Shown piece by piece: positions 1 to 64,000 of a DNA stretch of 64,000 bases (positions are counted from its first letter, which is position 1; the number at the start of each line of letters is the position of its first letter). The DNA comes from Bacillus sp. SKDU12 (GTDB lineage: Bacteria; Bacillota; Bacilli; Bacillales; Bacillaceae). The stretch covers positions 372,001 through 436,000 of the forward strand of contig NZ_MSRC01000007.1 in NCBI RefSeq assembly GCF_010093085.1, in the 5' to 3' direction. The notes beneath the pieces were generated by a model. It did no database searches and was not told the origin of the DNA. It was given only the letters and a program-made list of their open reading frames with translations. Made by a program: the position numbers and the translations under genes.

Positions 1-781
1 ATTTCGTAATCTTGTCTTTCGCTTTATCAAGCTGATCACCGACCTGTCCCCAGTCGATGTTAGCGTTTTTCATCTTATTGAATAGGGAGACAAGCTGATC
101 CTTTTGACTGTCTGTAAGTGTGACATTCAGATCAGAAGCCGCATCGTCTACTTGTTTTTCAATGTCAGCTTTATTGTCAGGCACACCGTTTTTCGCAAAC
201 TCTTCTTTGATTTTTGCAATCAGCGCAGCTGCATTTTCGTTACCGATTTTGTCTCCAAGCTCTGATGTTGTAACAAGCTCTTGGTTGGCTACTTGCTTAA
301 CATCCTCTGAGATTGCTTCATCAGAAGAAACTTCATACGCCTTAATCAATCCAGTTAAAGCGGCAGTCCCGGATACCTCAAACGGTGCAGTCACATAAAC
401 CTTCGCATCTTTTACACCTGCTGTCATCAGGGCATTTAGGTACATTTCGTCTGTAATGCCGCTGATATGATGTGTCTCAACATTCAGTCCAGAGCCCTTT
501 TTGGCAATGGTTATTGATGAGGAAGAAATCGCTCTTGATCCGATTTGCGCGTTTGATATATATTTTCCTAAATATTCATGCTCTTCCTTATTGGTCACGG
601 TTACCGTTGTGGCATTATCAGGGACGTTCATTTCAGCAAGCACTTTTTGTTTATCAGATGCTGACAAATCAGCGCCCAGTGTTACAATAACATCTCCAAC
701 CGCGGCATCCGCAAGGCTGACTTTCGGAACAGCCAGCAGCAAAACGGCCGCTGCTGCCATCCCAATCCATATTTTTTTCAA
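1..781 (-). CDS. ypuA: YpuA, secreted DUF1002 protein (C-terminus cut by window edge)
   Basis: The reverse strand reads open from a TTG at 779-781 to the window edge: 260 codons, with roughly 30 C-terminal residues of the usual ~290 missing. A typical GGAGG site lies 7-8 nt upstream of the TTG. The N-terminus has a lysine pair, a hydrophobic core and an Ala-X-Ala-like cleavage region (ending VSLADA), so a signal peptide is likely. The mature part is the DUF1002 family (TLGADLSASDK start). Molecular function is unknown. A sigma-M-type promoter lies upstream, which fits the known membership of ypuA in the cell-envelope stress regulon. Identity by recall. Confidence 0.9.
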   Translation of the reverse strand, partial: MKKIWIGMAAAAVLLLAVPKVSLADAAVGDVIVTLGADLSASDKQKVLAEMNVPDNATTVTVTNKEEHEYLGKYISNAQIGSRAISSSSITIAKKGSGLNVETHHISGITDEMYLNALMTAGVKDAKVYVTAPFEVSGTAALTGLIKAYEVSSDEAISEDVKQVANQELVTTSELGDKIGNENAAALIAKIKEEFAKNGVPDNKADIEKQVDDAASDLNVTLTDSQKDQLVSLFNKMKNANIDWGQVGDQLDKAKDKITK

Positions 782-873
782 AGCAGTTTGACCTCCTTCA
801 ATTTCACAAGCAGCTGGATAGAGCTGCTCTGCGAGGACCTGAATCATGATAAAATTACAGTTCCGTTAGGTTA

Positions 874-900
874 GACGGAGAGAAAGAGATTCAGGTTTCA
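874..900 (-). promoter_or_regulatory. ECF (sigma-M-type) promoter of ypuA
   Basis: On the reverse strand TGAAAC (895-900) and CGTC (874-877) are separated by exactly 17 nt, the sigma-M class consensus. It lies about 95 bp upstream of the ypuA start and reads toward it. Confidence 0.75.
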
Positions 901-950
901 TTTTATTTTTTAGTAAAGCCGAGAGATTCGTTTTCCCCCGAAAGGTGTGG

Positions 951-956
951 TATAAT
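951..956 (+). promoter_or_regulatory. Extended -10 of the ppiB promoter
   Basis: TGG-TATAAT is an extended -10 (TG at 948-949) about 80 bp before ppiB. The -35 region (TTCGTT at 927-932) is weak. Confidence 0.55.
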
Positions 957-1037
957 AGCCGCGACAAGGAGAGACAGGATATCATTTATCATACATAATC
1001 TCCTTTGAAAATTAAAATAAAGAAAGTAGGCATACAA

Positions 1038-1469
1038 TTGAAAACAGGTTACTTTTTATTAGAAGACGGTAACAAAATTGAATTTGAACTTTACCCTGAA
1101 GCTGCTCCGGGCACTGTCGCAAACTTTGAAAAGCTTGCGAACGAAGGCTTTTACAACGGGCTTACATTCCACCGAGTTATTCCAGGCTTCGTCAGCCAAG
1201 GCGGCTGCCCAAACGGAACCGGCACAGGCGGTCCTGGATACACAATCAAATGTGAAACAGAAGGAAACCCACATACACATGAAGCGGGATCTCTTTCTAT
1301 GGCACATGCCGGAAAAGACACAGGCGGCAGCCAATTTTTCATCGTACATGAGCCGCAGCCGCATTTGAACGGTGTTCACACTGTGTTCGGCAAAGTAACA
1401 AGCGGATTAGAATTCGCGAAAAACATGTCTAACGGCGACGTTATGAAAGAAGTTCGCGTAGAAGGCTAA
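1038..1469 (+). CDS. ppiB: Peptidyl-prolyl cis-trans isomerase, cyclophilin type
   Basis: Cytoplasmic cyclophilin that catalyses cis-trans isomerisation of Xaa-Pro bonds. The 143-residue product starting at TTG 1038 matches the known B. subtilis PpiB length; an in-frame TTG at 1005 would add 11 basic residues not in the family. The cyclophilin core is complete: FHR at residues 44-46, the PGF.SQGG motif just after, and GSQFFI near residues 96-101. The ribosome site before 1038 reads AAAGTAGG, weaker than the neighbours' GGAGG. Single gene, followed by its own terminator. Confidence 0.95.
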
Positions 1470-1482
1470 TCGGCAGACAGAA

Positions 1483-1512
1483 GGCTTCCTCATATCGGGG
1501 GAGTCTTTTTTA
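1483..1512 (+). terminator. ppiB terminator
   Basis: GGCTTCCT pairs with the following GGGGGAGTC (with G-U pairs), followed by six T residues, right after the ppiB stop. Confidence 0.6.
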
Positions 1513-1532
1513 TTGGGCAAACATATGTAATA

Positions 1533-1561
1533 AAAAAACCGCCTGGGTACTGATGGCGGTT
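1533..1561 (-). terminator. Terminator of the GerPF-like gene
   Basis: On the reverse strand AACCGCC ... GGCGGTT is followed by a T7 run, about 60 bp past the stop of the gene at 1621-1833. Confidence 0.7.
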
Positions 1562-1620
1562 GACAAACCGGACGTGTAGTTAGTGATACATCTGAAATGG
1601 TCCCGTCTGTAATGAATAGG

Positions 1621-1833
1621 CTAAAATGTTTTGGTCACATTCTGATCAGTAAATTGATGGTTAATCATTTTCGCCTTGCTTACAAAGTTATTTTCAAAGA
1701 CAATTCCTGTGTTTAAACCTCCGGAACCAAACACTGATTTGGACAAAGTTAATGGCCTGATCATAAAAGCGCCGCCCACGTTTACTACGCCGTTCCCGGA
1801 AACGTTGTTTATATTAATAGGATAATCAATCAT
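1621..1833 (-). CDS. ypzD: GerPA/GerPF-like small spore protein (probable YpzD)
   Basis: 70-residue protein starting at ATG 1833 behind AAAGGAG with 8-9 nt spacing. The pattern of INNVSGNGVVNVGGAF near the start and SGGLNTG later is the hallmark of the GerPA/GerPF family, small proteins of the GerP locus needed for nutrient germinants to pass the spore coat. This copy stands alone between ppiB and sipS on the opposite strand. B. subtilis has such an isolated paralogue, ypzD, at this place; the symbol is from memory. Its role in germination is not established. Confidence 0.7.
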   Translation of the reverse strand: MIDYPININNVSGNGVVNVGGAFMIRPLTLSKSVFGSGGLNTGIVFENNFVSKAKMINHQFTDQNVTKTF

Positions 1834-2075
1834 ACTATCAAGTCTCCTTTCATAGTATTCTCCTTTTTATATGTATTAATGCTAGAGTCAATCAGCATAA
1901 ACTTATTGGTAAAAACATTTATTTTTCATTTGATAGAGCGGAAAAAAGATAGTTGTAATGTGAATAGAAGAGGAAGATGAACAGATTGCAAAAATCACTT
2001 CAATGGTCCTGATGGGATTTCTTTTCGATTCGTGATAACATAAATTGAAGATCGTTGTTTATTGGAGGAAATCAG

Positions 2076-2627
2076 TTGAAAGCAGAAAATAATTCAAAGA
2101 AAAAAACAATAGTAGAATGGACAAAAGCAATTGTGATTGCTGGTGTTCTCGTTTTGCTCATCCGCAATTTTGTTTTTTCGCCGTATATCGTTGATGGGGA
2201 GTCCATGGAGCCTACTTTACATGACCGTGAAAGGGTCTTTGTCAATATGACTGTCAAATACATCGGCGAGTTTGATAGAGGAGACATCATCGTATTAAAC
2301 GGAGATGATGTTCACTATGTCAAGCGTATTATCGGCCTGCCAGGAGATACAGTCGAGATGAAAAGCGACCAGCTTTATATCAACGGGAAAAAGGTAGCTG
2401 AGCCTTATTTGGCTGCTTACAAAAAGATAGCGAATCAGAATGGTGAACATTTGACCAATGATTTCGGCCCGGTGAAAGTGCCTGATGACAAGTATTTTGT
2501 GATGGGAGATAACCGGCAGAAATCAATGGACAGCCGAAACGGGCTTGGCCTCTTCACGAAAAAACAAATTGCGGGTACGGCAAAGTTTGTTTTCTTCCCG
2601 TTTAACGAAATGCGAAAAACAAATTAG
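2076..2627 (+). CDS. sipS: Type I signal peptidase SipS
   Basis: Membrane serine protease that removes signal peptides from secreted preproteins. Start is TTG 2076, placed by GGAGG at 2064-2068. One transmembrane segment (about residues 17-35) is followed by the catalytic Ser43 in GESMEPT and Lys83 in HYVKRIIGLPGD, the Ser-Lys dyad of the family; the C-terminal GDNR...SMDSR box is also present. 183 residues, one shorter than the 168 protein as I recall it. Compared with my memory of 168 SipS it carries more changes than its neighbours, mainly in the N-terminus and the exposed middle region. Confidence 0.93.
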   Translation: MKAENNSKKKTIVEWTKAIVIAGVLVLLIRNFVFSPYIVDGESMEPTLHDRERVFVNMTVKYIGEFDRGDIIVLNGDDVHYVKRIIGLPGDTVEMKSDQLYINGKKVAEPYLAAYKKIANQNGEHLTNDFGPVKVPDDKYFVMGDNRQKSMDSRNGLGLFTKKQIAGTAKFVFFPFNEMRKTN

Positions 2628-2634
2628 GATTAAG

Positions 2635-2663
2635 CAGCTTCCTGAACAGGAGGCTGTTTTTTT
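2635..2663 (+). terminator. sipS terminator
   Basis: CAGCTTCCTG-AA-CAGGAGGCTG hairpin followed by T7. Confidence 0.8.
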
Positions 2664-2739
2664 ATTTGTTTTTCTCGTCCATCCCCCAAAACCAGAACAT
2701 AAATTCGTATTACTATAAAAAAGAAAGTTTTTCAGAATG

Positions 2740-2766
2740 TGAAACATATTCTCTTTTTGCATCGTT
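2740..2766 (+). promoter_or_regulatory. Candidate ECF-sigma promoter of ypuD
   Basis: TGAAAC at 2740-2745, 17-nt spacer, CGTT at 2763-2766. The spacing is ideal for sigma-M/W/X promoters; the -10 has one mismatch to CGTC. It lies about 97 bp before ypuD. Confidence 0.45.
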
Positions 2767-2862
2767 ATATTAATAATTTACAAGAATTTACGGTTTTTTA
2801 TTCATGAAAAAAAGGAATAACTCATATGAATGATTATATTCATATTGGCTGGAGGTTTAAAG

Positions 2863-3207
2863 ATGAGAAGAATAAAAACCAAAATTACCATTCTGTTAGT
2901 GCTTTTGTTTTTATTAGCAGGCGGTTATATGTACATAAATGGCGTTGAACTGAAAGACGTTCCAACAGCAATTGGACAAACCTTGTCCTCAGAAGAAGAG
3001 GAATACACCATCCAAGAATATAAAGTGACGGAAATTAGCGGTTCAGAGTATCATGGAGAAGCTGAAAACGGCACGAAAATCATTTTCAACGGAAAAAAAT
3101 TAAATCAGGATTTATCTGATATAAAAGAAGGCGACAAGATTAAGGCATACTTCAGCAAAGCAAAGCGGATTGATGGATTAATCAAGGTTGCCAAAGTGAA
3201 TGATTAA
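2863..3207 (+). CDS. ypuD: YpuD, small membrane-anchored protein of unknown function
   Basis: 114-residue product from ATG 2863, behind GGAGG. Residues 5-22 form a basic-then-hydrophobic anchor or signal sequence (KTKITILLVLLFLLAGGYMY). The rest is charged and looks extracellular, with a short OB-like stretch (GTKIIFNGKKL ... EGDKIKAYFS) resembling small DUF3221-type exported proteins. Matches B. subtilis YpuD by recall. No function is known; a candidate stress-sigma promoter lies upstream and a terminator follows. Confidence 0.8.
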   Translation: MRRIKTKITILLVLLFLLAGGYMYINGVELKDVPTAIGQTLSSEEEEYTIQEYKVTEISGSEYHGEAENGTKIIFNGKKLNQDLSDIKEGDKIKAYFSKAKRIDGLIKVAKVND

Positions 3208-3213
3208 CAAAAC

Positions 3214-3246
3214 ACCGCCTTTCGGATCGAAGGGTGGTATTTTGTT
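3214..3246 (+). terminator. ypuD terminator
   Basis: ACCGCCTTTCG (3214-3224) pairs with CGAAGGGTGGT (3228-3238), followed by a T-rich run. Confidence 0.75.
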
Positions 3247-3271
3247 TTTCTCAAATTGTAAGTTTATTTCA

Positions 3272-3300
3272 TTGCGTACGATAAAAAGGATCGCTATAAT
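3272..3300 (+). promoter_or_regulatory. sigma-A promoter of the rib operon
   Basis: TTGCGT (3272-3277), 17-nt spacer, TATAAT (3295-3300). Places transcription start near 3307, just before the FMN riboswitch. Confidence 0.85.
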
Positions 3301-3330
3301 AGCCAATAAGGACAAATGAATAAAGATTGT

Positions 3331-4684
<1,354 letters not shown>

Positions 4685-4694
4685 GATGGTGACC

Positions 4695-5342
4695 ATGTTT
4701 ACAGGAATTATAGAAGAAACAGGCACGATCGAATCCATGAAAAAAGCAGGGCAGTCAATGGCCTTAACGATTACATGCTCAAAAATTCTAGAGGATGTTC
4801 ATTTGGGCGACAGCATTGCAGTGAACGGCGTTTGCTTAACTGTGACTGATTTTACAAAAAATCAATTCACAGTGGATGTGATGCCTGAAACAGTCAAAGC
4901 AACGTCCCTGAATGGTCTATCAAAAGGAAGTAAAGTAAATCTGGAAAGAGCGATGGCAGCCAACGGCCGTTTCGGAGGCCATTTCGTCTCAGGACATGTC
5001 GACGGAACTGCGGAAATTACACGAATTGAAGAGAAAAGCAATGCTGTTTACTATGATTTGAAAATGAATCCGTCTTTAACAGAAACATTGGTTTTAAAAG
5101 GATCGGTGACTGTGGACGGCGTGAGCTTAACCATTTTCGGCCTGACAGAGGATACAGTGACAATTTCTTTAATACCTCACACAATCAGCGAAACGATTTT
5201 CTCAGAAAAAACGATTGGTTCTAAAGTGAATATCGAATGCGATATGATCGGAAAATACATGTATCGATTTTTGCATAAAGCCAATGAAAATAAGAACCAA
5301 CAAACCATAACAAAAGCCTTCTTAAACGAAAACGGCTTTTAG
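4695..5342 (+). CDS. ribE: Riboflavin synthase alpha subunit
   Basis: Dismutates two 6,7-dimethyl-8-ribityllumazine molecules to riboflavin; in bacilli the trimer sits inside the RibH capsid. The start at ATG 4695 gives [10 protein letters not shown], the family N-terminus, and 215 residues. The two tandem lumazine-binding barrels are visible ([11 protein letters not shown] ... [10 protein letters not shown] in the first; [12 protein letters not shown] ... in the second). It begins 10 bp after ribD, so translation is probably coupled. Confidence 0.96.
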
Positions 5343-5356
5343 AGAGGAAGATTTGT

Positions 5357-6553
5357 ATGTTTCATCCGATAGAAGAAGCACTAGGCGCTCTAAAAAAAGG
5401 CGAAGTCATCATCGTTGTAGATGACGAAGACAGAGAAAATGAAGGAGACTTCGTAGCTCTTGCTGAGCATTCAACACCAGAAGTCATTAATTTTATGGCG
5501 ACACACGGGAGAGGGCTGATTTGCACGCCGCTCAGTGAAGAAATCGCAAACAAGCTTGATCTTCACCATATGGTTGAACATAATACAGATTCTCACCATA
5601 CTGCCTTTACGGTAAGCATTGACCATCGCAAAACGAAGACGGGCATCAGTGCTCAAGAAAGATCCTTTACCGTTCAAGCATTGCTTGACAGCAAATCTGT
5701 TCCGTCTGATTTTCAGCGTCCCGGTCACATATTTCCGCTCATTGCGAAAAAAGGGGGCGTCCTAAAAAGAGCGGGTCATACAGAAGCTGCTGTTGATCTT
5801 GCTGAAGCCTGCGGATCTCAAGGAGCGGGTGTGATTTGTGAAATTATGAATGAAGACGGAACAATGGCGAGAGTGCCTGAACTCATTGAAATTGCGAAAA
5901 AACATCAATTAAAGATGATCACGATTAAAGATTTGATTCAATACCGTTACAACTTAACCTCGCTTGTCGAGCGTGAGGTTGATATTACGCTCCCCACTGA
6001 TTTTGGCACATTTCAGGTTTACGGATATACAAATGAGGTTGACGGAAAAGAGCATGTCGCATTTGTGATGGGAGATGTACCGTTCGGTGAAGAGCCTGTA
6101 CTGGTCCGGGTGCATTCAGAATGTCTCACAGGTGACGTGTTTGGATCTCATCGCTGTGACTGCGGCCCGCAGCTCCATGCCGCGCTGACACAAATTGCTG
6201 CAGAAGGCCGGGGAGTGCTCTTGTACTTGCGCCAAGAAGGCCGCGGCATCGGTTTAATCAATAAATTAAAAGCTTATAAGCTTCAGGAGCAAGGCTATGA
6301 CACTGTAGAAGCCAACGAGGCGCTTGGGTTCTTGCCCGACCTTCGCAACTATGGAATCGGAGCGCAAATATTGCGCGATCTCGGTGTGCGGAATATGAAG
6401 CTTTTGACGAATAATCCGCGAAAAATCGCCGGGCTTGAAGGCTATGGACTCAGCATCTCAGAAAGAGTGCCGCTTCAAATGGCAGCAAAAGAGCACAACA
6501 AAAAATATTTACAAACCAAGATGAACAAGTTAGGGCATTTACTTCATTTCTAA
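5357..6553 (+). CDS. ribA: DHBP synthase / GTP cyclohydrolase II fusion RibA (RibBA)
   Basis: Supplies both precursors of riboflavin. Residues 1-200 are 3,4-dihydroxy-2-butanone 4-phosphate synthase ([40 protein letters not shown]). Residues 205-398 are GTP cyclohydrolase II, with zinc ligands in [17 protein letters not shown] and the loop [11 protein letters not shown]. 398 residues, as expected. The first half ends with [15 protein letters not shown], normal for the fusion. Start ATG 5357 behind GAGAGGAAG. Confidence 0.97.
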
Positions 6554-6586
6554 AAAAACTAATATCACAAAAAGGATGGGAATCAT

Positions 6587-7051
6587 ATGAATATCATACA
6601 AGGAAATTTAGTCGGTACAGGTCTTAAAATCGGAATCGTCGTAGGAAGATTTAACGATTTTATTACGAGTAAGCTGCTGAGCGGTGCAGAAGATGCGCTT
6701 CTCCGACACGGCGTGGATACAAATGATATCGATGTAGCTTGGGTGCCGGGTGCATTTGAAATTCCGTTTGCTGCGAAAAAAATGGCGGAAACAAAAAAAT
6801 ATGACGCCGTTATCACATTAGGCACTGTTATCAGAGGTGCAACAACACACTATGATTATGTCTGCAACGAAGCTGCAAAAGGTATCGCGCAAGCGGCAAA
6901 CACTACAGGCGTGCCGGTCATTTTTGGAATCGTCACAACTGAAAACATCGAACAGGCAATTGAACGAGCCGGTACAAAAGCGGGCAATAAAGGTGTAGAT
7001 TGTGCTGTTTCTGCCATTGAAATGGCAAATTTAAACCGTTCATTTGAATAA
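6587..7051 (+). CDS. ribH: 6,7-dimethyl-8-ribityllumazine synthase
   Basis: Condenses the ribityl-aminopyrimidine with dihydroxybutanone phosphate; forms a 60-subunit icosahedral shell. 154 residues. Family motifs seen: [34 protein letters not shown] and GNKGVDCA near the end. Start ATG 6587 follows AAGGATGGG. Fourth gene of the operon. Confidence 0.97.
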
Positions 7052-7084
7052 TTTGCTGAAAAGAGTTTAAAAATATGGCGATAA

Positions 7085-7093
7085 TGATATAAT
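7085..7093 (+). promoter_or_regulatory. Possible internal promoter before ribT
   Basis: TGA-TATAAT (TATAAT at 7088-7093) is a perfect extended -10 in the 111-bp ribH-ribT gap, with GTTTAA at the -35 place. A short inverted repeat ACGGAT...ATCCGT follows. It would allow ribT expression outside riboswitch control. Confidence 0.4.
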
Positions 7094-7147
7094 GTGAGAA
7101 TACGGATCACCTATTCGTATCCGTTAATAGCATATTGGACATTTTGA

Positions 7148-7537
<390 letters not shown>

Positions 7538-7538
7538 A

Positions 7539-7571
7539 AGCAGAGGCTGTTACCAGCCTCTGCTTTTTTTT
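7539..7571. terminator. Bidirectional terminator between ribT and ypuF
   Basis: Perfect 11-bp stem AGCAGAGGCTG (7539-7549) / CAGCCTCTGCT (7554-7564) with T8 on the plus side. The ypuF stop codon begins inside it, so it closes the convergent rib operon. Confidence 0.85.
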
Positions 7572-8077
7572 CTACGCTCTATTTCTTTTTCACGTTCAAG
7601 GAGGACATCAGTCCGATCCCGCAAACGGTGCTTGTCGATAAGAAATGCATCGGTGAGTGTGCTGGGCTGCCCCCATGTATACTCTTTTTTCTTGCATTCG
7701 ATGCGGCACGCTTCCTCCAGCTTCGCATCTTTGATCGGCAGCATAATGCTTTGATAAAAAGATCCGGCTTCGATTTGTTCGTATACCAACCGCATAAGCT
7801 CAAGCAAACGGCTATGATCAAGACCCAGGCTTTCGACCGCTTGTTTTTCAGCATGAAGAATTCGAATGCTGTTCGCCATCAGTTTTTTTGCGCCGGCTGT
7901 ATTCTTCCTTCTGTGATGATACAAAGCAACCGCAAGCTGAATAAAGCCGACCCAGTATATTTTTCGTTTATCTGGCGGGTCTTCCTTCCAATATTCTTCT
8001 AGTATTTCATGGCATTCAAAATAATCCCGTGTCGCGTGAAATTCAACGAGATAATTGATATAAGCGTTCGGATACAA
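7550..8077 (-). CDS. ypuF: YpuF, DUF309 family protein
   Basis: 175 residues from a TTG at 8075-8077 behind AAAGGAGGAAG. The N-terminal core has the DUF309 signature (FHATRDYFECHEILEEYWK, then W.GFIQLAVALYHH), an all-helical fold with conserved His/Glu that suggests metal binding or hydrolysis but has no proven activity. The tail is charged and likely coiled (DVLLEREKEIERRKKSR). Convergent with ribT. Reverse-strand TGT-TACACT (AGTGTA at 8104-8109) is a plausible extended -10. Confidence 0.88.
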   Translation of the reverse strand: MYPNAYINYLVEFHATRDYFECHEILEEYWKEDPPDKRKIYWVGFIQLAVALYHHRRKNTAGAKKLMANSIRILHAEKQAVESLGLDHSRLLELMRLVYEQIEAGSFYQSIMLPIKDAKLEEACRIECKKKEYTWGQPSTLTDAFLIDKHRLRDRTDVLLEREKEIERRKKSRGW

Positions 8078-8377
8078 GGTACTTCCTCCTTTAATCTGCC
8101 CTTAGTGTAACACAGGAAGGATAAAAGGAAAAAAGAACGCTAAGCTCTGATTGCGTCATTGTTTTAGCATGGTAATGAAAGAGAAACTGCCGCTAAGACT
8201 CTCTTCTCCCATCTCCTTTGTAATCATCTGAGCGACGCCTTTTCCGTTCTGAATATTCTGCACAAATTCTTCAAAACAGGAAATGAAATAGTATTGGACG
8301 AGAGCTTTTTGGTGGCTTATACTAAAGGGTAGCCAGTTTATCCGGCAATGAGAGCGATACTTGAAAATGGTGAGATG
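8078..8377. other. 300-bp divergent intergenic region ypuF / scpA
   Basis: Holds the two divergent promoters. On the reverse strand, 8156-8227 can encode a 23-residue peptide (MITKEMGEESLSGSF...) with AAAAGG 8 nt before the ATG, and protein-like sequence continues upstream of that ATG in frame. I do not call it a gene; see findings. Confidence 0.5.
8294..8323 (+). promoter_or_regulatory. sigma-A promoter of scpA-scpB
   Basis: TTGGAC (8294-8299), 18-nt spacer, TATACT (8318-8323), 55 bp before the scpA start. Confidence 0.65.
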
Positions 8378-9133
8378 ATGGAAGAATATCAAGTGAAAAT
8401 TGATACGTTTGAGGGCCCGTTGGACCTGCTGCTTCATTTAATCAATCGTCTTGAAATTGACATATATGATATACCTGTGGCGAAGATCACTGAACAATAT
8501 TTATTATATGTACATACGATGCGTGTGCTTGAGCTTGATATTGCCAGCGAGTATTTAGTCATGGCTGCCACGCTGCTCAGCATTAAAAGCAAAATGCTGC
8601 TCCCGAAGCAAGAGGAGGAGCTTTTTGAAGATGAATTACTTGAAGAAGAAGATCCGCGGGAAGAACTGATTGAAAAGCTGATTGAGTATAGAAAATATAA
8701 AGATGCGGCGAAGGATTTAAAAGAACGGGAAGAAGAAAGACAAAAATCGTTCACGAAACCGCCGAGTGATTTGAGCGAATTTGCAAAAGAAGTAAAACAG
8801 TCTGAGCAAAGGCTCTCTGTCACGGTTTATGATATGATCGGGGCTTTTCAAAAAGTGTTGAAACGAAAAAAAATAACCAGACCGATGGAAACAACAATTA
8901 CCAGACAGGAAATACCAATCGAAGACAGAATGAAAGAAATCGTGCACAGCCTGAAATCAAGAGGAACAAAAATCAACTTTATGGACCTGTTTCCATATGA
9001 ACAAAAAGACCATTTGGTTGTGACGTTTCTTGCTGTTCTTGAGCTGATGAAAAATCAGCTGATATTCATTGAACAGGAGCACAATTTTTCAGATATTTAC
9101 ATTGCGGGGAGTGAATCCATTCATGGGGCTTGA
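8378..9133 (+). CDS. scpA: Segregation and condensation protein A (kleisin)
   Basis: Kleisin subunit of the Smc-ScpAB condensin that compacts and segregates origins. The product begins [22 protein letters not shown], the family N-terminus that binds the Smc neck, and is 251 residues from ATG 8378. Central acidic linker ([16 protein letters not shown], about 90-107) and a C-terminal winged helix that contacts the Smc head. An ATG three bases earlier is equally in frame. Overlaps scpB by 11 bp, implying coupled translation. Confidence 0.96.
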
Positions 9134-9716
9134 TATCGTGAATTGGAAAGCTATAGTGGAAGCCCTTCTTTATGCGGCAGGAGATGAAGGGCTGACAAAA
9201 AAGCAGCTGTTAACGGTGCTTGAAATCGAAGAGCCTGAACTGAATACCATCATGGCGGAAGTGGCGGACGAATACCGCGGGGAGACAAGAGGCATTGAGC
9301 TTATTGAATATGCAGATACGTACATGCTTTCCACCAAAAAAAACTTTGCGCCATACTTGAAAAAATTGATTGAAGTGCCGTCAAAGGGCCTTTCTCAAGC
9401 CTCATTAGAAGTGCTGGCTATTGTTTCATACAGACAGCCGATTACGAGAGCTGAAATTGAAGAAATCAGGGGCGTGAAATCAGAGCGGATTTTACACAGT
9501 CTTGTCGCGAAGGCGCTGTTGTGCGAAGTCGGCCGGGCTGATGGTCCGGGACGGGCTATTTTATACGGCACAACACCGACATTTCTAGAACAATTCGGTC
9601 TGAAAACACTGGACGAGCTTCCGCCGCTGCCTGAAAATGCGGAAGAAGACGTTATTCAAGAAGAAGCAGATTTATTTTTTGAAAACTTTAACCAAACCTT
9701 CGAAGATATAAAATAG
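9123..9716 (+). CDS. scpB: Segregation and condensation protein B
   Basis: Dimeric winged-helix partner of ScpA in condensin. Start at ATG 9123 ([20 protein letters not shown]) inside the end of scpA gives 197 residues. Family landmarks are [27 protein letters not shown] and the [15 protein letters not shown] block. The tail is acidic ([17 protein letters not shown]). Confidence 0.96.
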
Positions 9717-9770
9717 AAGTTTAATGAATCGCGCTTTTTCATCATCATAAGATATAAGGAAGAAGCTATC

Positions 9771-10310
9771 ATGAAAGAAGCATTATATGAGAGACAAAGA
9801 CATGAGGGGAAGATACTGAACGAAATGGGACATTCGATTGTGCGGGCGCAGACTCAAAAAACAGGCGAATTCTTATCAATGGTTGTCAATACCATTAACG
9901 ATTACCTAAATCAAACGACGCTGGAATCTTTACAGGCTGAATTGCCTGTTGAGGAAGGATACTGTTGTGATGTGCTGAGCACTCTGAGAAGAATGACAGT
10001 ATTTTGTGAAGGAGGCGCAGAAGCGTGCCGCCGTCTCCTCATGCAGGAGCCTTTTTCGGACGCCAGAGCGGAAAAAACACTTTACAAAGTGTATCACCAA
10101 TGTATTGAAGAGTTTTTTATGCCGAAAAAAGACACGTGGTGTGAAAATAGCCGGGCGTCTTATACGGGTGTCAGCGCAATTAAATTTTATCATGCTGTTC
10201 CTGCGTCGCTTGAGCAATTATTATTGCCGCTAAGCGCAGCATTTCTGAAGATGAGGGAAGACCTGGCTCATTATGAAGCATCCGGATCGAGCATGGCGCC
10301 AATCAGATAA
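9771..10310 (+). CDS. ypuI: YpuI, DUF3907 family protein
   Basis: 179-residue soluble protein, helical, cysteine-bearing (GYCCDVLSTLRR, EACRRLL), of the Bacillus-restricted DUF3907 family. No catalytic motif is recognisable. It follows scpB by 54 bp and has its own terminator, so it may be read through from scpAB. Function unknown. Start ATG 9771 behind AGGAAGAAG. Confidence 0.85.
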   Translation: MKEALYERQRHEGKILNEMGHSIVRAQTQKTGEFLSMVVNTINDYLNQTTLESLQAELPVEEGYCCDVLSTLRRMTVFCEGGAEACRRLLMQEPFSDARAEKTLYKVYHQCIEEFFMPKKDTWCENSRASYTGVSAIKFYHAVPASLEQLLLPLSAAFLKMREDLAHYEASGSSMAPIR

Positions 10311-10315
10311 CCTTT

Positions 10316-10344
10316 ACTCTCCCTTTTTCAGGGAGGGTTTTTTT
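10316..10344 (+). terminator. ypuI terminator
   Basis: Nine-bp stem ACTCTCCCT / AGGGAGGGT with a 5-nt loop and a T7 tail. Confidence 0.85.
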
Positions 10345-10363
10345 GCGTGCATATAATTGTTAT

Positions 10364-10391
10364 TCATAACTTGTGGACATGCGCATAAACT
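10364..10391 (+). promoter_or_regulatory. Probable sigma-E promoter of dacB-spmAB
   Basis: TCATAAC (10364-10370) and CATAAACT (10384-10391) match the sigma-E -35 (ATA core) and -10 (CATACAnT) with usual spacing; dacB is known to be a mother-cell sigma-E gene. Confidence 0.5.
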
Positions 10392-10422
10392 TGTACAAAC
10401 CACCACAAGGACGTGAGCAAAC

Positions 10423-11568
10423 ATGCGCATTTTCAAAAAAGCAGTATTTATGGTCATGATTACATTTCTTATTGCTAATGTAAATGTAGACACAGCCCAT
10501 GCTATAGATGTCAGTGCAAAAAGCGCGATCGTGATAGACGGAGCGTCAGGCAGAGTATTATTTGCAAAGGATGAGCATGAAAAAAGGCGAATTGCAAGCA
10601 TCACAAAAATTATGACAGCTGTTCTTGCTATCGAATCAGGTAAAATGGATGAATCGGTGACAGTGTCAGCAAATGCTGTCAAAACAGAAGGATCTGCCAT
10701 TTATTTGACAGAAGGACAAAAAGTGAAACTAAAAGATCTCGTGTATGGACTGATGCTGAGATCAGGAAACGACGCCGCTGTCGCAATTGCTGAGCATGTC
10801 GGGGGCAGTCTTGATGGATTTATTTACATGATGAATCAAAAAGCTGAGCAGCTTGGCATGAAGAACACTCGTTTTCAAAACCCGCACGGATTGGACGACC
10901 ATGAAAATCATTATTCAACAGCCTATGATATGGCCATTTTAACCAAATACGCGATGAAACTGAAAAACTATCAAAAAATTTCAGGAACAAAAATATACAA
11001 AGCTGAAACAATGGAAAGCGTCTGGAAAAACAAAAATAAGCTGCTGACCATGCTTTACCCTTACAGCACAGGGGGGAAAACAGGCTATACAAAACTTGCA
11101 AAACGGACACTGGTCTCAACAGCCTCAAAGGCCGGCGTTGACTTGATTGCCGTCACCATAAATGATCCTGACGATTGGGATGATCATATGAATATGTTTA
11201 ACTATGTATTTGATCATTATCAAACCTATTTAATCGCAAAAAAAGGAGACATTCCCAAGCTGAAAGGCACATTTTATGAATCAAAGGCTTTTATCAAACG
11301 TGATATCACCTATTTGCTAACCGATGAGGAAAAGGAAGACGTTAAAATTAAAACCACGCTGCTTAAGCCGAAAAAAGCATGGGAAAAAGACGCCTCGAAA
11401 ATTCCTGACATCGTAGGGCACATGAAGATCATGTTCAACGACGAAATGATCGCCAAAGTGCCAATCTATTATGAAAATAAACGACATCAAAAACCGAAAA
11501 AACAATTTTTTGAAACATTTAAATCAATCTTTCTGAATGCGGCTGGCGGGACAAAATGGTCAATATAA
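10423..11568 (+). CDS. dacB: Sporulation D-alanyl-D-alanine carboxypeptidase DacB (PBP5*)
   Basis: Trims stem peptides in spore cortex peptidoglycan and so limits cross-linking. 381 residues with a cleavable signal peptide (to about AHA, residue 27). All penicillin-binding motifs are intact: S59-I-T-K62, SGN near residue 119, KTG near residue 220. The C-terminal domain ends in an amphipathic membrane-anchoring stretch ([15 protein letters not shown]). One Ala shorter at the cleavage site than 168 by recall. First gene of the dacB-spmA-spmB operon, overlapping spmA by 13 bp. Confidence 0.96.
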
Positions 11569-12146
11569 TTTGGGTCAGTTTAACTGTGATCGGACTTGTT
11601 TTTGCGATGTGCAACGGAACGCTGCAAGATGTCAATGAAGCCGTATTTAAGGGGGCAAAGGAAGCCGTTACGATTTCATTCGGACTGATGAGCGTGCTTG
11701 TTTTCTGGCTGGGTTTAATGAAAATAGCCGAGCAGTCAGGGCTTTTGGAGTTATTCAGCCGGATGTGCAGGCCTTTTATATCTAAACTGTTTCCTGATAT
11801 ACCGCCGGATCATCCTGCAATGGGCTACATTTTATCTAATCTCATGGCGAACTTTTTCGGCCTTGGTAATGCAGCAACTCCGCTTGGCATAAAAGCAATG
11901 GAGCAAATGAAAAAGCTGAATGGAAATCGAACGGAAGCGAGCCGGTCGATGATTACTTTTTTAGCGGTCAATACGTCATGCATCACTCTCATCCCGACAA
12001 CCGTTATCGCAGTCCGAATGGCTTATTCCTCCAAAGCACCGACAGATATCGTCGGGCCGAGTATTTTAGCGACACTCATTTCCGGAATCGGCGCTATTTT
12101 TATTGATCGGTACTTTTATTACCGCCGCAAAAGGAAGGGAAGGTGA
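11556..12146 (+). CDS. spmA: Spore maturation protein A
   Basis: Integral membrane protein of the nucleoside recognition/Gate family, needed with SpmB for full spore core dehydration. 196 residues with several hydrophobic helices; conserved motif [17 protein letters not shown] (about residues 107-123). Starts inside the end of dacB. The transported substrate is unknown. Confidence 0.95.
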
Positions 12147-12150
12147 GCGG

Positions 12151-12687
12151 ATGGAAATCATCAACTGGCTTTCTTTAGCCATGATTCCAATCATTATTGC
12201 CGGAATTCTTCTGTATGGAACAATGAAAAAGGTCCCCACATATGAATCCTTCGTCGAAGGCGGAAAAGAAGGGATAGAAATTGCCTTTTCCATTATCCCT
12301 TATTTAGTCGGAATGCTTGTCGCCATCACTGTTTTTAGGTCATCGGGTGCGCTTGATTTTATAATGGATTTTTTGAAACCGTTTTTCTCCGCTATGGGCA
12401 TCCCCGCTGAGGTAGTTCCGCTTGCGTTGATTCGTCCGATCTCCGGTACGGCAGCACTTGGCATGACGACAGATTTAATAGCGGTATACGGGCCGGACTC
12501 TTTTATCGGGAGGCTTGCTTCCGTCATGCAAGGATCAACAGATACAACGCTTTACGTACTGACTGTGTATTTTGGAGCGGTGGGCATTAAAAAAATGGGG
12601 GATGCTTTAAAGGTGGGGCTCCTTGCTGATTTAATCGGCGTAGTTGCATCTATCATCATCGTTACGTTATTATTTGGGAACGCCTGA
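12151..12687 (+). CDS. spmB: Spore maturation protein B
   Basis: Partner of SpmA, same family. ATG 12151, 4 bp after spmA, gives MEIINWLSLAMIPIII and 178 residues. Hydrophobic helices throughout, with the conserved RPISGTAALGM motif near residue 89. Acts in the mother cell or forespore membrane during core dehydration. Confidence 0.95.
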   Translation: MEIINWLSLAMIPIIIAGILLYGTMKKVPTYESFVEGGKEGIEIAFSIIPYLVGMLVAITVFRSSGALDFIMDFLKPFFSAMGIPAEVVPLALIRPISGTAALGMTTDLIAVYGPDSFIGRLASVMQGSTDTTLYVLTVYFGAVGIKKMGDALKVGLLADLIGVVASIIIVTLLFGNA

Positions 12688-12702
12688 AAACGGCGTTTTT
12701 TT
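12679..12702 (+). terminator. dacB operon terminator
   Basis: AACGCC (12679-12684) / GGCGTT (12692-12697) with a T run, overlapping the spmB stop. Confidence 0.8.
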
Positions 12703-12733
12703 GGATTTGGCATAGAAATTTGAAAAAGCTTGT

Positions 12734-12761
12734 TTGTTAAGGTTGAAAAAAGTAAGATAAT
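12734..12761 (+). promoter_or_regulatory. Probable rluB promoter
   Basis: TTGTTA (12734-12739), 16-nt spacer, GATAAT (12756-12761), just upstream of the rluB ribosome site. Confidence 0.45.
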
Positions 12762-12777
12762 ACATGAGGTGAAAGAC

Positions 12778-13512
12778 ATGGAAAGACTGCAAAAAGTAAT
12801 TGCTCACGCCGGAGTTGCATCGCGCAGAAAGGCGGAGGAGCTGATTAAAGAAGGAAAAGTAAAGGTGAACGGCAAAGTAATAACAGAGCTTGGTGTTAAG
12901 GTGACCGGTTCTGATCAAATTGAGGTAAATGGGTTAAAGGTGGAACGCGAAGAGCCGGTTTACTTCCTTTTATATAAACCAAGAGGTGTCATTTCTGCAG
13001 CCCAGGATGACAAAGGCCGCAAAGTCGTAACAGACTTTTTTAAAGCAATCCCGCAGCGCATTTACCCGATTGGACGTCTGGATTATGATACGAGCGGTCT
13101 TTTGCTTTTAACCAATGACGGCGAGTTTGCCAATAAACTGATGCACCCTAAGTATGAAATAGACAAAACATATGTGGCAAAGGTGAAAGGCATCCCGCCT
13201 AAAGAAGTGCTTAGAAAACTGGAACGCGGAATCAGGCTTGAAGAAGGCAAAACGGCGCCTGCTAAAGCGAAGCTGCTGTCTTTGGATAAGAAAAAACAAA
13301 CAAGCATTATACAGCTGACGATTCATGAAGGACGCAACAGACAGGTGCGCCGCATGTTCGAAGCGATTGGCCATGAGGTTATTAAGCTGAAGCGTGAAGA
13401 ATACGCGTTTTTAAACTTGCGCGGCCTGCATACAGGAGATGCCCGAGAGCTTACGCCTCATGAAGTCAAAAGACTCAGAGCGCTGGCTGAGCACGGTAAA
13501 AACGCTTTCTAA
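12778..13512 (+). CDS. rluB: 23S rRNA pseudouridine synthase RluB
   Basis: Makes a pseudouridine in domain V of 23S rRNA (position 2633 in B. subtilis is reported). An S4 RNA-binding domain (residues 1-60, MERLQKVIAHAGVASRRKAEELI) is followed by the RsuA-type catalytic domain with GRLDYDTSGLLLLTNDG holding the catalytic Asp (about 104). HEGRNRQVRRMFEAIGHEV is the family's C-terminal signature. 244 residues from ATG 12778; formerly ypuL. Confidence 0.94.
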   Translation: MERLQKVIAHAGVASRRKAEELIKEGKVKVNGKVITELGVKVTGSDQIEVNGLKVEREEPVYFLLYKPRGVISAAQDDKGRKVVTDFFKAIPQRIYPIGRLDYDTSGLLLLTNDGEFANKLMHPKYEIDKTYVAKVKGIPPKEVLRKLERGIRLEEGKTAPAKAKLLSLDKKKQTSIIQLTIHEGRNRQVRRMFEAIGHEVIKLKREEYAFLNLRGLHTGDARELTPHEVKRLRALAEHGKNAF

Positions 13513-13549
13513 ATTTCACATAACCTTCAAAAAGTAAGAAATGTGAAAT
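13513..13549. repeat. 9-bp inverted repeat upstream of resA
   Basis: ATTTCACAT (13513-13521) and ATGTGAAAT (13541-13549) form a perfect inverted repeat with a 19-bp gap, directly upstream of the resA -10. No T run follows, so it does not look like a terminator. The half-site resembles the TTTGTGAAT-type motif described for ResD. Confidence 0.6.
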
Positions 13550-13559
13550 GATTGGGCAA

Positions 13560-13568
13560 TGATATAAT
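13560..13568 (+). promoter_or_regulatory. Extended -10 of the resABC(DE) promoter
   Basis: TGA-TATAAT (13560-13568) lacks a good -35 (AATGTG), as expected for an activator-dependent promoter; ResD~P is the known activator of resA. Confidence 0.6.
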
Positions 13569-13606
13569 TGAATGGATATACAATTGGGGGAAGGGGGCAG
13601 CGGACA

Positions 13607-14146
13607 ATGAAGAAAAAAAGGCGTTTATTCATTCGGACCGGCATCCTTCTCGTTTTAATCTGCGCACTTGGCTATACCATTTACAACGCAGTATTTGCCG
13701 GCAAAGAGAGTATATCTGAAGGATCCAACGCACCGAATTTTGTCCTTGAAGGTACGAATGGGAAACGTATCGAGCTCAGTGACTTAAAAGGAAAAGGTGT
13801 TTTTTTGAATTTCTGGGGCACATGGTGTGAACCATGCAAAAAAGAATTTCCTTATATGGCGAACCAATATAAGCATTTTAAAGATCAAGGTGTTGAAATT
13901 GTCGCGGTAAATGTTGGGGAGTCAAAGATAGCAGTACATAATTTTATGAAATCCTACGGAGTCAATTTCCCGGTTGTTCTGGATACAGATCGCCAAGTGC
14001 TTGATGCCTATGACGTATCTCCGCTTCCGACAACCTTTCTCATCAATCCGGAAGGAAAAGTTGTCAAGGTGGTGACCGGTCCTATGACAGAAAGTATGAT
14101 ACACGATTATATGAATCTGATAAAACCCGGAGAGACGTCAGGATGA
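13607..14146 (+). CDS. resA: Thiol-disulfide oxidoreductase ResA
   Basis: Extracytoplasmic, membrane-tethered thioredoxin-like protein that reduces apocytochrome c cysteines before haem attachment. N-terminal anchor (residues 7-30), then the thioredoxin fold with C74-E-P-C77 and the cis-proline region SPLPTTFLI. 179 residues from ATG 13607, placed by GGGGGAAGGGGG; an in-frame TTG at 13568 overlaps the promoter -10. Overlaps resB by 4 bp (ATGA). Confidence 0.97.
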
Positions 14147-15771
14147 AGCAAGTCAAATGCGAATGCGGACATATAAACCCGGTCGGAACCGTTCTATGTG
14201 AATCGTGCGGAAGAGCTCTTCAGGACACTCAGCCTCCGCTTGCTGATATGAGATATGACGGCAGTGCAAGACGTTCACAAACCTATAACAAGACGATTGT
14301 TGACAAAGTTTGGAATTTTTTTTCTTCGGTTAAGGTGGGAATATGGCTTATCATCATAACCCTTGCTGCATCAGCGTTCGGCACTATTTTTCCCCAGGAA
14401 GCCTATTTGCCGCCTGGTGCGCAGGCAGATACTTATTACAAAGAGCAGTACGGCACATTCGGCCAGCTTTATTACTTGCTCGGGTTTCATCACTTATATG
14501 GCTCTTGGTGGTATTTGCTGCTCATTGCTTCGATCGGCATTTCACTCGTGATTTGCAGTCTCGATCGAGTCATTCCGTTATATAGAGCATTGAAAAACCA
14601 AGGTGTCCAACGGAGTCCTGCTTTTTTAAAAAGGCAGCGCTTGTTCAGTGAAACGGATATTGTGCTGCACGGGGAAACAAAAGAAAAGATTACTGCTCTC
14701 TTAACGAAAAAGCATTATAGAATCAGAGAAAAAGAGGGCAGCATTCTTGCTGAAAAAGGGCGTTTTTCTCGCTGGGGCCCGTATGTCAACCACATTGGAT
14801 TGATTATCTTTCTGATAGGTGCGATGCTGAGATTTGTGCCCGGCATGTACGTTGATGAGACGCTTTGGGTCAGAGAAGGTGAAACCGCAGCAATCCCGGG
14901 AACAGATGGAAAATATTATCTAAAAAACAATCAATTCAGTGTAGAAACCTATAGCAGCAAAACGGAAAAAAAGGTATTCGCAGATGCCATTGACAGAGTC
15001 GGGGACGGAAGAGTGGCAAAGAACTTTCAAACGGATGCCGTGCTCTACAAGAGAGAAGGAAAAATTGTTTATGGTGAGAAGCCGAAGCTGAAAAAAGTAA
15101 CAGAAGAGGACATTCGTGTCAATCAGCCGCTGCGTTTTAATTCTTTTTCTGTTTACCAGGTAGATTATAAAGAGAATCAGCTTGATCAAATGGTATTCCA
15201 GCTAATAGACAAAAAAACTAAAAAATCCTTCGGGAGTTTAAAGATCAACCTTCTGGATCCAGATTCGGTTTATGATCTTGGTAACGGTTACAAGGTGGAA
15301 GTCGCCAGCTATCTGCCAGACTTCTATTTTAATCAGGACGGTGAGCCGAGCACGAAAACTAAAATCCCTAACAACCCGGCTTTTGTCTTTAATATCATCA
15401 CGCCGGATAAACCGAAGGGCGAAAAAAGCTTTGTCGCCATCCAAGAAACAATTGAAGGCTCCGGAAGCAATAAATACAAGCTGAAATTTGACCATGTCGA
15501 TACGAAAAACATTACCGGACTTACAGTCAGAAAGGATTTGACACTCTGGGTGCTTGCCGTCGGCGGAGCCATTTTTATGATTGGTGTTATTCAAGGCATG
15601 TATTGGCAGCACCGAAGAATCTGGCTGCACTCACAGGATGGCGCAGTCATGGTGGCTGGGCATACGAATAAAAACTGGTATGGCTTGAAAAAGGATCTAG
15701 CCTTTGTATTGGCTGATTCCGGACTGACTGAACCGGAGGACCAAAAAGAATTAACCAAAACACAGAATTAG
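14143..15771 (+). CDS. resB: Cytochrome c biogenesis protein ResB (Ccs1)
   Basis: Membrane part of the system II haem ligation complex with ResC. 542 residues; transmembrane helices near 63-80, 123-145, 212-232 and 460-480 bracket a large extracytoplasmic domain. The N-terminus carries a CxC...CxxC cluster (C6, C8, C19, C22), a possible zinc ribbon on the cytoplasmic side. Tight ATGA overlap with resA. Confidence 0.95.
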
Positions 15772-15790
15772 GCGAAAAAGGAGTGATGTC

Positions 15791-16966
15791 ATGGCAGAGC
15801 TGAGCGGAAATTTTCTTTATGCAGCCTTTCTTGTGTATTTAATCGCTGTCCCGATTTTCGGCGGGGCCATACGCGGAAATAAAGATCAAAAGAGCAAGCC
15901 AAACCGGTGGGCCAATATCGGGATCGCTCTTTCTATTGTTGGTTTTCTCTGTCATCTGGGATATTTCGCCTTAAGGTGGGCGGCAAGCGGTCATGCGCCT
16001 GTCAGCAATATGTTTGAATTCACCACCGCCTTTGGCATGATGCTCGTTTTGGCGTTTATTATTCTATATTTTATTTATAGATTGCCATCATTGGGCTTAT
16101 TTACACTGTCAATCGCTTTATTGCTGATTGCTTATGCCAGTATGTTTCCGAGAGACATCTCGCCCTTAATTCCGTCGCTGCAGAGCAATTGGCTGTATAT
16201 TCACGTAACAACGGCCGCACTTGGGCAAGCTATACTTGCTATCAGCTTTGTCGCAGGTGTCATCTTCCTGTTAAAGCATGTAGACCAGACAAAACCAAGC
16301 AAAAAAACGTTCTGGCTAGAAGCGATTATGTTTATTCTGGTCACAACTGTGGCCTTTATTGGGGTTACTTCAGCATTTCGTCTCGCGGGCTATGAAGCGG
16401 AGTTCAACTGGGTGGATAAAAATAACAAAAAAATCGTGATGAAGTACGAAATGCCTGCGCTTATCGGCCCGCATGAGGGAGAGCTTTTGACCGAGGGGAA
16501 AATGAAGCCGCTTGCTGAGCTTCCCGCCATTTTCTCAGGCAGAAAGGTAAATACGGTAATCTGGTCGTTTGGAGCTGGCCTTGTTTTATACGGGGCTCTT
16601 CGTCTCATCTTCAGAAAAAGAATCAGCGCTCTATTACATCCTCTAGTGAAAAACGTCAATCTTGATCTGGTGGATGAGGTTGGGTACAGGGCGGTATCAA
16701 TCGGGTTTCCGATCTTTACGCTCGGCGCGCTGATCTTCGCAATGATTTGGGCTCAGCTCGCTTGGACCAGATTTTGGGGCTGGGACCCGAAGGAAGTATG
16801 GGCGCTGATTACGTTTTTATTTTATGCCGCGTATCTTCATTTAAGACTGTCAAGAGGCTGGCACGGTGAGAAGTCAGCATGGCTGGCCGTTATCGGTTTT
16901 GCTATTATCATGTTTAATTTAATATTTGTAAATCTAGTGCTTGCCGGACTTCATTCTTATGCATAG
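15791..16966 (+). CDS. resC: Cytochrome c biogenesis protein ResC (CcsA)
   Basis: Polytopic haem-handling membrane protein. The tryptophan-rich WWD domain is clear: [23 protein letters not shown] (about residues 317-339). Conserved flanking histidines are visible in HVTTAALGQ and WHGEKSAW. 391 residues. Begins 19 bp after resB with GGAGTGATG as ribosome site. With ResA and ResB it builds c-type cytochromes. Confidence 0.95.
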
Positions 16967-16984
16967 TCCTTAAAAAGAGACCAG

Positions 16985-17014
16985 TTCTCAAACTTTCTCA
17001 TGATTTGATAAAAT
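16985..17014 (+). promoter_or_regulatory. Internal promoter of resDE
   Basis: TTCTCA (16985-16990), 18-nt spacer, TGA-TAAAAT ending at 17014. resD is known to have its own promoter in addition to read-through from resA. Confidence 0.5.
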
Positions 17015-17046
17015 GAAAGTAACAGAAGGAAAGCAGGGGGAAAACG

Positions 17047-17769
17047 ATGGACCAAATGAACGAAACCAAAATATTAATAGTTGATGACGAAGCCAGAATT
17101 CGCCGCCTTTTAAGAATGTATCTTGAACGTGAAAATTATGTCATAGACGAAGCGGAAAATGGTGATGAAGCGATTGCCAAAGGACTTGAAGCCAATTATG
17201 ACTTGATTTTGCTTGATCTGATGATGCCGGGAACTGACGGAATTGAAGTGTGCCGGCAAGTACGGGAAAAAAAAGCAACGCCAATTATCATGCTGACGGC
17301 AAAAGGAGAAGAAGCAAACCGGGTTCAGGGATTTGAAGCGGGAACAGATGATTATATTGTCAAACCGTTCAGCCCGAGAGAAGTCGTGCTGCGGGTAAAA
17401 GCTCTTTTAAGAAGAGCATCCCAAACCTCTTATTTCAATGCCAATACACCGACGAAAAATGTACTTGTGTTCTCACATCTGTCTATTGACCATGACGCTC
17501 ATCGCGTAACTGCAGACGGAACAGAAGTAAGCTTAACACCAAAAGAGTATGAGCTTCTATATTTCTTAGCGAAAACACCTGATAAAGTGTATGACCGGGA
17601 AAAGCTTTTGAAAGAAGTATGGCAATATGAGTTTTTTGGAGATTTGCGAACAGTAGATACTCACGTTAAACGCCTGAGAGAGAAGCTGAACAAGGTATCG
17701 CCGGAAGCTGCGAAAAAAATTGTCACTGTATGGGGTGTAGGCTATAAATTTGAGGTAGGCGCTGAATGA
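17047..17769 (+). CDS. resD: Response regulator ResD
   Basis: OmpR-type regulator of aerobic and anaerobic respiration genes. Receiver domain (residues 7-120) with the acidic pair DDE, phospho-acceptor in LLDLMMPG (about D57), T in MLTAKG and K in YIVKPFSP. The C-terminal winged helix (about 145-236) has LTPKEYELL and the recognition helix [11 protein letters not shown]. 240 residues; overlaps resE by 4 bp. Confidence 0.97.
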
Positions 17770-19535
17770 AATTTTGGAAAAGCGTAGTTGGCAAGCTATG
17801 GTTTACAATCCTTTCGCTCGTCTTGATCGTATTATTCATTTTAACGGTTCTTTTGCTGGAGTTTATTGAAAATTATCATGTGGAAGAAGCTGAGAATGAT
17901 TTAACACAGCTTGCAAATAAAGTTGCTGTCATCATAGAAAATCACGAAGACCAGGCACTGGCAAGATCAATCACTTGGGAGCTCGCTGATAACTTAACAA
18001 GCATTGCAATCGTTCAGGATGAGAAAAAGCACTGGTATTCTCCCAATGATAAAAATCGCCTGTCGTCCATTACGGTTGAGCAAATACAACACGACAAAGA
18101 CTTAAATCATGCTCTCCAAAACCATAAAAAAGTAAGTAAGCGAACAGGGCTGAGCGATACAGACACGGATAATGAACGTTTGATTGTCGGTGTCCCGTAT
18201 GAAAAAGACGGAAAGAAAGGCATGGTCTTTTTATCTCAGTCTTTGCTTGCTGTTAAAGATACAACAAAACATACAACCCGTTATATTTTTCTGGCCGCGG
18301 GGATTGCGACTGTGCTGACCACGTTTTTCGCTTTCTTTTTATCAAGCAGGGTCACGTATCCGCTCCGAAAAATGAGAGAAGGCGCACAGGATTTGGCGAA
18401 AGGCAAGTTTGATACAAAAATCCCGATTCTAACCCAGGATGAAATCGGAGAACTGGCAACTGCCTTCAATCAAATGGGCCGGCAGCTTAACTTTCATATT
18501 AATGCGCTCAATCAAGAAAAAGAGCAGCTTTCTAATATTTTGAGCAGTATGGCTGACGGGGTTATTACCATCAATATTGATGGTGCAATTCTTGTGACAA
18601 ATCCGCCGGCTGAACGTTTTCTCCAAGCTTGGTATTATGAGCAGAACATGAATATCAAAGAAGGTGATAACCTTCCGCCTGAAGCAAAAGAGCTGTTCCA
18701 AAACGTTGTCAGCACTGAAAAAGAACAAATGATCGAGATGACGCTGCAAGGCAGATCATGGGTGCTCTTAATGACGCCGCTTTATGCGAAATCACATGTC
18801 AGGGGAGCGGTTGCCGTGCTGCGCGACATGACGGAAGAACGCCGCTTGGATAAACTGCGGGAGGATTTTATAGCAAATGTCAGCCATGAGCTGAGAACAC
18901 CGATTTCTATGCTTCAGGGATACAGTGAAGCAATTGTCGATGACATTGCAAGCTCCGAGGAAGACCGGAAAGAAATTGCCCAAATCATTTATGACGAATC
19001 ACTTCGAATGGGCCGTTTGGTCAATGATTTGCTTGATTTAGCGCGAATGGAATCAGGGCATACAGGCTTGCATTATGAAAAAATTAATGTGAATGAGTTT
19101 TTAGAGAAAATCATCCGGAAGTTTTCCGGTGTTGCGAGAGAAAAAAATATTGCTTTACATCAAGACATTTCTCTCACAGAAGAAGAGTTAATGTTTGATG
19201 AGGACAAAATGGAGCAGGTCTTTACCAATTTGATAGATAACGCGCTGCGGCATACTTCATCCGGCGGCAGTGTCTCCATTACAGCCCATTCTGTGAAGGA
19301 TGCATTGAAAATTGATATTAAAGACACTGGATCCGGTATACCGGAAGAAGATCTGCCGTTTATCTTTGAGCGGTTCTATAAGGCAGATAAAGCGCGGACA
19401 AGAGGCAGAGCAGGAACCGGACTTGGACTGGCTATCGTTAAAAATATTGTGGAAGCCCACAACGGGTCGATTACGGTGCACAGTCGAATGGATAAAGGTA
19501 CAACATTTACATTTTATATTCCGACAAAATCATGA
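17766..19535 (+). CDS. resE: Sensor histidine kinase ResE
   Basis: Membrane kinase/phosphatase partner of ResD that responds to oxygen limitation and NO. 589 residues: TM1 (about 10-32), extracytoplasmic domain, TM2 (about 173-195), HAMP (195-247), PAS (about 255-360), then the H box [20 protein letters not shown] box [13 protein letters not shown]1 [19 protein letters not shown] and G2 [16 protein letters not shown]. Followed by a terminator that closes the res cluster. Confidence 0.97.
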
Positions 19536-19575
19536 CATCGAGTCTGAAATTGCCGAAGAATCTTGTTCCATAAGA

Positions 19576-19605
19576 AACACCCGCTATTAGAGCGGGTGTT
19601 TTTTT
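19576..19605 (+). terminator. resE terminator
   Basis: AACACCCGCT-ATTAG-AGCGGGTGTT followed by T7: a perfect 10-bp stem. Confidence 0.92.
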
Positions 19606-19688
19606 AAAAAAGACCATATTAATAAAATTTAAGGATATGTTAATATAAATTCCCTTCCAAATTCCAGTTTCTCGTAATATAGTTGTAA

Positions 19689-19715
19689 TGTAACTTTTCA
19701 AGCTATTCATACGAC
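19689..19715 (+). promoter_or_regulatory. sigma-X autoregulatory promoter of sigX-rsiX
   Basis: TGTAAC (19689-19694), 17-nt spacer, CGAC (19712-19715): the sigma-X consensus exactly, 25 bp before sigX. Confidence 0.85.
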
Positions 19716-19740
19716 AAAAAAGTGAACGGAGGGGTTTCAA

Positions 19741-20325
19741 ATGGAAGAAACCTTTCAATTATTATATGATACATATCATCAAGATTTGTACCAATTTTTA
19801 TTTTATATGGTAAAGGATAAAAGCCAGGCGGAAGATCTTCTTCAGGAGGTTTATATTCGGGTACTACATTCTTATCATACGTTTGAAGGAAGAAGCAGTG
19901 AAAAAACATGGCTTTTATCTATCGCACGTCATGTTGCGATAGACTGGTTCCGTAAACAGCAGACGATCAGACAGCGTATACTCGGCACATTTGATTGGGA
20001 TACACAGGATGTCAGAGACCAGCAACTGCTTCCGGACGAACTTGCGGTTCAGCATGAAAATGTCCGTGAAATTTATGCTGCGCTTGATCAATGTACGATC
20101 GATCAAAGAGCTGTGATTATCTTACGGTTTATTCAGGGATATTCAATTCAGGAAACAGCCACTACGCTGCGCTTCTCGGAAAGCAAAGTAAAAACGACCC
20201 AACATAGAGGGCTCAAAGTACTTCGGAAACATATGGAGCTTTTGAGGGAGGAGCTAATGGATGATGAAGTCAGAATGGAACGAAGAACAGGTAAAGGAGT
20301 TGTTAAGCCAACTTCCAGCAGTTAA
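19741..20325 (+). CDS. sigX: ECF RNA polymerase sigma factor SigX
   Basis: Directs envelope-modification genes (such as dlt and pssA) under cationic peptide and other envelope stress. 194 residues with sigma region 2 (DLYQFLFYMVKDKSQAEDLLQEVYIRVL ... FEGRSSEKTWLLSIARHVAIDWFRK) and region 4.2 (YSIQETATTLRFSESKVKTTQHRGLKVLRK). Start ATG 19741 behind GGAGG. Its 3' end overlaps rsiX by 65 bp. Confidence 0.96.
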   Translation: MEETFQLLYDTYHQDLYQFLFYMVKDKSQAEDLLQEVYIRVLHSYHTFEGRSSEKTWLLSIARHVAIDWFRKQQTIRQRILGTFDWDTQDVRDQQLLPDELAVQHENVREIYAALDQCTIDQRAVIILRFIQGYSIQETATTLRFSESKVKTTQHRGLKVLRKHMELLREELMDDEVRMERRTGKGVVKPTSSS

Positions 20326-21370
20326 AGACCATCGTTCACCTCACGATATTTACAAGCGGCTGACGATGGCAAATAGCAAAAAAAAGCCCACAGTTAGGTG
20401 GATTGGCCCCGCGTGTGCTGCTGCAATTGCGATTTATATCGCCTTCATTATTACTCCTCATTTCTTTAATCAGGCACAGCCTCAACAAAAAGAAGCGTCC
20501 GAAGAGAACGCTGTAACGAAAATGGAGAAAGCAGACAGCCCGAAAGCTGCGTCGTCCCTGAAGCAGACTTCATTTGTTGTTCCTGAAAAGGAACAGAGTC
20601 ATTACATTACTGTTGCGATAGCTGATGCCGAAACATCCGCAATCATACCCATCAGCATCAAAAAAACAAACGCAGACCAAACGATACAGGATATGCTGTC
20701 TAGAAGTGGTGAATTGGGTATCCTTGATCATGATGCCATTACGATTCCATCCTTCATAGATGAAGTAGAGGTCAAGGAAAAACCAAAGCAGAAAGAATTA
20801 AGTGTACGAGTCCATCAGCTCATTACGGCCTTTTCGGTAAGAGATGATACACTGTTGAAAAAATTGCTGAAAGAATCCTTAAAATGGAGTCCATACGAAA
20901 AAGTAACATTTTTATCAGATCAAAATGAGAGTGGCGTTCCTATTGGCTCATATGGCACTTTTACGGAAATTTCGATTCCTAAACAGTCAAAAAGAGCCTA
21001 TTGCTTATACCAAAATAAACAAGGACAAGACTTTCTCGTTCCGTCAAAAAAAACATTTAATACTGTAAAAGAAGCAATTAAGGACATGGAATCAAGCAGC
21101 CAAGAGGATACAGAACCTCTTATTCAAACGGGTGCTGTCCAATCTGTAACGGAGAAACAGAATCACTTATATATCCGTTTCTCAAAAGACGCAGAAGTTG
21201 ATGATTCGATTACCGGTATTTTAATGCTTGAAGGACTTCTTTTAACAGCGAAGGACTTCGGCTTTACAGATGTGACTTTTACGGAAACCAAAGCAAAAAA
21301 AATTGGCAAATATGACGTATCAGATCCCATTTCGGTACCAGCTGCTCCAAATCCAATTTCATTAAATTAA
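20261..21370 (+). CDS. rsiX: Anti-sigma factor RsiX
   Basis: Membrane anti-sigma factor that holds SigX. The cytoplasmic N-terminus (WNEEQVKELLSQLPAVKDHRSP) is the sigma-binding part. One TM helix (about 46-63) leads to a long extracytoplasmic region whose C-terminal part resembles GerMN/sporulation-type domains. 369 residues. Starts within the end of sigX, the usual way to balance sigma and anti-sigma. Confidence 0.95.
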   Translation: MMKSEWNEEQVKELLSQLPAVKDHRSPHDIYKRLTMANSKKKPTVRWIGPACAAAIAIYIAFIITPHFFNQAQPQQKEASEENAVTKMEKADSPKAASSLKQTSFVVPEKEQSHYITVAIADAETSAIIPISIKKTNADQTIQDMLSRSGELGILDHDAITIPSFIDEVEVKEKPKQKELSVRVHQLITAFSVRDDTLLKKLLKESLKWSPYEKVTFLSDQNESGVPIGSYGTFTEISIPKQSKRAYCLYQNKQGQDFLVPSKKTFNTVKEAIKDMESSSQEDTEPLIQTGAVQSVTEKQNHLYIRFSKDAEVDDSITGILMLEGLLLTAKDFGFTDVTFTETKAKKIGKYDVSDPISVPAAPNPISLN

Positions 21371-21388
21371 AAAGAATTCTTTTGAAGT

Positions 21389-21424
21389 GCACCCTGCATG
21401 TTCGATGTAGAGGTGCTTTTCTTT
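21389..21424 (+). terminator. rsiX terminator
   Basis: GCACC-CTGCAT / ATGTAG-A-GGTGC hairpin with T-rich tail. Confidence 0.75.
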
Positions 21425-21669
21425 TGTCTGCATTTTTACGAAATTACACCAGTTATACGCCACATAAGCTAGGGATTACAAAATAAAAAACGTCAACTCA
21501 ATATCGAATCAAAAATTATCTGTATCATGCGTCAAAAGCAGCGTAACGAATCACTTTAGGGGTTTGCTTCACTTCAGCTCTTTTCAACTTTTTATATAAT
21601 AGAAATTTTCAAAAAAAACCTTGGCGTGTATAATAAAAAAAGGGTACCGATTGAAAGGATTTGAGACGA
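21425..21669. other. rsiX-aroD intergenic region
   Basis: About 245 bp with no well-supported gene. A TATAAT at 21629-21634 with TTTTCA 17 nt upstream is the likely aroD promoter. On the reverse strand 21525-21587 can encode LKRAEVKQTPKVIRYAAFDA from a TTG without a ribosome site; see findings. Confidence 0.5.
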
Positions 21670-22437
21670 GTGAACGTGTTAACAATTAAAGGAGTTTCTA
21701 TTGGTGAAGGAATGCCGAAAATCATCGTTCCGCTAATGGGCAAAACGGAAAATCAAATTTTGAATGAAGCAGAAGCTGTAAAACTGCTGAATCCGGACAT
21801 TGTAGAGTGGCGAGTCGATGTATTTGAAAAAGCAAATGACAAAGCAGCCGTCACAAAGATGATTTCTAAGCTTCGGGAATCTTTAGCGGATATACTGTTT
21901 CTATTTACATTTAGAACTCATAAAGAAGGCGGGAGCATGAAAATGGATGAAAGCTCCTATATTGCTTTACTGGAAGCGGCAGTTCGAACAAAAGAAATTG
22001 ACCTTATTGACATTGAATTATTTTCAGGAGATGCAAACGTGGAAGCTTTCGTATCGCTGGCAGAAGAACATCATGTTTATGTAGTGATGTCAAATCATGA
22101 TTTTGAGAACACACCTGCGAAAGAGGTGATTCTGTCGAGACTTCGAAAAATGCAGGATTTAGGCGCGCATATTCCGAAAATTGCTGTCATGCCAAATGAT
22201 ACGGGAGATATTTTAACACTGCTTGATGCGACGTACACAATGAAAACAACATATGCAGACCGTCCAATTATTACGATGTCAATGGCAGAAACAGGGCTGA
22301 TCAGCAGGCTAAGCGGGGAGGTTTTTGGATCAGCTTGCACGTTTGGGGCAGGAGAAGAAGCCTCGGCACCTGGCCAAATCCCTGTTTCTGAGCTGAGGAA
22401 TTTTTTAGAGATTCTGCACAAAAATACACGAAAATAG
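21670..22437 (+). CDS. aroD: 3-dehydroquinate dehydratase, type I (AroD, also called AroC in Bacillus)
   Basis: Third step of the shikimate pathway. Type I (Schiff-base) enzyme of 255 residues: EWRVDVFE, FTFRTHKEGG, the His in VVMSNHDF, and the Schiff-base lysine in the segment HIPKIAVMP. GTG 21670 gives VNVLTIKGVSIGEGMPKI, the expected N-terminus, and lies 11 nt after AAAGG; an in-frame TTG at 21661 is too close to that site. Lies away from the aroF supraoperon. Confidence 0.95.
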   Translation: MNVLTIKGVSIGEGMPKIIVPLMGKTENQILNEAEAVKLLNPDIVEWRVDVFEKANDKAAVTKMISKLRESLADILFLFTFRTHKEGGSMKMDESSYIALLEAAVRTKEIDLIDIELFSGDANVEAFVSLAEEHHVYVVMSNHDFENTPAKEVILSRLRKMQDLGAHIPKIAVMPNDTGDILTLLDATYTMKTTYADRPIITMSMAETGLISRLSGEVFGSACTFGAGEEASAPGQIPVSELRNFLEILHKNTRK

Positions 22438-22444
22438 AACAATA

Positions 22445-22475
22445 AAAAACTCAAGCTTCAAAAGCTTGAGTTTTT
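22445..22475. terminator. Bidirectional terminator aroD / serA
   Basis: AAAAACTCAAGCTT (22445-22458) and AAGCTTGAGTTTTT (22462-22475) are perfectly complementary, with A and T runs on both sides, between convergent genes. Confidence 0.9.
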
Positions 22476-22478
22476 AAA

Positions 22479-24056
22479 TTACGGAAGATCAATGAGCTTC
22501 ACAGACACAATGTCAGAAACGTTTGTTAGCTCTTTCACAATTTTATCTTCCAAATGTCTGTCAAATGAAAGCATCATGATGGCTTCTCCGCCTTTTTCTT
22601 TACGGCCAACCTGCATGGTTGCAATGTTAATATCATTATCTCCGAGAATACGTCCTACTTTGCCGATGACACCTGTTGTATCTCGATGCTGAATATATAC
22701 AAGGTGACCTGTCGGATAAAAATCGATATTAAATCCGTTGATCTCGACAATACGCTCTCCGAAATTAGGGATATACGTAGCTGTCACAGTAAAGGTACTG
22801 CGATCTCCTGTCACTTTTACGCTTATGCAGTTATCGTATCCAGATTCAGTAGAGGAAATCTTTTCACTGAAGCTGATGCCGCGTTCTTTTGCGACACCGC
22901 CGGCATTGACTTCGTTAACTGTTGAGTCGACGCGCTGTTTTAAAAAGCCTGACAGAAGGCTTTTTGTAATGAACGATGTTTCAAGTTTGGCAATTGTACC
23001 TTCATATTGGATGGCAACATCCTGTACAGGCTCTTTCATGCATTGGGATACGAGGCTGCCGATTTTTCCTGCGATTTGATGGTAAGGCTTAATCTTAGCA
23101 AATTCATCTTTTGTCATGGCAGGCAGGTTGATAGCTGACATTACAGGAAGGCCTTTTGCGAATTGCAAAACTTCTTCTGACACTTGAGCCGCCACATTCA
23201 GCTGAGCTTCTTTCGTCGATGCTCCCAAATGAGGAGTGGCAATCACTAATGGATGATCAACGAGTTTATTCTCAACTGGAGGTTCAACTTCAAAAACGTC
23301 CAGCGCCGCTCCGGCAACATGTCCGCTTTCCAATGCTTCGAGAAGCGCCGCTTCATCGATAATACCGCCTCGCGCACAGTTAATTAAGCGAACGCCTTTT
23401 TTCGTTTTAGCGATCGTTTCTTTATTTAATAAGCCTTTTGTTTCTTTTGTCAAAGGTGTATGAACGGTAATAATATCGGCGTTTTCAAGCACTTCTTCAA
23501 ATGTACGGCTGTTTACCCCGATTTTTTTCGCTCTCTCTTCAGTTAAGAAAGGATCAAAAACGTGAACAGTCATACCAAATGCTCGCGCGCGCTGTGCAAT
23601 TTCGCTTCCGATTCGGCCTAATCCGACAATTCCAAGCGTTTTTCCATAAAGCTCTGAACCGACGTAAGCTGTACGATTCCACTCTTTGGATTTCACTGAG
23701 ATATTAGCCTGAGGAATGTGTCGCATTAAGGAAGAGATCATCGCAAATGTATGCTCAGCTGTCGAAATGGTGTTTCCATTTGGGGCGTTAATCACGATTA
23801 CCCCATGTTTAGTCGCTTCGTCAATATCGATATTATCTACACCGACACCAGCTCTTCCGACAATTTTTAAAGAAGTCATTTTTTTGAAAAGGTCTTCTGT
23901 CACTTTTGTCGCGCTTCTCACCAAAAGAGCATCAAAAGTATGTAATTCCTCCTCTGCTTCTGTTACGTTTTTTTGAACGATTTCAATAAAATCTGAATCA
24001 ATAAGTGGCTGTAAACCGTCATTGCTCATTTTGTCTGAGACCAATACTCGAAACAT
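22479..24056 (-). CDS. serA: D-3-phosphoglycerate dehydrogenase
   Basis: First step of serine synthesis. 525-residue long form: catalytic and Rossmann domains (about 1-310) with GRAGVGVDNID, LGIVGLGRIGSEIAQRA and the catalytic His in ATPHLGAST; an intervening ASB domain; and a C-terminal ACT domain (about 450-525, YIQHRDTTGVIGKVGRILG) for serine feedback. ATG 24056 is preceded by AGGAGG. Single gene with a strong promoter and no leader attenuator seen. Confidence 0.97.
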   Translation of the reverse strand: MFRVLVSDKMSNDGLQPLIDSDFIEIVQKNVTEAEEELHTFDALLVRSATKVTEDLFKKMTSLKIVGRAGVGVDNIDIDEATKHGVIVINAPNGNTISTAEHTFAMISSLMRHIPQANISVKSKEWNRTAYVGSELYGKTLGIVGLGRIGSEIAQRARAFGMTVHVFDPFLTEERAKKIGVNSRTFEEVLENADIITVHTPLTKETKGLLNKETIAKTKKGVRLINCARGGIIDEAALLEALESGHVAGAALDVFEVEPPVENKLVDHPLVIATPHLGASTKEAQLNVAAQVSEEVLQFAKGLPVMSAINLPAMTKDEFAKIKPYHQIAGKIGSLVSQCMKEPVQDVAIQYEGTIAKLETSFITKSLLSGFLKQRVDSTVNEVNAGGVAKERGISFSEKISSTESGYDNCISVKVTGDRSTFTVTATYIPNFGERIVEINGFNIDFYPTGHLVYIQHRDTTGVIGKVGRILGDNDINIATMQVGRKEKGGEAIMMLSFDRHLEDKIVKELTNVSDIVSVKLIDLP

Positions 24057-24096
24057 CGTTAGATTTCCTCCTAAATTGACAAACTAAATATCTGAT

Positions 24097-24125
24097 AATT
24101 TAACATATTCTTAATAGAGTGTCAA
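24097..24125 (-). promoter_or_regulatory. sigma-A promoter of serA
   Basis: On the reverse strand TTGACA (24120-24125) and TGT-TAAATT (-10 at 24097-24102) are 17 nt apart, about 40 bp before the start codon. Confidence 0.85.
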
Positions 24126-24159
24126 TGTATATTGACGCAGTAAAGGATAAAAGAAAGGC

Positions 24160-24188
24160 TTGAAAAAACAACATTTTTCTATTATATA
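24160..24188 (+). promoter_or_regulatory. Candidate ribU promoter
   Basis: TTGAAA (24160-24165), 17-nt spacer, TATATA (24183-24188). A TATAAT at 24230-24235 is an alternative -10 but has no good -35. Confidence 0.4.
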
Positions 24189-24255
24189 TAATTTGAAGCA
24201 ATTCTCTATACAGCCAACCGGTTATCGTTTATAATGAAATTAAATTCATATGATC

Positions 24256-24480
24256 AATCTTCGGGGCAGGGTGAAATTCCCTACCGGCGGTGATGAGCCG
24301 ATGGCTCTAAGCCCGCGAGCTGTTTTTACAGCAGGATTCGGTGAAATTCCGGAGCCGACAGTACAGTCTGGATGGGAGAAGGTAGAGGTTCATAAGCGTT
24401 TTGAAATTGTCATTTCAAACGTTTCTTTGACTAGCCTAATTTTCGAAACCCCGCTTTTATACATAAAGCGGTTTTTTTTA
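24256..24480 (+). promoter_or_regulatory. FMN riboswitch and terminator upstream of ribU
   Basis: A second complete RFN aptamer at 24256-24388: TCTTCGGGGCAGGGTGAAATTCCC, ACCGGCGGTGATGAGCC, AGCCCGCGAGC, GAGCCGACAGTACAGTCTGGATGGGAGAAG. It is followed by a terminator-like hairpin (CCGCTTT / AAAGCGG plus T8, 24451-24480). It controls the riboflavin importer by FMN. With the serA promoter it fills the gene-free stretch 24057-24540. Confidence 0.96.
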
Positions 24481-24540
24481 TTGGCTGGAAAAGAACCTTT
24501 CCGTTTTCGAGTAAGATATGATCGAAAAGGAGAGAGTGTA

Positions 24541-25113
24541 ATGAAAGTAAAAAAATTAGTTGTGATCAGTATGCTGAGCAGTATTGCATTTGTTCTGATG
24601 CTGTTGAATTTCCCGTTTCCGGGTCTTCCGGATTATTTAAAAATTGATTTTAGCGACGTGCCCGCTATTATTGCCATTCTGATTTACGGACCTTTGGCCG
24701 GTATTGCTGTAGAAGGAATCAAAAATGTTCTACAATATATCATTCAAGGGAGCATGGCTGGAGTTCCTGTAGGGCAAGTTGCAAACTTTATCGCAGGCAC
24801 ACTCTTTATATTACCGACTGCTTTCTTATTTAAAAAGCTGAACTCAACAAAGGGCTTGGCTGTCAGTCTTCTTCTGGGAACTGCAGCGATGACCATTTTG
24901 ATGAGCATCTTAAATTATGTTCTGATTCTTCCGGCATACACGTGGTTTTTGCATTCACCGGTATTATCTGACAGCGCGCTGAAAACAGCGGTCGTCGCAG
25001 GTATCCTGCCGTTTAACATCATAAAAGGCATTATCATTACAATTGTATTCTCACTTATTTTCATCAAGCTTAAGCCATGGATTGAACAGCAGCGAAGCGC
25101 GCATATCCATTAA
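24541..25113 (+). CDS. ribU: Riboflavin transporter RibU (FmnP/YpaA), ECF S component
   Basis: Substrate-binding membrane subunit of an energy-coupling-factor transporter; needs the EcfAA'T module encoded elsewhere. 190 residues from ATG 24541 behind AAAGGAGAGAG, with six hydrophobic segments; the family motifs LNFPFPGLPDYLKIDFSDVPAII and the helix GILPFNIIKGII are present. The frame stays open upstream through the riboswitch, which is chance: the leader is not translated. Confidence 0.95.
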   Translation: MKVKKLVVISMLSSIAFVLMLLNFPFPGLPDYLKIDFSDVPAIIAILIYGPLAGIAVEGIKNVLQYIIQGSMAGVPVGQVANFIAGTLFILPTAFLFKKLNSTKGLAVSLLLGTAAMTILMSILNYVLILPAYTWFLHSPVLSDSALKTAVVAGILPFNIIKGIIITIVFSLIFIKLKPWIEQQRSAHIH

Positions 25114-25115
25114 TG

Positions 25116-25144
25116 AAAAAAGCTCCCGCAGGGGAGCTTTTTTT
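25116..25144. terminator. Bidirectional terminator ribU / fer
   Basis: AAAGCTCCC / GGGAGCTTT with A and T runs either side, between convergent genes. Confidence 0.9.
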
Positions 25145-25151
25145 GTTGCTT

Positions 25152-25457
<306 letters not shown>

Positions 25458-25664
25458 TCAATTTAACACCTATTCCCTTACTTATTGTAATGATGTTGCT
25501 GCCACATTTCAACAGAAAAATGATTGAGAATGCTTATCACATAAGGGGTCATCTACATAACATCCCCCTTAACGATGACTTTAAACGTCGATTTCTGTTA
25601 GAAATCTGTTAAAATAAAAGGAGCAAATCAACGATTTTTGTCAGGAAGAATGTGGGTGAATAGG

Positions 25665-26723
25665 TTGTCATTAAATTATTTCGATATTATGGTTCTCGAT
25701 TGCCTTTATAAAATGAACGGAGAACGGTCGGGAAGCGCTGTTTTCCACCTATTCAAGGGCAAAAGATCGTCACAAACCATTCAAGATGCCGGCCTATTTC
25801 AGACTGCGAAATACTTTGGGATAGCGCCGCAATGTTCGAGAAGAGATATTTCAGCGTCACTTACTAAGCTTGAACAGCATTCCTACCTTGAATCATTGTT
25901 TGAAACAGATACATACAAAGCAACAGCCAGCGGAACAGCAGCTTTAAGCCGTGCTCTTACTGAGCGGCCTTGGCCGGCACACTGCCACGGCGCTTATTAC
26001 CAGCAGGCAGCTAGAGTACTTTGGAAAAGACTATCTCTGCTTGTGCAGGTTTTATCCCATAAACTGCAAGGAAGCAGGCAATATATCCCTGTCACCAAGG
26101 ATTACAAGACACTTCACTGGGTCAAGAGATTCCTGTTTCGGCATACGGATCATATAGAGATGGCAAACAGTCTTTTTGCCATGCTGGAAGCGCATTTGCA
26201 GAAGCTTGATGATAAGGCAGCGCAAATTTTTGTCTATTCCTTAACCTCGCACCATAGGATTGGTTATACAAGCAGGCAGCTTGCTGACGCGCTCAAAGAA
26301 GATGAATGGTATGTGTATATTATGTTTTGGGCTTCGGTACATTACTTTATTTATTCTCTGCCGGCATGTGAACATTCACTGTTAAAAGACCTTCTCTCTG
26401 ATGTGCATTTAGAGAATGCCTTGACAGAGTCAACGAGGAAAACATGGCAGATGGTCAAACAAGGGATCCCGATACAGCGAATTGCTGAAATCAGAAAGCT
26501 GAAAACAGCCACGATCGAAGACCATATTGTTGAAATTTCTCTTCATGAGCCTGCGTTTGTGATTGATGACTATGTAACAGTGGAAGATCAGATCAAGATC
26601 ACAGAGTTTTCCAAGCGGATGCAGACGAACAAAATCAAACAAATTCGCGACGGGCTTGAACAGCAATTTAGCTACTTTCAAATCAGACTGGCATTGACAA
26701 AGCAGGTGCAGCAATATGACTGA
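25665..26723 (+). CDS. ypbB: YpbB, helix-turn-helix protein paired with RecS
   Basis: 352-residue protein with no catalytic motif. The C-terminal part (about 255-350) resembles the helix-turn-helix / HRDC-like region often attached to RecQ helicases (GIPIQRIAEIRKLKTATIEDHIVEI), so it may be a split-off RecQ accessory domain. TTG 25665 behind GGGTGA gives the expected length; GTG 25656 and TTG 25638 are alternatives. Overlaps recS by 8 bp, which supports joint function. Role inferred from context. Confidence 0.85.
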   Translation: MSLNYFDIMVLDCLYKMNGERSGSAVFHLFKGKRSSQTIQDAGLFQTAKYFGIAPQCSRRDISASLTKLEQHSYLESLFETDTYKATASGTAALSRALTERPWPAHCHGAYYQQAARVLWKRLSLLVQVLSHKLQGSRQYIPVTKDYKTLHWVKRFLFRHTDHIEMANSLFAMLEAHLQKLDDKAAQIFVYSLTSHHRIGYTSRQLADALKEDEWYVYIMFWASVHYFIYSLPACEHSLLKDLLSDVHLENALTESTRKTWQMVKQGIPIQRIAEIRKLKTATIEDHIVEISLHEPAFVIDDYVTVEDQIKITEFSKRMQTNKIKQIRDGLEQQFSYFQIRLALTKQVQQYD

Positions 26724-28206
26724 ATTACAGAAAACGTTATATCAGTTTTTTGGTTTTACTTCCTTTAAAAAAGGGCAGGAGGACATTATTAGAAGCGTGC
26801 TTAGCGGGAAGGATACCATTGCGATGCTTCCGACCGGAGGAGGGAAATCGCTTTGCTACCAGCTTCCTGGCTATATGCTTGACGGCATGGTGTTAATTGT
26901 TTCACCGCTGCTTTCTTTAATGGAGGATCAAGTTCAGCAGCTGAAAGCGCGGGGTGAAAAGCGTGCGGCTGCTTTGAACAGTATGCTTAGCAGGCAGGAA
27001 AGACAATTGGTTTTGGAGCATATTCACCGATATAAATTTTTGTACTTGTCCCCGGAGGCTTTGCAGTCGCCATATGTGTTGGAAAAATTGAAAAGTGTCC
27101 CGATCAGCTTATTCGTTATTGATGAGGCGCATTGTATTTCTGAATGGGGGCACGACTTCAGGCCTGACTATTCAAAGCTCGGACAGCTGAGAAAAAAACT
27201 TGGGCACCCACCTGTTTTGGCATTGACAGCTACAGCGACAAAGGATACGTTGCAAGATGTCACGAACCTGCTGGAGCTGCAGCATGCTCAACGGCATCTC
27301 AACTCAGTCAATCGGCCAAATATCGCACTCCGTATTGAAAATGCGGAAAATCCTGCCGAAAAAATAGATAGGGTAATTCAGCTGGTTGAAAACCTGCAAG
27401 GGCCGGGAATTGTTTATTGCCCGACACGGAAATGGGCCGAAGAATTAGCGGGCGAAATTAAAAGCAAGACGAGCAGCAGAGCTGACTTTTACCATGGTGG
27501 TATGGAGTCTGGCGATAGGATTTTAATACAACAGCAGTTTATTCATAACCAGCTTGATGTGATATGTTGTACGAATGCGTTTGGAATGGGTGTCGATAAG
27601 CCTGATATCAGGTATGTGATTCATTTTCATCTCCCGCAGACGGCCGAAGCTTTTATGCAGGAAATCGGCAGAGCTGGACGTGATGGAAAACCAAGTGTCA
27701 GCATTTTGCTGCGGGCGCCAGGTGATTTTGAATTGCAAGAGCAGATTATCCAAATGGAGAGTGTTACAGCTGGAGAAATCGCAGAAGTCATCCGCGTGCT
27801 TGAAAAAACAGATGAGCAGGATGAGAGAAGGCTGCGCGACGTAATCATGCAATATGGTGTCGGAGAGACACAGGCCCGTATGATGATCCATCTCTTTATG
27901 CAGGGGAAAACATCAATTGAACTGATGGAGCAGGAAATTTCATCTCGTATAGAGCTGAAGAGGGAAAAAATGCACCGCGTATCTTTTCTGCTTCAGCGTG
28001 ACGGTTGTGTAAGGCAATCATTGTTATCTTATTTTGATGAAGCATATGAGCTTGAAGACGAAAATTTCCCGTGCTGTTCACATTGCGGTTTTGATTTATC
28101 CTTGTATAAACAAAAAGGAGAACGGAGTAAAATGACGTCATTAGACAGCTGGAGTTCGGAATTGAACCGTATATTCAGCTTTCAGACTGTAGGTGAGCTG
28201 AACTGA
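26716..28206 (+). CDS. recS: RecQ-like ATP-dependent DNA helicase RecS
   Basis: 3'-5' helicase of the RecQ family working with RecJ and SSB at stalled forks. 496 residues: motif I MLPTGGGKSLCYQLP, motif II IDEAHCISEWGHDFRP, motif III ALTATAT, motifs V/VI FGMGVDKPDIRYVIHF and QEIGRAGRDG. The C-terminal RQC zinc-binding cysteines are reduced (CCSHCG near 455), and no HRDC domain follows; it is shorter than RecQ, as is normal for RecS. Also named recQ or ypbC. Confidence 0.93.
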   Translation: MTELQKTLYQFFGFTSFKKGQEDIIRSVLSGKDTIAMLPTGGGKSLCYQLPGYMLDGMVLIVSPLLSLMEDQVQQLKARGEKRAAALNSMLSRQERQLVLEHIHRYKFLYLSPEALQSPYVLEKLKSVPISLFVIDEAHCISEWGHDFRPDYSKLGQLRKKLGHPPVLALTATATKDTLQDVTNLLELQHAQRHLNSVNRPNIALRIENAENPAEKIDRVIQLVENLQGPGIVYCPTRKWAEELAGEIKSKTSSRADFYHGGMESGDRILIQQQFIHNQLDVICCTNAFGMGVDKPDIRYVIHFHLPQTAEAFMQEIGRAGRDGKPSVSILLRAPGDFELQEQIIQMESVTAGEIAEVIRVLEKTDEQDERRLRDVIMQYGVGETQARMMIHLFMQGKTSIELMEQEISSRIELKREKMHRVSFLLQRDGCVRQSLLSYFDEAYELEDENFPCCSHCGFDLSLYKQKGERSKMTSLDSWSSELNRIFSFQTVGELN

Positions 28207-28232
28207 AACAGCAGAAGGATTTCATTCAGCAT

Positions 28233-28832
28233 ATGTCTGATCGAGATATGCTCAAGCAGTTATATTTGACACAGCTTTTCCTTATGATTGCCGCAGTTTT
28301 AGCTGGATTATTCTTTTTCAATGACGTAAGAGACGTACTAAAACTCTGGGATATTCGCGATATGAGAATCATATGGCATGGTGTTTCTCTTTCGGTTATT
28401 GTGATTTTAGCTGATATGGCAGTGATGAAATGGTGTCCGCCTCATTTATATGATGACGGCGGAATCAATAAAAAAATATTCAGTAAGAGGTCAATCCCTC
28501 ATATTATATTTTTAACGCTTCTGATTGCTTTCGCGGAAGAAATGTTATTCAGAGGAGTGCTGCAGACTCATATCGGTCTTTGGGCGGCCAGCCTTGTGTT
28601 TGCCGCTCTGCACTTTCGATATTTGTCAAAATGGCTGTTATTTATCATGGTGACAGCAATCAGCTTTTTGCTCGGTCTGATGTATAAATGGACCGGTAAC
28701 TTATTTGTTCCGGTGACGGCGCACTTTATTATCGATGCCGTGTTTGCCTGTCAGATTCGTTTAGAACATGTGAGGAGGGATAAACATGACGAACATGTCG
28801 AGAGTAGAGAGAAGAAAAAAACAGAATCTTGA
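28233..28832 (+). CDS. ypbD: YpbD, CPBP-family intramembrane protease
   Basis: Membrane protein of the CAAX protease / bacteriocin-processing (Abi) family. Motif 1 is AEEMLFRGVLQ (about residues 108-118) and the second-motif histidines are in FAALHFRY and the TAHFIIDAVF segment. 199 residues from ATG 28233, whose ribosome site (AAGGA at 28215-28219) is 13 nt away, rather far. In-frame codons continue upstream to a CTG at 28203 overlapping the recS stop, closer behind AGGTGAG, so the true start may be there. Overlaps ypbE by 47 bp. Confidence 0.85.
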   Translation: MSDRDMLKQLYLTQLFLMIAAVLAGLFFFNDVRDVLKLWDIRDMRIIWHGVSLSVIVILADMAVMKWCPPHLYDDGGINKKIFSKRSIPHIIFLTLLIAFAEEMLFRGVLQTHIGLWAASLVFAALHFRYLSKWLLFIMVTAISFLLGLMYKWTGNLFVPVTAHFIIDAVFACQIRLEHVRRDKHDEHVESREKKKTES

Positions 28833-29502
28833 TGAAGATCACGCGTTGGCGGACGATTATTTCGATGAGGATGAAGAAAGCCTTCCGACAAGGCAAACTG
28901 TTAAAAATCAAAGAGAACAGAAAAAAAAGCAAGGTAAAACAAAAACGCCATTATTCACTATACTCGCTGTATTATTTGTATTTGTGCCGGTTATCGTTTT
29001 AATCAGTTTATTTTATCTGAAAGACCACCCGGATGATCATGAAGATGTGTTTATCGACAGAAGCCAAAGTGAATATGAGATTGTTCCGAAACAAAAGGAC
29101 AAAAAAGACACCAATGAATCCAAAGAAATGAAAGAGACCGCACTGCAGAAAGAGTCAAAAAAACAGGCTGAGGACACAAAGGCAAAAAAACCTGCGAAAC
29201 CAACACCTGATAAGAAACAGTATGCTGCAGCGGAAAAAGAAGACTCAGCAAATAAAGAGGAAGCAGCAGCTGCTGCTTCCTCTTCCCAGCAAGAAGATGT
29301 GCAGCCGCCGGCAAAACAAGCTCATCCTGAGCCGAAACGAGTTGTCAAGCACACTGTGCAAAAGAAAGAAACGCTGTACCGCATTTCTATGAAGTATTAT
29401 AAAAGCCGGACGGGAGAAGAAAAAATTCGCGCGTATAATCATCTGAGTGGAAATGAGGTTTACACCGGACAAGTTTTGGACATCCCTTTAATGGAGGAAT
29501 AG
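28786..29502 (+). CDS. ypbE: YpbE, LysM-domain membrane protein
   Basis: 238 residues: charged cytoplasmic N-terminus, a single TM helix (about 54-77), a long Lys/Glu/Ala-rich low-complexity linker (about 95-185) and one LysM peptidoglycan-binding domain at the end (HTVQKKETLYRISMKYY ... GQVLDIPL). Topology suggests anchoring to membrane and wall at once. Function unknown. Translationally coupled to ypbD. Confidence 0.88.
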   Translation: MTNMSRVERRKKQNLDEDHALADDYFDEDEESLPTRQTVKNQREQKKKQGKTKTPLFTILAVLFVFVPVIVLISLFYLKDHPDDHEDVFIDRSQSEYEIVPKQKDKKDTNESKEMKETALQKESKKQAEDTKAKKPAKPTPDKKQYAAAEKEDSANKEEAAAAASSSQQEDVQPPAKQAHPEPKRVVKHTVQKKETLYRISMKYYKSRTGEEKIRAYNHLSGNEVYTGQVLDIPLMEE

Positions 29503-29564
29503 GGCATTTTTTTTATTTTACGCTCATATATTGTAGCAATGAAAATGGACAAGGTGTGAAGCGT

Positions 29565-30008
29565 ATGGGATCCCTATGGAATCAGATAGACCAGTTTACA
29601 GACGCGCCGACCAAACAAATGCTCCAAGCACTCGTGAAACGAAAACAAAAATTTGAAAACTATACGTCGCAATGCCGCAGATGGCGATGGGCTTCACTCA
29701 TTTGCTTAGGCTTATTATGTCTTATGGTCATAATCAAAAGCCCGGCGCCTCAGCACATTCTTCAAGAAATGCTTAGCCATACCTTTTATTTGTTTTGGAT
29801 GATGGCAACCGCTTTTGCATACTGCACGTCTCATTATTTTAAAAAAAAGGAAGAAAAAGCTGAGGTTGATTTTCATAAGCTGAGATGTGAAATTATTCAA
29901 AAAAGCACTGATCTTTGGCCGCAGCCGGACAAATGGCGGGCGAGAGAATCTGTTTTTCAAATGATGAAGCACAAATATGATATTAATCTATATTTTGAAA
30001 GTAAATAA
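29565..30008 (+). CDS. ypbF: YpbF, small membrane protein
   Basis: 147 residues from ATG 29565 (AAGGTG upstream); an in-frame GTG at 29556 is possible. Two hydrophobic helices (about 42-61 and 76-95) with charged ends, DUF2663-like. No motif points to a function. Own terminator downstream. Confidence 0.8.
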   Translation: MGSLWNQIDQFTDAPTKQMLQALVKRKQKFENYTSQCRRWRWASLICLGLLCLMVIIKSPAPQHILQEMLSHTFYLFWMMATAFAYCTSHYFKKKEEKAEVDFHKLRCEIIQKSTDLWPQPDKWRARESVFQMMKHKYDINLYFESK

Positions 30009-30012
30009 AATC

Positions 30013-30048
30013 GGGCGTTTTCTCAAACGATAGAAACGTCTTTTTTTA
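30013..30048 (+). terminator. ypbF terminator
   Basis: GGGCGTTTTC / GAAACGTC stem (with a bulge) and T7. It overlaps the ECF promoter of ypbG. Confidence 0.7.
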
Positions 30049-30057
30049 TTGTCCGTC
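30032..30057 (+). promoter_or_regulatory. sigma-M-type promoter of ypbG
   Basis: AGAAAC (30032-30037), 16-nt spacer, CGTC (30054-30057), 35 bp before the ypbG start. One mismatch in the -35 (TGAAAC expected). Confidence 0.6.
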
Positions 30058-30091
30058 TTATTGATAAGTTCTAAAAGAATGGAGCGTTTTT

Positions 30092-30871
30092 ATGAAGCTA
30101 TCAGTGAAAATTGCCGGTGTGTTAACTGCTGCAGCAGCGGCAATGACGGCAAAGATGTATTCAACAGCAAAAGGCAACCATTTGAAAACACATAAGTTTC
30201 CTTTAACAAAAATGAAGGGCAAGCCGCCCCTTATTATCTTTTTTATCTCGGACATTCACAAACGACTCATAAATCTGGACCTTTTAGAAAAAGTGCGTAG
30301 CCATGCCCCTCATCTTGTGATCATCGGCGGTGATTTAGCCGAAGGCGGGGTTTCCAGCAGAAGAATCGGGGAGAACATCAAAAGGCTCGCGGATTTAGGG
30401 ATTCCCGTCGTGTTTGTATGGGGAAATAATGATTATGAAGTCAAACAGCATAAGCTGTATTCCATATTCAAAACACATGGCGTCATTGCTCTGAGGAATG
30501 AGTCAGCTCCTTTTTCTTACAATGGTCATACAGTTGCGATTGCTGGAGTTGATGATATCAGAATGGAAATGGATCATTATGAAGAAGCCATTAAAGAACT
30601 CGACAAAAGCCAGCTGAATATTTTGGTTTGCCATAACCCGGAAATTCATGAGCAAGTCAATGAAACCGACGGCATTGATGCGATATTCAGCGGGCATACC
30701 CACGGCGGTCAGATTAGGTTTTGGAAGTTCGGCCCTTATGAACTTGGAAAAACAGGTGTTGTAAAAAATGCAGCGTATCTCATCAGCAACGGATACGGGA
30801 CCACAAAAGTGCCCCTCCGTTTAGGTGCTGAGCCGGAAACACATATTGTGACGATTTGTGCGCCAGAATAA
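30092..30871 (+). CDS. ypbG: YpbG, calcineurin-like metallophosphoesterase
   Basis: 259 residues with an N-terminal hydrophobic anchor (about 5-20) and a YkuE-type phosphoesterase domain. Motifs: FISDIHKR (normally SDxHxG or similar; here Lys-Arg follow), GGDLAEGG, WGNNDYE, CHNPEI, SGHTHGGQIRF. Substrate unknown; related proteins act on membrane lipids or lipid-linked phosphates. The ECF promoter fits an envelope-stress role. Confidence 0.9.
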   Translation: MKLSVKIAGVLTAAAAAMTAKMYSTAKGNHLKTHKFPLTKMKGKPPLIIFFISDIHKRLINLDLLEKVRSHAPHLVIIGGDLAEGGVSSRRIGENIKRLADLGIPVVFVWGNNDYEVKQHKLYSIFKTHGVIALRNESAPFSYNGHTVAIAGVDDIRMEMDHYEEAIKELDKSQLNILVCHNPEIHEQVNETDGIDAIFSGHTHGGQIRFWKFGPYELGKTGVVKNAAYLISNGYGTTKVPLRLGAEPETHIVTICAPE

Positions 30872-31028
30872 CGTCTCAAAAGGAAAAATCCATATGGCGA
30901 TAAAACTGCATTGTGCTTGTCTTACTAGTGAACTCAGTGTAAACTGATAACAATTAAGAACCTATGACTCATCATCTCATATAATGTGTTATATGATTTG
31001 TGTGCAAGTAGAGGCAGGAGGGAACGTT

Positions 31029-31613
31029 ATGCGGCTTGAGCGTCTGAATTATAATAAGATCAAAATCTTTTTGACCCTCGATGATTTGACAGACCGAGGA
31101 TTGACAAAAGAAGACCTCTGGAAGGACTCGTTTAAAGTCCACCAGTTATTTAAAGATATGATGAATGAAGCGAATACAGAGCTCGGCTTTGAAGCGAATG
31201 GACCGATTGCAGTGGAAGTGTATTCTCTCCAAGCACAAGGGATGGTTGTGATCGTAACAAAGAATCAAGACGCTGATTCAGAAAACGATGAGTATGATGA
31301 TGATTACATCGAAATGCAAGTCAAGCTTGATGAAAGTGCGGACATCATTTATCAATTCCATTCCTTTGAAGATATCATTCAGCTTTCAGAAAGCTTACAG
31401 CGAATCGGTATCACAGGGGGAAATGTCTACCACTATGACGGACAGTACTTTTTCAGCCTTGAAGACCTGGGGTCACATACGGCTGAGGGAGTTGTAGCGG
31501 TTCTCGCTGAATACGGAAATCCGACAACGTTAACGATTTATCGTTTGCACGAGTATGGTAAGCTCATTATGGACGGTAATGCCGTTGAGACAATACAGAC
31601 CCATTTTTCATAA
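31029..31613 (+). CDS. ypbH: YpbH (MecB), MecA paralogue, ClpC adaptor
   Basis: Adaptor-type protein that interacts with ClpC and influences competence and sporulation. 194 residues from ATG 31029 behind GGAGGG. N-terminal target-binding part (MRLERLNYNKIKIFLTLDDLTDRGLTKEDLW) and C-terminal ClpC-binding domain joined by an acidic linker (DADSENDEYDDDYIE, about 82-96), the MecA architecture. Confidence 0.93.
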   Translation: MRLERLNYNKIKIFLTLDDLTDRGLTKEDLWKDSFKVHQLFKDMMNEANTELGFEANGPIAVEVYSLQAQGMVVIVTKNQDADSENDEYDDDYIEMQVKLDESADIIYQFHSFEDIIQLSESLQRIGITGGNVYHYDGQYFFSLEDLGSHTAEGVVAVLAEYGNPTTLTIYRLHEYGKLIMDGNAVETIQTHFS

Positions 31614-31770
31614 GAATATAACGGAAAACTGCTGATTTCACAGCGGTTTTTTTTCGTTGAAAAACATGGGAAAACATAACGTTTATTCTATGCATAGATG
31701 ATATGAAGGTGTATACTATTCTCTGAAAGGGAGCATGTGAGAAACAGAAGATTCTAGGAGGTTAACTCAA

Positions 31771-33045
31771 ATGGCAGCCGATCGATACACCGGTCATACA
31801 GAAGAGGACAAACTTGATGTATTAAAATCAACCCAAACCGTCATACATAAGGCTCTGGAAAAATTGGGATATCCAGAAGAAGTGTATGAATTGTTAAAGG
31901 AGCCGATGAGGTTATTAACGGTAAAAATACCCGTTCGCATGGACGACGGTTCAGTAAAGATTTTTACCGGTTATCGTGCCCAGCACAATGACTCTGTCGG
32001 TCCGACGAAAGGCGGGATACGTTTTCACCCTAACGTAACAGAAAAAGAGGTGAAGGCGCTTTCTATTTGGATGAGTTTAAAATGCGGCATAATTGATCTT
32101 CCATATGGCGGTGGTAAAGGCGGAATTGTTTGTGATCCAAGGGATATGTCGTTTAGAGAGCTGGAGCGTCTGAGCAGAGGATATGTCAGAGCGATCAGCC
32201 AAATTGTCGGCCCGACAAAAGATGTGCCGGCCCCGGATGTATTTACAAATTCACAAATCATGGCTTGGATGATGGATGAGTATTCAAGAATTGATGAATT
32301 TAATTCACCTGGCTTTATTACAGGAAAACCGCTTGTACTTGGCGGATCTCATGGAAGAGAATCTGCGACAGCAAAAGGTGTAACCATCTGTATTAAAGAA
32401 GCGGCTAAGAAAAAAGGCATCGATATTAAAGGTGCGCGTGTCGTTGTCCAAGGCTTCGGAAACGCGGGGAGCTATTTGGCGAAATTTATGCATGATGCAG
32501 GAGCGAAGGTTGTCGGCATCTCAGATGCATATGGCGGACTTTATGATCCTGATGGTCTTGATATCGATTACTTACTCGACCGCCGTGACAGTTTCGGCAC
32601 CGTAACAAAGCTGTTTAACGATACCATTACAAACCAAGAGTTGCTGGAGCTGGATTGTGATATCCTCGTTCCTGCTGCGATTGAAAATCAAATTACAGAA
32701 GAAAATGCACATAACATACAGGCTAAGATTGTCGTGGAAGCGGCAAATGGGCCAACAACGCTTGAAGGGACCAAAATCCTTTCAGACCGGGACATTTTGC
32801 TTGTGCCAGACGTGCTGGCGAGCGCCGGGGGCGTAACAGTTTCTTATTTTGAATGGGTTCAGAATAATCAAGGCTTCTACTGGAGTGAAGAAGAGGTAGA
32901 AGAAAAATTGGAAAAAATGATGGTTAAATCATTTAACAATATATATGAAATGGCCAAAAACCGCAGAATTGACATGCGGCTCGCTGCTTATATGGTCGGC
33001 GTTCGCAAAATGGCCGAAGCTTCGCGTTTTAGAGGCTGGATATAA
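31771..33045 (+). CDS. gudB: NAD-specific glutamate dehydrogenase GudB (intact form)
   Basis: Catabolic hexameric glutamate dehydrogenase. 424 residues; substrate lysines in GGIRFHPNVT and MSLKCGIIDLPYGGGKGG, Rossmann motif VVQGFGNAGSYLA. The segment TEKEVKALSIWM (DNA around 32045-32070) has a single GTGAAGGCG; domesticated 168 carries a tandem 9-bp copy here that adds three residues and makes GudB unstable. This allele should be active. Strong AGGAGG site and terminator; single gene. Confidence 0.97.
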   Translation: MAADRYTGHTEEDKLDVLKSTQTVIHKALEKLGYPEEVYELLKEPMRLLTVKIPVRMDDGSVKIFTGYRAQHNDSVGPTKGGIRFHPNVTEKEVKALSIWMSLKCGIIDLPYGGGKGGIVCDPRDMSFRELERLSRGYVRAISQIVGPTKDVPAPDVFTNSQIMAWMMDEYSRIDEFNSPGFITGKPLVLGGSHGRESATAKGVTICIKEAAKKKGIDIKGARVVVQGFGNAGSYLAKFMHDAGAKVVGISDAYGGLYDPDGLDIDYLLDRRDSFGTVTKLFNDTITNQELLELDCDILVPAAIENQITEENAHNIQAKIVVEAANGPTTLEGTKILSDRDILLVPDVLASAGGVTVSYFEWVQNNQGFYWSEEEVEEKLEKMMVKSFNNIYEMAKNRRIDMRLAAYMVGVRKMAEASRFRGWI

Positions 33046-33068
33046 GTAGATGGTTTGCATAAAAATAA

Positions 33069-33103
33069 AAAATCTCCTATGATATAGTAGGAGATTTTTT
33101 TTA
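33069..33103 (+). terminator. gudB terminator
   Basis: AATCTCCTA (33071-33079) / TAGGAGATT (33088-33096) followed by T8. Confidence 0.88.
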
Positions 33104-33155
33104 TTCGGATATAGAAAAATATGAAGTGAAATGCCAATCGCAGGAGTTGACGGAA

Positions 33156-34130
33156 ATGATTCAAGAAAAAGCAATAATTATAGGCGGAGGACCTTGCGGA
33201 TTATCTGCTGCCATTCACCTAAAACAAATTGGCATTGATGCCCTCGTTATCGAAAAAGGAAATGTCGTTAACAGTATTTACAATTATCCGACACATCAAA
33301 CCTTTTTCAGCTCAAGTGAAAAGCTTGAAATTGGGGATGTAGCGTTTATTACGGAAAACAGAAAACCTGTAAGAATTCAGGCTTTGTCGTATTACCGGGA
33401 AGTTGTCAAACGAAAAGACATCCGTGTAAATGCGTTTGAAATGGTGCGGAAAGTGACGAAAGCGGAAAACGATACATTCGTAATCGAGACGTCAAAAGAA
33501 ACTTACTCGACGCCATATTGCATTATTGCCACAGGTTACTATGATCAGCCTAACTATATGAACATACCCGGTGAGGAATTGCCAAAAGTATTCCATTATT
33601 TTAAAGAAGGCCACCCATACTTTGATAAAGATGTTGTCGTCATCGGCGGGAAAAATTCAAGTGTAGACGCTGCTCTTGAACTCGTAAAATCAGGAGCGCG
33701 TGTCACTGTTTTATACAGGGGCAAGGAATATTCTCAAAGCATTAAGCCGTGGATTCTGCCTGAATTTGAATCACTCGTCAGAAACGGTACAATCCGTATG
33801 GAATTTGGAGCTTGTGTCGAAGAAATCACAGAAGATGAAGTTGTTTTCCGAACAGGTGAGAACGAAGTCACCGCCATTAAAAATGATTTTGTATTTGCTA
33901 TGACGGGCTATCATCCCGACCATCAATTTCTTGCAAAAATAGGAGTTGAAATTGATCGAGAAACCGGCCGCCCGTTTTTCGATGAAGAAACGATGGAAAC
34001 GAATGTTAAAGGCATTTTTATTGCCGGAGTCATTGCTGCTGGGAACGATGCGAATGAAATATTTATCGAAAACGGCAGATTTCACGGAGGACATATCGCA
34101 GCAGAAATCGCTAAAAGAGAACATCATTAA
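33156..34130 (+). CDS. ypdA: YpdA, bacilliredoxin (bacillithiol disulfide) reductase
   Basis: FAD-dependent NADPH oxidoreductase that recycles oxidised bacillithiol or bacilliredoxins. 324 residues from ATG 33156. FAD motif IIGGGPCGLSAAIHL (with the conserved Cys14), second dinucleotide motif VVVIGGKNSSVDAALEL, and the C-terminal GVIAAGNDANEIFIENGRFHGG segment. It lacks the CxxC of thioredoxin reductase, as expected for this family. Confidence 0.94.
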   Translation: MIQEKAIIIGGGPCGLSAAIHLKQIGIDALVIEKGNVVNSIYNYPTHQTFFSSSEKLEIGDVAFITENRKPVRIQALSYYREVVKRKDIRVNAFEMVRKVTKAENDTFVIETSKETYSTPYCIIATGYYDQPNYMNIPGEELPKVFHYFKEGHPYFDKDVVVIGGKNSSVDAALELVKSGARVTVLYRGKEYSQSIKPWILPEFESLVRNGTIRMEFGACVEEITEDEVVFRTGENEVTAIKNDFVFAMTGYHPDHQFLAKIGVEIDRETGRPFFDEETMETNVKGIFIAGVIAAGNDANEIFIENGRFHGGHIAAEIAKREHH

Positions 34131-34248
34131 AGAAAGAGAGCATATGATGAATTCATATGTTCTTTTTGTTTTTTGGGTTCAGACAGATGTAAAATCATAC
34201 ATAACATGGTAGGATAGACTTAGGAATATAAAGGAAAGAGGTTGCCTG

Positions 34249-34905
34249 ATGTTTGCAATCATCTCTGCAGGAATTGCTCCCGGCATCGCGCTGTTAAGTT
34301 ATTTTTATTTAAAAGATCAGTATGATAATGAACCTGTACATATGGTGCTTCGGTCGTTTTTTCTAGGGGTTGTTCTTGTATTTCCCATAATGTTTATCCA
34401 GTATGTGCTTGAAAAAGAAAATGTGGGGAGCGGAAGCTTTTTCGTTTCTTTTTTATCTTCCGGGTTTTTGGAGGAGTCACTGAAATGGTTTATACTGATG
34501 GTCAGTGTCTACCCGCATGCCCACTTTGATGAGCATTATGACGGGATTGTGTACGGGGCGAGTGTATCGCTCGGATTTGCAACACTCGAAAATATACTTT
34601 ATTTAATTGGCCACGGTGTAGAGCATGCCTTTGTGAGGGCGCTTCTGCCTGTTTCATGTCATGCTTTAATAGGTGTGATTATGGGATTTTATCTTGGGAA
34701 AGCCCGTTTTTCCGCTGATAAGGCACGAGTGAAGTGGCTGATTCTTTCTTTAGCCGTCCCATCCCTTTTACATGGATCCTATGATTTTATCCTGACAGCA
34801 CTGAGCAATTGGATTTATTATATATTTCCATTTATGTTATTTTTGTGGTGGTTTGGTTTGCGAAAAGCAAAAAAAGCCCGTACCGTCAATATGATGCAAG
34901 TATAG
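34249..34905 (+). CDS. prsW: PrsW, site-1 protease for RsiW
   Basis: Multipass membrane metalloprotease-like protein (glutamic-type PrsW family) that starts cleavage of anti-sigma RsiW and so activates sigma-W. 218 residues with at least five hydrophobic helices. Conserved EExxK is EESLKW (about residues 75-80); further motifs are [23 protein letters not shown] and [11 protein letters not shown] (His near 143). Formerly ypdC. Confidence 0.93.
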
Positions 34906-34932
34906 CCGCACAGAAACTGTGCGGCTTTTTTG
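34905..34932 (+). terminator. prsW terminator
   Basis: GCCGCACAG-AAA-CTGTGCGGC with T6, starting at the last base of the prsW stop codon. Confidence 0.9.
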
Positions 34933-35052
34933 TTTACCATTGATGAAAGAGATTTTAAGTTCGGAGGGATAACAAGGAAAGAGTGTATAAAAATAACCTT
35001 GTGACAGAAAATACGATTACACTTAAAATTTTGCTGTAGGAGGCTTGAAAAG

Positions 35053-35973
35053 ATGAAGTCCAAAGGATCGATTATGGCATGTCTCATTCTTTTTTCCTTT
35101 ACATTAATGATGTTTATCAATACTGAGTCCGTCTCTGCCTTTTCGAATCAGGTCATTCAAAGAGGGGCAACGGGGGACGATGTGATCGAACTTCAGGCGC
35201 GTCTTCAGTATAACGGTTACTATAATGGAAAAATAGATGGGGTTTATGGATGGGGAACGTACTGGGCAGTTCGTAACTTTCAAGATCAATTCGGGTTAAA
35301 AGAGATCGACGGCCTTGTAGGAGCTAAAACAAAGCAAACCTTAACATCTACATCTAAATACTATCGTGAATATGTTACGCAGCAGCTTCAAAAAGGAAAT
35401 ACCTTCACGCATTACGGGAAAATTCCGCTGAAAAACCAGACGAAACCGTCAAAAACAGCAACACAAAAAGCAAGGCAGCAAGCAGAAGCGAGGCAGAAAC
35501 AGCCTGCGGAAAAAATAACACAGCAGCCTAAAGCGAATCAACAGCAAAACAAGCAAAACAATACACCTGCAAAGGCAAAAAAACAGGACGCGGTCGCTGC
35601 TAACATGCCTGGCGGATTTTCCAACAATGATATTCAGCTGCTTTCCCAGACAGTCTATGGGGAAGCCCGAGGAGAACCGTATGAAGGGCAGGTTGCCATC
35701 GCAGCAGTTATTTTGAACCGTTTGAACAGTCCGCTATTTCCTAATTCAGTAGCAGGCATCATTTTCGAACCGCTCGCCTTTACAGCGGTCGCTGACGGAC
35801 AAATTTATATGCAGCCGAATGAAACAGCAAAAAAAGCAGTGCTGGATGCCATTAATGGCTGGGATCCGACTGAAGAAGCGCTGTATTACTTTAACCCGGA
35901 TACAGCGACCAGTGCATGGATTTGGGGGCGTCCGCAGATTAAAAGAATCGGTAAACACATTTTCTGTGAGTAA
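35053..35973 (+). CDS. sleB: Spore cortex-lytic enzyme SleB
   Basis: Lytic transglycosylase that breaks spore cortex at germination, made in the forespore. 306 residues: signal peptide (to about residue 30), peptidoglycan-binding domain 1 (about 35-95, RGATGDDVIELQARLQYNGYY), Gln/Lys/Ala-rich linker, and C-terminal Hydrolase_2 domain with the catalytic Glu in TVYGEARGEPYEGQVAIAAVILNR. GGAGG before ATG 35053. Forms an operon with ypeB 35 bp downstream. Confidence 0.96.
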   Translation: MKSKGSIMACLILFSFTLMMFINTESVSAFSNQVIQRGATGDDVIELQARLQYNGYYNGKIDGVYGWGTYWAVRNFQDQFGLKEIDGLVGAKTKQTLTSTSKYYREYVTQQLQKGNTFTHYGKIPLKNQTKPSKTATQKARQQAEARQKQPAEKITQQPKANQQQNKQNNTPAKAKKQDAVAANMPGGFSNNDIQLLSQTVYGEARGEPYEGQVAIAAVILNRLNSPLFPNSVAGIIFEPLAFTAVADGQIYMQPNETAKKAVLDAINGWDPTEEALYYFNPDTATSAWIWGRPQIKRIGKHIFCE

Positions 35974-36008
35974 CAGGACATGAGAAAGCATAAAAAGAGG
36001 TGTGATAA

Positions 36009-37361
36009 ATGATCAGAGGAATTTTAATCGCTGTGCTCGGGATTGCAATTGTCGGTACAAGCTACTGGGGATATAAAGAACACCAGGAAAAAGACGCAGT
36101 TCTTCTTCATGCTGAAAATAACTATCAGCGGGCTTTTCATGAACTTACCTATCAGGTGGATCAGCTTCATGACAAAATCGGAACAACACTTGCTATGAAC
36201 AGCAAAAAATCACTATCACCTGCATTGATAGACGTGTGGAGAATTACATCTGAAGCCCATAACAGCGTCAGTCAGCTGCCGCTTACATTAATGCCGTTTA
36301 ATAAAACGGAAGAGCTGTTATCAAAGATCGGGGATTTCAGTTATAAAACATCTGTCAGAGATTTGGATCAAAAGCCGCTTGATAAAAATGAGTATACATC
36401 TCTAAATAAGCTATATCAGCAGTCCGAAGATATACAAAATGAACTTCGGCATGTCCAGCACCTTGTCATGAGCAAAAATCTTCGCTGGATGGACGTAGAG
36501 ATGGCGCTGGCATCTGATAAAAAACAAAGTGATAATACGATTATCAACAGTTTTAAAGCTGTCGAAAAAAATGTGGGTGCATTCTCTACAGGAACAGATC
36601 TTGGGCCAAGCTTCACCAGCACAAAAAAAGAAGAGAAAGGCTTCGGCCATCTGAAGGGAAGACAGATTTCCGTACAGGAAGCAAAACAAATTGCTGAGCG
36701 TTTTGCACCGGATGACAATTATTCCATTAAAGTAGTCAAGAGCGGAAAAAAAACAAATCGCGACGTGTATAGCATCAGCATGAAAGATCCAGACCATAAT
36801 GCGGCGATTTATATGGACATTACGAAAAAGGGCGGGCATCCAGTTTATTTGATTCAAAACAGAGAAGTGAAACAACAGAAAATCAGTTTGAATGACGGAT
36901 CGAACCGTGCACTCGCCTTTTTAAAGAAAAATGGATATGAAACAGATGACTTGGAAATTGATGAAAGTGCTCAATACGATAAAGTTGGTGTCTTTTCATA
37001 TGTTCCTATTGAAAATAAAGTCCGGATGTACCCAGAAGCCATTCGTATGAAAGTAGCCTTGGATGACGGCGAGGTTGTCGGATTTTCAGCAAGAGACTTC
37101 CTGACCGCCCATAGAACAAGAAATATACCTAAGCCTGCTATAACGGAAGCAGAAGCAAAATCTAAATTAAATAAAAATGTACAAGTGAGAGAAACAAGGC
37201 TCGCTTTAATTACAAATGAACTTGGCCAAGAAGTGCTATGCTATGAAATGCTTGGAACAATTGAAAATGACACATTCAGAATGTTTATAAATGCTCAAGA
37301 CGGATCTGAAGAAAAGGTTGAAAAACTTAAAAATGCAGAACCTATATACAAAGACCTATAA
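36009..37361 (+). CDS. ypeB: YpeB, SleB partner protein
   Basis: Stabilises and inhibits SleB in the dormant spore. 450 residues with an uncleaved N-terminal membrane segment (about 2-18), a helical N-domain and three PepSY repeats in the C-terminal half (the third around ITEAEAKSKLNKNVQV). Start ATG 36009 behind GAGGTG. Terminator follows. Confidence 0.95.
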   Translation: MIRGILIAVLGIAIVGTSYWGYKEHQEKDAVLLHAENNYQRAFHELTYQVDQLHDKIGTTLAMNSKKSLSPALIDVWRITSEAHNSVSQLPLTLMPFNKTEELLSKIGDFSYKTSVRDLDQKPLDKNEYTSLNKLYQQSEDIQNELRHVQHLVMSKNLRWMDVEMALASDKKQSDNTIINSFKAVEKNVGAFSTGTDLGPSFTSTKKEEKGFGHLKGRQISVQEAKQIAERFAPDDNYSIKVVKSGKKTNRDVYSISMKDPDHNAAIYMDITKKGGHPVYLIQNREVKQQKISLNDGSNRALAFLKKNGYETDDLEIDESAQYDKVGVFSYVPIENKVRMYPEAIRMKVALDDGEVVGFSARDFLTAHRTRNIPKPAITEAEAKSKLNKNVQVRETRLALITNELGQEVLCYEMLGTIENDTFRMFINAQDGSEEKVEKLKNAEPIYKDL

Positions 37362-37366
37362 AAAAA

Positions 37367-37397
37367 GGGGAAAGGACTAAATGTCTTTTCCTTTTTT
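37367..37397 (+). terminator. sleB-ypeB terminator
   Basis: GGGGAAAGGAC / GTCTTTTCC stem and T6. Confidence 0.75.
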
Positions 37398-37489
37398 CAT
37401 TGCATGTTCTCATAAAAAAGAATGTATTCGATAATAGAGATTGTAGAAAATCTATTTTTAGAATACAGAAAATGAGTAAAAGTTGTTAA

Positions 37490-37896
37490 GGGCGAACGGT
37501 GATGTTACATAACGATATGGAAGTAACGGCAAGAAGGCTTCTTATCGTTTTGTAAGCAGCATAAAAGCTAAAGAGAAGGAAAAACTTCAAATGATTTGTC
37601 TTAAAGTGCGCCCTGTGAAATGAAACAAATCCAGCGCATGCAAAAACTGGGCGTGCAAATTCAGCCTGCAAATATAGAAGGGTTTCGCACACTCCTCTAT
37701 CATGTTACTTCAAGTCTTTCTGAAGAAGAGAACATCTATCAAATAGAAACAGAAGCCGTTGTCAGTCGAATCGCTTGACGATCTGAAATCAAGGAAACGC
37801 AAAAGACAAAGGAGTCGCAGTCAGTGACACCGGTTCCCGCTCTAATATTGCGTCCTGCGCCGATTAAATAAGAGAGGAAAGGCAAGGATGGAATAA
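37490..37896 (+). pseudogene. ypfA: Degraded ypfA (motI/dgrA), c-di-GMP receptor remnant
   Basis: No open YpfA frame exists between ypeB and ypfB, but four blocks match my recollection of the 217-residue YpfA in order. 37490-37528 reads GRTVMLHNDMEVT. 37543-37620, in another frame, reads YRFVSSIKAKEKEKLQMICL then VRPVK and a stop. 37620-37778, in the third frame, reads MKQIQRMQKLGVQIQPAN, later EEENIYQIETEAVVSRI and a stop. 37846-37896 reads YCVLRRLNKRGKARME and the native stop. The N-terminal ~45 residues, parts of the PilZ domain and the c-di-GMP-binding RxxxR segment (recalled as RRQYVR) are gone. Several deletions and frameshifts rule out a single sequencing error. Intact YpfA binds MotA when c-di-GMP is high and slows swimming; that control should be absent. 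Confidence 0.88.
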
Positions 37897-37940
37897 ACAT
37901 TTGCAGACTCTTCCATACTATATGTAATGGAGGTGCTCCG

Positions 37941-38120
37941 ATGAAAACATTTGAACGGCTACTGATTAAATTATTGTTCATTCAGGTCATTATTTTATTT
38001 GGTGTACAGATTCTTTTTCACTATGAGCATATTGAGCCTTATGTATCAAAAGTGATTCAATATGAAGGGGTGGATAAAATGGAGGAGAACAACAATAAGA
38101 TAGAAACTTTCAAACATTAA
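37941..38120 (+). CDS. ypfB: YpfB, small membrane protein (DUF5359)
   Basis: 59-residue protein starting [20 protein letters not shown] from ATG 37941 behind GGAGGTG. One TM helix (about 9-26), then a charged tail ([19 protein letters not shown]). It is intact although the ypfA just upstream is destroyed. Function unknown; identity by recall of YpfB. Confidence 0.85.
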
Positions 38121-38197
38121 TATTCATCAATTTTTCACCCTTTTTCCTAAAGTTCGTGATACAATCCATAGAGGAGAAAAGAGCAAGGAGAGGAATT

Positions 38198-38872
38198 ATG
38201 GAAAAGAAATTATCGATTGCAATTGACGGCCCGGCAGCTGCGGGGAAAAGCACTGTTGCCAAAATTGTGGCTGAGAAAAAATCTTACATATATATTGATA
38301 CAGGGGCGATGTATCGGGCGATAACGTACACAGCTTTACAGGAAAACGCTGATCTGACCAATGAAGAAAAAATAGCCGAGCTGTTAAAACAGACGGATAT
38401 TGAACTGATTACAACAAAAGAGGGACAAAAAGTACTCGTTAATGGCACCGATGTAACTGAGGCGATCAGAACAGATGCAGTAAGTAATCAAGTTTCAATA
38501 GCGGCGAAGCATAGAAGCGTCAGAGAAGAAATGGTAAAGCGCCAGCAGCTGCTTGGCGAAAAAGGCGGCGTCGTCATGGATGGACGTGATATCGGGACTC
38601 ATGTGCTTCCAAATGCAGAGGTGAAGATTTTTCTGCTCGCATCTGTAGAAGAGAGAGCGAAGCGCCGTTATGAAGAAAATGTGAAAAAAGGCTACAATGT
38701 TAACTATGAAACATTAATCGAGGAAATTGCAAGAAGGGACAAGCTTGATTCAGAGCGCGAAGTATCTCCGCTGCGAAAAGCAGAAGATGCTCTTGAAATT
38801 GACACGACGTCCCTTTCCATTCAAGAAGTGGCTGATAAGATCCTTGAGGCAGTAGAACAAAAGTCCCGCTGA
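38198..38872 (+). CDS. cmk: Cytidylate kinase
   Basis: Phosphorylates CMP and dCMP. 224 residues from ATG 38198 behind AAGGAGAGG. P-loop [14 protein letters not shown] (8-21), [10 protein letters not shown], and the substrate and lid motifs [22 protein letters not shown] and [13 protein letters not shown]. Confidence 0.97.
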
Positions 38873-39106
38873 TTATGGGGAATGCAACTTTTTTTGAAAT
38901 TTTTCAACGAAGAAAGAATGTTATCGCTTGACAAACCTGTCCTTTTATTAGAAGTTAATACTAATAAAACTTTTTATTGATCATTCAAAAAACTTTTTGG
39001 GTGATTCTTTAATACATATTCGGCTAAAAAGCGGACATGTTTATAGGTTCAGCTTTTAAACCGTTTTAATTAAGCTGTGTAGGTTTGGACCAAGGAGGTT
39101 ATTCAA

Positions 39107-40255
39107 ATGACAGAGGAAATGAATCAAATTGATGTTCAAGTGCCAGAGGTTGGAGATGTAGTGAAAGGGATTGTGACAAAGGTAGAGGACAAACATGTGG
39201 ATGTTGAAATGATCAATGTTAAACAGTCCGGCATTATTCCAATCAGTGAATTATCAAGTCTTCATGTAGAGAAAGCATCGGATGTTGTAAAAGTAGACGA
39301 CGAGCTTGACCTGAAAGTAACAAAAGTGGAAGACGATGCTTTGATTTTATCTAAACGTGCTGTTGATGCAGACCGCGCTTGGGAAGACCTTGTGAAAAAA
39401 TTCGAAACAAAAGAAGTGTTTGAAGCGGAAGTGAAAGATGTCGTGAAAGGCGGTCTTGTCGTTGATATCGGTGTTCGCGGGTTTATTCCGGCATCGCTGG
39501 TTGAAGCGCATTTCGTTGAAGATTTCACTGACTATAAAGGAAAAACATTGTCTCTGCTCGTTGTAGAGCTTGACCGTGACAAAAACCGTGTGATCCTTTC
39601 ACACCGTGCTGTTGTTGAAAGTGAGCAAGCAAATAAAAAGCAAGATCTTCTTCAGTCTCTTGAAGTTGGAAGTGTGCTTGATGGTAAAGTACAGCGCCTG
39701 ACTGATTTTGGCGCATTTGTTGATATCGGCGGTATCGACGGACTTGTACACATCTCACAGCTTTCCCACTCCCATGTAGAGAAGCCGTCCGATGTTGTTG
39801 AAGAGGGACAAGAAGTAAAAGTGAAAGTATTATCGGTAGACCGTGATAATGAACGTATTTCTTTATCCATTAAAGATACTCTTCCGGGACCATGGAGCCA
39901 AATCGGCGAGAAAGTGAAACCTGGTGATGTGCTTGAAGGAACTGTACAGCGCCTTGTCAGCTTCGGTGCCTTTGTTGAAATCCTTCCGGGCGTTGAAGGT
40001 CTTGTTCATATTTCTCAAATTTCCAATAAACACATCGGCACACCGCATGAAGTCCTTGAAGAAGGACAGACTGTAAAAGTGAAGGTTCTTGATGTGAATG
40101 AAAATGAGGAGCGCATTTCATTAAGCATGCGTGAACTAGAAGAATCGCCTAAAGCTGATCAAGAGGATTACCGTCAATATCAAGCGAAGGAAGAAACAAG
40201 CACTGGCTTCCAGCTTGGAGATCTGATCGGAGATAAGCTGAATAAACTAAAATAA
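39107..40255 (+). CDS. ypfD: YpfD, S1-domain RNA-binding protein (ribosomal protein S1 homologue)
   Basis: 382 residues with four tandem S1 domains at about 14-85, 100-167, 187-256 and 272-342, e.g. [33 protein letters not shown] and the parallel [20 protein letters not shown]. Shorter than six-domain E. coli S1 and not essential in B. subtilis. Strong AAGGAGG site; no clear promoter pair found in the 230-bp gap after cmk. Confidence 0.94.
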
Positions 40256-41317
<1,062 letters not shown>

Positions 41318-41326
41318 ATGAGAAAG

Positions 41327-41356
41327 GCCCAAAACCTAATGAGTTTTGGGCTTTTT
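41327..41356. terminator. Terminator fni / ypzI
   Basis: GCCCAAAAC (41327-41335) / GTTTTGGGC (41343-41351) plus T5; also placed to end the convergent ypzI. Confidence 0.82.
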
Positions 41357-41359
41357 GTG

Positions 41360-41491
41360 TTATGATTTTCGCTTTTTAAATCTGCCGTTTTGCTCAAGAG
41401 CTGTGGCTCCGTCATAGTGAATGGAATGGTCGCGATCTGATTCGACTCTTCCTGAAGCTTTCAGTTTTTTCTCTTGTCTGTCTTTTCCCAT
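41360..41491 (-). CDS. ypzI: YpzI, very small conserved protein
   Basis: 43-residue basic, polar peptide: begins MGKDRQEKKLKASGRVESDRD and ends NGRFKKRKS. ATG 41491 is preceded by AAGGAG at 7 nt on the reverse strand. Below the size most gene finders keep, but the sequence matches my recollection of YpzI at this locus almost throughout. No function known. Convergent with fni. Confidence 0.85.
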   Translation of the reverse strand: MGKDRQEKKLKASGRVESDRDHSIHYDGATALEQNGRFKKRKS

Positions 41492-41568
41492 GATCATACT
41501 CCTTATTCTGTGATGGATTGTTTAAAACATGCGATTTTGCTCCATACTGGGGGTATGGAGGATGCAAG

Positions 41569-42168
41569 ATGGAACAATTTTATTACTATTGGTCAATGTG
41601 GTTTTTGTGGGTGCTGACAACCTTTATTTTTGAAAAGACGAAGAAACGGTATGCCGTCTCTGTCTTTATTTTGACTAATATGATTCTAAGCATACATGAC
41701 TTTACTTTATATTTTCCCCTGAATGCTGCATATCTGATGTTTTTCGTCTGCGGATGCGTTTATGCCGGGTATTTGAGAATGTACCGTATTCGTTATCTCA
41801 TGGCCTGTTTGACGCTTGTTAGTGGGTATGCGTTTGTCTATCTTTTTGCATTATATGATCCGGTTTGGTTTATCATAAAACCTGAGTGGACTGCCGTTAT
41901 CTTACTTGTGCTTTTAACAGCTTCGGTTGAAAGGACTTTCGAGAAGCAGCTTGCCTTATTTGTCTTAGGAATGTGCCAAGGCGAACTTGTGTATTCATTT
42001 GTGATTCAAAAGCTGGCCGGGGTTTTGGCCGTAGGCGGCTTTCAATGGCTGAATGCTTGTTCAGCGGGCATGATATTGCTGTTTGGCATATCTAAATATG
42101 AACAGCTTGCAAGTCAGGTTGGTCAAAAAAGCAAAAGATCAAACAAAGGAGCTACCAAAATGTCATGA
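41569..42168 (+). CDS. yphA: YphA, polytopic membrane protein
   Basis: 199 residues from ATG 41569 behind ATGGAGG. About six hydrophobic helices rich in Phe/Tyr/Trp, with a short basic C-terminal tail (GQKSKRSNKGATKMS). No motif assignable. Overlaps yphB by 4 bp (ATGAGTG region), so the yphA-yphB-ypzH set is one operon. Confidence 0.88.
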   Translation: MEQFYYYWSMWFLWVLTTFIFEKTKKRYAVSVFILTNMILSIHDFTLYFPLNAAYLMFFVCGCVYAGYLRMYRIRYLMACLTLVSGYAFVYLFALYDPVWFIIKPEWTAVILLVLLTASVERTFEKQLALFVLGMCQGELVYSFVIQKLAGVLAVGGFQWLNACSAGMILLFGISKYEQLASQVGQKSKRSNKGATKMS

Positions 42169-43058
42169 GTGATTACATCTATCCGATTATTGCCGGGGTC
42201 ATTGCCGGAGTTGCGACAAGGCTTTATATGCTGAAAACGGATTACCGCCAGTATCCGACCTATGTCCATGGAAAAGTCATTCATATCGCATTAGGGCTGA
42301 TAGCGGCTGGTTTAGGGGCCATTATTATGCCGGCGCTTTTGCAGGAGGAATTTACGGCCATTACATTTTTAACATTGGCAGCAACGCAATTTAGAGATGT
42401 CCGAAATATGGAGCGGAATACGCTGACGCAAATGGATTCGTATGAACTTGTGTCAAGGGGAAGCACATATATTGAAGGAATTGCCATTGCGTTTGAAAGC
42501 AGAAATTATATTGTGATCTTTACAGCACTTTTGACCACCTCTGCTTATTTGTTTTTGTCGATTTGGGCTGCGGTCATAACGGCTGTTGTTTGTTTTTTGC
42601 TGGCGATGAAATTTATGTCGGGCAGTGTGTTGAAGGATATTGTAGACATCAAGTACATAGAGCCTCATTTTGATGGTCCGGGCTTGTTTATTGATAATAT
42701 CTACATGATGAATATCGGGCTTTCGGAGAAACAGAAGTTGATTTTAAAGAATGGCATGGGATTTATTTTAACGCCAAAAAACTTTAATTCTGCAGCGACA
42801 ATTGCCAATCTGGGGCAGCGCCAGGCCATTTTATTTGATGTTTCCAATGTGCTCGGTGTTTATCGTGACTCAGGCGAGCCGTCTCTGACACCGATTGCAA
42901 AACGGGATTTAAATGATGGAAGAGTGGCGGTCTTTGTGCTGCCGCAAATTCACCATCCCGACACGGCTATTCAGATCATCAGTAATGTCCCCACCTTGGA
43001 AAACGCGATCAGAATGCCGGCGGAATTTATCAAAAATCAGGATAAGGTGATAGGATGA
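42165..43058 (+). CDS. yphB: YphB, YIEGIA-domain membrane protein
   Basis: 297 residues. N-terminal TM helices (about 5-20, 38-60, 115-145) contain the family signature YIEGIAIAFESR (about 105-116). The C-terminal soluble domain begins near residue 170. The family occurs in spore-forming Firmicutes, usually next to a small 'capping' subunit; here that is ypzH, overlapping by 4 bp. Function unknown. Confidence 0.85.
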   Translation: MSDYIYPIIAGVIAGVATRLYMLKTDYRQYPTYVHGKVIHIALGLIAAGLGAIIMPALLQEEFTAITFLTLAATQFRDVRNMERNTLTQMDSYELVSRGSTYIEGIAIAFESRNYIVIFTALLTTSAYLFLSIWAAVITAVVCFLLAMKFMSGSVLKDIVDIKYIEPHFDGPGLFIDNIYMMNIGLSEKQKLILKNGMGFILTPKNFNSAATIANLGQRQAILFDVSNVLGVYRDSGEPSLTPIAKRDLNDGRVAVFVLPQIHHPDTAIQIISNVPTLENAIRMPAEFIKNQDKVIG

Positions 43059-43249
43059 GTGAATCCCTCTCGAATGTCATTTTGTCTGTGATCACAACGA
43101 ACCGCAATCGGGCTGCAGGAGGAGCGCCTGTCTTTTTTTGCAATGACCATAAGGAGATGGAGCTTTTCGCTAAAAATCTTGAGGCGATCCTAGATGGAAT
43201 AGCGCACAGAATTGGTGATGATGTGTATTTGATCGTGAAACATTTTTAA
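43055..43249 (+). CDS. ypzH: YpzH, small partner (capping subunit) of YIEGIA protein
   Basis: 64-residue soluble protein that begins inside the yphB stop. The block VITTNRNRAAGGAPVFFCNDHKEMELFAKNLEAILDG is the family core. The fixed pairing with yphB suggests a two-subunit complex. No enzymatic motif. Symbol by recall. Confidence 0.82.
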   Translation: MSESLSNVILSVITTNRNRAAGGAPVFFCNDHKEMELFAKNLEAILDGIAHRIGDDVYLIVKHF

Positions 43250-43255
43250 GAATAG

Positions 43256-43283
43256 TTGTGATCCCAGTAAAAACTGATATAAT
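43256..43283 (+). promoter_or_regulatory. Promoter upstream of der
   Basis: TTGTGA (43256-43261), 16-nt spacer, TGA-TATAAT (43278-43283). A hairpin with T-rich tail lies only 10 bp downstream. Confidence 0.5.
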
Positions 43284-43292
43284 AAATGAGTT

Positions 43293-43320
43293 AAGCCCTT
43301 CCTCTGAAGGGTTTCTTTTC
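43293..43320 (+). terminator. ypzH terminator or der leader attenuator
   Basis: AAGCCCTTC-CTCT-GAAGGGTTT hairpin (9 bp) followed by CTTTTC. It sits between the TATAAT at 43278 and der. Confidence 0.65.
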
Positions 43321-43402
43321 ATAAAAGTGAATGAAATGATTTTAATAACCGGTTGAAAATTTATGTAAAAATGAAAGCGGCTGGATCGAAAGGAAGGGTA
43401 CT

Positions 43403-44713
43403 ATGGGTAAACCTGTCGTAGCCATTGTCGGGAGACCAAATGTAGGAAAATCCACAATCTTTAACCGGATTGCGGGAGAAAGAATTTCAATAGTAGAAGA
43501 TACCCCTGGTGTGACAAGGGATCGGATATACAGCTCGGCTGAATGGCTGAATTATGATTTTAATTTGATTGATACTGGCGGTATTGATATCGGTGATGAG
43601 CCATTCTTAGCGCAAATTCGCCAGCAGGCTGAAATCGCCATGGATGAAGCTGATGTCATTATCTTTATGGTGAACGGCCGTGAAGGTGTGACAGCTGCTG
43701 ATGAAGAAGTAGCGAAAATTTTGTACCGCACGAAAAAGCCTGTTGTGTTAGCAGTTAATAAACTGGATAACACAGAAATGAGAGCGAATATTTATGATTT
43801 TTATTCGCTTGGCTTTGGCGAACCATATCCAATTTCGGGTACACACGGACTCGGATTAGGAGATTTACTTGATGCCGCTGCAGAGCATTTTAAAAACATT
43901 CCTGAAACAAAATACGATGAAGAAGTGATTCAATTTTGCCTGATCGGGCGCCCGAATGTTGGGAAATCTTCACTTGTTAATGCGATGCTTGGCGAAGAGC
44001 GTGTCATTGTGAGCAACGTGGCGGGAACAACAAGAGACGCTGTTGATACGGAATTTACGTACAATCAGCAGGAATTTGTCATTGTTGATACTGCCGGTAT
44101 GCGAAAAAAAGGGAAAGTCTATGAAACGACTGAAAAGTACAGTGTGCTGCGGGCACTGAAAGCTATCGACCGCTCAGACGTTGTTGCGGTTGTGCTGGAT
44201 GGCGAAGAAGGCATTATTGAACAGGACAAGCGTATCGCCGGTTATGCACACGAAGCGGGCAAGGCCGTTGTAATCGTCGTAAACAAATGGGACGCTGTTG
44301 ATAAAGATGAAAGCACGATGAAAGAATTTGAAGAAAATATCCGTGACCATTTTCAGTTTCTTGATTATGCTCCCATTCTATTTATGTCAGCCTTAACAAC
44401 AAAACGGATTCATACGCTGATGCCTGCGATTATCAAGGCAAGTGAAAATCATTCACTTCGAGTTCAAACAAATGTCTTAAATGATGTCATCATGGATGCT
44501 GTGGCAATGAATCCGACGCCGACTCATAATGGCTCTCGCTTGAAGATTTATTATGCAACTCAAGTTTCAGTGAAGCCGCCGAGTTTCGTTGTGTTTGTAA
44601 ACGATCCGGAATTGATGCATTTTTCATACGAACGCTTTTTAGAAAATCGAATCAGAGATGCGTTTGGTTTTGAGGGGACACCAATTAAAATATTTGCAAG
44701 AGCTAGAAAATAA
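43403..44713 (+). CDS. der: Ribosome-associated GTPase Der (EngA, YphC)
   Basis: Essential tandem GTPase for 50S subunit assembly. 436 residues: G domain 1 ([14 protein letters not shown] at 10, DTPG, NKLD), G domain 2 ([14 protein letters not shown] near 183, [13 protein letters not shown]) and a C-terminal KH-like domain (about 355-436). ATG 43403 behind GGAAGG. gpsA follows in 17 bp. Confidence 0.97.
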
Positions 44714-44730
44714 AAAGGTGTGAAGCAAAT

Positions 44731-45768
44731 ATGAAAAAAGTCACTATGCTCGGAGCGGGAAGCTGGGGGACAGCATTGGCTTTAGTGTTAGCTGATAATC
44801 ATCACGATGTAACCATGTGGGGGCACCGTGCAGATCTAATTCATCAAATCAATGACAAGCATGAAAATAAGGATTATTTGCCGAACGTTGAGCTTCCTGA
44901 AACAATTGAGGCCACAACGGATATCGGGAAAGCTGTTTCGGACGCAGATTTCATTATCGTGGCGGTCCCGACAAAAGCAATTCGGGAAGTGCTGAGGCAG
45001 GCTGTGCCTTTTATAACGAAAAAGACAGTTTTTGTTCATGTCAGCAAGGGAATAGAGCCGGATTCGCTTTTGCGGATTTCTGAGATTATCGAAAGCGAGC
45101 TCCCGGCTGATATCAACAAAGATGTTGTTGTCCTTTCGGGACCGAGCCATGCGGAAGAAGTGGGGCTGCGGCACCCGACGACCGTTACTTCTTCTTCAAA
45201 GAGCATGCGGGCAGCGGAAGAGGTGCAGGATTTATTTATTAACCACAATTTTCGGGTGTACACAAACCCTGACATTATCGGTGTTGAAATCGGAGGGGCT
45301 TTAAAAAATATCATTGCCCTTGCCGCAGGAATCACAGACGGTTTAGGCTATGGTGACAATGCCAAAGCTGCGCTGATTACACGCGGACTTGCCGAAATTG
45401 CGCGACTCGGAACGAAAATGGGCGGAAATCCGCTGACATTTTCTGGGTTGACGGGTGTGGGCGATTTGATTGTGACGTGCACGAGTGTACATTCCAGAAA
45501 CTGGCGTGCCGGCAATCTGCTCGGAAAAGGATATAAGCTTGAAGCCGTTCTGGAAGAGATGGGGATGGTGGTCGAAGGAGTCCGTACAACAAAAGCGGCT
45601 TACCAGCTTTCGAAAAAATATGATGTGAAAATGCCAATTACAGAGGCACTTCATCAAGTTCTATTTACCGGACAAAAAGTGGAAACAGCTGTTGAATCTT
45701 TAATGGCGAGAGGGAAAACTCACGAGATGGAAGATCTTGTTAACACGTTTGAAAATCAAGTGAAGTAA
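44731..45768 (+). CDS. gpsA: Glycerol-3-phosphate dehydrogenase [NAD(P)+]
   Basis: Makes sn-glycerol 3-phosphate from DHAP for phospholipids. 345 residues: N-terminal Rossmann motif [11 protein letters not shown] (7-17), [21 protein letters not shown], catalytic Lys region [28 protein letters not shown]. Follows der closely. Confidence 0.97.
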
Positions 45769-46112
45769 AAGTGTCAATCATATAAAAAACGCATATCTTA
45801 ATTGAACGAAAGCCCGAAAAAAACCGAAGAACACCCAAGTCTAGGGAGCTCCTGAAACATTTTGCCGATTTAGGCAATAGAGGATGCATCTGTATGGCAA
45901 GTCGCATACTATAGCATCGAAGTCCAAGAGAGTGTTTCTTAAACGTGCAGGTGTATATAGTCAAGTTGGCTGAAGCGAAGGCCCCCCTCTTTGCTTCAGT
46001 TTTTTTGTTCTATCAAAGGATGGAAAATCTGGTTGATCTTTTCCGGCGCTGTATATTAAAATTTAAATATAACGCTTACACCAACATTATACATATCGGG
46101 GAGGCGCACTTA
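45769..46112. other. 344-bp non-coding gap with strong hairpin, gpsA-yphE
   Basis: No frame here looks like a protein. 45970-46007 is a 12-bp stem CTGAAGCGAAGG / TCTTTGCTTCAG (two G-U pairs) with a C6 loop and T8 tail, a very strong intrinsic terminator 200 bp past gpsA. Upstream of it are small stem-loops such as TTGCC-GATTTA-GGCAA near 45865. It may be the gpsA 3' region or an independent small RNA. Confidence 0.55.
45970..46007 (+). terminator. Strong intrinsic terminator after gpsA
   Basis: 12-bp stem, six-C loop, T8 tail. Arms at 45970-45981 and 45988-45999. Confidence 0.88.
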
Positions 46113-46316
46113 TTGAGTCTGGCATTGATGAAAATGTGGTTTGCACTTGGGTCCATGGGTCTGATGTTTTTGGCTGTGGTTTCCATCTATTTGAGCCGAT
46201 TTAAGTTTCAAAACCGTTATTTGAAGATTGCGGTTTCATCGTTCGCTTACATGTGTATGCTCATATCTGGAATCATTGTATTTGTCGTGGTATTCAGCGG
46301 TCCTGTCAATGAATAA
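46113..46316 (+). CDS. yphE: YphE, small membrane protein
   Basis: 67 residues from TTG 46113 behind GGGGAGGCG. Two TM helices (about 8-26 and 42-62). The frame is open further upstream, but that part lies across the terminator and is unlike protein. Identity by recall of YphE; no function known. 21 bp before yphF. Confidence 0.8.
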   Translation: MSLALMKMWFALGSMGLMFLAVVSIYLSRFKFQNRYLKIAVSSFAYMCMLISGIIVFVVVFSGPVNE

Positions 46317-46337
46317 AGCTGTAAAAGGAAGTGCTGT

Positions 46338-47066
46338 ATGGGTAAACTGAAGTGCGCTATGATTGTTGCGGCAGTCGTGTTTTTATCAGGCTGTTTATAT
46401 CCAAATGAGCGGAAAAGCAGTGTGCATGCCGTTCCTTATCAGGACCAGTTAAAGCAGGTTCAGTCTGCTGTTGATGAATTTCAAAAGGCAAATAAAGGGC
46501 TGCTTCCCATTCAAACAAAAGATATGTCAACACCGCTATATCAAAAGTATCCGATAGACTTCAACCGCTTAGCACCGAGATATATGGCCGAACCCCCGAG
46601 CACCGCATATGAAAGCGGGGGAGACTATCAATACGTGCTTGTTGACGTAGAGAACAATCCGACTGTTAAATTAATCGATCTAAAGATGGCTGAAACAATC
46701 CGTGACGTAAAGTTGCGTGTTCAAATGTATCGCCAGAAGCATCGATATCCGCCCTACAAGGATGTGTTGTCGCGTGATTTATTTACACTTGATGAAAAAA
46801 AGCTGGGAGATGGAAGCTCTCTTACAGTGGCAAGCCCAATCTCAGGAAATTCTTTGCCGCTTATGATTAGCGGAGACGGAGAAATATATGCCGATTACCG
46901 GACTGAGCTGGCTTCTTGCCTCAAAAAAAGCAAAAAAACATTTAAACCCGGGGCTGAAATCCAGGATATGATTTGGCAAGAAACACCCTTTGTCCCCGTA
47001 TTTTCTGTGAAATATACGGTAAATGACAAACAGGAACCTGTTTTTTTAGAAAATGATATAAAATAG
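46338..47066 (+). CDS. yphF: YphF, lipoprotein
   Basis: 242 residues with a lipoprotein signal peptide ending LSGC (lipid-modified Cys19). The rest is hydrophilic with a repeated pattern of [21 protein letters not shown] and [19 protein letters not shown], suggesting two related domains. Lies directly before spoIVA, but a terminator separates them. Function unknown. Confidence 0.87.
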
Positions 47067-47073
47067 GAATGAA

Positions 47074-47113
47074 CCTTTCTCCCGTGCATACAAATAGGGA
47101 GAAAGGTTTTTTT
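47074..47113 (+). terminator. yphF terminator
   Basis: CCTTTCTCCC (47074-47083) / GGGAGAAAGG (47097-47106), 10-bp perfect stem, T7. Confidence 0.9.
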
Positions 47114-47153
47114 ATACTTTAATAGATTGAGGATGGGAAATTTTCTAAAGATG

Positions 47154-47183
47154 TCATATTGAAATAGGACAACGTCATACACA
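47154..47183 (+). promoter_or_regulatory. sigma-E promoter of spoIVA
   Basis: TCATATT (47154-47160) and CATACACA (47176-47183), 15 nt apart, match the sigma-E -35/-10. spoIVA is a classic mother-cell sigma-E gene. Confidence 0.7.
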
Positions 47184-47254
47184 TATAGTGTCCTGTGTTT
47201 GAGTGAAAGAGCTTAATAAAATTGAGAAGGATAGGAAGTCCGGGAGGGGATCAC

Positions 47255-48733
47255 TTGGAAAAGGTCGATATTTTCAAGGATATCGCTGAACGAACAGGAG
47301 GCGATATATACTTAGGAGTCGTAGGTGCTGTCCGTACAGGGAAATCCACGTTCATTAAAAAATTTATGGAGCTTGTGGTGCTCCCGAATATCAGTAACGA
47401 AGCAGACCGGGCCCGCGCGCAGGATGAACTGCCGCAGAGCGCGGCCGGCAAAACGATTATGACTACAGAGCCTAAATTTGTTCCGAATCAGGCGATGTCT
47501 GTTCATGTGTCAGACGGACTCGATGTCAATATAAGATTAGTAGATTGTGTAGGGTACACAGTGCCCGGCGCAAAAGGATATGAAGATGAAAACGGGCCGC
47601 GGATGATCAACACGCCTTGGTACGAAGAACCGATCCCATTTCATGAGGCTGCTGAAATCGGCACACGAAAAGTCATTCAAGAACATTCGACCATCGGAGT
47701 TGTCATTACGACTGACGGCACCATTGGAGATATTCCGAGGAGTGACTATATAGAGGCTGAAGAAAGAGTCATTGAAGAGCTGAAAGAGGTAGGCAAACCT
47801 TTTATTATGGTTATCAACTCAGTCAGGCCTTATCACCCGGAAACAGAAGCGATGCGCCAAGATTTAAGCGAAAAGTATGATATCCCGGTATTGGCAATGA
47901 GCGTGGAAAGCATGCGGGAAACAGATGTGCTGAGTGTGCTCAGAGAGGCTCTGTATGAGTTTCCAGTGCTTGAAGTGAATGTCAACCTTCCAAGCTGGGT
48001 AATGGTATTGAAAGAAAACCATTGGCTGCGTGAAAGCTATCAGGAATCCGTAAAGGAAACGGTTAAGGATATTAAGCGTCTCCGGGACGTAGACAGGGTT
48101 GTCGGCCAATTCAGCGAGTTTGAGTTTATTGAAAGTGCCGGATTAGCCGGGATTGAACTGGGCCAAGGGGTGGCTGAAATTGATTTGTACGCGCCGGATC
48201 ATCTATACGATCAAATCCTAAAAGAAGTGGTGGGCGTTGAAATCAGAGGCAGAGACCATCTGCTTGAGCTTATGCAGGACTTTTCTCATGCGAAAACAGA
48301 ATATGATCAAGTATCCGATGCTTTAAAAATGGTCAAACAGACGGGGTACGGCATTGCAGCGCCTGCTTTAACTGATATGAGTCTCGATGAGCCGGAAATT
48401 ATACGGCAGGGTTCGCGATTCGGTGTAAGGCTGAAAGCTGTCGCTCCGTCAATCCATATGATCAAAGTCGACGTCGAAAGCGAATTCGCGCCGATCATCG
48501 GAACGGAAAAACAAAGCGAAGAGCTTGTGCGCTATTTAATGCAGGACTTTGAGGATGATCCGCTATCCATCTGGAACTCAGATATCTTTGGAAGATCACT
48601 GAGCTCAATTGTGAGAGAAGGGATCCAGGCAAAGCTGTCGTTAATGCCTGAAAACGCACGGTACAAATTAAAAGAAACATTAGAAAGAATTATAAACGAA
48701 GGATCAGGCGGATTAATCGCCATCATTCTGTAA
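47255..48733 (+). CDS. spoIVA: Spore coat morphogenetic ATPase SpoIVA
   Basis: Polymerises on the forespore surface in an ATP-driven way to form the coat basement layer; recruited by SpoVM. 492 residues from TTG 47255 behind GGGAGGGG. Walker A is GAVRTGKS (24-31), Walker B-like LVDCVGYTVPG near 94-104. The extreme C-terminus (GSGGLIAIIL), which contacts SpoVM, is intact. Very close to the 168 protein as recalled. Confidence 0.97.
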   Translation: MEKVDIFKDIAERTGGDIYLGVVGAVRTGKSTFIKKFMELVVLPNISNEADRARAQDELPQSAAGKTIMTTEPKFVPNQAMSVHVSDGLDVNIRLVDCVGYTVPGAKGYEDENGPRMINTPWYEEPIPFHEAAEIGTRKVIQEHSTIGVVITTDGTIGDIPRSDYIEAEERVIEELKEVGKPFIMVINSVRPYHPETEAMRQDLSEKYDIPVLAMSVESMRETDVLSVLREALYEFPVLEVNVNLPSWVMVLKENHWLRESYQESVKETVKDIKRLRDVDRVVGQFSEFEFIESAGLAGIELGQGVAEIDLYAPDHLYDQILKEVVGVEIRGRDHLLELMQDFSHAKTEYDQVSDALKMVKQTGYGIAAPALTDMSLDEPEIIRQGSRFGVRLKAVAPSIHMIKVDVESEFAPIIGTEKQSEELVRYLMQDFEDDPLSIWNSDIFGRSLSSIVREGIQAKLSLMPENARYKLKETLERIINEGSGGLIAIIL

Positions 48734-48741
48734 TACCGAAG

Positions 48742-48772
48742 GACCTCTTTATAGAATAGGAGGTCTTTTTTT
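48742..48772 (+). terminator. spoIVA terminator
   Basis: GACCTC / GAGGTC stem and T7. Confidence 0.75.
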
Positions 48773-48859
48773 CTTTGTTCTTATTAATGGAAAAGGAACA
48801 AAGAATAGGATGAAAAAAGGAAAAAAAGGAATATTTGTTCGGCAAATCACGTTAAATCC

Positions 48860-48889
48860 TTGACGAGCAAGGGATTGACGCTTTAAAAT
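48860..48889 (+). promoter_or_regulatory. Candidate hbs promoter
   Basis: TTGACG (48860-48865), 18-nt spacer, TAAAAT (48884-48889). A second TTGACG is at 48875. hbs is known to have two promoters and a long untranslated leader, which accounts for the gene-free stretch 48773-49105. Confidence 0.5.
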
Positions 48890-49105
48890 GCTTGATATGG
48901 CTTTTTATATGTGTTACTCTACATACAGAAATTCTTCACTTTGTTGGACAAACATTCCTCAAAGTGCAGTTTTTCTTAAAAAGCCGTTTAATTGTCTTTC
49001 TTGCCTGCTCTGATTTTTTCTGGGACAGGTTTAGAATCAGACTGAACTGTGAAGAAATGATAATAAACGAACTGACTGTATTCCTTTTGGGAGGAGGTGA
49101 AAGGC

Positions 49106-49384
49106 ATGAACAAAACAGAACTTATCAATGCGGTTGCAGAAGCAAGCGAATTGTCTAAAAAAGACGCTACAAAAGCAGTTGACTCTGTTTTTGATACGAT
49201 CTTAGATGCACTTAAAAACGGTGATAAAATTCAACTGATCGGTTTTGGTAACTTTGAGGTGCGTGAACGTTCTGCACGTAAAGGACGCAACCCTCAAACA
49301 GGTGAAGAAATCGAAATTCCAGCAAGCAAAGTACCTGCGTTCAAACCAGGTAAAGCGCTTAAAGATGCAGTTGCCGGAAAATAA
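49106..49384 (+). CDS. hbs: DNA-binding protein HBsu (HU)
   Basis: Essential histone-like protein. 92 residues from ATG 49106 behind the very strong GGGAGGAGGTG. Full HU fold: [43 protein letters not shown] with the DNA-binding beta arm, ending [12 protein letters not shown]. Appears identical to the 168 protein as I recall it. Confidence 0.98.
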
Positions 49385-49440
49385 TTGTGAATATAGATCG
49401 TGTATGCATCTAGCTTACATACACTTTATTTCTTCACAGA

Positions 49441-49470
49441 AAAGCCCCTTTCTAAGGGGCTTTTCATATT
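49441..49470 (+). terminator. hbs terminator
   Basis: AAAAGCCCCTT-TCT-AAGGGGCTTTT, 11-bp perfect stem. Confidence 0.88.
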
Positions 49471-49570
49471 TCAAGAGCATAGGAGTCCTGACAGGCATTC
49501 GCTTTGCTTTTAGCGGGGCATGTGTGCTAGAATCGAAATTAAATGTATTCATTGGTGGAGGACATAGAAC

Positions 49571-50143
49571 ATGAAAGAAGTTAATAAAGAGCAAATCGAA
49601 CAAGCTGTTCGTCAAATTTTAGAAGCAATCGGGGAAGACCCGAATAGAGAAGGCCTTCTTGATACGCCGAAAAGAGTCGCAAAGATGTACGCTGAAGTAT
49701 TCTCCGGCTTAAATGAAGATCCAAAAGAACATTTCCAGACTATCTTCGGTGAAAACCATGAGGAGCTTGTTCTTGTAAAAGATATCGCGTTTCATTCTAT
49801 GTGTGAGCATCACCTTGTCCCCTTTTATGGAAAAGCACACGTTGCATATATACCGCGAGGCGGAAAGGTCACAGGACTCAGCAAACTGGCACGCGCTGTT
49901 GAAGCAGTTGCAAAGCGTCCGCAGCTTCAAGAGCGTATCACGTCTACAATTGCGGAAAGCATCGTAGAAACGCTTGATCCGCATGGCGTAATGGTAGTGG
50001 TTGAAGCAGAGCACATGTGCATGACAATGCGCGGTGTCAGAAAACCAGGTGCAAAAACTGTCACTTCAGCAGTAAGAGGCATTTTTAAAGATGATGCCGC
50101 TGCCCGTTCTGAAGTATTGGAACATATTAAACGCCACGACTAA
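49571..50143 (+). CDS. folE: GTP cyclohydrolase I (FolE, MtrA)
   Basis: First step of tetrahydrofolate synthesis. 190 residues: zinc ligands in [20 protein letters not shown] (Cys and two His) and [11 protein letters not shown] (Cys). ATG 49571 after GGTGGAGG. Historically mtrA because it forms the mtr operon with mtrB. Confidence 0.96.
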
Positions 50144-50164
50144 TAAAGATAGAGGGTGCTATAA

Positions 50165-50392
50165 ATGAACGAAAAGCATTCAAGTGATTTTGTCGTCATT
50201 AAAGCGGTGGAGGACGGAGTGAATGTGATCGGCCTGACAAGAGGAACAGACACAAAGTTTCATCATTCCGAAAAACTCGATAAGGGAGAAGTAATCATTG
50301 CTCAGTTCACAGAGCATACTTCTGCTATTAAAATCAGAGGAGAGGCTCTCATTCAAACCGCATACGGAGAAATGAAAAGCGAAAAAAAATAA
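50165..50392 (+). CDS. mtrB: TRAP, tryptophan-activated RNA-binding attenuation protein
   Basis: 75-residue subunit of the 11-mer ring that, with tryptophan bound, wraps GAG/UAG repeats in trp RNAs. Sequence from [19 protein letters not shown] includes the RNA-contact Lys/Arg residues ([21 protein letters not shown]) and tryptophan-pocket threonines ([16 protein letters not shown]). Its target leader is in this window at 57316-57510. Confidence 0.97.
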
Positions 50393-50395
50393 GCT

Positions 50396-50462
50396 GGCTG
50401 TCCCCGCTGTTAAATGCAAATGTTCGCAAACAGCGGGAGGATACAGCCAATTTCTTTTTTTT
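50396..50462 (+). terminator. mtr operon terminator
   Basis: Long hairpin: GGCTGT / ACAGCC outer and CCGCTGTT / AACAGCGG inner stem, then TTTCTTTTTTTT. Confidence 0.8.
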
Positions 50463-50519
50463 ATGCTATAATGATACCTGCGTAAGTGAATGAAAAGATA
50501 ATACTCATACATAGATTAA

Positions 50520-51311
<792 letters not shown>

Positions 51312-51316
51312 GCCAT

Positions 51317-52018
51317 ATGCAGGACTCAAAAGAACAGCGCGTACACGGAGTATTTGAAAAAATATATAAAAACTATGATCAAATGAACTCTGTCATCAGT
51401 TTTCAGCAGCATAAAAAATGGCGTAACAAAACGATGCGCATCATGGATGTAAAAGAAGGCGCCAAAGCACTTGATGTCTGCTGCGGAACAGCTGACTGGA
51501 CGATCGCGCTTGCAGAAGCAGCGGGCAAAAGCGGCGAGATCAAAGGCTTGGATTTCAGTGAAAATATGCTGAGTGTCGGCCAGAAAAAAGTAAAAGACGG
51601 CGGATACAGCCAAATTGAACTGCTGCACGGAAATGCGATGGAGCTTCCTTTTGATGATGATACATTTGATTATGTCACGATCGGCTTCGGGCTCCGCAAT
51701 GTCCCCGACTACTTGACTGTACTGAAAGAGATGAGACGTGTGGTAAAGCCGGGCGGCCTTGTGGTATGTCTGGAAACGTCCCAGCCGGAAATGTTCGGAT
51801 TCAGACAGGCTTATTTTATATACTTTAAGTATATGATGCCGTTTTTCGGGAAACTGTTTGCCAAGAGCTATAAAGAATATTCCTGGCTTCAAGAATCAGC
51901 CAGAGAATTTCCTGGAATGAAGGAATTGGCAGGCCTGTTTGAAGAGGCGGGTCTGAAGAATGTCAAATATCATTCGTTTACTGGCGGAGTCGCTGCCACG
52001 CATATCGGATGGAAATGA
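51317..52018 (+). CDS. menH: Demethylmenaquinone methyltransferase (MenH/UbiE, GerCB)
   Basis: Final methylation step of menaquinone. 233 residues, SAM-dependent fold: motif [16 protein letters not shown] (about 50-64), [23 protein letters not shown], and the UbiE signature [13 protein letters not shown]. Lies between the two subunits of heptaprenyl diphosphate synthase. Some sources use menG for this gene. Confidence 0.95.
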
Positions 52019-52043
52019 AAACATAGATGTTTGGGTGAATGAT

Positions 52044-53006
52044 ATGAAATTTAAAATGGCCTACTCTTTTTTAAATGACGATATTGATGTGATCGAAAGA
52101 GAACTTGAACAAACCGTACGTTCCGATTACCCGCTTTTAAGCGAGGCGGGTCTTCACCTGCTGCAGGCCGGAGGGAAACGTATTCGGCCTGTTTTCGTGC
52201 TGCTTTCCGGCATGTTTGGGGATTATGATATTAATAAAATTAAATATGTCGCTGTCACGCTGGAAATGATCCACATGGCATCTTTAGTTCATGATGATGT
52301 TATTGATGATGCGGAACTTCGCAGAGGGAAACCGACAATCAAAGCAAAATGGGACAATCGCATTGCAATGTACACAGGCGATTATATGCTGGCGGGATCT
52401 CTTGAAATGATGACGAGAATTAATGAACCGAAAGCCCATAGGATTTTGTCACAAACGATTGTTGAAGTCTGTCTTGGGGAAATCGAGCAGATCAAAGACA
52501 AATACAACATGGAACAAAATCTCCGAACGTATCTTCGCCGCATCAAAAGAAAAACGGCGCTCCTGATCGCGGTCAGCTGCCAGCTCGGTGCCATTGCGTC
52601 CGGAGCCGATGAAAAGATTCATAAAGCTCTGTACTGGTTTGGGTATTACGTCGGCATGTCTTATCAAATCATTGATGATATCCTTGACTTTACTTCAACT
52701 GAAGAGGAGCTGGGCAAACCCGTTGGAGGAGATTTGCTTCAAGGGAATGTCACATTGCCAGTGCTGTATGCATTGAAAAATCCAGCACTGAAAAATCAAC
52801 TTCAATTGATTAACAGTGAGACAACGCAGGAACAGCTTGAGCCGATCATTGAGGAAATCAAAAAAACGGATGCCATTAAAGCATCTATAGCAGTAAGCGA
52901 AATGTATCTGCAAAAAGCTTTCCAAAAACTAAACACGCTTCCGAGAGGGCGTGCACGTTCGTCTCTTGCAGCGATCGCAAAATATATCGGTAAAAGAAAA
53001 TTTTAA
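52044..53006 (+). CDS. hepT: Heptaprenyl diphosphate synthase component II (HepT, GerCC)
   Basis: Catalytic prenyltransferase subunit. First Asp-rich motif DDVIDDAELRRG and second DDILD are intact. ATG 52044 (GGGTGA upstream) gives 320 residues starting MKFKMAYSFLNDDIDVIEREL, like HepT proteins of other bacilli. An in-frame ATG at 51960 would add 28 residues overlapping the end of menH; databases have used it, but its ribosome site is poor. Confidence 0.93.
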   Translation: MKFKMAYSFLNDDIDVIERELEQTVRSDYPLLSEAGLHLLQAGGKRIRPVFVLLSGMFGDYDINKIKYVAVTLEMIHMASLVHDDVIDDAELRRGKPTIKAKWDNRIAMYTGDYMLAGSLEMMTRINEPKAHRILSQTIVEVCLGEIEQIKDKYNMEQNLRTYLRRIKRKTALLIAVSCQLGAIASGADEKIHKALYWFGYYVGMSYQIIDDILDFTSTEEELGKPVGGDLLQGNVTLPVLYALKNPALKNQLQLINSETTQEQLEPIIEEIKKTDAIKASIAVSEMYLQKAFQKLNTLPRGRARSSLAAIAKYIGKRKF

Positions 53007-53123
53007 TTTTGTAGATATTAAGAAATTTCTCCACCCCCAATTGATTAATGATCAGAAAGATGTTACGATTTCGGTGTGCAATGTGAAAGCCTATACATAC
53101 ATAATGATGGGGTGGAGAATATG

Positions 53124-53570
53124 ATGGAAAAGACTTTTATCATGGTGAAACCAGATGGTGTCCAACGTCAGCTCATTGGGGATATTTTATCCAGATTTGA
53201 ACGTAAGGGCTTGCAGTTAGCTGGTGCCAAGTTAATGAGAGTATCTGAACAATTGGCTGCGAAACACTATGCCGAACATCAAGGGAAGCCTTTCTTTGGA
53301 GAACTTGTTGAGTTTATTACTTCAGGCCCTGTATTCGCAATGGTTTGGGAAGGCGAAAATGTCATTGAAGTGACGAGACAACTGATCGGAAAGACAAATC
53401 CTAAAGAAGCTTTACCTGGTACGATTCGGGGAGATTACGGCATGTTTGTCGGAAAAAACATCATCCACGGCTCTGATTCTCTCGAAAGTGCAGAACGCGA
53501 GATAAACAATTTCTTTAAGAATGAAGAATTAGTATCATATCAGCAGCTCATGGCTGGCTGGATCTATTAA
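53124..53570 (+). CDS. ndk: Nucleoside diphosphate kinase
   Basis: Balances NTP pools by phospho-histidine transfer. 148 residues: [13 protein letters not shown] at the start and catalytic His in [19 protein letters not shown] 53124 is 6 nt after GGTGGAG; ATG 53121 is directly adjacent and may be used instead. Upstream of cheR and the aro supraoperon as in 168. Confidence 0.95.
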
Positions 53571-53593
53571 TCATTGTGAAAGTATGTAACAGA

Positions 53594-53630
53594 GCCGGTG
53601 CCATCTGATGGGCCGGTTTTTGCTTTCTTT
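53594..53630 (+). terminator. ndk terminator
   Basis: GCCGGT ... GGCCGGT imperfect hairpin with T5 and a T-rich tail. Confidence 0.6.
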
Positions 53631-53706
53631 TGTAAAGGCTTACATCAAAGGGGATAAAGGGGTTAATGGCAGCAGTGTATCAGACTCATGTCTCTCCCTA
53701 CGAACT

Positions 53707-53734
53707 AAAATCAGCTGAAAAGCTGATTTTTTTA
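53707..53734 (+). terminator. Second terminator between ndk and cheR
   Basis: AAAATCAGCT-GAAA-AGCTGATTTT, perfect 10-bp stem with a GNRA-like loop and extra T residues. It lies 75 bp before cheR with no gene between it and the first terminator, so it may end a short leader or act as an attenuator. Confidence 0.65.
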
Positions 53735-53787
53735 TGGAAACCATACTATTTACTGATAAAACAAGCTATACTAGGACAAAAAGATAG

Positions 53788-54579
<792 letters not shown>

Positions 54580-54580
54580 A

Positions 54581-54610
54581 CTGACTTTTTGCTGAAAAAT
54601 ATGTTATAGT
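54581..54610 (+). promoter_or_regulatory. Probable promoter of the aromatic supraoperon
   Basis: CTGACT (54581-54586), 18-nt spacer, TATAGT (54605-54610), 44 bp before aroF. Confidence 0.55.
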
Positions 54611-54653
54611 GGTTTTACTTAAAAGCGTTAATGTGATGAAGGGAGAAGAGGTT

Positions 54654-55826
54654 ATGAGATATTTAACAGCCGGAGAATCACACGGTCCCCAACTGACAAC
54701 CATTATTGAAGGTGTGCCTGCCGGGCTTTACATAACGGAGGAAGATATCAATTTTGAGCTTGCCAGACGCCAAAAAGGCTATGGCCGCGGCCGCCGAATG
54801 CAGATCGAAAAAGACCAAGCGAAAATGATGAGCGGGGTGCGCCATGCGCGTACACTTGGTTCACCAATTGCTCTCGTTGTTGAAAATAATGATTGGAAGC
54901 ATTGGACAAAAATTATGGGTGCGGCTCCGATTACAGAAGATGAAGAAAAGGAAATGAAGCGCCAAATTTCCAGACCGAGACCTGGGCACGCTGATTTAAA
55001 CGGTGCGATTAAATATAATCACCGTGATATGAGAAATGTGCTTGAGCGTTCTTCAGCAAGGGAAACAACTGTCAGAGTAGCGGCAGGCGCTGTCGCGAAA
55101 AAAATTCTCTCTGAGCTGGGCATTAAAGTGGCGGGCCACGTATTGCAAATTGGCGCAGTTAAAGCTGAAAAAACACAATATGCGTCAATCGAAGACCTGC
55201 AGCGTGTAACAGAGGAATCTCCGGTCAGATGCTACGATGAAGAAGCGGGCAAAAAAATGATGACTGCCATTGACGAAGCGAAGGCAAATGGAGATTCGAT
55301 CGGCGGGATTGTAGAAGTCATTGTTGAAGGAATGCCAGTAGGCGTGGGCAGTTATGTTCATTATGACCGCAAGCTGGACAGCAAGCTTGCTGCAGCTGTG
55401 CTGTCAATTAACGCGTTTAAAGGCGTGGAATTCGGCATCGGATTTGAGGCGGCAGGTCGAAATGGAAGTGAAGTCCATGACGAGATCATTTGGGATGAGG
55501 AAAAGGGATATACCCGTGCGACCAACAGACTCGGAGGACTGGAAGGCGGTATGACGACAGGAATGCCAATTGTTGTCCGCGGAGTCATGAAGCCGATCCC
55601 GACTTTGTATAAACCGCTGAAAAGCGTAGATATTGAAACGAAAGAACCATTTTCCGCCAGTATCGAACGTTCAGACAGCTGTGCCGTGCCTGCTGCAAGT
55701 GTAGTAGCTGAAGCGGCTGTCGCATGGGAAATTGCGAACGCAGTTGTTGAACAATTCGGCTTAGATCAAATTGACCGCATTAAAGAAAATGTGGAGAATA
55801 TGAGAAAACTGTCGAGGGAATTTTAA
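54654..55826 (+). CDS. aroF: Chorismate synthase
   Basis: Last common step of aromatic amino acid synthesis; FMN-dependent. 390 residues from ATG 54654 ([12 protein letters not shown]). Family signatures: [56 protein letters not shown]. Its stop TAA overlaps the aroB ATG (TAATG). Confidence 0.97.
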
Positions 55827-56914
55827 TGAAAACACTGCATGTTCAAACCGCTTCCTCGTCGTATCCTGTTTTTATTGGGAAAGGTATCAGAAAAGAGGCT
55901 TGTGAACTATTAACCTCTTTAAACAGGCCTTTAACACGGATTATGCTTGTCACGGATGAAGAGGTGGACCGCCTGTATGGTGATGAAATGCTTCGTCTGC
56001 TGCAAGAAAAGTGGCCTGTGAAAAAAGTGACGGTGCCGAGCGGAGAGCAGGCGAAATCCATGGACATGTACACAGAACTCCAAAGTGAAGCGATTCGTTT
56101 TCATATGGATCGCTCCTCATGCATCATCGCATTTGGCGGCGGTGTTGTTGGTGATCTTGCCGGTTTTGTGGCAGCTACTTTTATGCGCGGCATTGATTTC
56201 ATCCAAATGCCTACGACGCTTTTGGCGCATGACAGCGCAGTCGGAGGCAAAGTAGCCGTAAACCATCCGCTCGGAAAAAATCTAATCGGTGCGTTTTATC
56301 AGCCGAAGGCGGTACTATATGATACTGACTTCCTGCGTTCTCTGCCTGAAAAAGAGCTTCGGTCCGGAATGGCAGAAGTGATTAAACACGCTTTTATCTA
56401 TGACAAAGCGTTTCTGGAAGAGCTGTTGAATATCCGCTCCTTGCACGATATCACCAGCGATCGGCTGAATGACATGATATTTAAAGGCGTCTCCATTAAA
56501 GCGTCTGTCGTGCAGGAGGATGAAAAAGAAGAGGGGATCAGAGCTTACTTAAACTTCGGACATACGCTTGGCCATGCGGTTGAGGCGGAATATGGATACG
56601 GACAAATCACTCACGGTGATGCCGTAGCCCTTGGAATGCAGTTTGCTTTATATATAAGTGAAAAGACAGCAGGCTGTGAAATGGATAGAAAACAGCTGAT
56701 CAGCTGGCTGAAAAACTTGGGATATCCAACTCAAATAAAAAAAGAGACTGAAACCTCCGTTCTAGTGGACCGTATGATGAATGATAAGAAAACCCGAGAC
56801 GGGAAGATTCAGTTTATCGTTCTTAACGAATTAGGGAAAGTTGCCGATCACACATTTTCCAGAAATGAACTTGAGAGCTGGCTGCATAAATGGCGATTGG
56901 AGGAGACATCATGA
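55826..56914 (+). CDS. aroB: 3-dehydroquinate synthase
   Basis: Second step of the shikimate pathway; NAD- and metal-dependent. 362 residues: [50 protein letters not shown] and the metal-ligand motif [13 protein letters not shown]. Overlaps aroF by 1 bp and aroH by 4 bp. Confidence 0.97.
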
Positions 56915-57294
56915 TGATTCGCGGAATTCGCGGAGCAACAACAGTTGAACAGGATACAGAAGAAGAAGTGTTACAAAAAACAAAACAGCTGTTAGAGAAA
57001 ATCATAGAAGAAAACAAAACGAAGCCGGAAGATGTTGTTCAAATTCTTCTTTCGGCGACGCCTGATTTGCACTCTGTTTTCCCGGCAAAAGCTGTCCGTG
57101 AGCTTTCTGGCTGGCAGTATGTGCCGGTAACCTGTATGCAGGAAATGGATGTAACCGGCGGTCTGAAAAAGTGTATAAGGGTTATGATGACCGTTCAGAC
57201 AGACGTTCCTCAGGATCAGATCAGACATGTATATTTAGAAAAAGCCGTCGTATTAAGACCCGATTTATCATTGACAAAAAATACTGAATTGTAA
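56911..57294 (+). CDS. aroH: Chorismate mutase, monofunctional AroH type
   Basis: Converts chorismate to prephenate. 127-residue trimeric AroH fold: [12 protein letters not shown] at the start with Arg7, and Arg90 in [15 protein letters not shown] 56911 overlaps the aroB stop; GGAGGAG just before. The trp promoter lies across its last codons. Confidence 0.96.
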
Positions 57295-57300
57295 TACGAT
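57271..57300 (+). promoter_or_regulatory. trp operon promoter
   Basis: TTGACA (57271-57276), 18-nt spacer, TACGAT (57295-57300). The -35 is inside the end of aroH; transcription should start near 57307. Confidence 0.8.
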
Positions 57301-57315
57301 AGGAACAGCTTAGAA

Positions 57316-57450
57316 ATACACAAGAGTGTGTATAAAGCGATGAAAATGAGTTGAGTTAGAGAATAGGGTAGCAGAGAATGAGTGTAGTTGAGCTGAGACA
57401 TGTATGTTTATTCTACCCAAAAGAAGCCTTTCTTTTGGGTTTATTTGTTA
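57316..57450 (+). promoter_or_regulatory. trp leader: 5' stem-loop, TRAP site, attenuator
   Basis: A 5' stem-loop (ATACAC / GTGTAT, 57316-57333) comes first. Ten GAG/TAG triplets with 2-3 nt spacers run from 57348 to 57397 (seven GAG, three TAG). A GAA at 57342-57344 sits where an 11th triplet is expected. The attenuator is ACCCAAAAGAA / TTCTTTTGGGT (about 57415-57440) plus a T-rich tail. With tryptophan, TRAP covers the triplets, blocks the antiterminator (overlapping the last triplets and the CTACCC arm) and lets the terminator form. Confidence 0.95.
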
Positions 57451-57477
57451 TATAATGTTTTATCCTCTCATGCCATC

Positions 57478-57508
57478 TTCTCATTCTCCTTGCCATAAGG
57501 AGTGAGAG
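57478..57508 (+). promoter_or_regulatory. trpE ribosome-site sequestering hairpin
   Basis: TTCTCATTCTCCTT (57478-57491) can pair with AAGGAGTGAGAG (57497-57508), hiding the trpE site AAGGAG at 57497-57502. This is the second level of TRAP control known for trpE. Confidence 0.75.
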
Positions 57509-57510
57509 TA

Positions 57511-59058
57511 ATGAATTTCCAATCCAACATTTCTGCATTTTTACAGGACAGCTTGTCCTACCGCACGATACCGATCGTGGAGACCTTCACAGTCGATACG
57601 ATGACACCCATTCAAATGATAGAGAAGCTTGATAGGGAGATTACTTATCTTCTAGAAAGCAAGGATGATACATCCAATTGGTCAAGATATTCGTTTATCG
57701 GCCTGAATCCGTTTCTCACAATTAAAGAAGAACAGAGACATTTTACAGCTGTTGATCAGGACGGCAGATCTCTATACACAGGAAACGAACTAAAAGAAGT
57801 GCTGAACTGGATGAACACCACATACAACATCAAAACGCCAGAGCTAAGTATCCCTTTTGTCGGAGGGGCTGTCGGGTACTTAAGCTATGATATGGTCCCG
57901 ATGATTGAGCCTTCTGTTCCTGCCCATACAAAAGAAACAGAAATGGAAAAGTGTATGCTGTTTGTTTGCCGGACATTAATGGCGTATGATCATGAAACCA
58001 AAAACGTCCACTTTATCCAATATGCAAGGCTCAATGGACAAGAAACGGAAAACGAAAAGATTGATGTGTTTTACCAAAATCATCAGGCGCTTCAAGAGCT
58101 CATCGGAAAAATGATGGATCCAAAAAACATAAAAGAACTGTTTCTTTCGGCTGATTCATATAAGACACCCAGCTTTGAGACGTTATCCTCTAATTATGAA
58201 AAGTCAGCTTTTATGGCTGATGTAGAAAAAATAAAAGAATATATAAAAGCGGGCGATATCTTCCAGGGCGTCCTGTCACAAAAATTTGAGATTCCGATAA
58301 CATCAGATGCCTTTGAGTTATATCGTGTGCTTAGGATCGTCAACCCTTCACCGTATATGTATTATATAAAGCTCCAAGACAGAGAAATAGTCGGCAGCTC
58401 GCCGGAACGGTTAATTCACGTTAAGGACGGGCACTTGGAAATCCATCCGATTGCCGGTACGAGAAAACGGGGCGCAGATCAAGCGGAAGATGAAAAACTC
58501 AAAATGGACCTGATGAAGGATGAAAAAGAAAAAGCGGAACACTACATGCTCGTTGATCTTGCCCGGAACGATATTGGCAGAGTAGCAGAGTATGGATCTG
58601 TTTCTGTGCCGGAGTTCACAAGCGTTGTTTCTTTTTCGCATGTTATGCACATTATTTCAGTGGTGACAGGCAGATTGAAAGAAGGAGTTCATCCTATTGA
58701 TGCTCTAATGTCCGCATTCCCGGCGGGTACGTTAACAGGCGCTCCAAAAATCCGTGCCATGCAGCTTTTGCAAGAGCTGGAGCCCACTCCGAGAGAGACA
58801 TACGGCGGCTGCATTGCCTACATTGGATTTGACGGTAATATCGATTCTTGCATTACGATTCGCACCATGAGCGTCAAGGACGGCGTCGCATCGATTCAAG
58901 CAGGTGCTGGTATTGTTGCAGATTCTGTTCCGGAAGCTGAATACGAGGAAAGCTGTAATAAAGCCGGTGCACTGATGAAAACAATTCATATTGCAGAAGA
59001 CATGTTTCGTAGCAAGGAGGATAAAGGTGATGAACAAATTTCTACAATCGTGCGTTGA
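57511..59058 (+). CDS. trpE: Anthranilate synthase component I
   Basis: Converts chorismate to anthranilate with the glutamine amidotransferase PabA encoded elsewhere. 515 residues from ATG 57511. N-terminal tryptophan-binding region (ESKDDTSNWSRYSFIG) and chorismate-binding C-domain (GDIFQGVLSQKF, PSPYMYY, SSPERL, PIAGTRKRG, LVDLARNDIGRV, AFPAGTLTGAPKIRAM, QAGAGIVADS). Overlaps trpD by 29 bp. Confidence 0.97.
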   Translation: MNFQSNISAFLQDSLSYRTIPIVETFTVDTMTPIQMIEKLDREITYLLESKDDTSNWSRYSFIGLNPFLTIKEEQRHFTAVDQDGRSLYTGNELKEVLNWMNTTYNIKTPELSIPFVGGAVGYLSYDMVPMIEPSVPAHTKETEMEKCMLFVCRTLMAYDHETKNVHFIQYARLNGQETENEKIDVFYQNHQALQELIGKMMDPKNIKELFLSADSYKTPSFETLSSNYEKSAFMADVEKIKEYIKAGDIFQGVLSQKFEIPITSDAFELYRVLRIVNPSPYMYYIKLQDREIVGSSPERLIHVKDGHLEIHPIAGTRKRGADQAEDEKLKMDLMKDEKEKAEHYMLVDLARNDIGRVAEYGSVSVPEFTSVVSFSHVMHIISVVTGRLKEGVHPIDALMSAFPAGTLTGAPKIRAMQLLQELEPTPRETYGGCIAYIGFDGNIDSCITIRTMSVKDGVASIQAGAGIVADSVPEAEYEESCNKAGALMKTIHIAEDMFRSKEDKGDEQISTIVR

Positions 59059-60046
59059 CGGAAAAACACTTACTGCTGGTGAAGCAGAGGCACTAATGAA
59101 TATGATGATGACAGCGGAGATGACGCCTTCTGAAGTGGGAGGCATATTGTCTATCCTTGCTCATCGGGGAGAGACGCCAGAAGAGCTTACAGGCTTTATG
59201 AAGGCGATGCGGGCACACGCTCTGACTGTCGATGGACTTTCTGATGTTGTCGACACATGCGGAACCGGAGGAGATGGCATTTCCACTTTTAATATCTCAA
59301 CGGCATCGGCGATTGTTGCTTCAGCAGCAGGGGCGAAGGTTGCTAAACACGGCAACCGTTCTGTCTCTTCAAAAAGCGGAAGCGCTGATGTTTTAGAGGC
59401 GTTAGAGGTTCCTATTCAAACCACTCCTGAACATGTCAAAAGCAGTATTGAAACAAACAACATGGGTTTTTTGTTTGCACCGCTTTATCATTCGTCTATG
59501 AAATATGTCGCGCGGACTAGAAAAGAATTAGGCTTCAGAACGGTATTTAATCTGCTTGGACCGCTCAGCAATCCTTTGCAGACGAAGCGTCAGGTGATCG
59601 GGGTCTATTCCTCTGAAAAAGCGGGATTGATGGCAAGTGCACTGGAGACGTTTCAGCCAAAGCATGTCATGTTTGTATCAAGCCGTGATGGTTTAGATGA
59701 GCTTTCGATTACAGCACCGACCGATGTGATTGAATTAAAAGACGGAGAGCGTCGGGAATATACCGTTACACCCGAAGATTTTGGTTTCAAAAATGGGAGA
59801 CTTGAAGATTTACAGGTGCAGTCGCCGAAAGAAAGCGCCTTTCTCATTCAGAATATTTTTGAAAATAAAAGCAGCAGCTCCGCTTTATCTATTACCGCTT
59901 TTAATGCAGGGGCTGCGATATATGCGGCGGGAATAGCAGCTTCGCTGAAAGAAGGAACAGAGCTGGCGTTAGAGACAATTACAAGCGGAGGTGCGGCTGT
60001 GCAGCTTGAACGACTAAAGCAGAAAGAGGAAGAGATCTATGCTTGA
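59030..60046 (+). CDS. trpD: Anthranilate phosphoribosyltransferase
   Basis: Joins anthranilate and PRPP. 338 residues from ATG 59030 behind AAGGAGGATAAAGGTG. Key motifs: [56 protein letters not shown]. The start inside trpE implies coupling. Confidence 0.97.
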
Positions 60047-60791
60047 AAACATCATCAAACAAAAGAAAGAAGAAGTAAAAACATTGGTCCTGCCGGAAGA
60101 GCAGTGTTTCGAAAAACGTTCATTTAAAGAGGCGCTGGCAAGCCCGAATCGGTTTATCGGGCTGATTGCTGAAGTGAAGAAAGCATCACCTTCAAAAGGG
60201 CTTATTAAAGAGAATTTTGTCCCTGAACAGATTGCGAAAGACTATGAAACTGCAAAGGCCGATGCGCTTTCTGTTTTAACAGACACCCCGTTTTTTCAAG
60301 GGGAAAACAGCTATTTATCAGATGTGAAACGTGCTGTCAGGATACCTGTCCTCAGAAAAGATTTTATTATTGATTCTCTTCAAGTGGAGGAATCAAGAAG
60401 AATCGGAGCGGATGCCATCTTGTTAATCGGCGAGGTGCTTGATCCTTTACATCTTCATGAATTATATCTTGAAGCAGGTGAAAAAAAGATGGATGTCCTG
60501 GTAGAGGTTCATGATGCCTCGACACTTGAGCAAATTTTGAAAGTGTTCACGCCTGATATTCTTGGTATAAACAATCGAAATCTAAAAACATTTGAAACTT
60601 CTATAAAACAGACAGAACAAATTGCATCTCTTGCCCCGAAAAAATCACTGCTTGTCAGTGAAAGCGGAATCGGTTCTTTAAAAGATTTAACATTTGTCAA
60701 AGAACGTGGTGCACGTGCTGTGCTAATCGGTGAATCATTGATGAGACAAACATCACAGCAAAAAGCCGTCCATGCTTTGTTTGAGGAGTAA
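60039..60791 (+). CDS. trpC: Indole-3-glycerol-phosphate synthase
   Basis: TIM-barrel enzyme of 250 residues. Signature [14 protein letters not shown] with catalytic Lys, [39 protein letters not shown]. Overlaps trpD by 8 bp. Separate from trpF, as in B. subtilis. Confidence 0.97.
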
Positions 60792-60794
60792 GGT

Positions 60795-61445
60795 ATGAAG
60801 AAGCCGGTATTAAAATATTGCGGTATAAGGTCACTGCAGGATTTGCAGCTTGCAGCGGGATCGCAGGCTGATTATCTGGGCTTTATTTTTGTTGCTGAAA
60901 GCAAACGAAATGTATCTCCGTATGATGTGAAAAAATGGCTGAGTCAAGTTCGTATCGAAAAACAGGTTGCGGGTGTTTTTGTTAATGAATCGATAGAGAA
61001 GATGTCACGCATTGCTGAAGACTTGAATCTCGATGTTATTCAGCTTCACGGTGATGAAAATCCAGCGGAGGCCGGTGCGCTTCGTATGATAGCAGATTGT
61101 GAAATATGGAAGGCGCTTCATCATCATGAGAACACGCTTCACGAAATAGCCCGCTTTAAAGATGATGTGGACGGATTTGTCATTGATTCATCTGTCAAAG
61201 GGGCAAGAGGCGGCACAGGTGTTTCTTTTTCTTGGGACTGTGTGCCGGAATACCAGCAGGCGGCTACAGGCAAACGATGTTTTATTGCAGGCGGTGTGAA
61301 TCCGGATACTATCACAGACCTATTGACATATAAGCCAGCAGGAATTGACCTTGCCAGCGGAATCGAAAAAAACGGGCAAAAAGATCAGAATTTAATGAGG
61401 CTTTTAGAAGAAAGGATGAATCGATATGTATCTATATCCAAATGA
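60795..61445 (+). CDS. trpF: Phosphoribosylanthranilate isomerase
   Basis: 216-residue TIM barrel: KYCGIRS with catalytic Cys, [13 protein letters not shown]-like [49 protein letters not shown]. One residue longer than 168 TrpF by recall (extra Val after LGFIF). Overlaps trpB by 20 bp. Confidence 0.96.
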
Positions 61446-62628
61446 AATAGGAAGATACGGTGATTTTGGCGGGAAGTTTGTGCCCGAAACACTGATGCAG
61501 CCGTTAGAAGAAATTGAATCTGCATTTAAAGAAGTTAAGGATGATCCAGCTTTTCGTAAAGAATATAATCAGCTGTTACATGACTATTCCGGACGGCCGA
61601 CTGCATTAACATATGCTGATCGAGTCACAGAATATTTAGGCGGGGCAAAGATCTATTTGAAACGAGAAGATTTAAACCACACAGGTTCTCATAAAATCAA
61701 TAATGCCCTGGGTCAAGCGCTGCTTGCGAAAAAAATGGGCAAAACGAAAATCATTGCTGAAACCGGTGCCGGTCAGCACGGCGTCGCCGCTGCAACAGTT
61801 GCAGCCAAATTTGGCTTTTCCTGCACTGTGTTTATGGGCGAGGAGGATGTTGCCCGCCAGTCACTGAACGTTTTCCGAATGAAGCTTCTTGGGGCGGAAG
61901 TAGTGCCAGTAACAAGCGGAAACGGCACATTAAAGGATGCTACAAATGAGGCGATCCGTTACTGGGTTCAGCATTGTGAGGACCACTTTTACATGATTGG
62001 ATCAGTTGTCGGCCCGCACCCTTATCCGCACGTGGTCCGTGAATTTCAAAAAATGATCGGTGAGGAAGCGAAGGATCAGCTGAAACACCTTGAAGGCTCC
62101 TTGCCTGATAAAGTAGTGGCGTGTGTAGGCGGAGGAAGCAATGCAATAGGCATGTTTCAAGCATTTTTAGATGAAGAGGTTGATCTGATCGGAGCTGAAG
62201 CAGCAGGGAAGGGGATTGATACTGCTCTTCATGCCGCTACAATTACGAAAGGAACCGTAGGCGTTATTCACGGTTCATTGACTTATCTCATTCAAGATGA
62301 GTTCGGGCAAATCATTGAGCCTTACTCCATTTCAGCAGGACTCGACTATCCAGGAATCGGTCCCGAGCACGCTCACTTGCATAAAAGCGGCCGTGTCATT
62401 TACGACAGTGTCACAGATGAAGAAGCGGTGGATGCGTTAAGGCTCTTGTCAGAAAAAGAGGGGATTTTGCCGGCAATTGAATCTGCCCATGCGTTAGCGA
62501 AAGCATTCAAACTCGCCAAAGAGATGGAGCGTGGCCAAACGATTCTCATCTGTTTATCAGGGCGGGGAGATAAGGATGTCAACACATTAATGAATGTATT
62601 GGAAGAAGAGGTGAAAACGCATGTTTAA
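61426..62628 (+). CDS. trpB: Tryptophan synthase beta chain
   Basis: PLP enzyme that joins indole and serine. 400 residues: [14 protein letters not shown] lysine in [24 protein letters not shown], and the phosphate-binding [10 protein letters not shown]. Overlaps both trpF and trpA. Confidence 0.98.
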
Positions 62629-63424
62629 ATTAAACCTTCAAGCATCAGAGAGATTGTTTATCCCGTTTATTACGGCGGGCGATCCATCGCCCGCGGTTTC
62701 GGTTGAACTGGCGAAGTCTTTCCAAAAAGCGGGCGCTACGGCATTGGAGCTTGGTGTTGCATACTCAGATCCGCTGGCAGACGGTCCGGTAATTCAGCGG
62801 GCTTCAAAGCGGGCGCTTGATCATGGAATGAATATCGTCAAGGCAATCGAATTAGGCGGAGACATGAAAAAAAACGGAGTGAATATTCCGATTATCCTCT
62901 TTACGTATTATAATCCTGTGTTACAATTGAACAAAGAATACTTTTTCGCTTTACTGCGGGAAAATCACATTGACGGTCTGCTTGTTCCAGACTTGCCATT
63001 AGAAGAAAGCGCCAGCCTTCAAGCAGAATGCAAGAACCATGGGGTGACGTATATTTCTTTGGTTGCGCCGACAAGTGAAAGCCGTTTGAAAACCATTATT
63101 GAACAAGCCGAGGGCTTCGTCTACTGTGTATCTTCTCTAGGTGTGACTGGTATCCGCAATGAGTTCAATTCATCCGTGTACCCGTTCATCCGGACAGTGA
63201 AGGAACTGAGCACTGTTCCTGTTGCTGTAGGATTCGGTATATCAAACCGTGAACAGGTCATGAAGATGAATGAAATATGTGACGGTGTCGTCGTGGGAAG
63301 TGCGCTCGTCGGAAAAATAGAAGAATTAAAGGAGCGGCTCATCAGCGCTGAAACGAGAAACCAAGCGCTGCAGGAGTTTGAAGATTACGCGATGACGTTT
63401 GGCGGCTTGTACAGTTTAAAATGA
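62621..63424 (+). CDS. trpA: Tryptophan synthase alpha chain
   Basis: Cleaves indole-3-glycerol phosphate and channels indole to TrpB. 267 residues: [10 protein letters not shown], catalytic Glu in [48 protein letters not shown]. Overlaps trpB by 8 bp. Confidence 0.97.
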
Positions 63425-63434
63425 GGTGACTGGA

Positions 63435-64000
63435 TTTGCGAATCAAAGAACATTTAAAACAGCTGAAGCCTTATCAGCCAGGTAAGCCAATTGAAGCAGT
63501 AAAATCAGAATATGGCTTGGATAAAGTTGTGAAGCTTGCTTCAAACGAGAATCCGTATGGCTGTTCGGAAGTTGTAAAAGAGGCGCTTCATCATGAAATT
63601 CAACAGCTTGCGCTTTATCCGGACGGATATAGCGCCGCTTTACGGACAAGGCTCAGTGAGCATCTCAATGTCAGCGAAACATCACTTATTTTCGGAAATG
63701 GTTCAGATGAAATCATTCAGATCATCTGTCGGGCATTTTTACATGATAAAACCAACACGATAACTGCTGCCCCGACTTTTCCGCAATATAAACATAATGC
63801 GGTCATAGAAGGCGCTGAAGTTCGCGAAATCGCACTTCGTCCTGACGCCTCACATGATTTAGACGCCATGCTGGAAGCGATTGACGAACAGACACAAGTC
63901 GTTTGGATATGCAGCCCGAATAACCCGACTGGCACTTATACAACGGAAGGGGAATTGCTCGCATTTCTGGAACGTGTCCCTTCTCGTGTTCTCGTTGTTC
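63435..64000 (+). CDS. hisC: Histidinol-phosphate aminotransferase (C-terminus beyond window)
   Basis: PLP aminotransferase used for histidine and also for Tyr/Phe synthesis in B. subtilis. TTG 63435 after GAGGTGAC gives [20 protein letters not shown]. Visible: [41 protein letters not shown]. About 188 of the usual ~360 residues are in the window; the PLP lysine is past the edge. 10 bp after trpA, so part of the supraoperon. Confidence 0.95.

Follow-up and report, generated by a model that had tools for sequence, protein, structure and literature searches.

In Bacillus subtilis the c-di-GMP set, as given in two reports (PMC7064775, PMC5422440), consists of DgcK, DgcP, DgcW, PdeH, DgrA, YdaK, and YkuI. 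The first three are diguanylate cyclases, PdeH is the phosphodiesterase, and the last three are counted as receptors. DgrA, also named MotI or YpfA, is a PilZ-domain protein that acts as a clutch on MotA. Swarming is poor in a pdeH mutant except where DgrA/MotI or the production of c-di-GMP has been eliminated (PMC7064775). Inactivation of the B. subtilis cyclase genes, singly or in combination, is described in PMC5422440 as giving no detectable motility or biofilm phenotype, which raises the question of what keeps c-di-GMP in the genus. Natural absence of MotI is not without parallel, because in a survey of 30 B. velezensis strains, in all of which two EAL proteins and three or four GGDEF proteins are listed, no PilZ protein is reported for two, CAU B946 and FZB42 (PMC11357230).

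The locus described here lies within a window, the whole stretch of 64,000 nucleotides analyzed, from a 616-kb contig (labelled C25) of the draft genome of Bacillus sp. SKDU12 (3.46 Mb, 26 contigs). On the plus strand, ypeB (36009..37361) is an intact ORF of 450 aa having 94–96% amino acid identity to four sister loci (B. inaquosorum, B. spizizenii, B. tequilensis, and Bacillus sp. N13C7), and ypfB (37941..38120, plus strand) is an intact ORF of 59 aa whose homologous sister ORFs have 58 aa; both flanking genes are thus whole, as the original prediction held. The next gene, cmk (38198..38872, plus strand, with an upstream GTG start at 38156 in the ORF list), is likewise intact. Sister loci have an intact YpfA ORF of 220–230 aa, depending on alternative starts, between ypeB and ypfB. 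The longest plus-strand entry in the ORF list for this interval in SKDU12 has 52 aa, and the minus strand carries ORFs of 68 and 80 aa, the latter extending into ypfB. The interval matches ypfA DNA at five sister loci by blastn and can be aligned with six. The matches of 37482–37637 to B. inaquosorum (E 6e-31) and of 37482–37703 to B. spizizenii (E 3e-35) place its identity far beyond chance, and the DNA identity of the locus to these two species is ∼92%. The remnant at 37422..37896 (plus strand), delimited by DNA alignment and profile match, descends from ypfA, as its place between ypeB and ypfB and the homology of its DNA establish; several stops break its frame and leave no usable ORF.

Alignment with B. 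spizizenii DNA reveals eight deletions in the remnant, of 6, 64, 16, 4, 18, 69, 11, and 1 bp, together with a single 1-bp insertion and no open frame, confirming the original prediction that ypfA is a decayed pseudogene here. The N-terminal piece (37422..37475, plus strand) begins with ATG at 37422, runs for 17 codons (MYSIIEIVENLFLEYRK) to a TGA at 37473, and aligns with the sister N-terminus; codons 44–57 survive as well, and tblastn detects a piece at 37490..37528 (plus strand) that is 92% identical to residues 47–59 of B. spizizenii YpfA. The 52-aa ORF (37620..37778, plus strand), the longest on the plus strand of the remnant, spans approximately residues 96–176 with a large internal deletion, and the C-terminal piece (37738..37896, plus strand) ends in the native stop. 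Pieces of YpfA in the right order but in a broken frame had been recognized earlier, and tblastn and the sister DNA alignment agree with that description, as they do with the stops at 37621 and 37776 and the terminal TAA at 37894, all of which are found where they had been placed. Two details need correction: the N-terminal third had been taken as absent, yet 17 readable codons (37422–37472) and codons 44–57 remain, and the surviving length is ∼466 bp of 654, not ∼407 of ∼650.

Both c-di-GMP-binding motifs, RxxxR and (D/N)x(S/A)xxG, are struck by deletions. The 18-bp deletion corresponds to codons 102–108 and removes most of the RxxxR region, in keeping with the earlier statement that this motif is deleted, and the 69-bp deletion corresponds to codons 131–153 and falls within the second motif (NISAGG in sisters), part of which is gone. 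A search of the whole 64-kb window for RxxxR motif DNA, using a degenerate pattern that fits only three of five sister loci exactly and allowing up to two mismatches, gave no match. The single open frame of ∼217 aa with PilZNR and PilZ domains that characterizes YpfA/MotI is no longer present; for comparison, a sister YpfA scores 59.8 bits for PilZNR and 50.9 bits for PilZ.

Lineage-specific changes were counted by codon position at sites that are identical in four sister species but different in the window. The remnant has 25/128, 27/141, and 19/106 changes at positions 1, 2, and 3, respectively, for a total of 71 substitutions at 375 conserved sites (∼19%, a figure that misalignment beside gaps could raise somewhat). 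The same counting gives 7/429, 4/445, and 35/313 for ypeB, and in nine neighboring genes 137 of 766 four-fold sites have changed versus 81 of 5606 sites at positions 1 and 2. The pattern in the remnant is that of a pseudogene with no purifying selection after loss of the frame. Because its change is equal across codon positions and equal to the four-fold rate, the gene must have died early on the branch, and it has been unconstrained for about as long as the lineage has been separate from the four sister species. Judged from this decay, ypfA/motI is an old null allele in a lineage of the B. subtilis group close to B. spizizenii and B. inaquosorum. No conspecific genome was found among 44 genus genomes, the nearest having ∼92% DNA identity, and fixation of the loss in the species is suggested by the age of the decay in the one genome representing the lineage.

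The same figures bear on two ways in which the gene might be less dead than it appears. That ypfA is really intact and the lesions are errors of sequencing or assembly is scarcely credible: the assembly is a draft of 26 contigs, but one or two sequencing errors do not account for nine indels relative to B. spizizenii in addition to substitutions spread evenly over codon positions, and the intact flanks lie in one 616-kb contig. It is also very improbable that the 52-aa ORF at 37620–37778, which starts with ATG and retains fragments of YpfA, is expressed as a shortened product with some function, since it has no match in Pfam or NCBIfam, both binding motifs are struck by deletions, and the remnant as a whole shows no constraint.

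The Pfam PilZ model has no match in the SKDU12 genome and matches in 57 of 61 genomes, SKDU12 being one of the 61. Because this model missed an intact YpfA (0 matches in G033, a genome with a B. atrophaeus contig, where the gene lies on C18), the search was repeated with a 17-row YpfA profile, which gave a full-length match in 41 of 44 genus genomes and in SKDU12 found the remnant only (E 4e-4). An intact copy of ypfA elsewhere in the 3.46-Mb genome and a second PilZ protein replacing it were rejected, neither search having found one. As the B. atrophaeus case illustrates, PilZ counts by the Pfam model alone can undercount receptors in this genus. In two of the 44 genus genomes (G023, on its contig C25, and G062, at C1:405507-406146) ypfA is split in two by a frameshift; the frame is interrupted as in SKDU12, but the gene is nearly full length in two pieces, which indicates either recent loss or an assembly error. 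Among 80 loci around ypeB, a YpfA ORF is found nearby in 66, in one of which (L071) it has only 128 aa. The 14 loci lacking one nearby include seven of the B. licheniformis group and its kin (L039–L045) and two cut by contig ends. In the B. licheniformis kind ypfA is absent between ypeB and ypfB and a full-length copy occurs elsewhere in the genus genomes, indicating that the gene has moved.

Loss of motI is accompanied by the loss of most other members of the network. B. spizizenii TU-B-10 (G012) served as the reference for gene loss, and network genes were named from their domains (architectures GGDEF with 5TM-LYT, MHYT-GGDEF-EAL, HDOD-EAL, and GGDEF alone), lengths, and positions and from the published B. 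subtilis set (PMC7064775, PMC5422440). At E ≤ 0.001 a single GGDEF place and a single EAL place are found in SKDU12, and 22 other same-genus genomes have two to four of each; the seven of these nearest to the window (G004, G005, G007, G010, G012, G015, and G020) all have four GGDEF, three or four EAL, and one PilZ. At E ≤ 10 there is still one GGDEF place, and a second EAL place appears that is below threshold (18.1 bits) and of a kind found in four sisters too. Five of the seven network proteins are gone, namely DgcK, DgcW, PdeH, YdaK (with its operon), and MotI, leaving DgcP and YkuI. The diguanylate cyclase set has therefore changed, DgcP alone being present after loss of DgcK and DgcW; PdeH exists as a remnant only; YkuI alone represents the receptors DgrA, YdaK, and YkuI; and no EAL protein other than YkuI, which is called inactive in PMC5422440, was found above the Pfam cut-off in the genome.

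These losses differ in form. For dgcK (359 aa), positions 1095912-1096897 of the G012 reference are replaced by ∼106 bp between two intact neighbors in one contig, and the leftover is limited to ∼25 diverged C-terminal residues. For dgcW, ∼2,504 bp are replaced by ∼86 bp, with both flanks in one contig, and no dgcW remnant was found in the SKDU12 genome. The ydaJKLMN operon was removed by a single deletion of ∼9.4 kb, flanked on both sides within one contig, in which six ORFs are missing, including YdaK and a 607-aa transporter. The deletion point is at C10:73295-73297; the adjoining 607-aa transporter, the gene for which went with the operon, is presumably KimA. What is left of pdeH is a remnant with many indels (C8:70213-70810), of which four pieces are recognizable at C8:70213-70792. 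The sequence thus bears out the original prediction that motility control lacks its MotI arm, but that prediction was too narrow, since most of the network is lost as well. Taken together, the loss of motI is very probably one piece of a near-complete dismantling of c-di-GMP signaling.

A competing explanation, which we place somewhat short of an even chance, is that the c-di-GMP genes disappeared at the same pace as other accessory genes, independently of each other, as a neutral by-product of genome shrinkage. The genome is indeed small, 3.46 Mb versus 4.21 Mb in a sister, and in 400 kb of contig C21, 38 of 377 ORFs are flagged as lost or broken. Among the flagged ORFs are some that we take to be sugar-acid, ABC-transporter, and regulator genes unrelated to c-di-GMP. 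At such rates, however, loss of at least four of the other six network proteins would be rare: the probability is 0.0005 at 0.079 per gene (29/368, obtained from 38/377 by removing by eye two edge, five doubtful, and two prophage ORFs), 0.0013 at the raw rate of 0.10, and 0.012 at the rate of 0.18 derived from genome size. These figures are support and not proof, because the set was picked after the motI loss was known, dgcW is one of the 29, any loss hidden by a matching paralogue would be undercounted, and regulators may be lost faster than the average gene. Against a simple effect of size, two small same-genus genomes (G021 and G008, 3.3 and 3.5 Mb) keep two GGDEF, two or three EAL, and one PilZ, and the flagellar, eps, and tasA loci examined in SKDU12 are kept despite the shrinkage. 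Given the general shrinkage, part of the c-di-GMP loss pattern may still be chance.

On the scale of the window, 77 reference ORFs of B. spizizenii were compared, of which 63 are intact, five are broken, and nine are missing. Eight of the missing ones are truncated at the window edges or fall outside them; the ninth is a 116-aa sister ORF within ∼825 bp of B. spizizenii DNA missing near 1934-1943, where both flanks match. Four of the five broken ORFs have their DNA in place and are judged to be doubtful ORFs or differences in start site; the fifth is ypfA. The earlier description of the ypfA loss as specific is thus mostly right locally, this being the only clear broken gene against 63 intact ORFs of the window, but not genome-wide, where four further members of the seven-protein network are lost as well. 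Elsewhere in the genome, a block of six ORFs (a large enzyme, transport genes, and a regulator), which we take to serve galactan use, is missing beside the intact eps region (C22:5722-6026 versus G012:3460936-3468952), and a 152-aa gene in pieces at C21:186260-186664, presumably stoA, is a further accessory gene undergoing decay.

The two surviving network proteins have different histories. DgcP has 577 aa, is 88% identical to its sister, and has GGEEL as in the sister; its pairwise dN/dS of 0.13–0.17, versus 0.10–0.14 among sisters, indicates a gene that is kept, under constraint that is perhaps slightly relaxed. YkuI is intact (406 aa). At the DNA level ykuI shares 97% identity with G002, a genome that carries a B. 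siamensis contig, 96% with G013, and 78% with the sister; among the 326 genes of the 400-kb stretch that align across more than 80% of their length, none is more diverged. By these identities, a segment of ∼2.4 kb (C21:174740-177134) that covers ykuI and the region upstream of it was imported from the B. siamensis/velezensis group. As the sole survivor of the published receptor set and an imported, unusually diverged gene, YkuI might be suspected of having replaced MotI, so that c-di-GMP would now control motility through it or through another receptor. We consider this quite improbable: the import may be chance recombination, and we know of no published role of YkuI in stopping flagella. In PMC9800504 the role of YkuI is called unclear and zinc homeostasis is mentioned. 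A further proposal, also unlikely, is a circuit of two proteins in which DgcP under purifying selection feeds a foreign allele of the receptor YkuI, an EAL phosphodiesterase is lacking, and neither flagella nor the Yda exopolysaccharide are connected to the messenger. If it were true, the orphan receptor YkuI would have a job independent of motility that alone keeps c-di-GMP alive, and this genome would isolate it.

Genes for swimming and for the main matrix components are present. FliG is intact, as are 43 of 46 ORFs of the fla/che block (of the remaining three, two are truncated at the end of the stretch or fall past it, and one is a doubtful 88-aa ORF); MotA and MotB exceed their NCBIfam cut-offs, and flagellin is encoded by an intact 302-aa ORF. 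Rotor, stator, and filament genes are thus all represented by intact loci, and on the evidence of the flagellar and stator loci examined, non-motility was rejected as a trivial cause of the motI loss. Two partial flagellin genes lie at contig ends (C9:359412-359624 and C11:25709-25912), and the repetition of flagellin copies is the probable cause of these breaks in the assembly. The eps block is intact, EpsE scoring 509.6 bits against a cut-off of 450, and tapA-sipW-tasA is intact, with TapA, SipW, and TasA above their NCBIfam cut-offs; a broader loss of matrix genes was rejected accordingly. An ORF at C25:251435-251803 has HTH_3 and SinI-type domains and no NCBIfam model above cut-off, and from its position we take it to be SinR. 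EpsE is a flagellar clutch, and since this second clutch is retained, motility control as such is apparently not lost.

We read the SKDU12 sequence as that of a lineage in which the c-di-GMP brake has collapsed while the genes to swim are still held. DgcP would still be able to make c-di-GMP. The MotI clutch would be unable to act on MotA, and the YdaK exopolysaccharide system could not be switched on. Swimming would then no longer be stopped by c-di-GMP, and any stop would come through the SinR/EpsE route. In a motile cell with DgcP present, a dead motI would keep the motor free and make the loss of pdeH tolerable, as may be expected from the pdeH mutant genetics set out in PMC7064775. If loss of motI permits loss of pdeH, motI is predicted to have been lost before or together with pdeH. 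In comparisons with the same four relatives, 67 of 383 sites have changed in motI versus 51 of 385 in the well-aligned bins of pdeH, from which the poorly aligned codons 120–179 (66/143) are excluded; all aligned bins of pdeH together give 117/528. The count of 51/385 leans toward motI first but is not significant, and that of 117/528 points the opposite way, so that the two counts disagree on the order.

If motI was lost as part of such a dismantling, SKDU12 would be a natural test of the purpose of c-di-GMP, with most of the system gone and the flagellar loci examined, EpsE, and the main matrix genes kept. Two Bacillus ways of stopping swimming would thereby be separated, which suggests that a cell retaining EpsE can do without the MotI brake, and the natural case would match an epistasis known from the laboratory, in which cells without the receptor tolerate loss of the phosphodiesterase. 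DgcP and YkuI are left as the smallest surviving pair, and their function can be studied with the other network members out of the way.

Decay of genes is familiar in itself; the loss of the c-di-GMP network here is unusually complete, and no report of a flagellated Bacillus with a comparable network loss was found in the open-licence literature. Relative to MotI/DgrA of B. subtilis, SKDU12 has the same locus, ordered pieces of the gene, and the same C-terminal end, but the frame is not open, both binding motifs are damaged, and the sequence evolves neutrally. Relative to the B. subtilis c-di-GMP network, DgcP and YkuI are shared, but DgcK, DgcW, PdeH, YdaK(JLMN), and DgrA are not. The B. velezensis strains CAU B946 and FZB42 likewise represent natural loss or non-detection of the receptor, but in SKDU12 the network itself is down to one GGDEF and one EAL protein.
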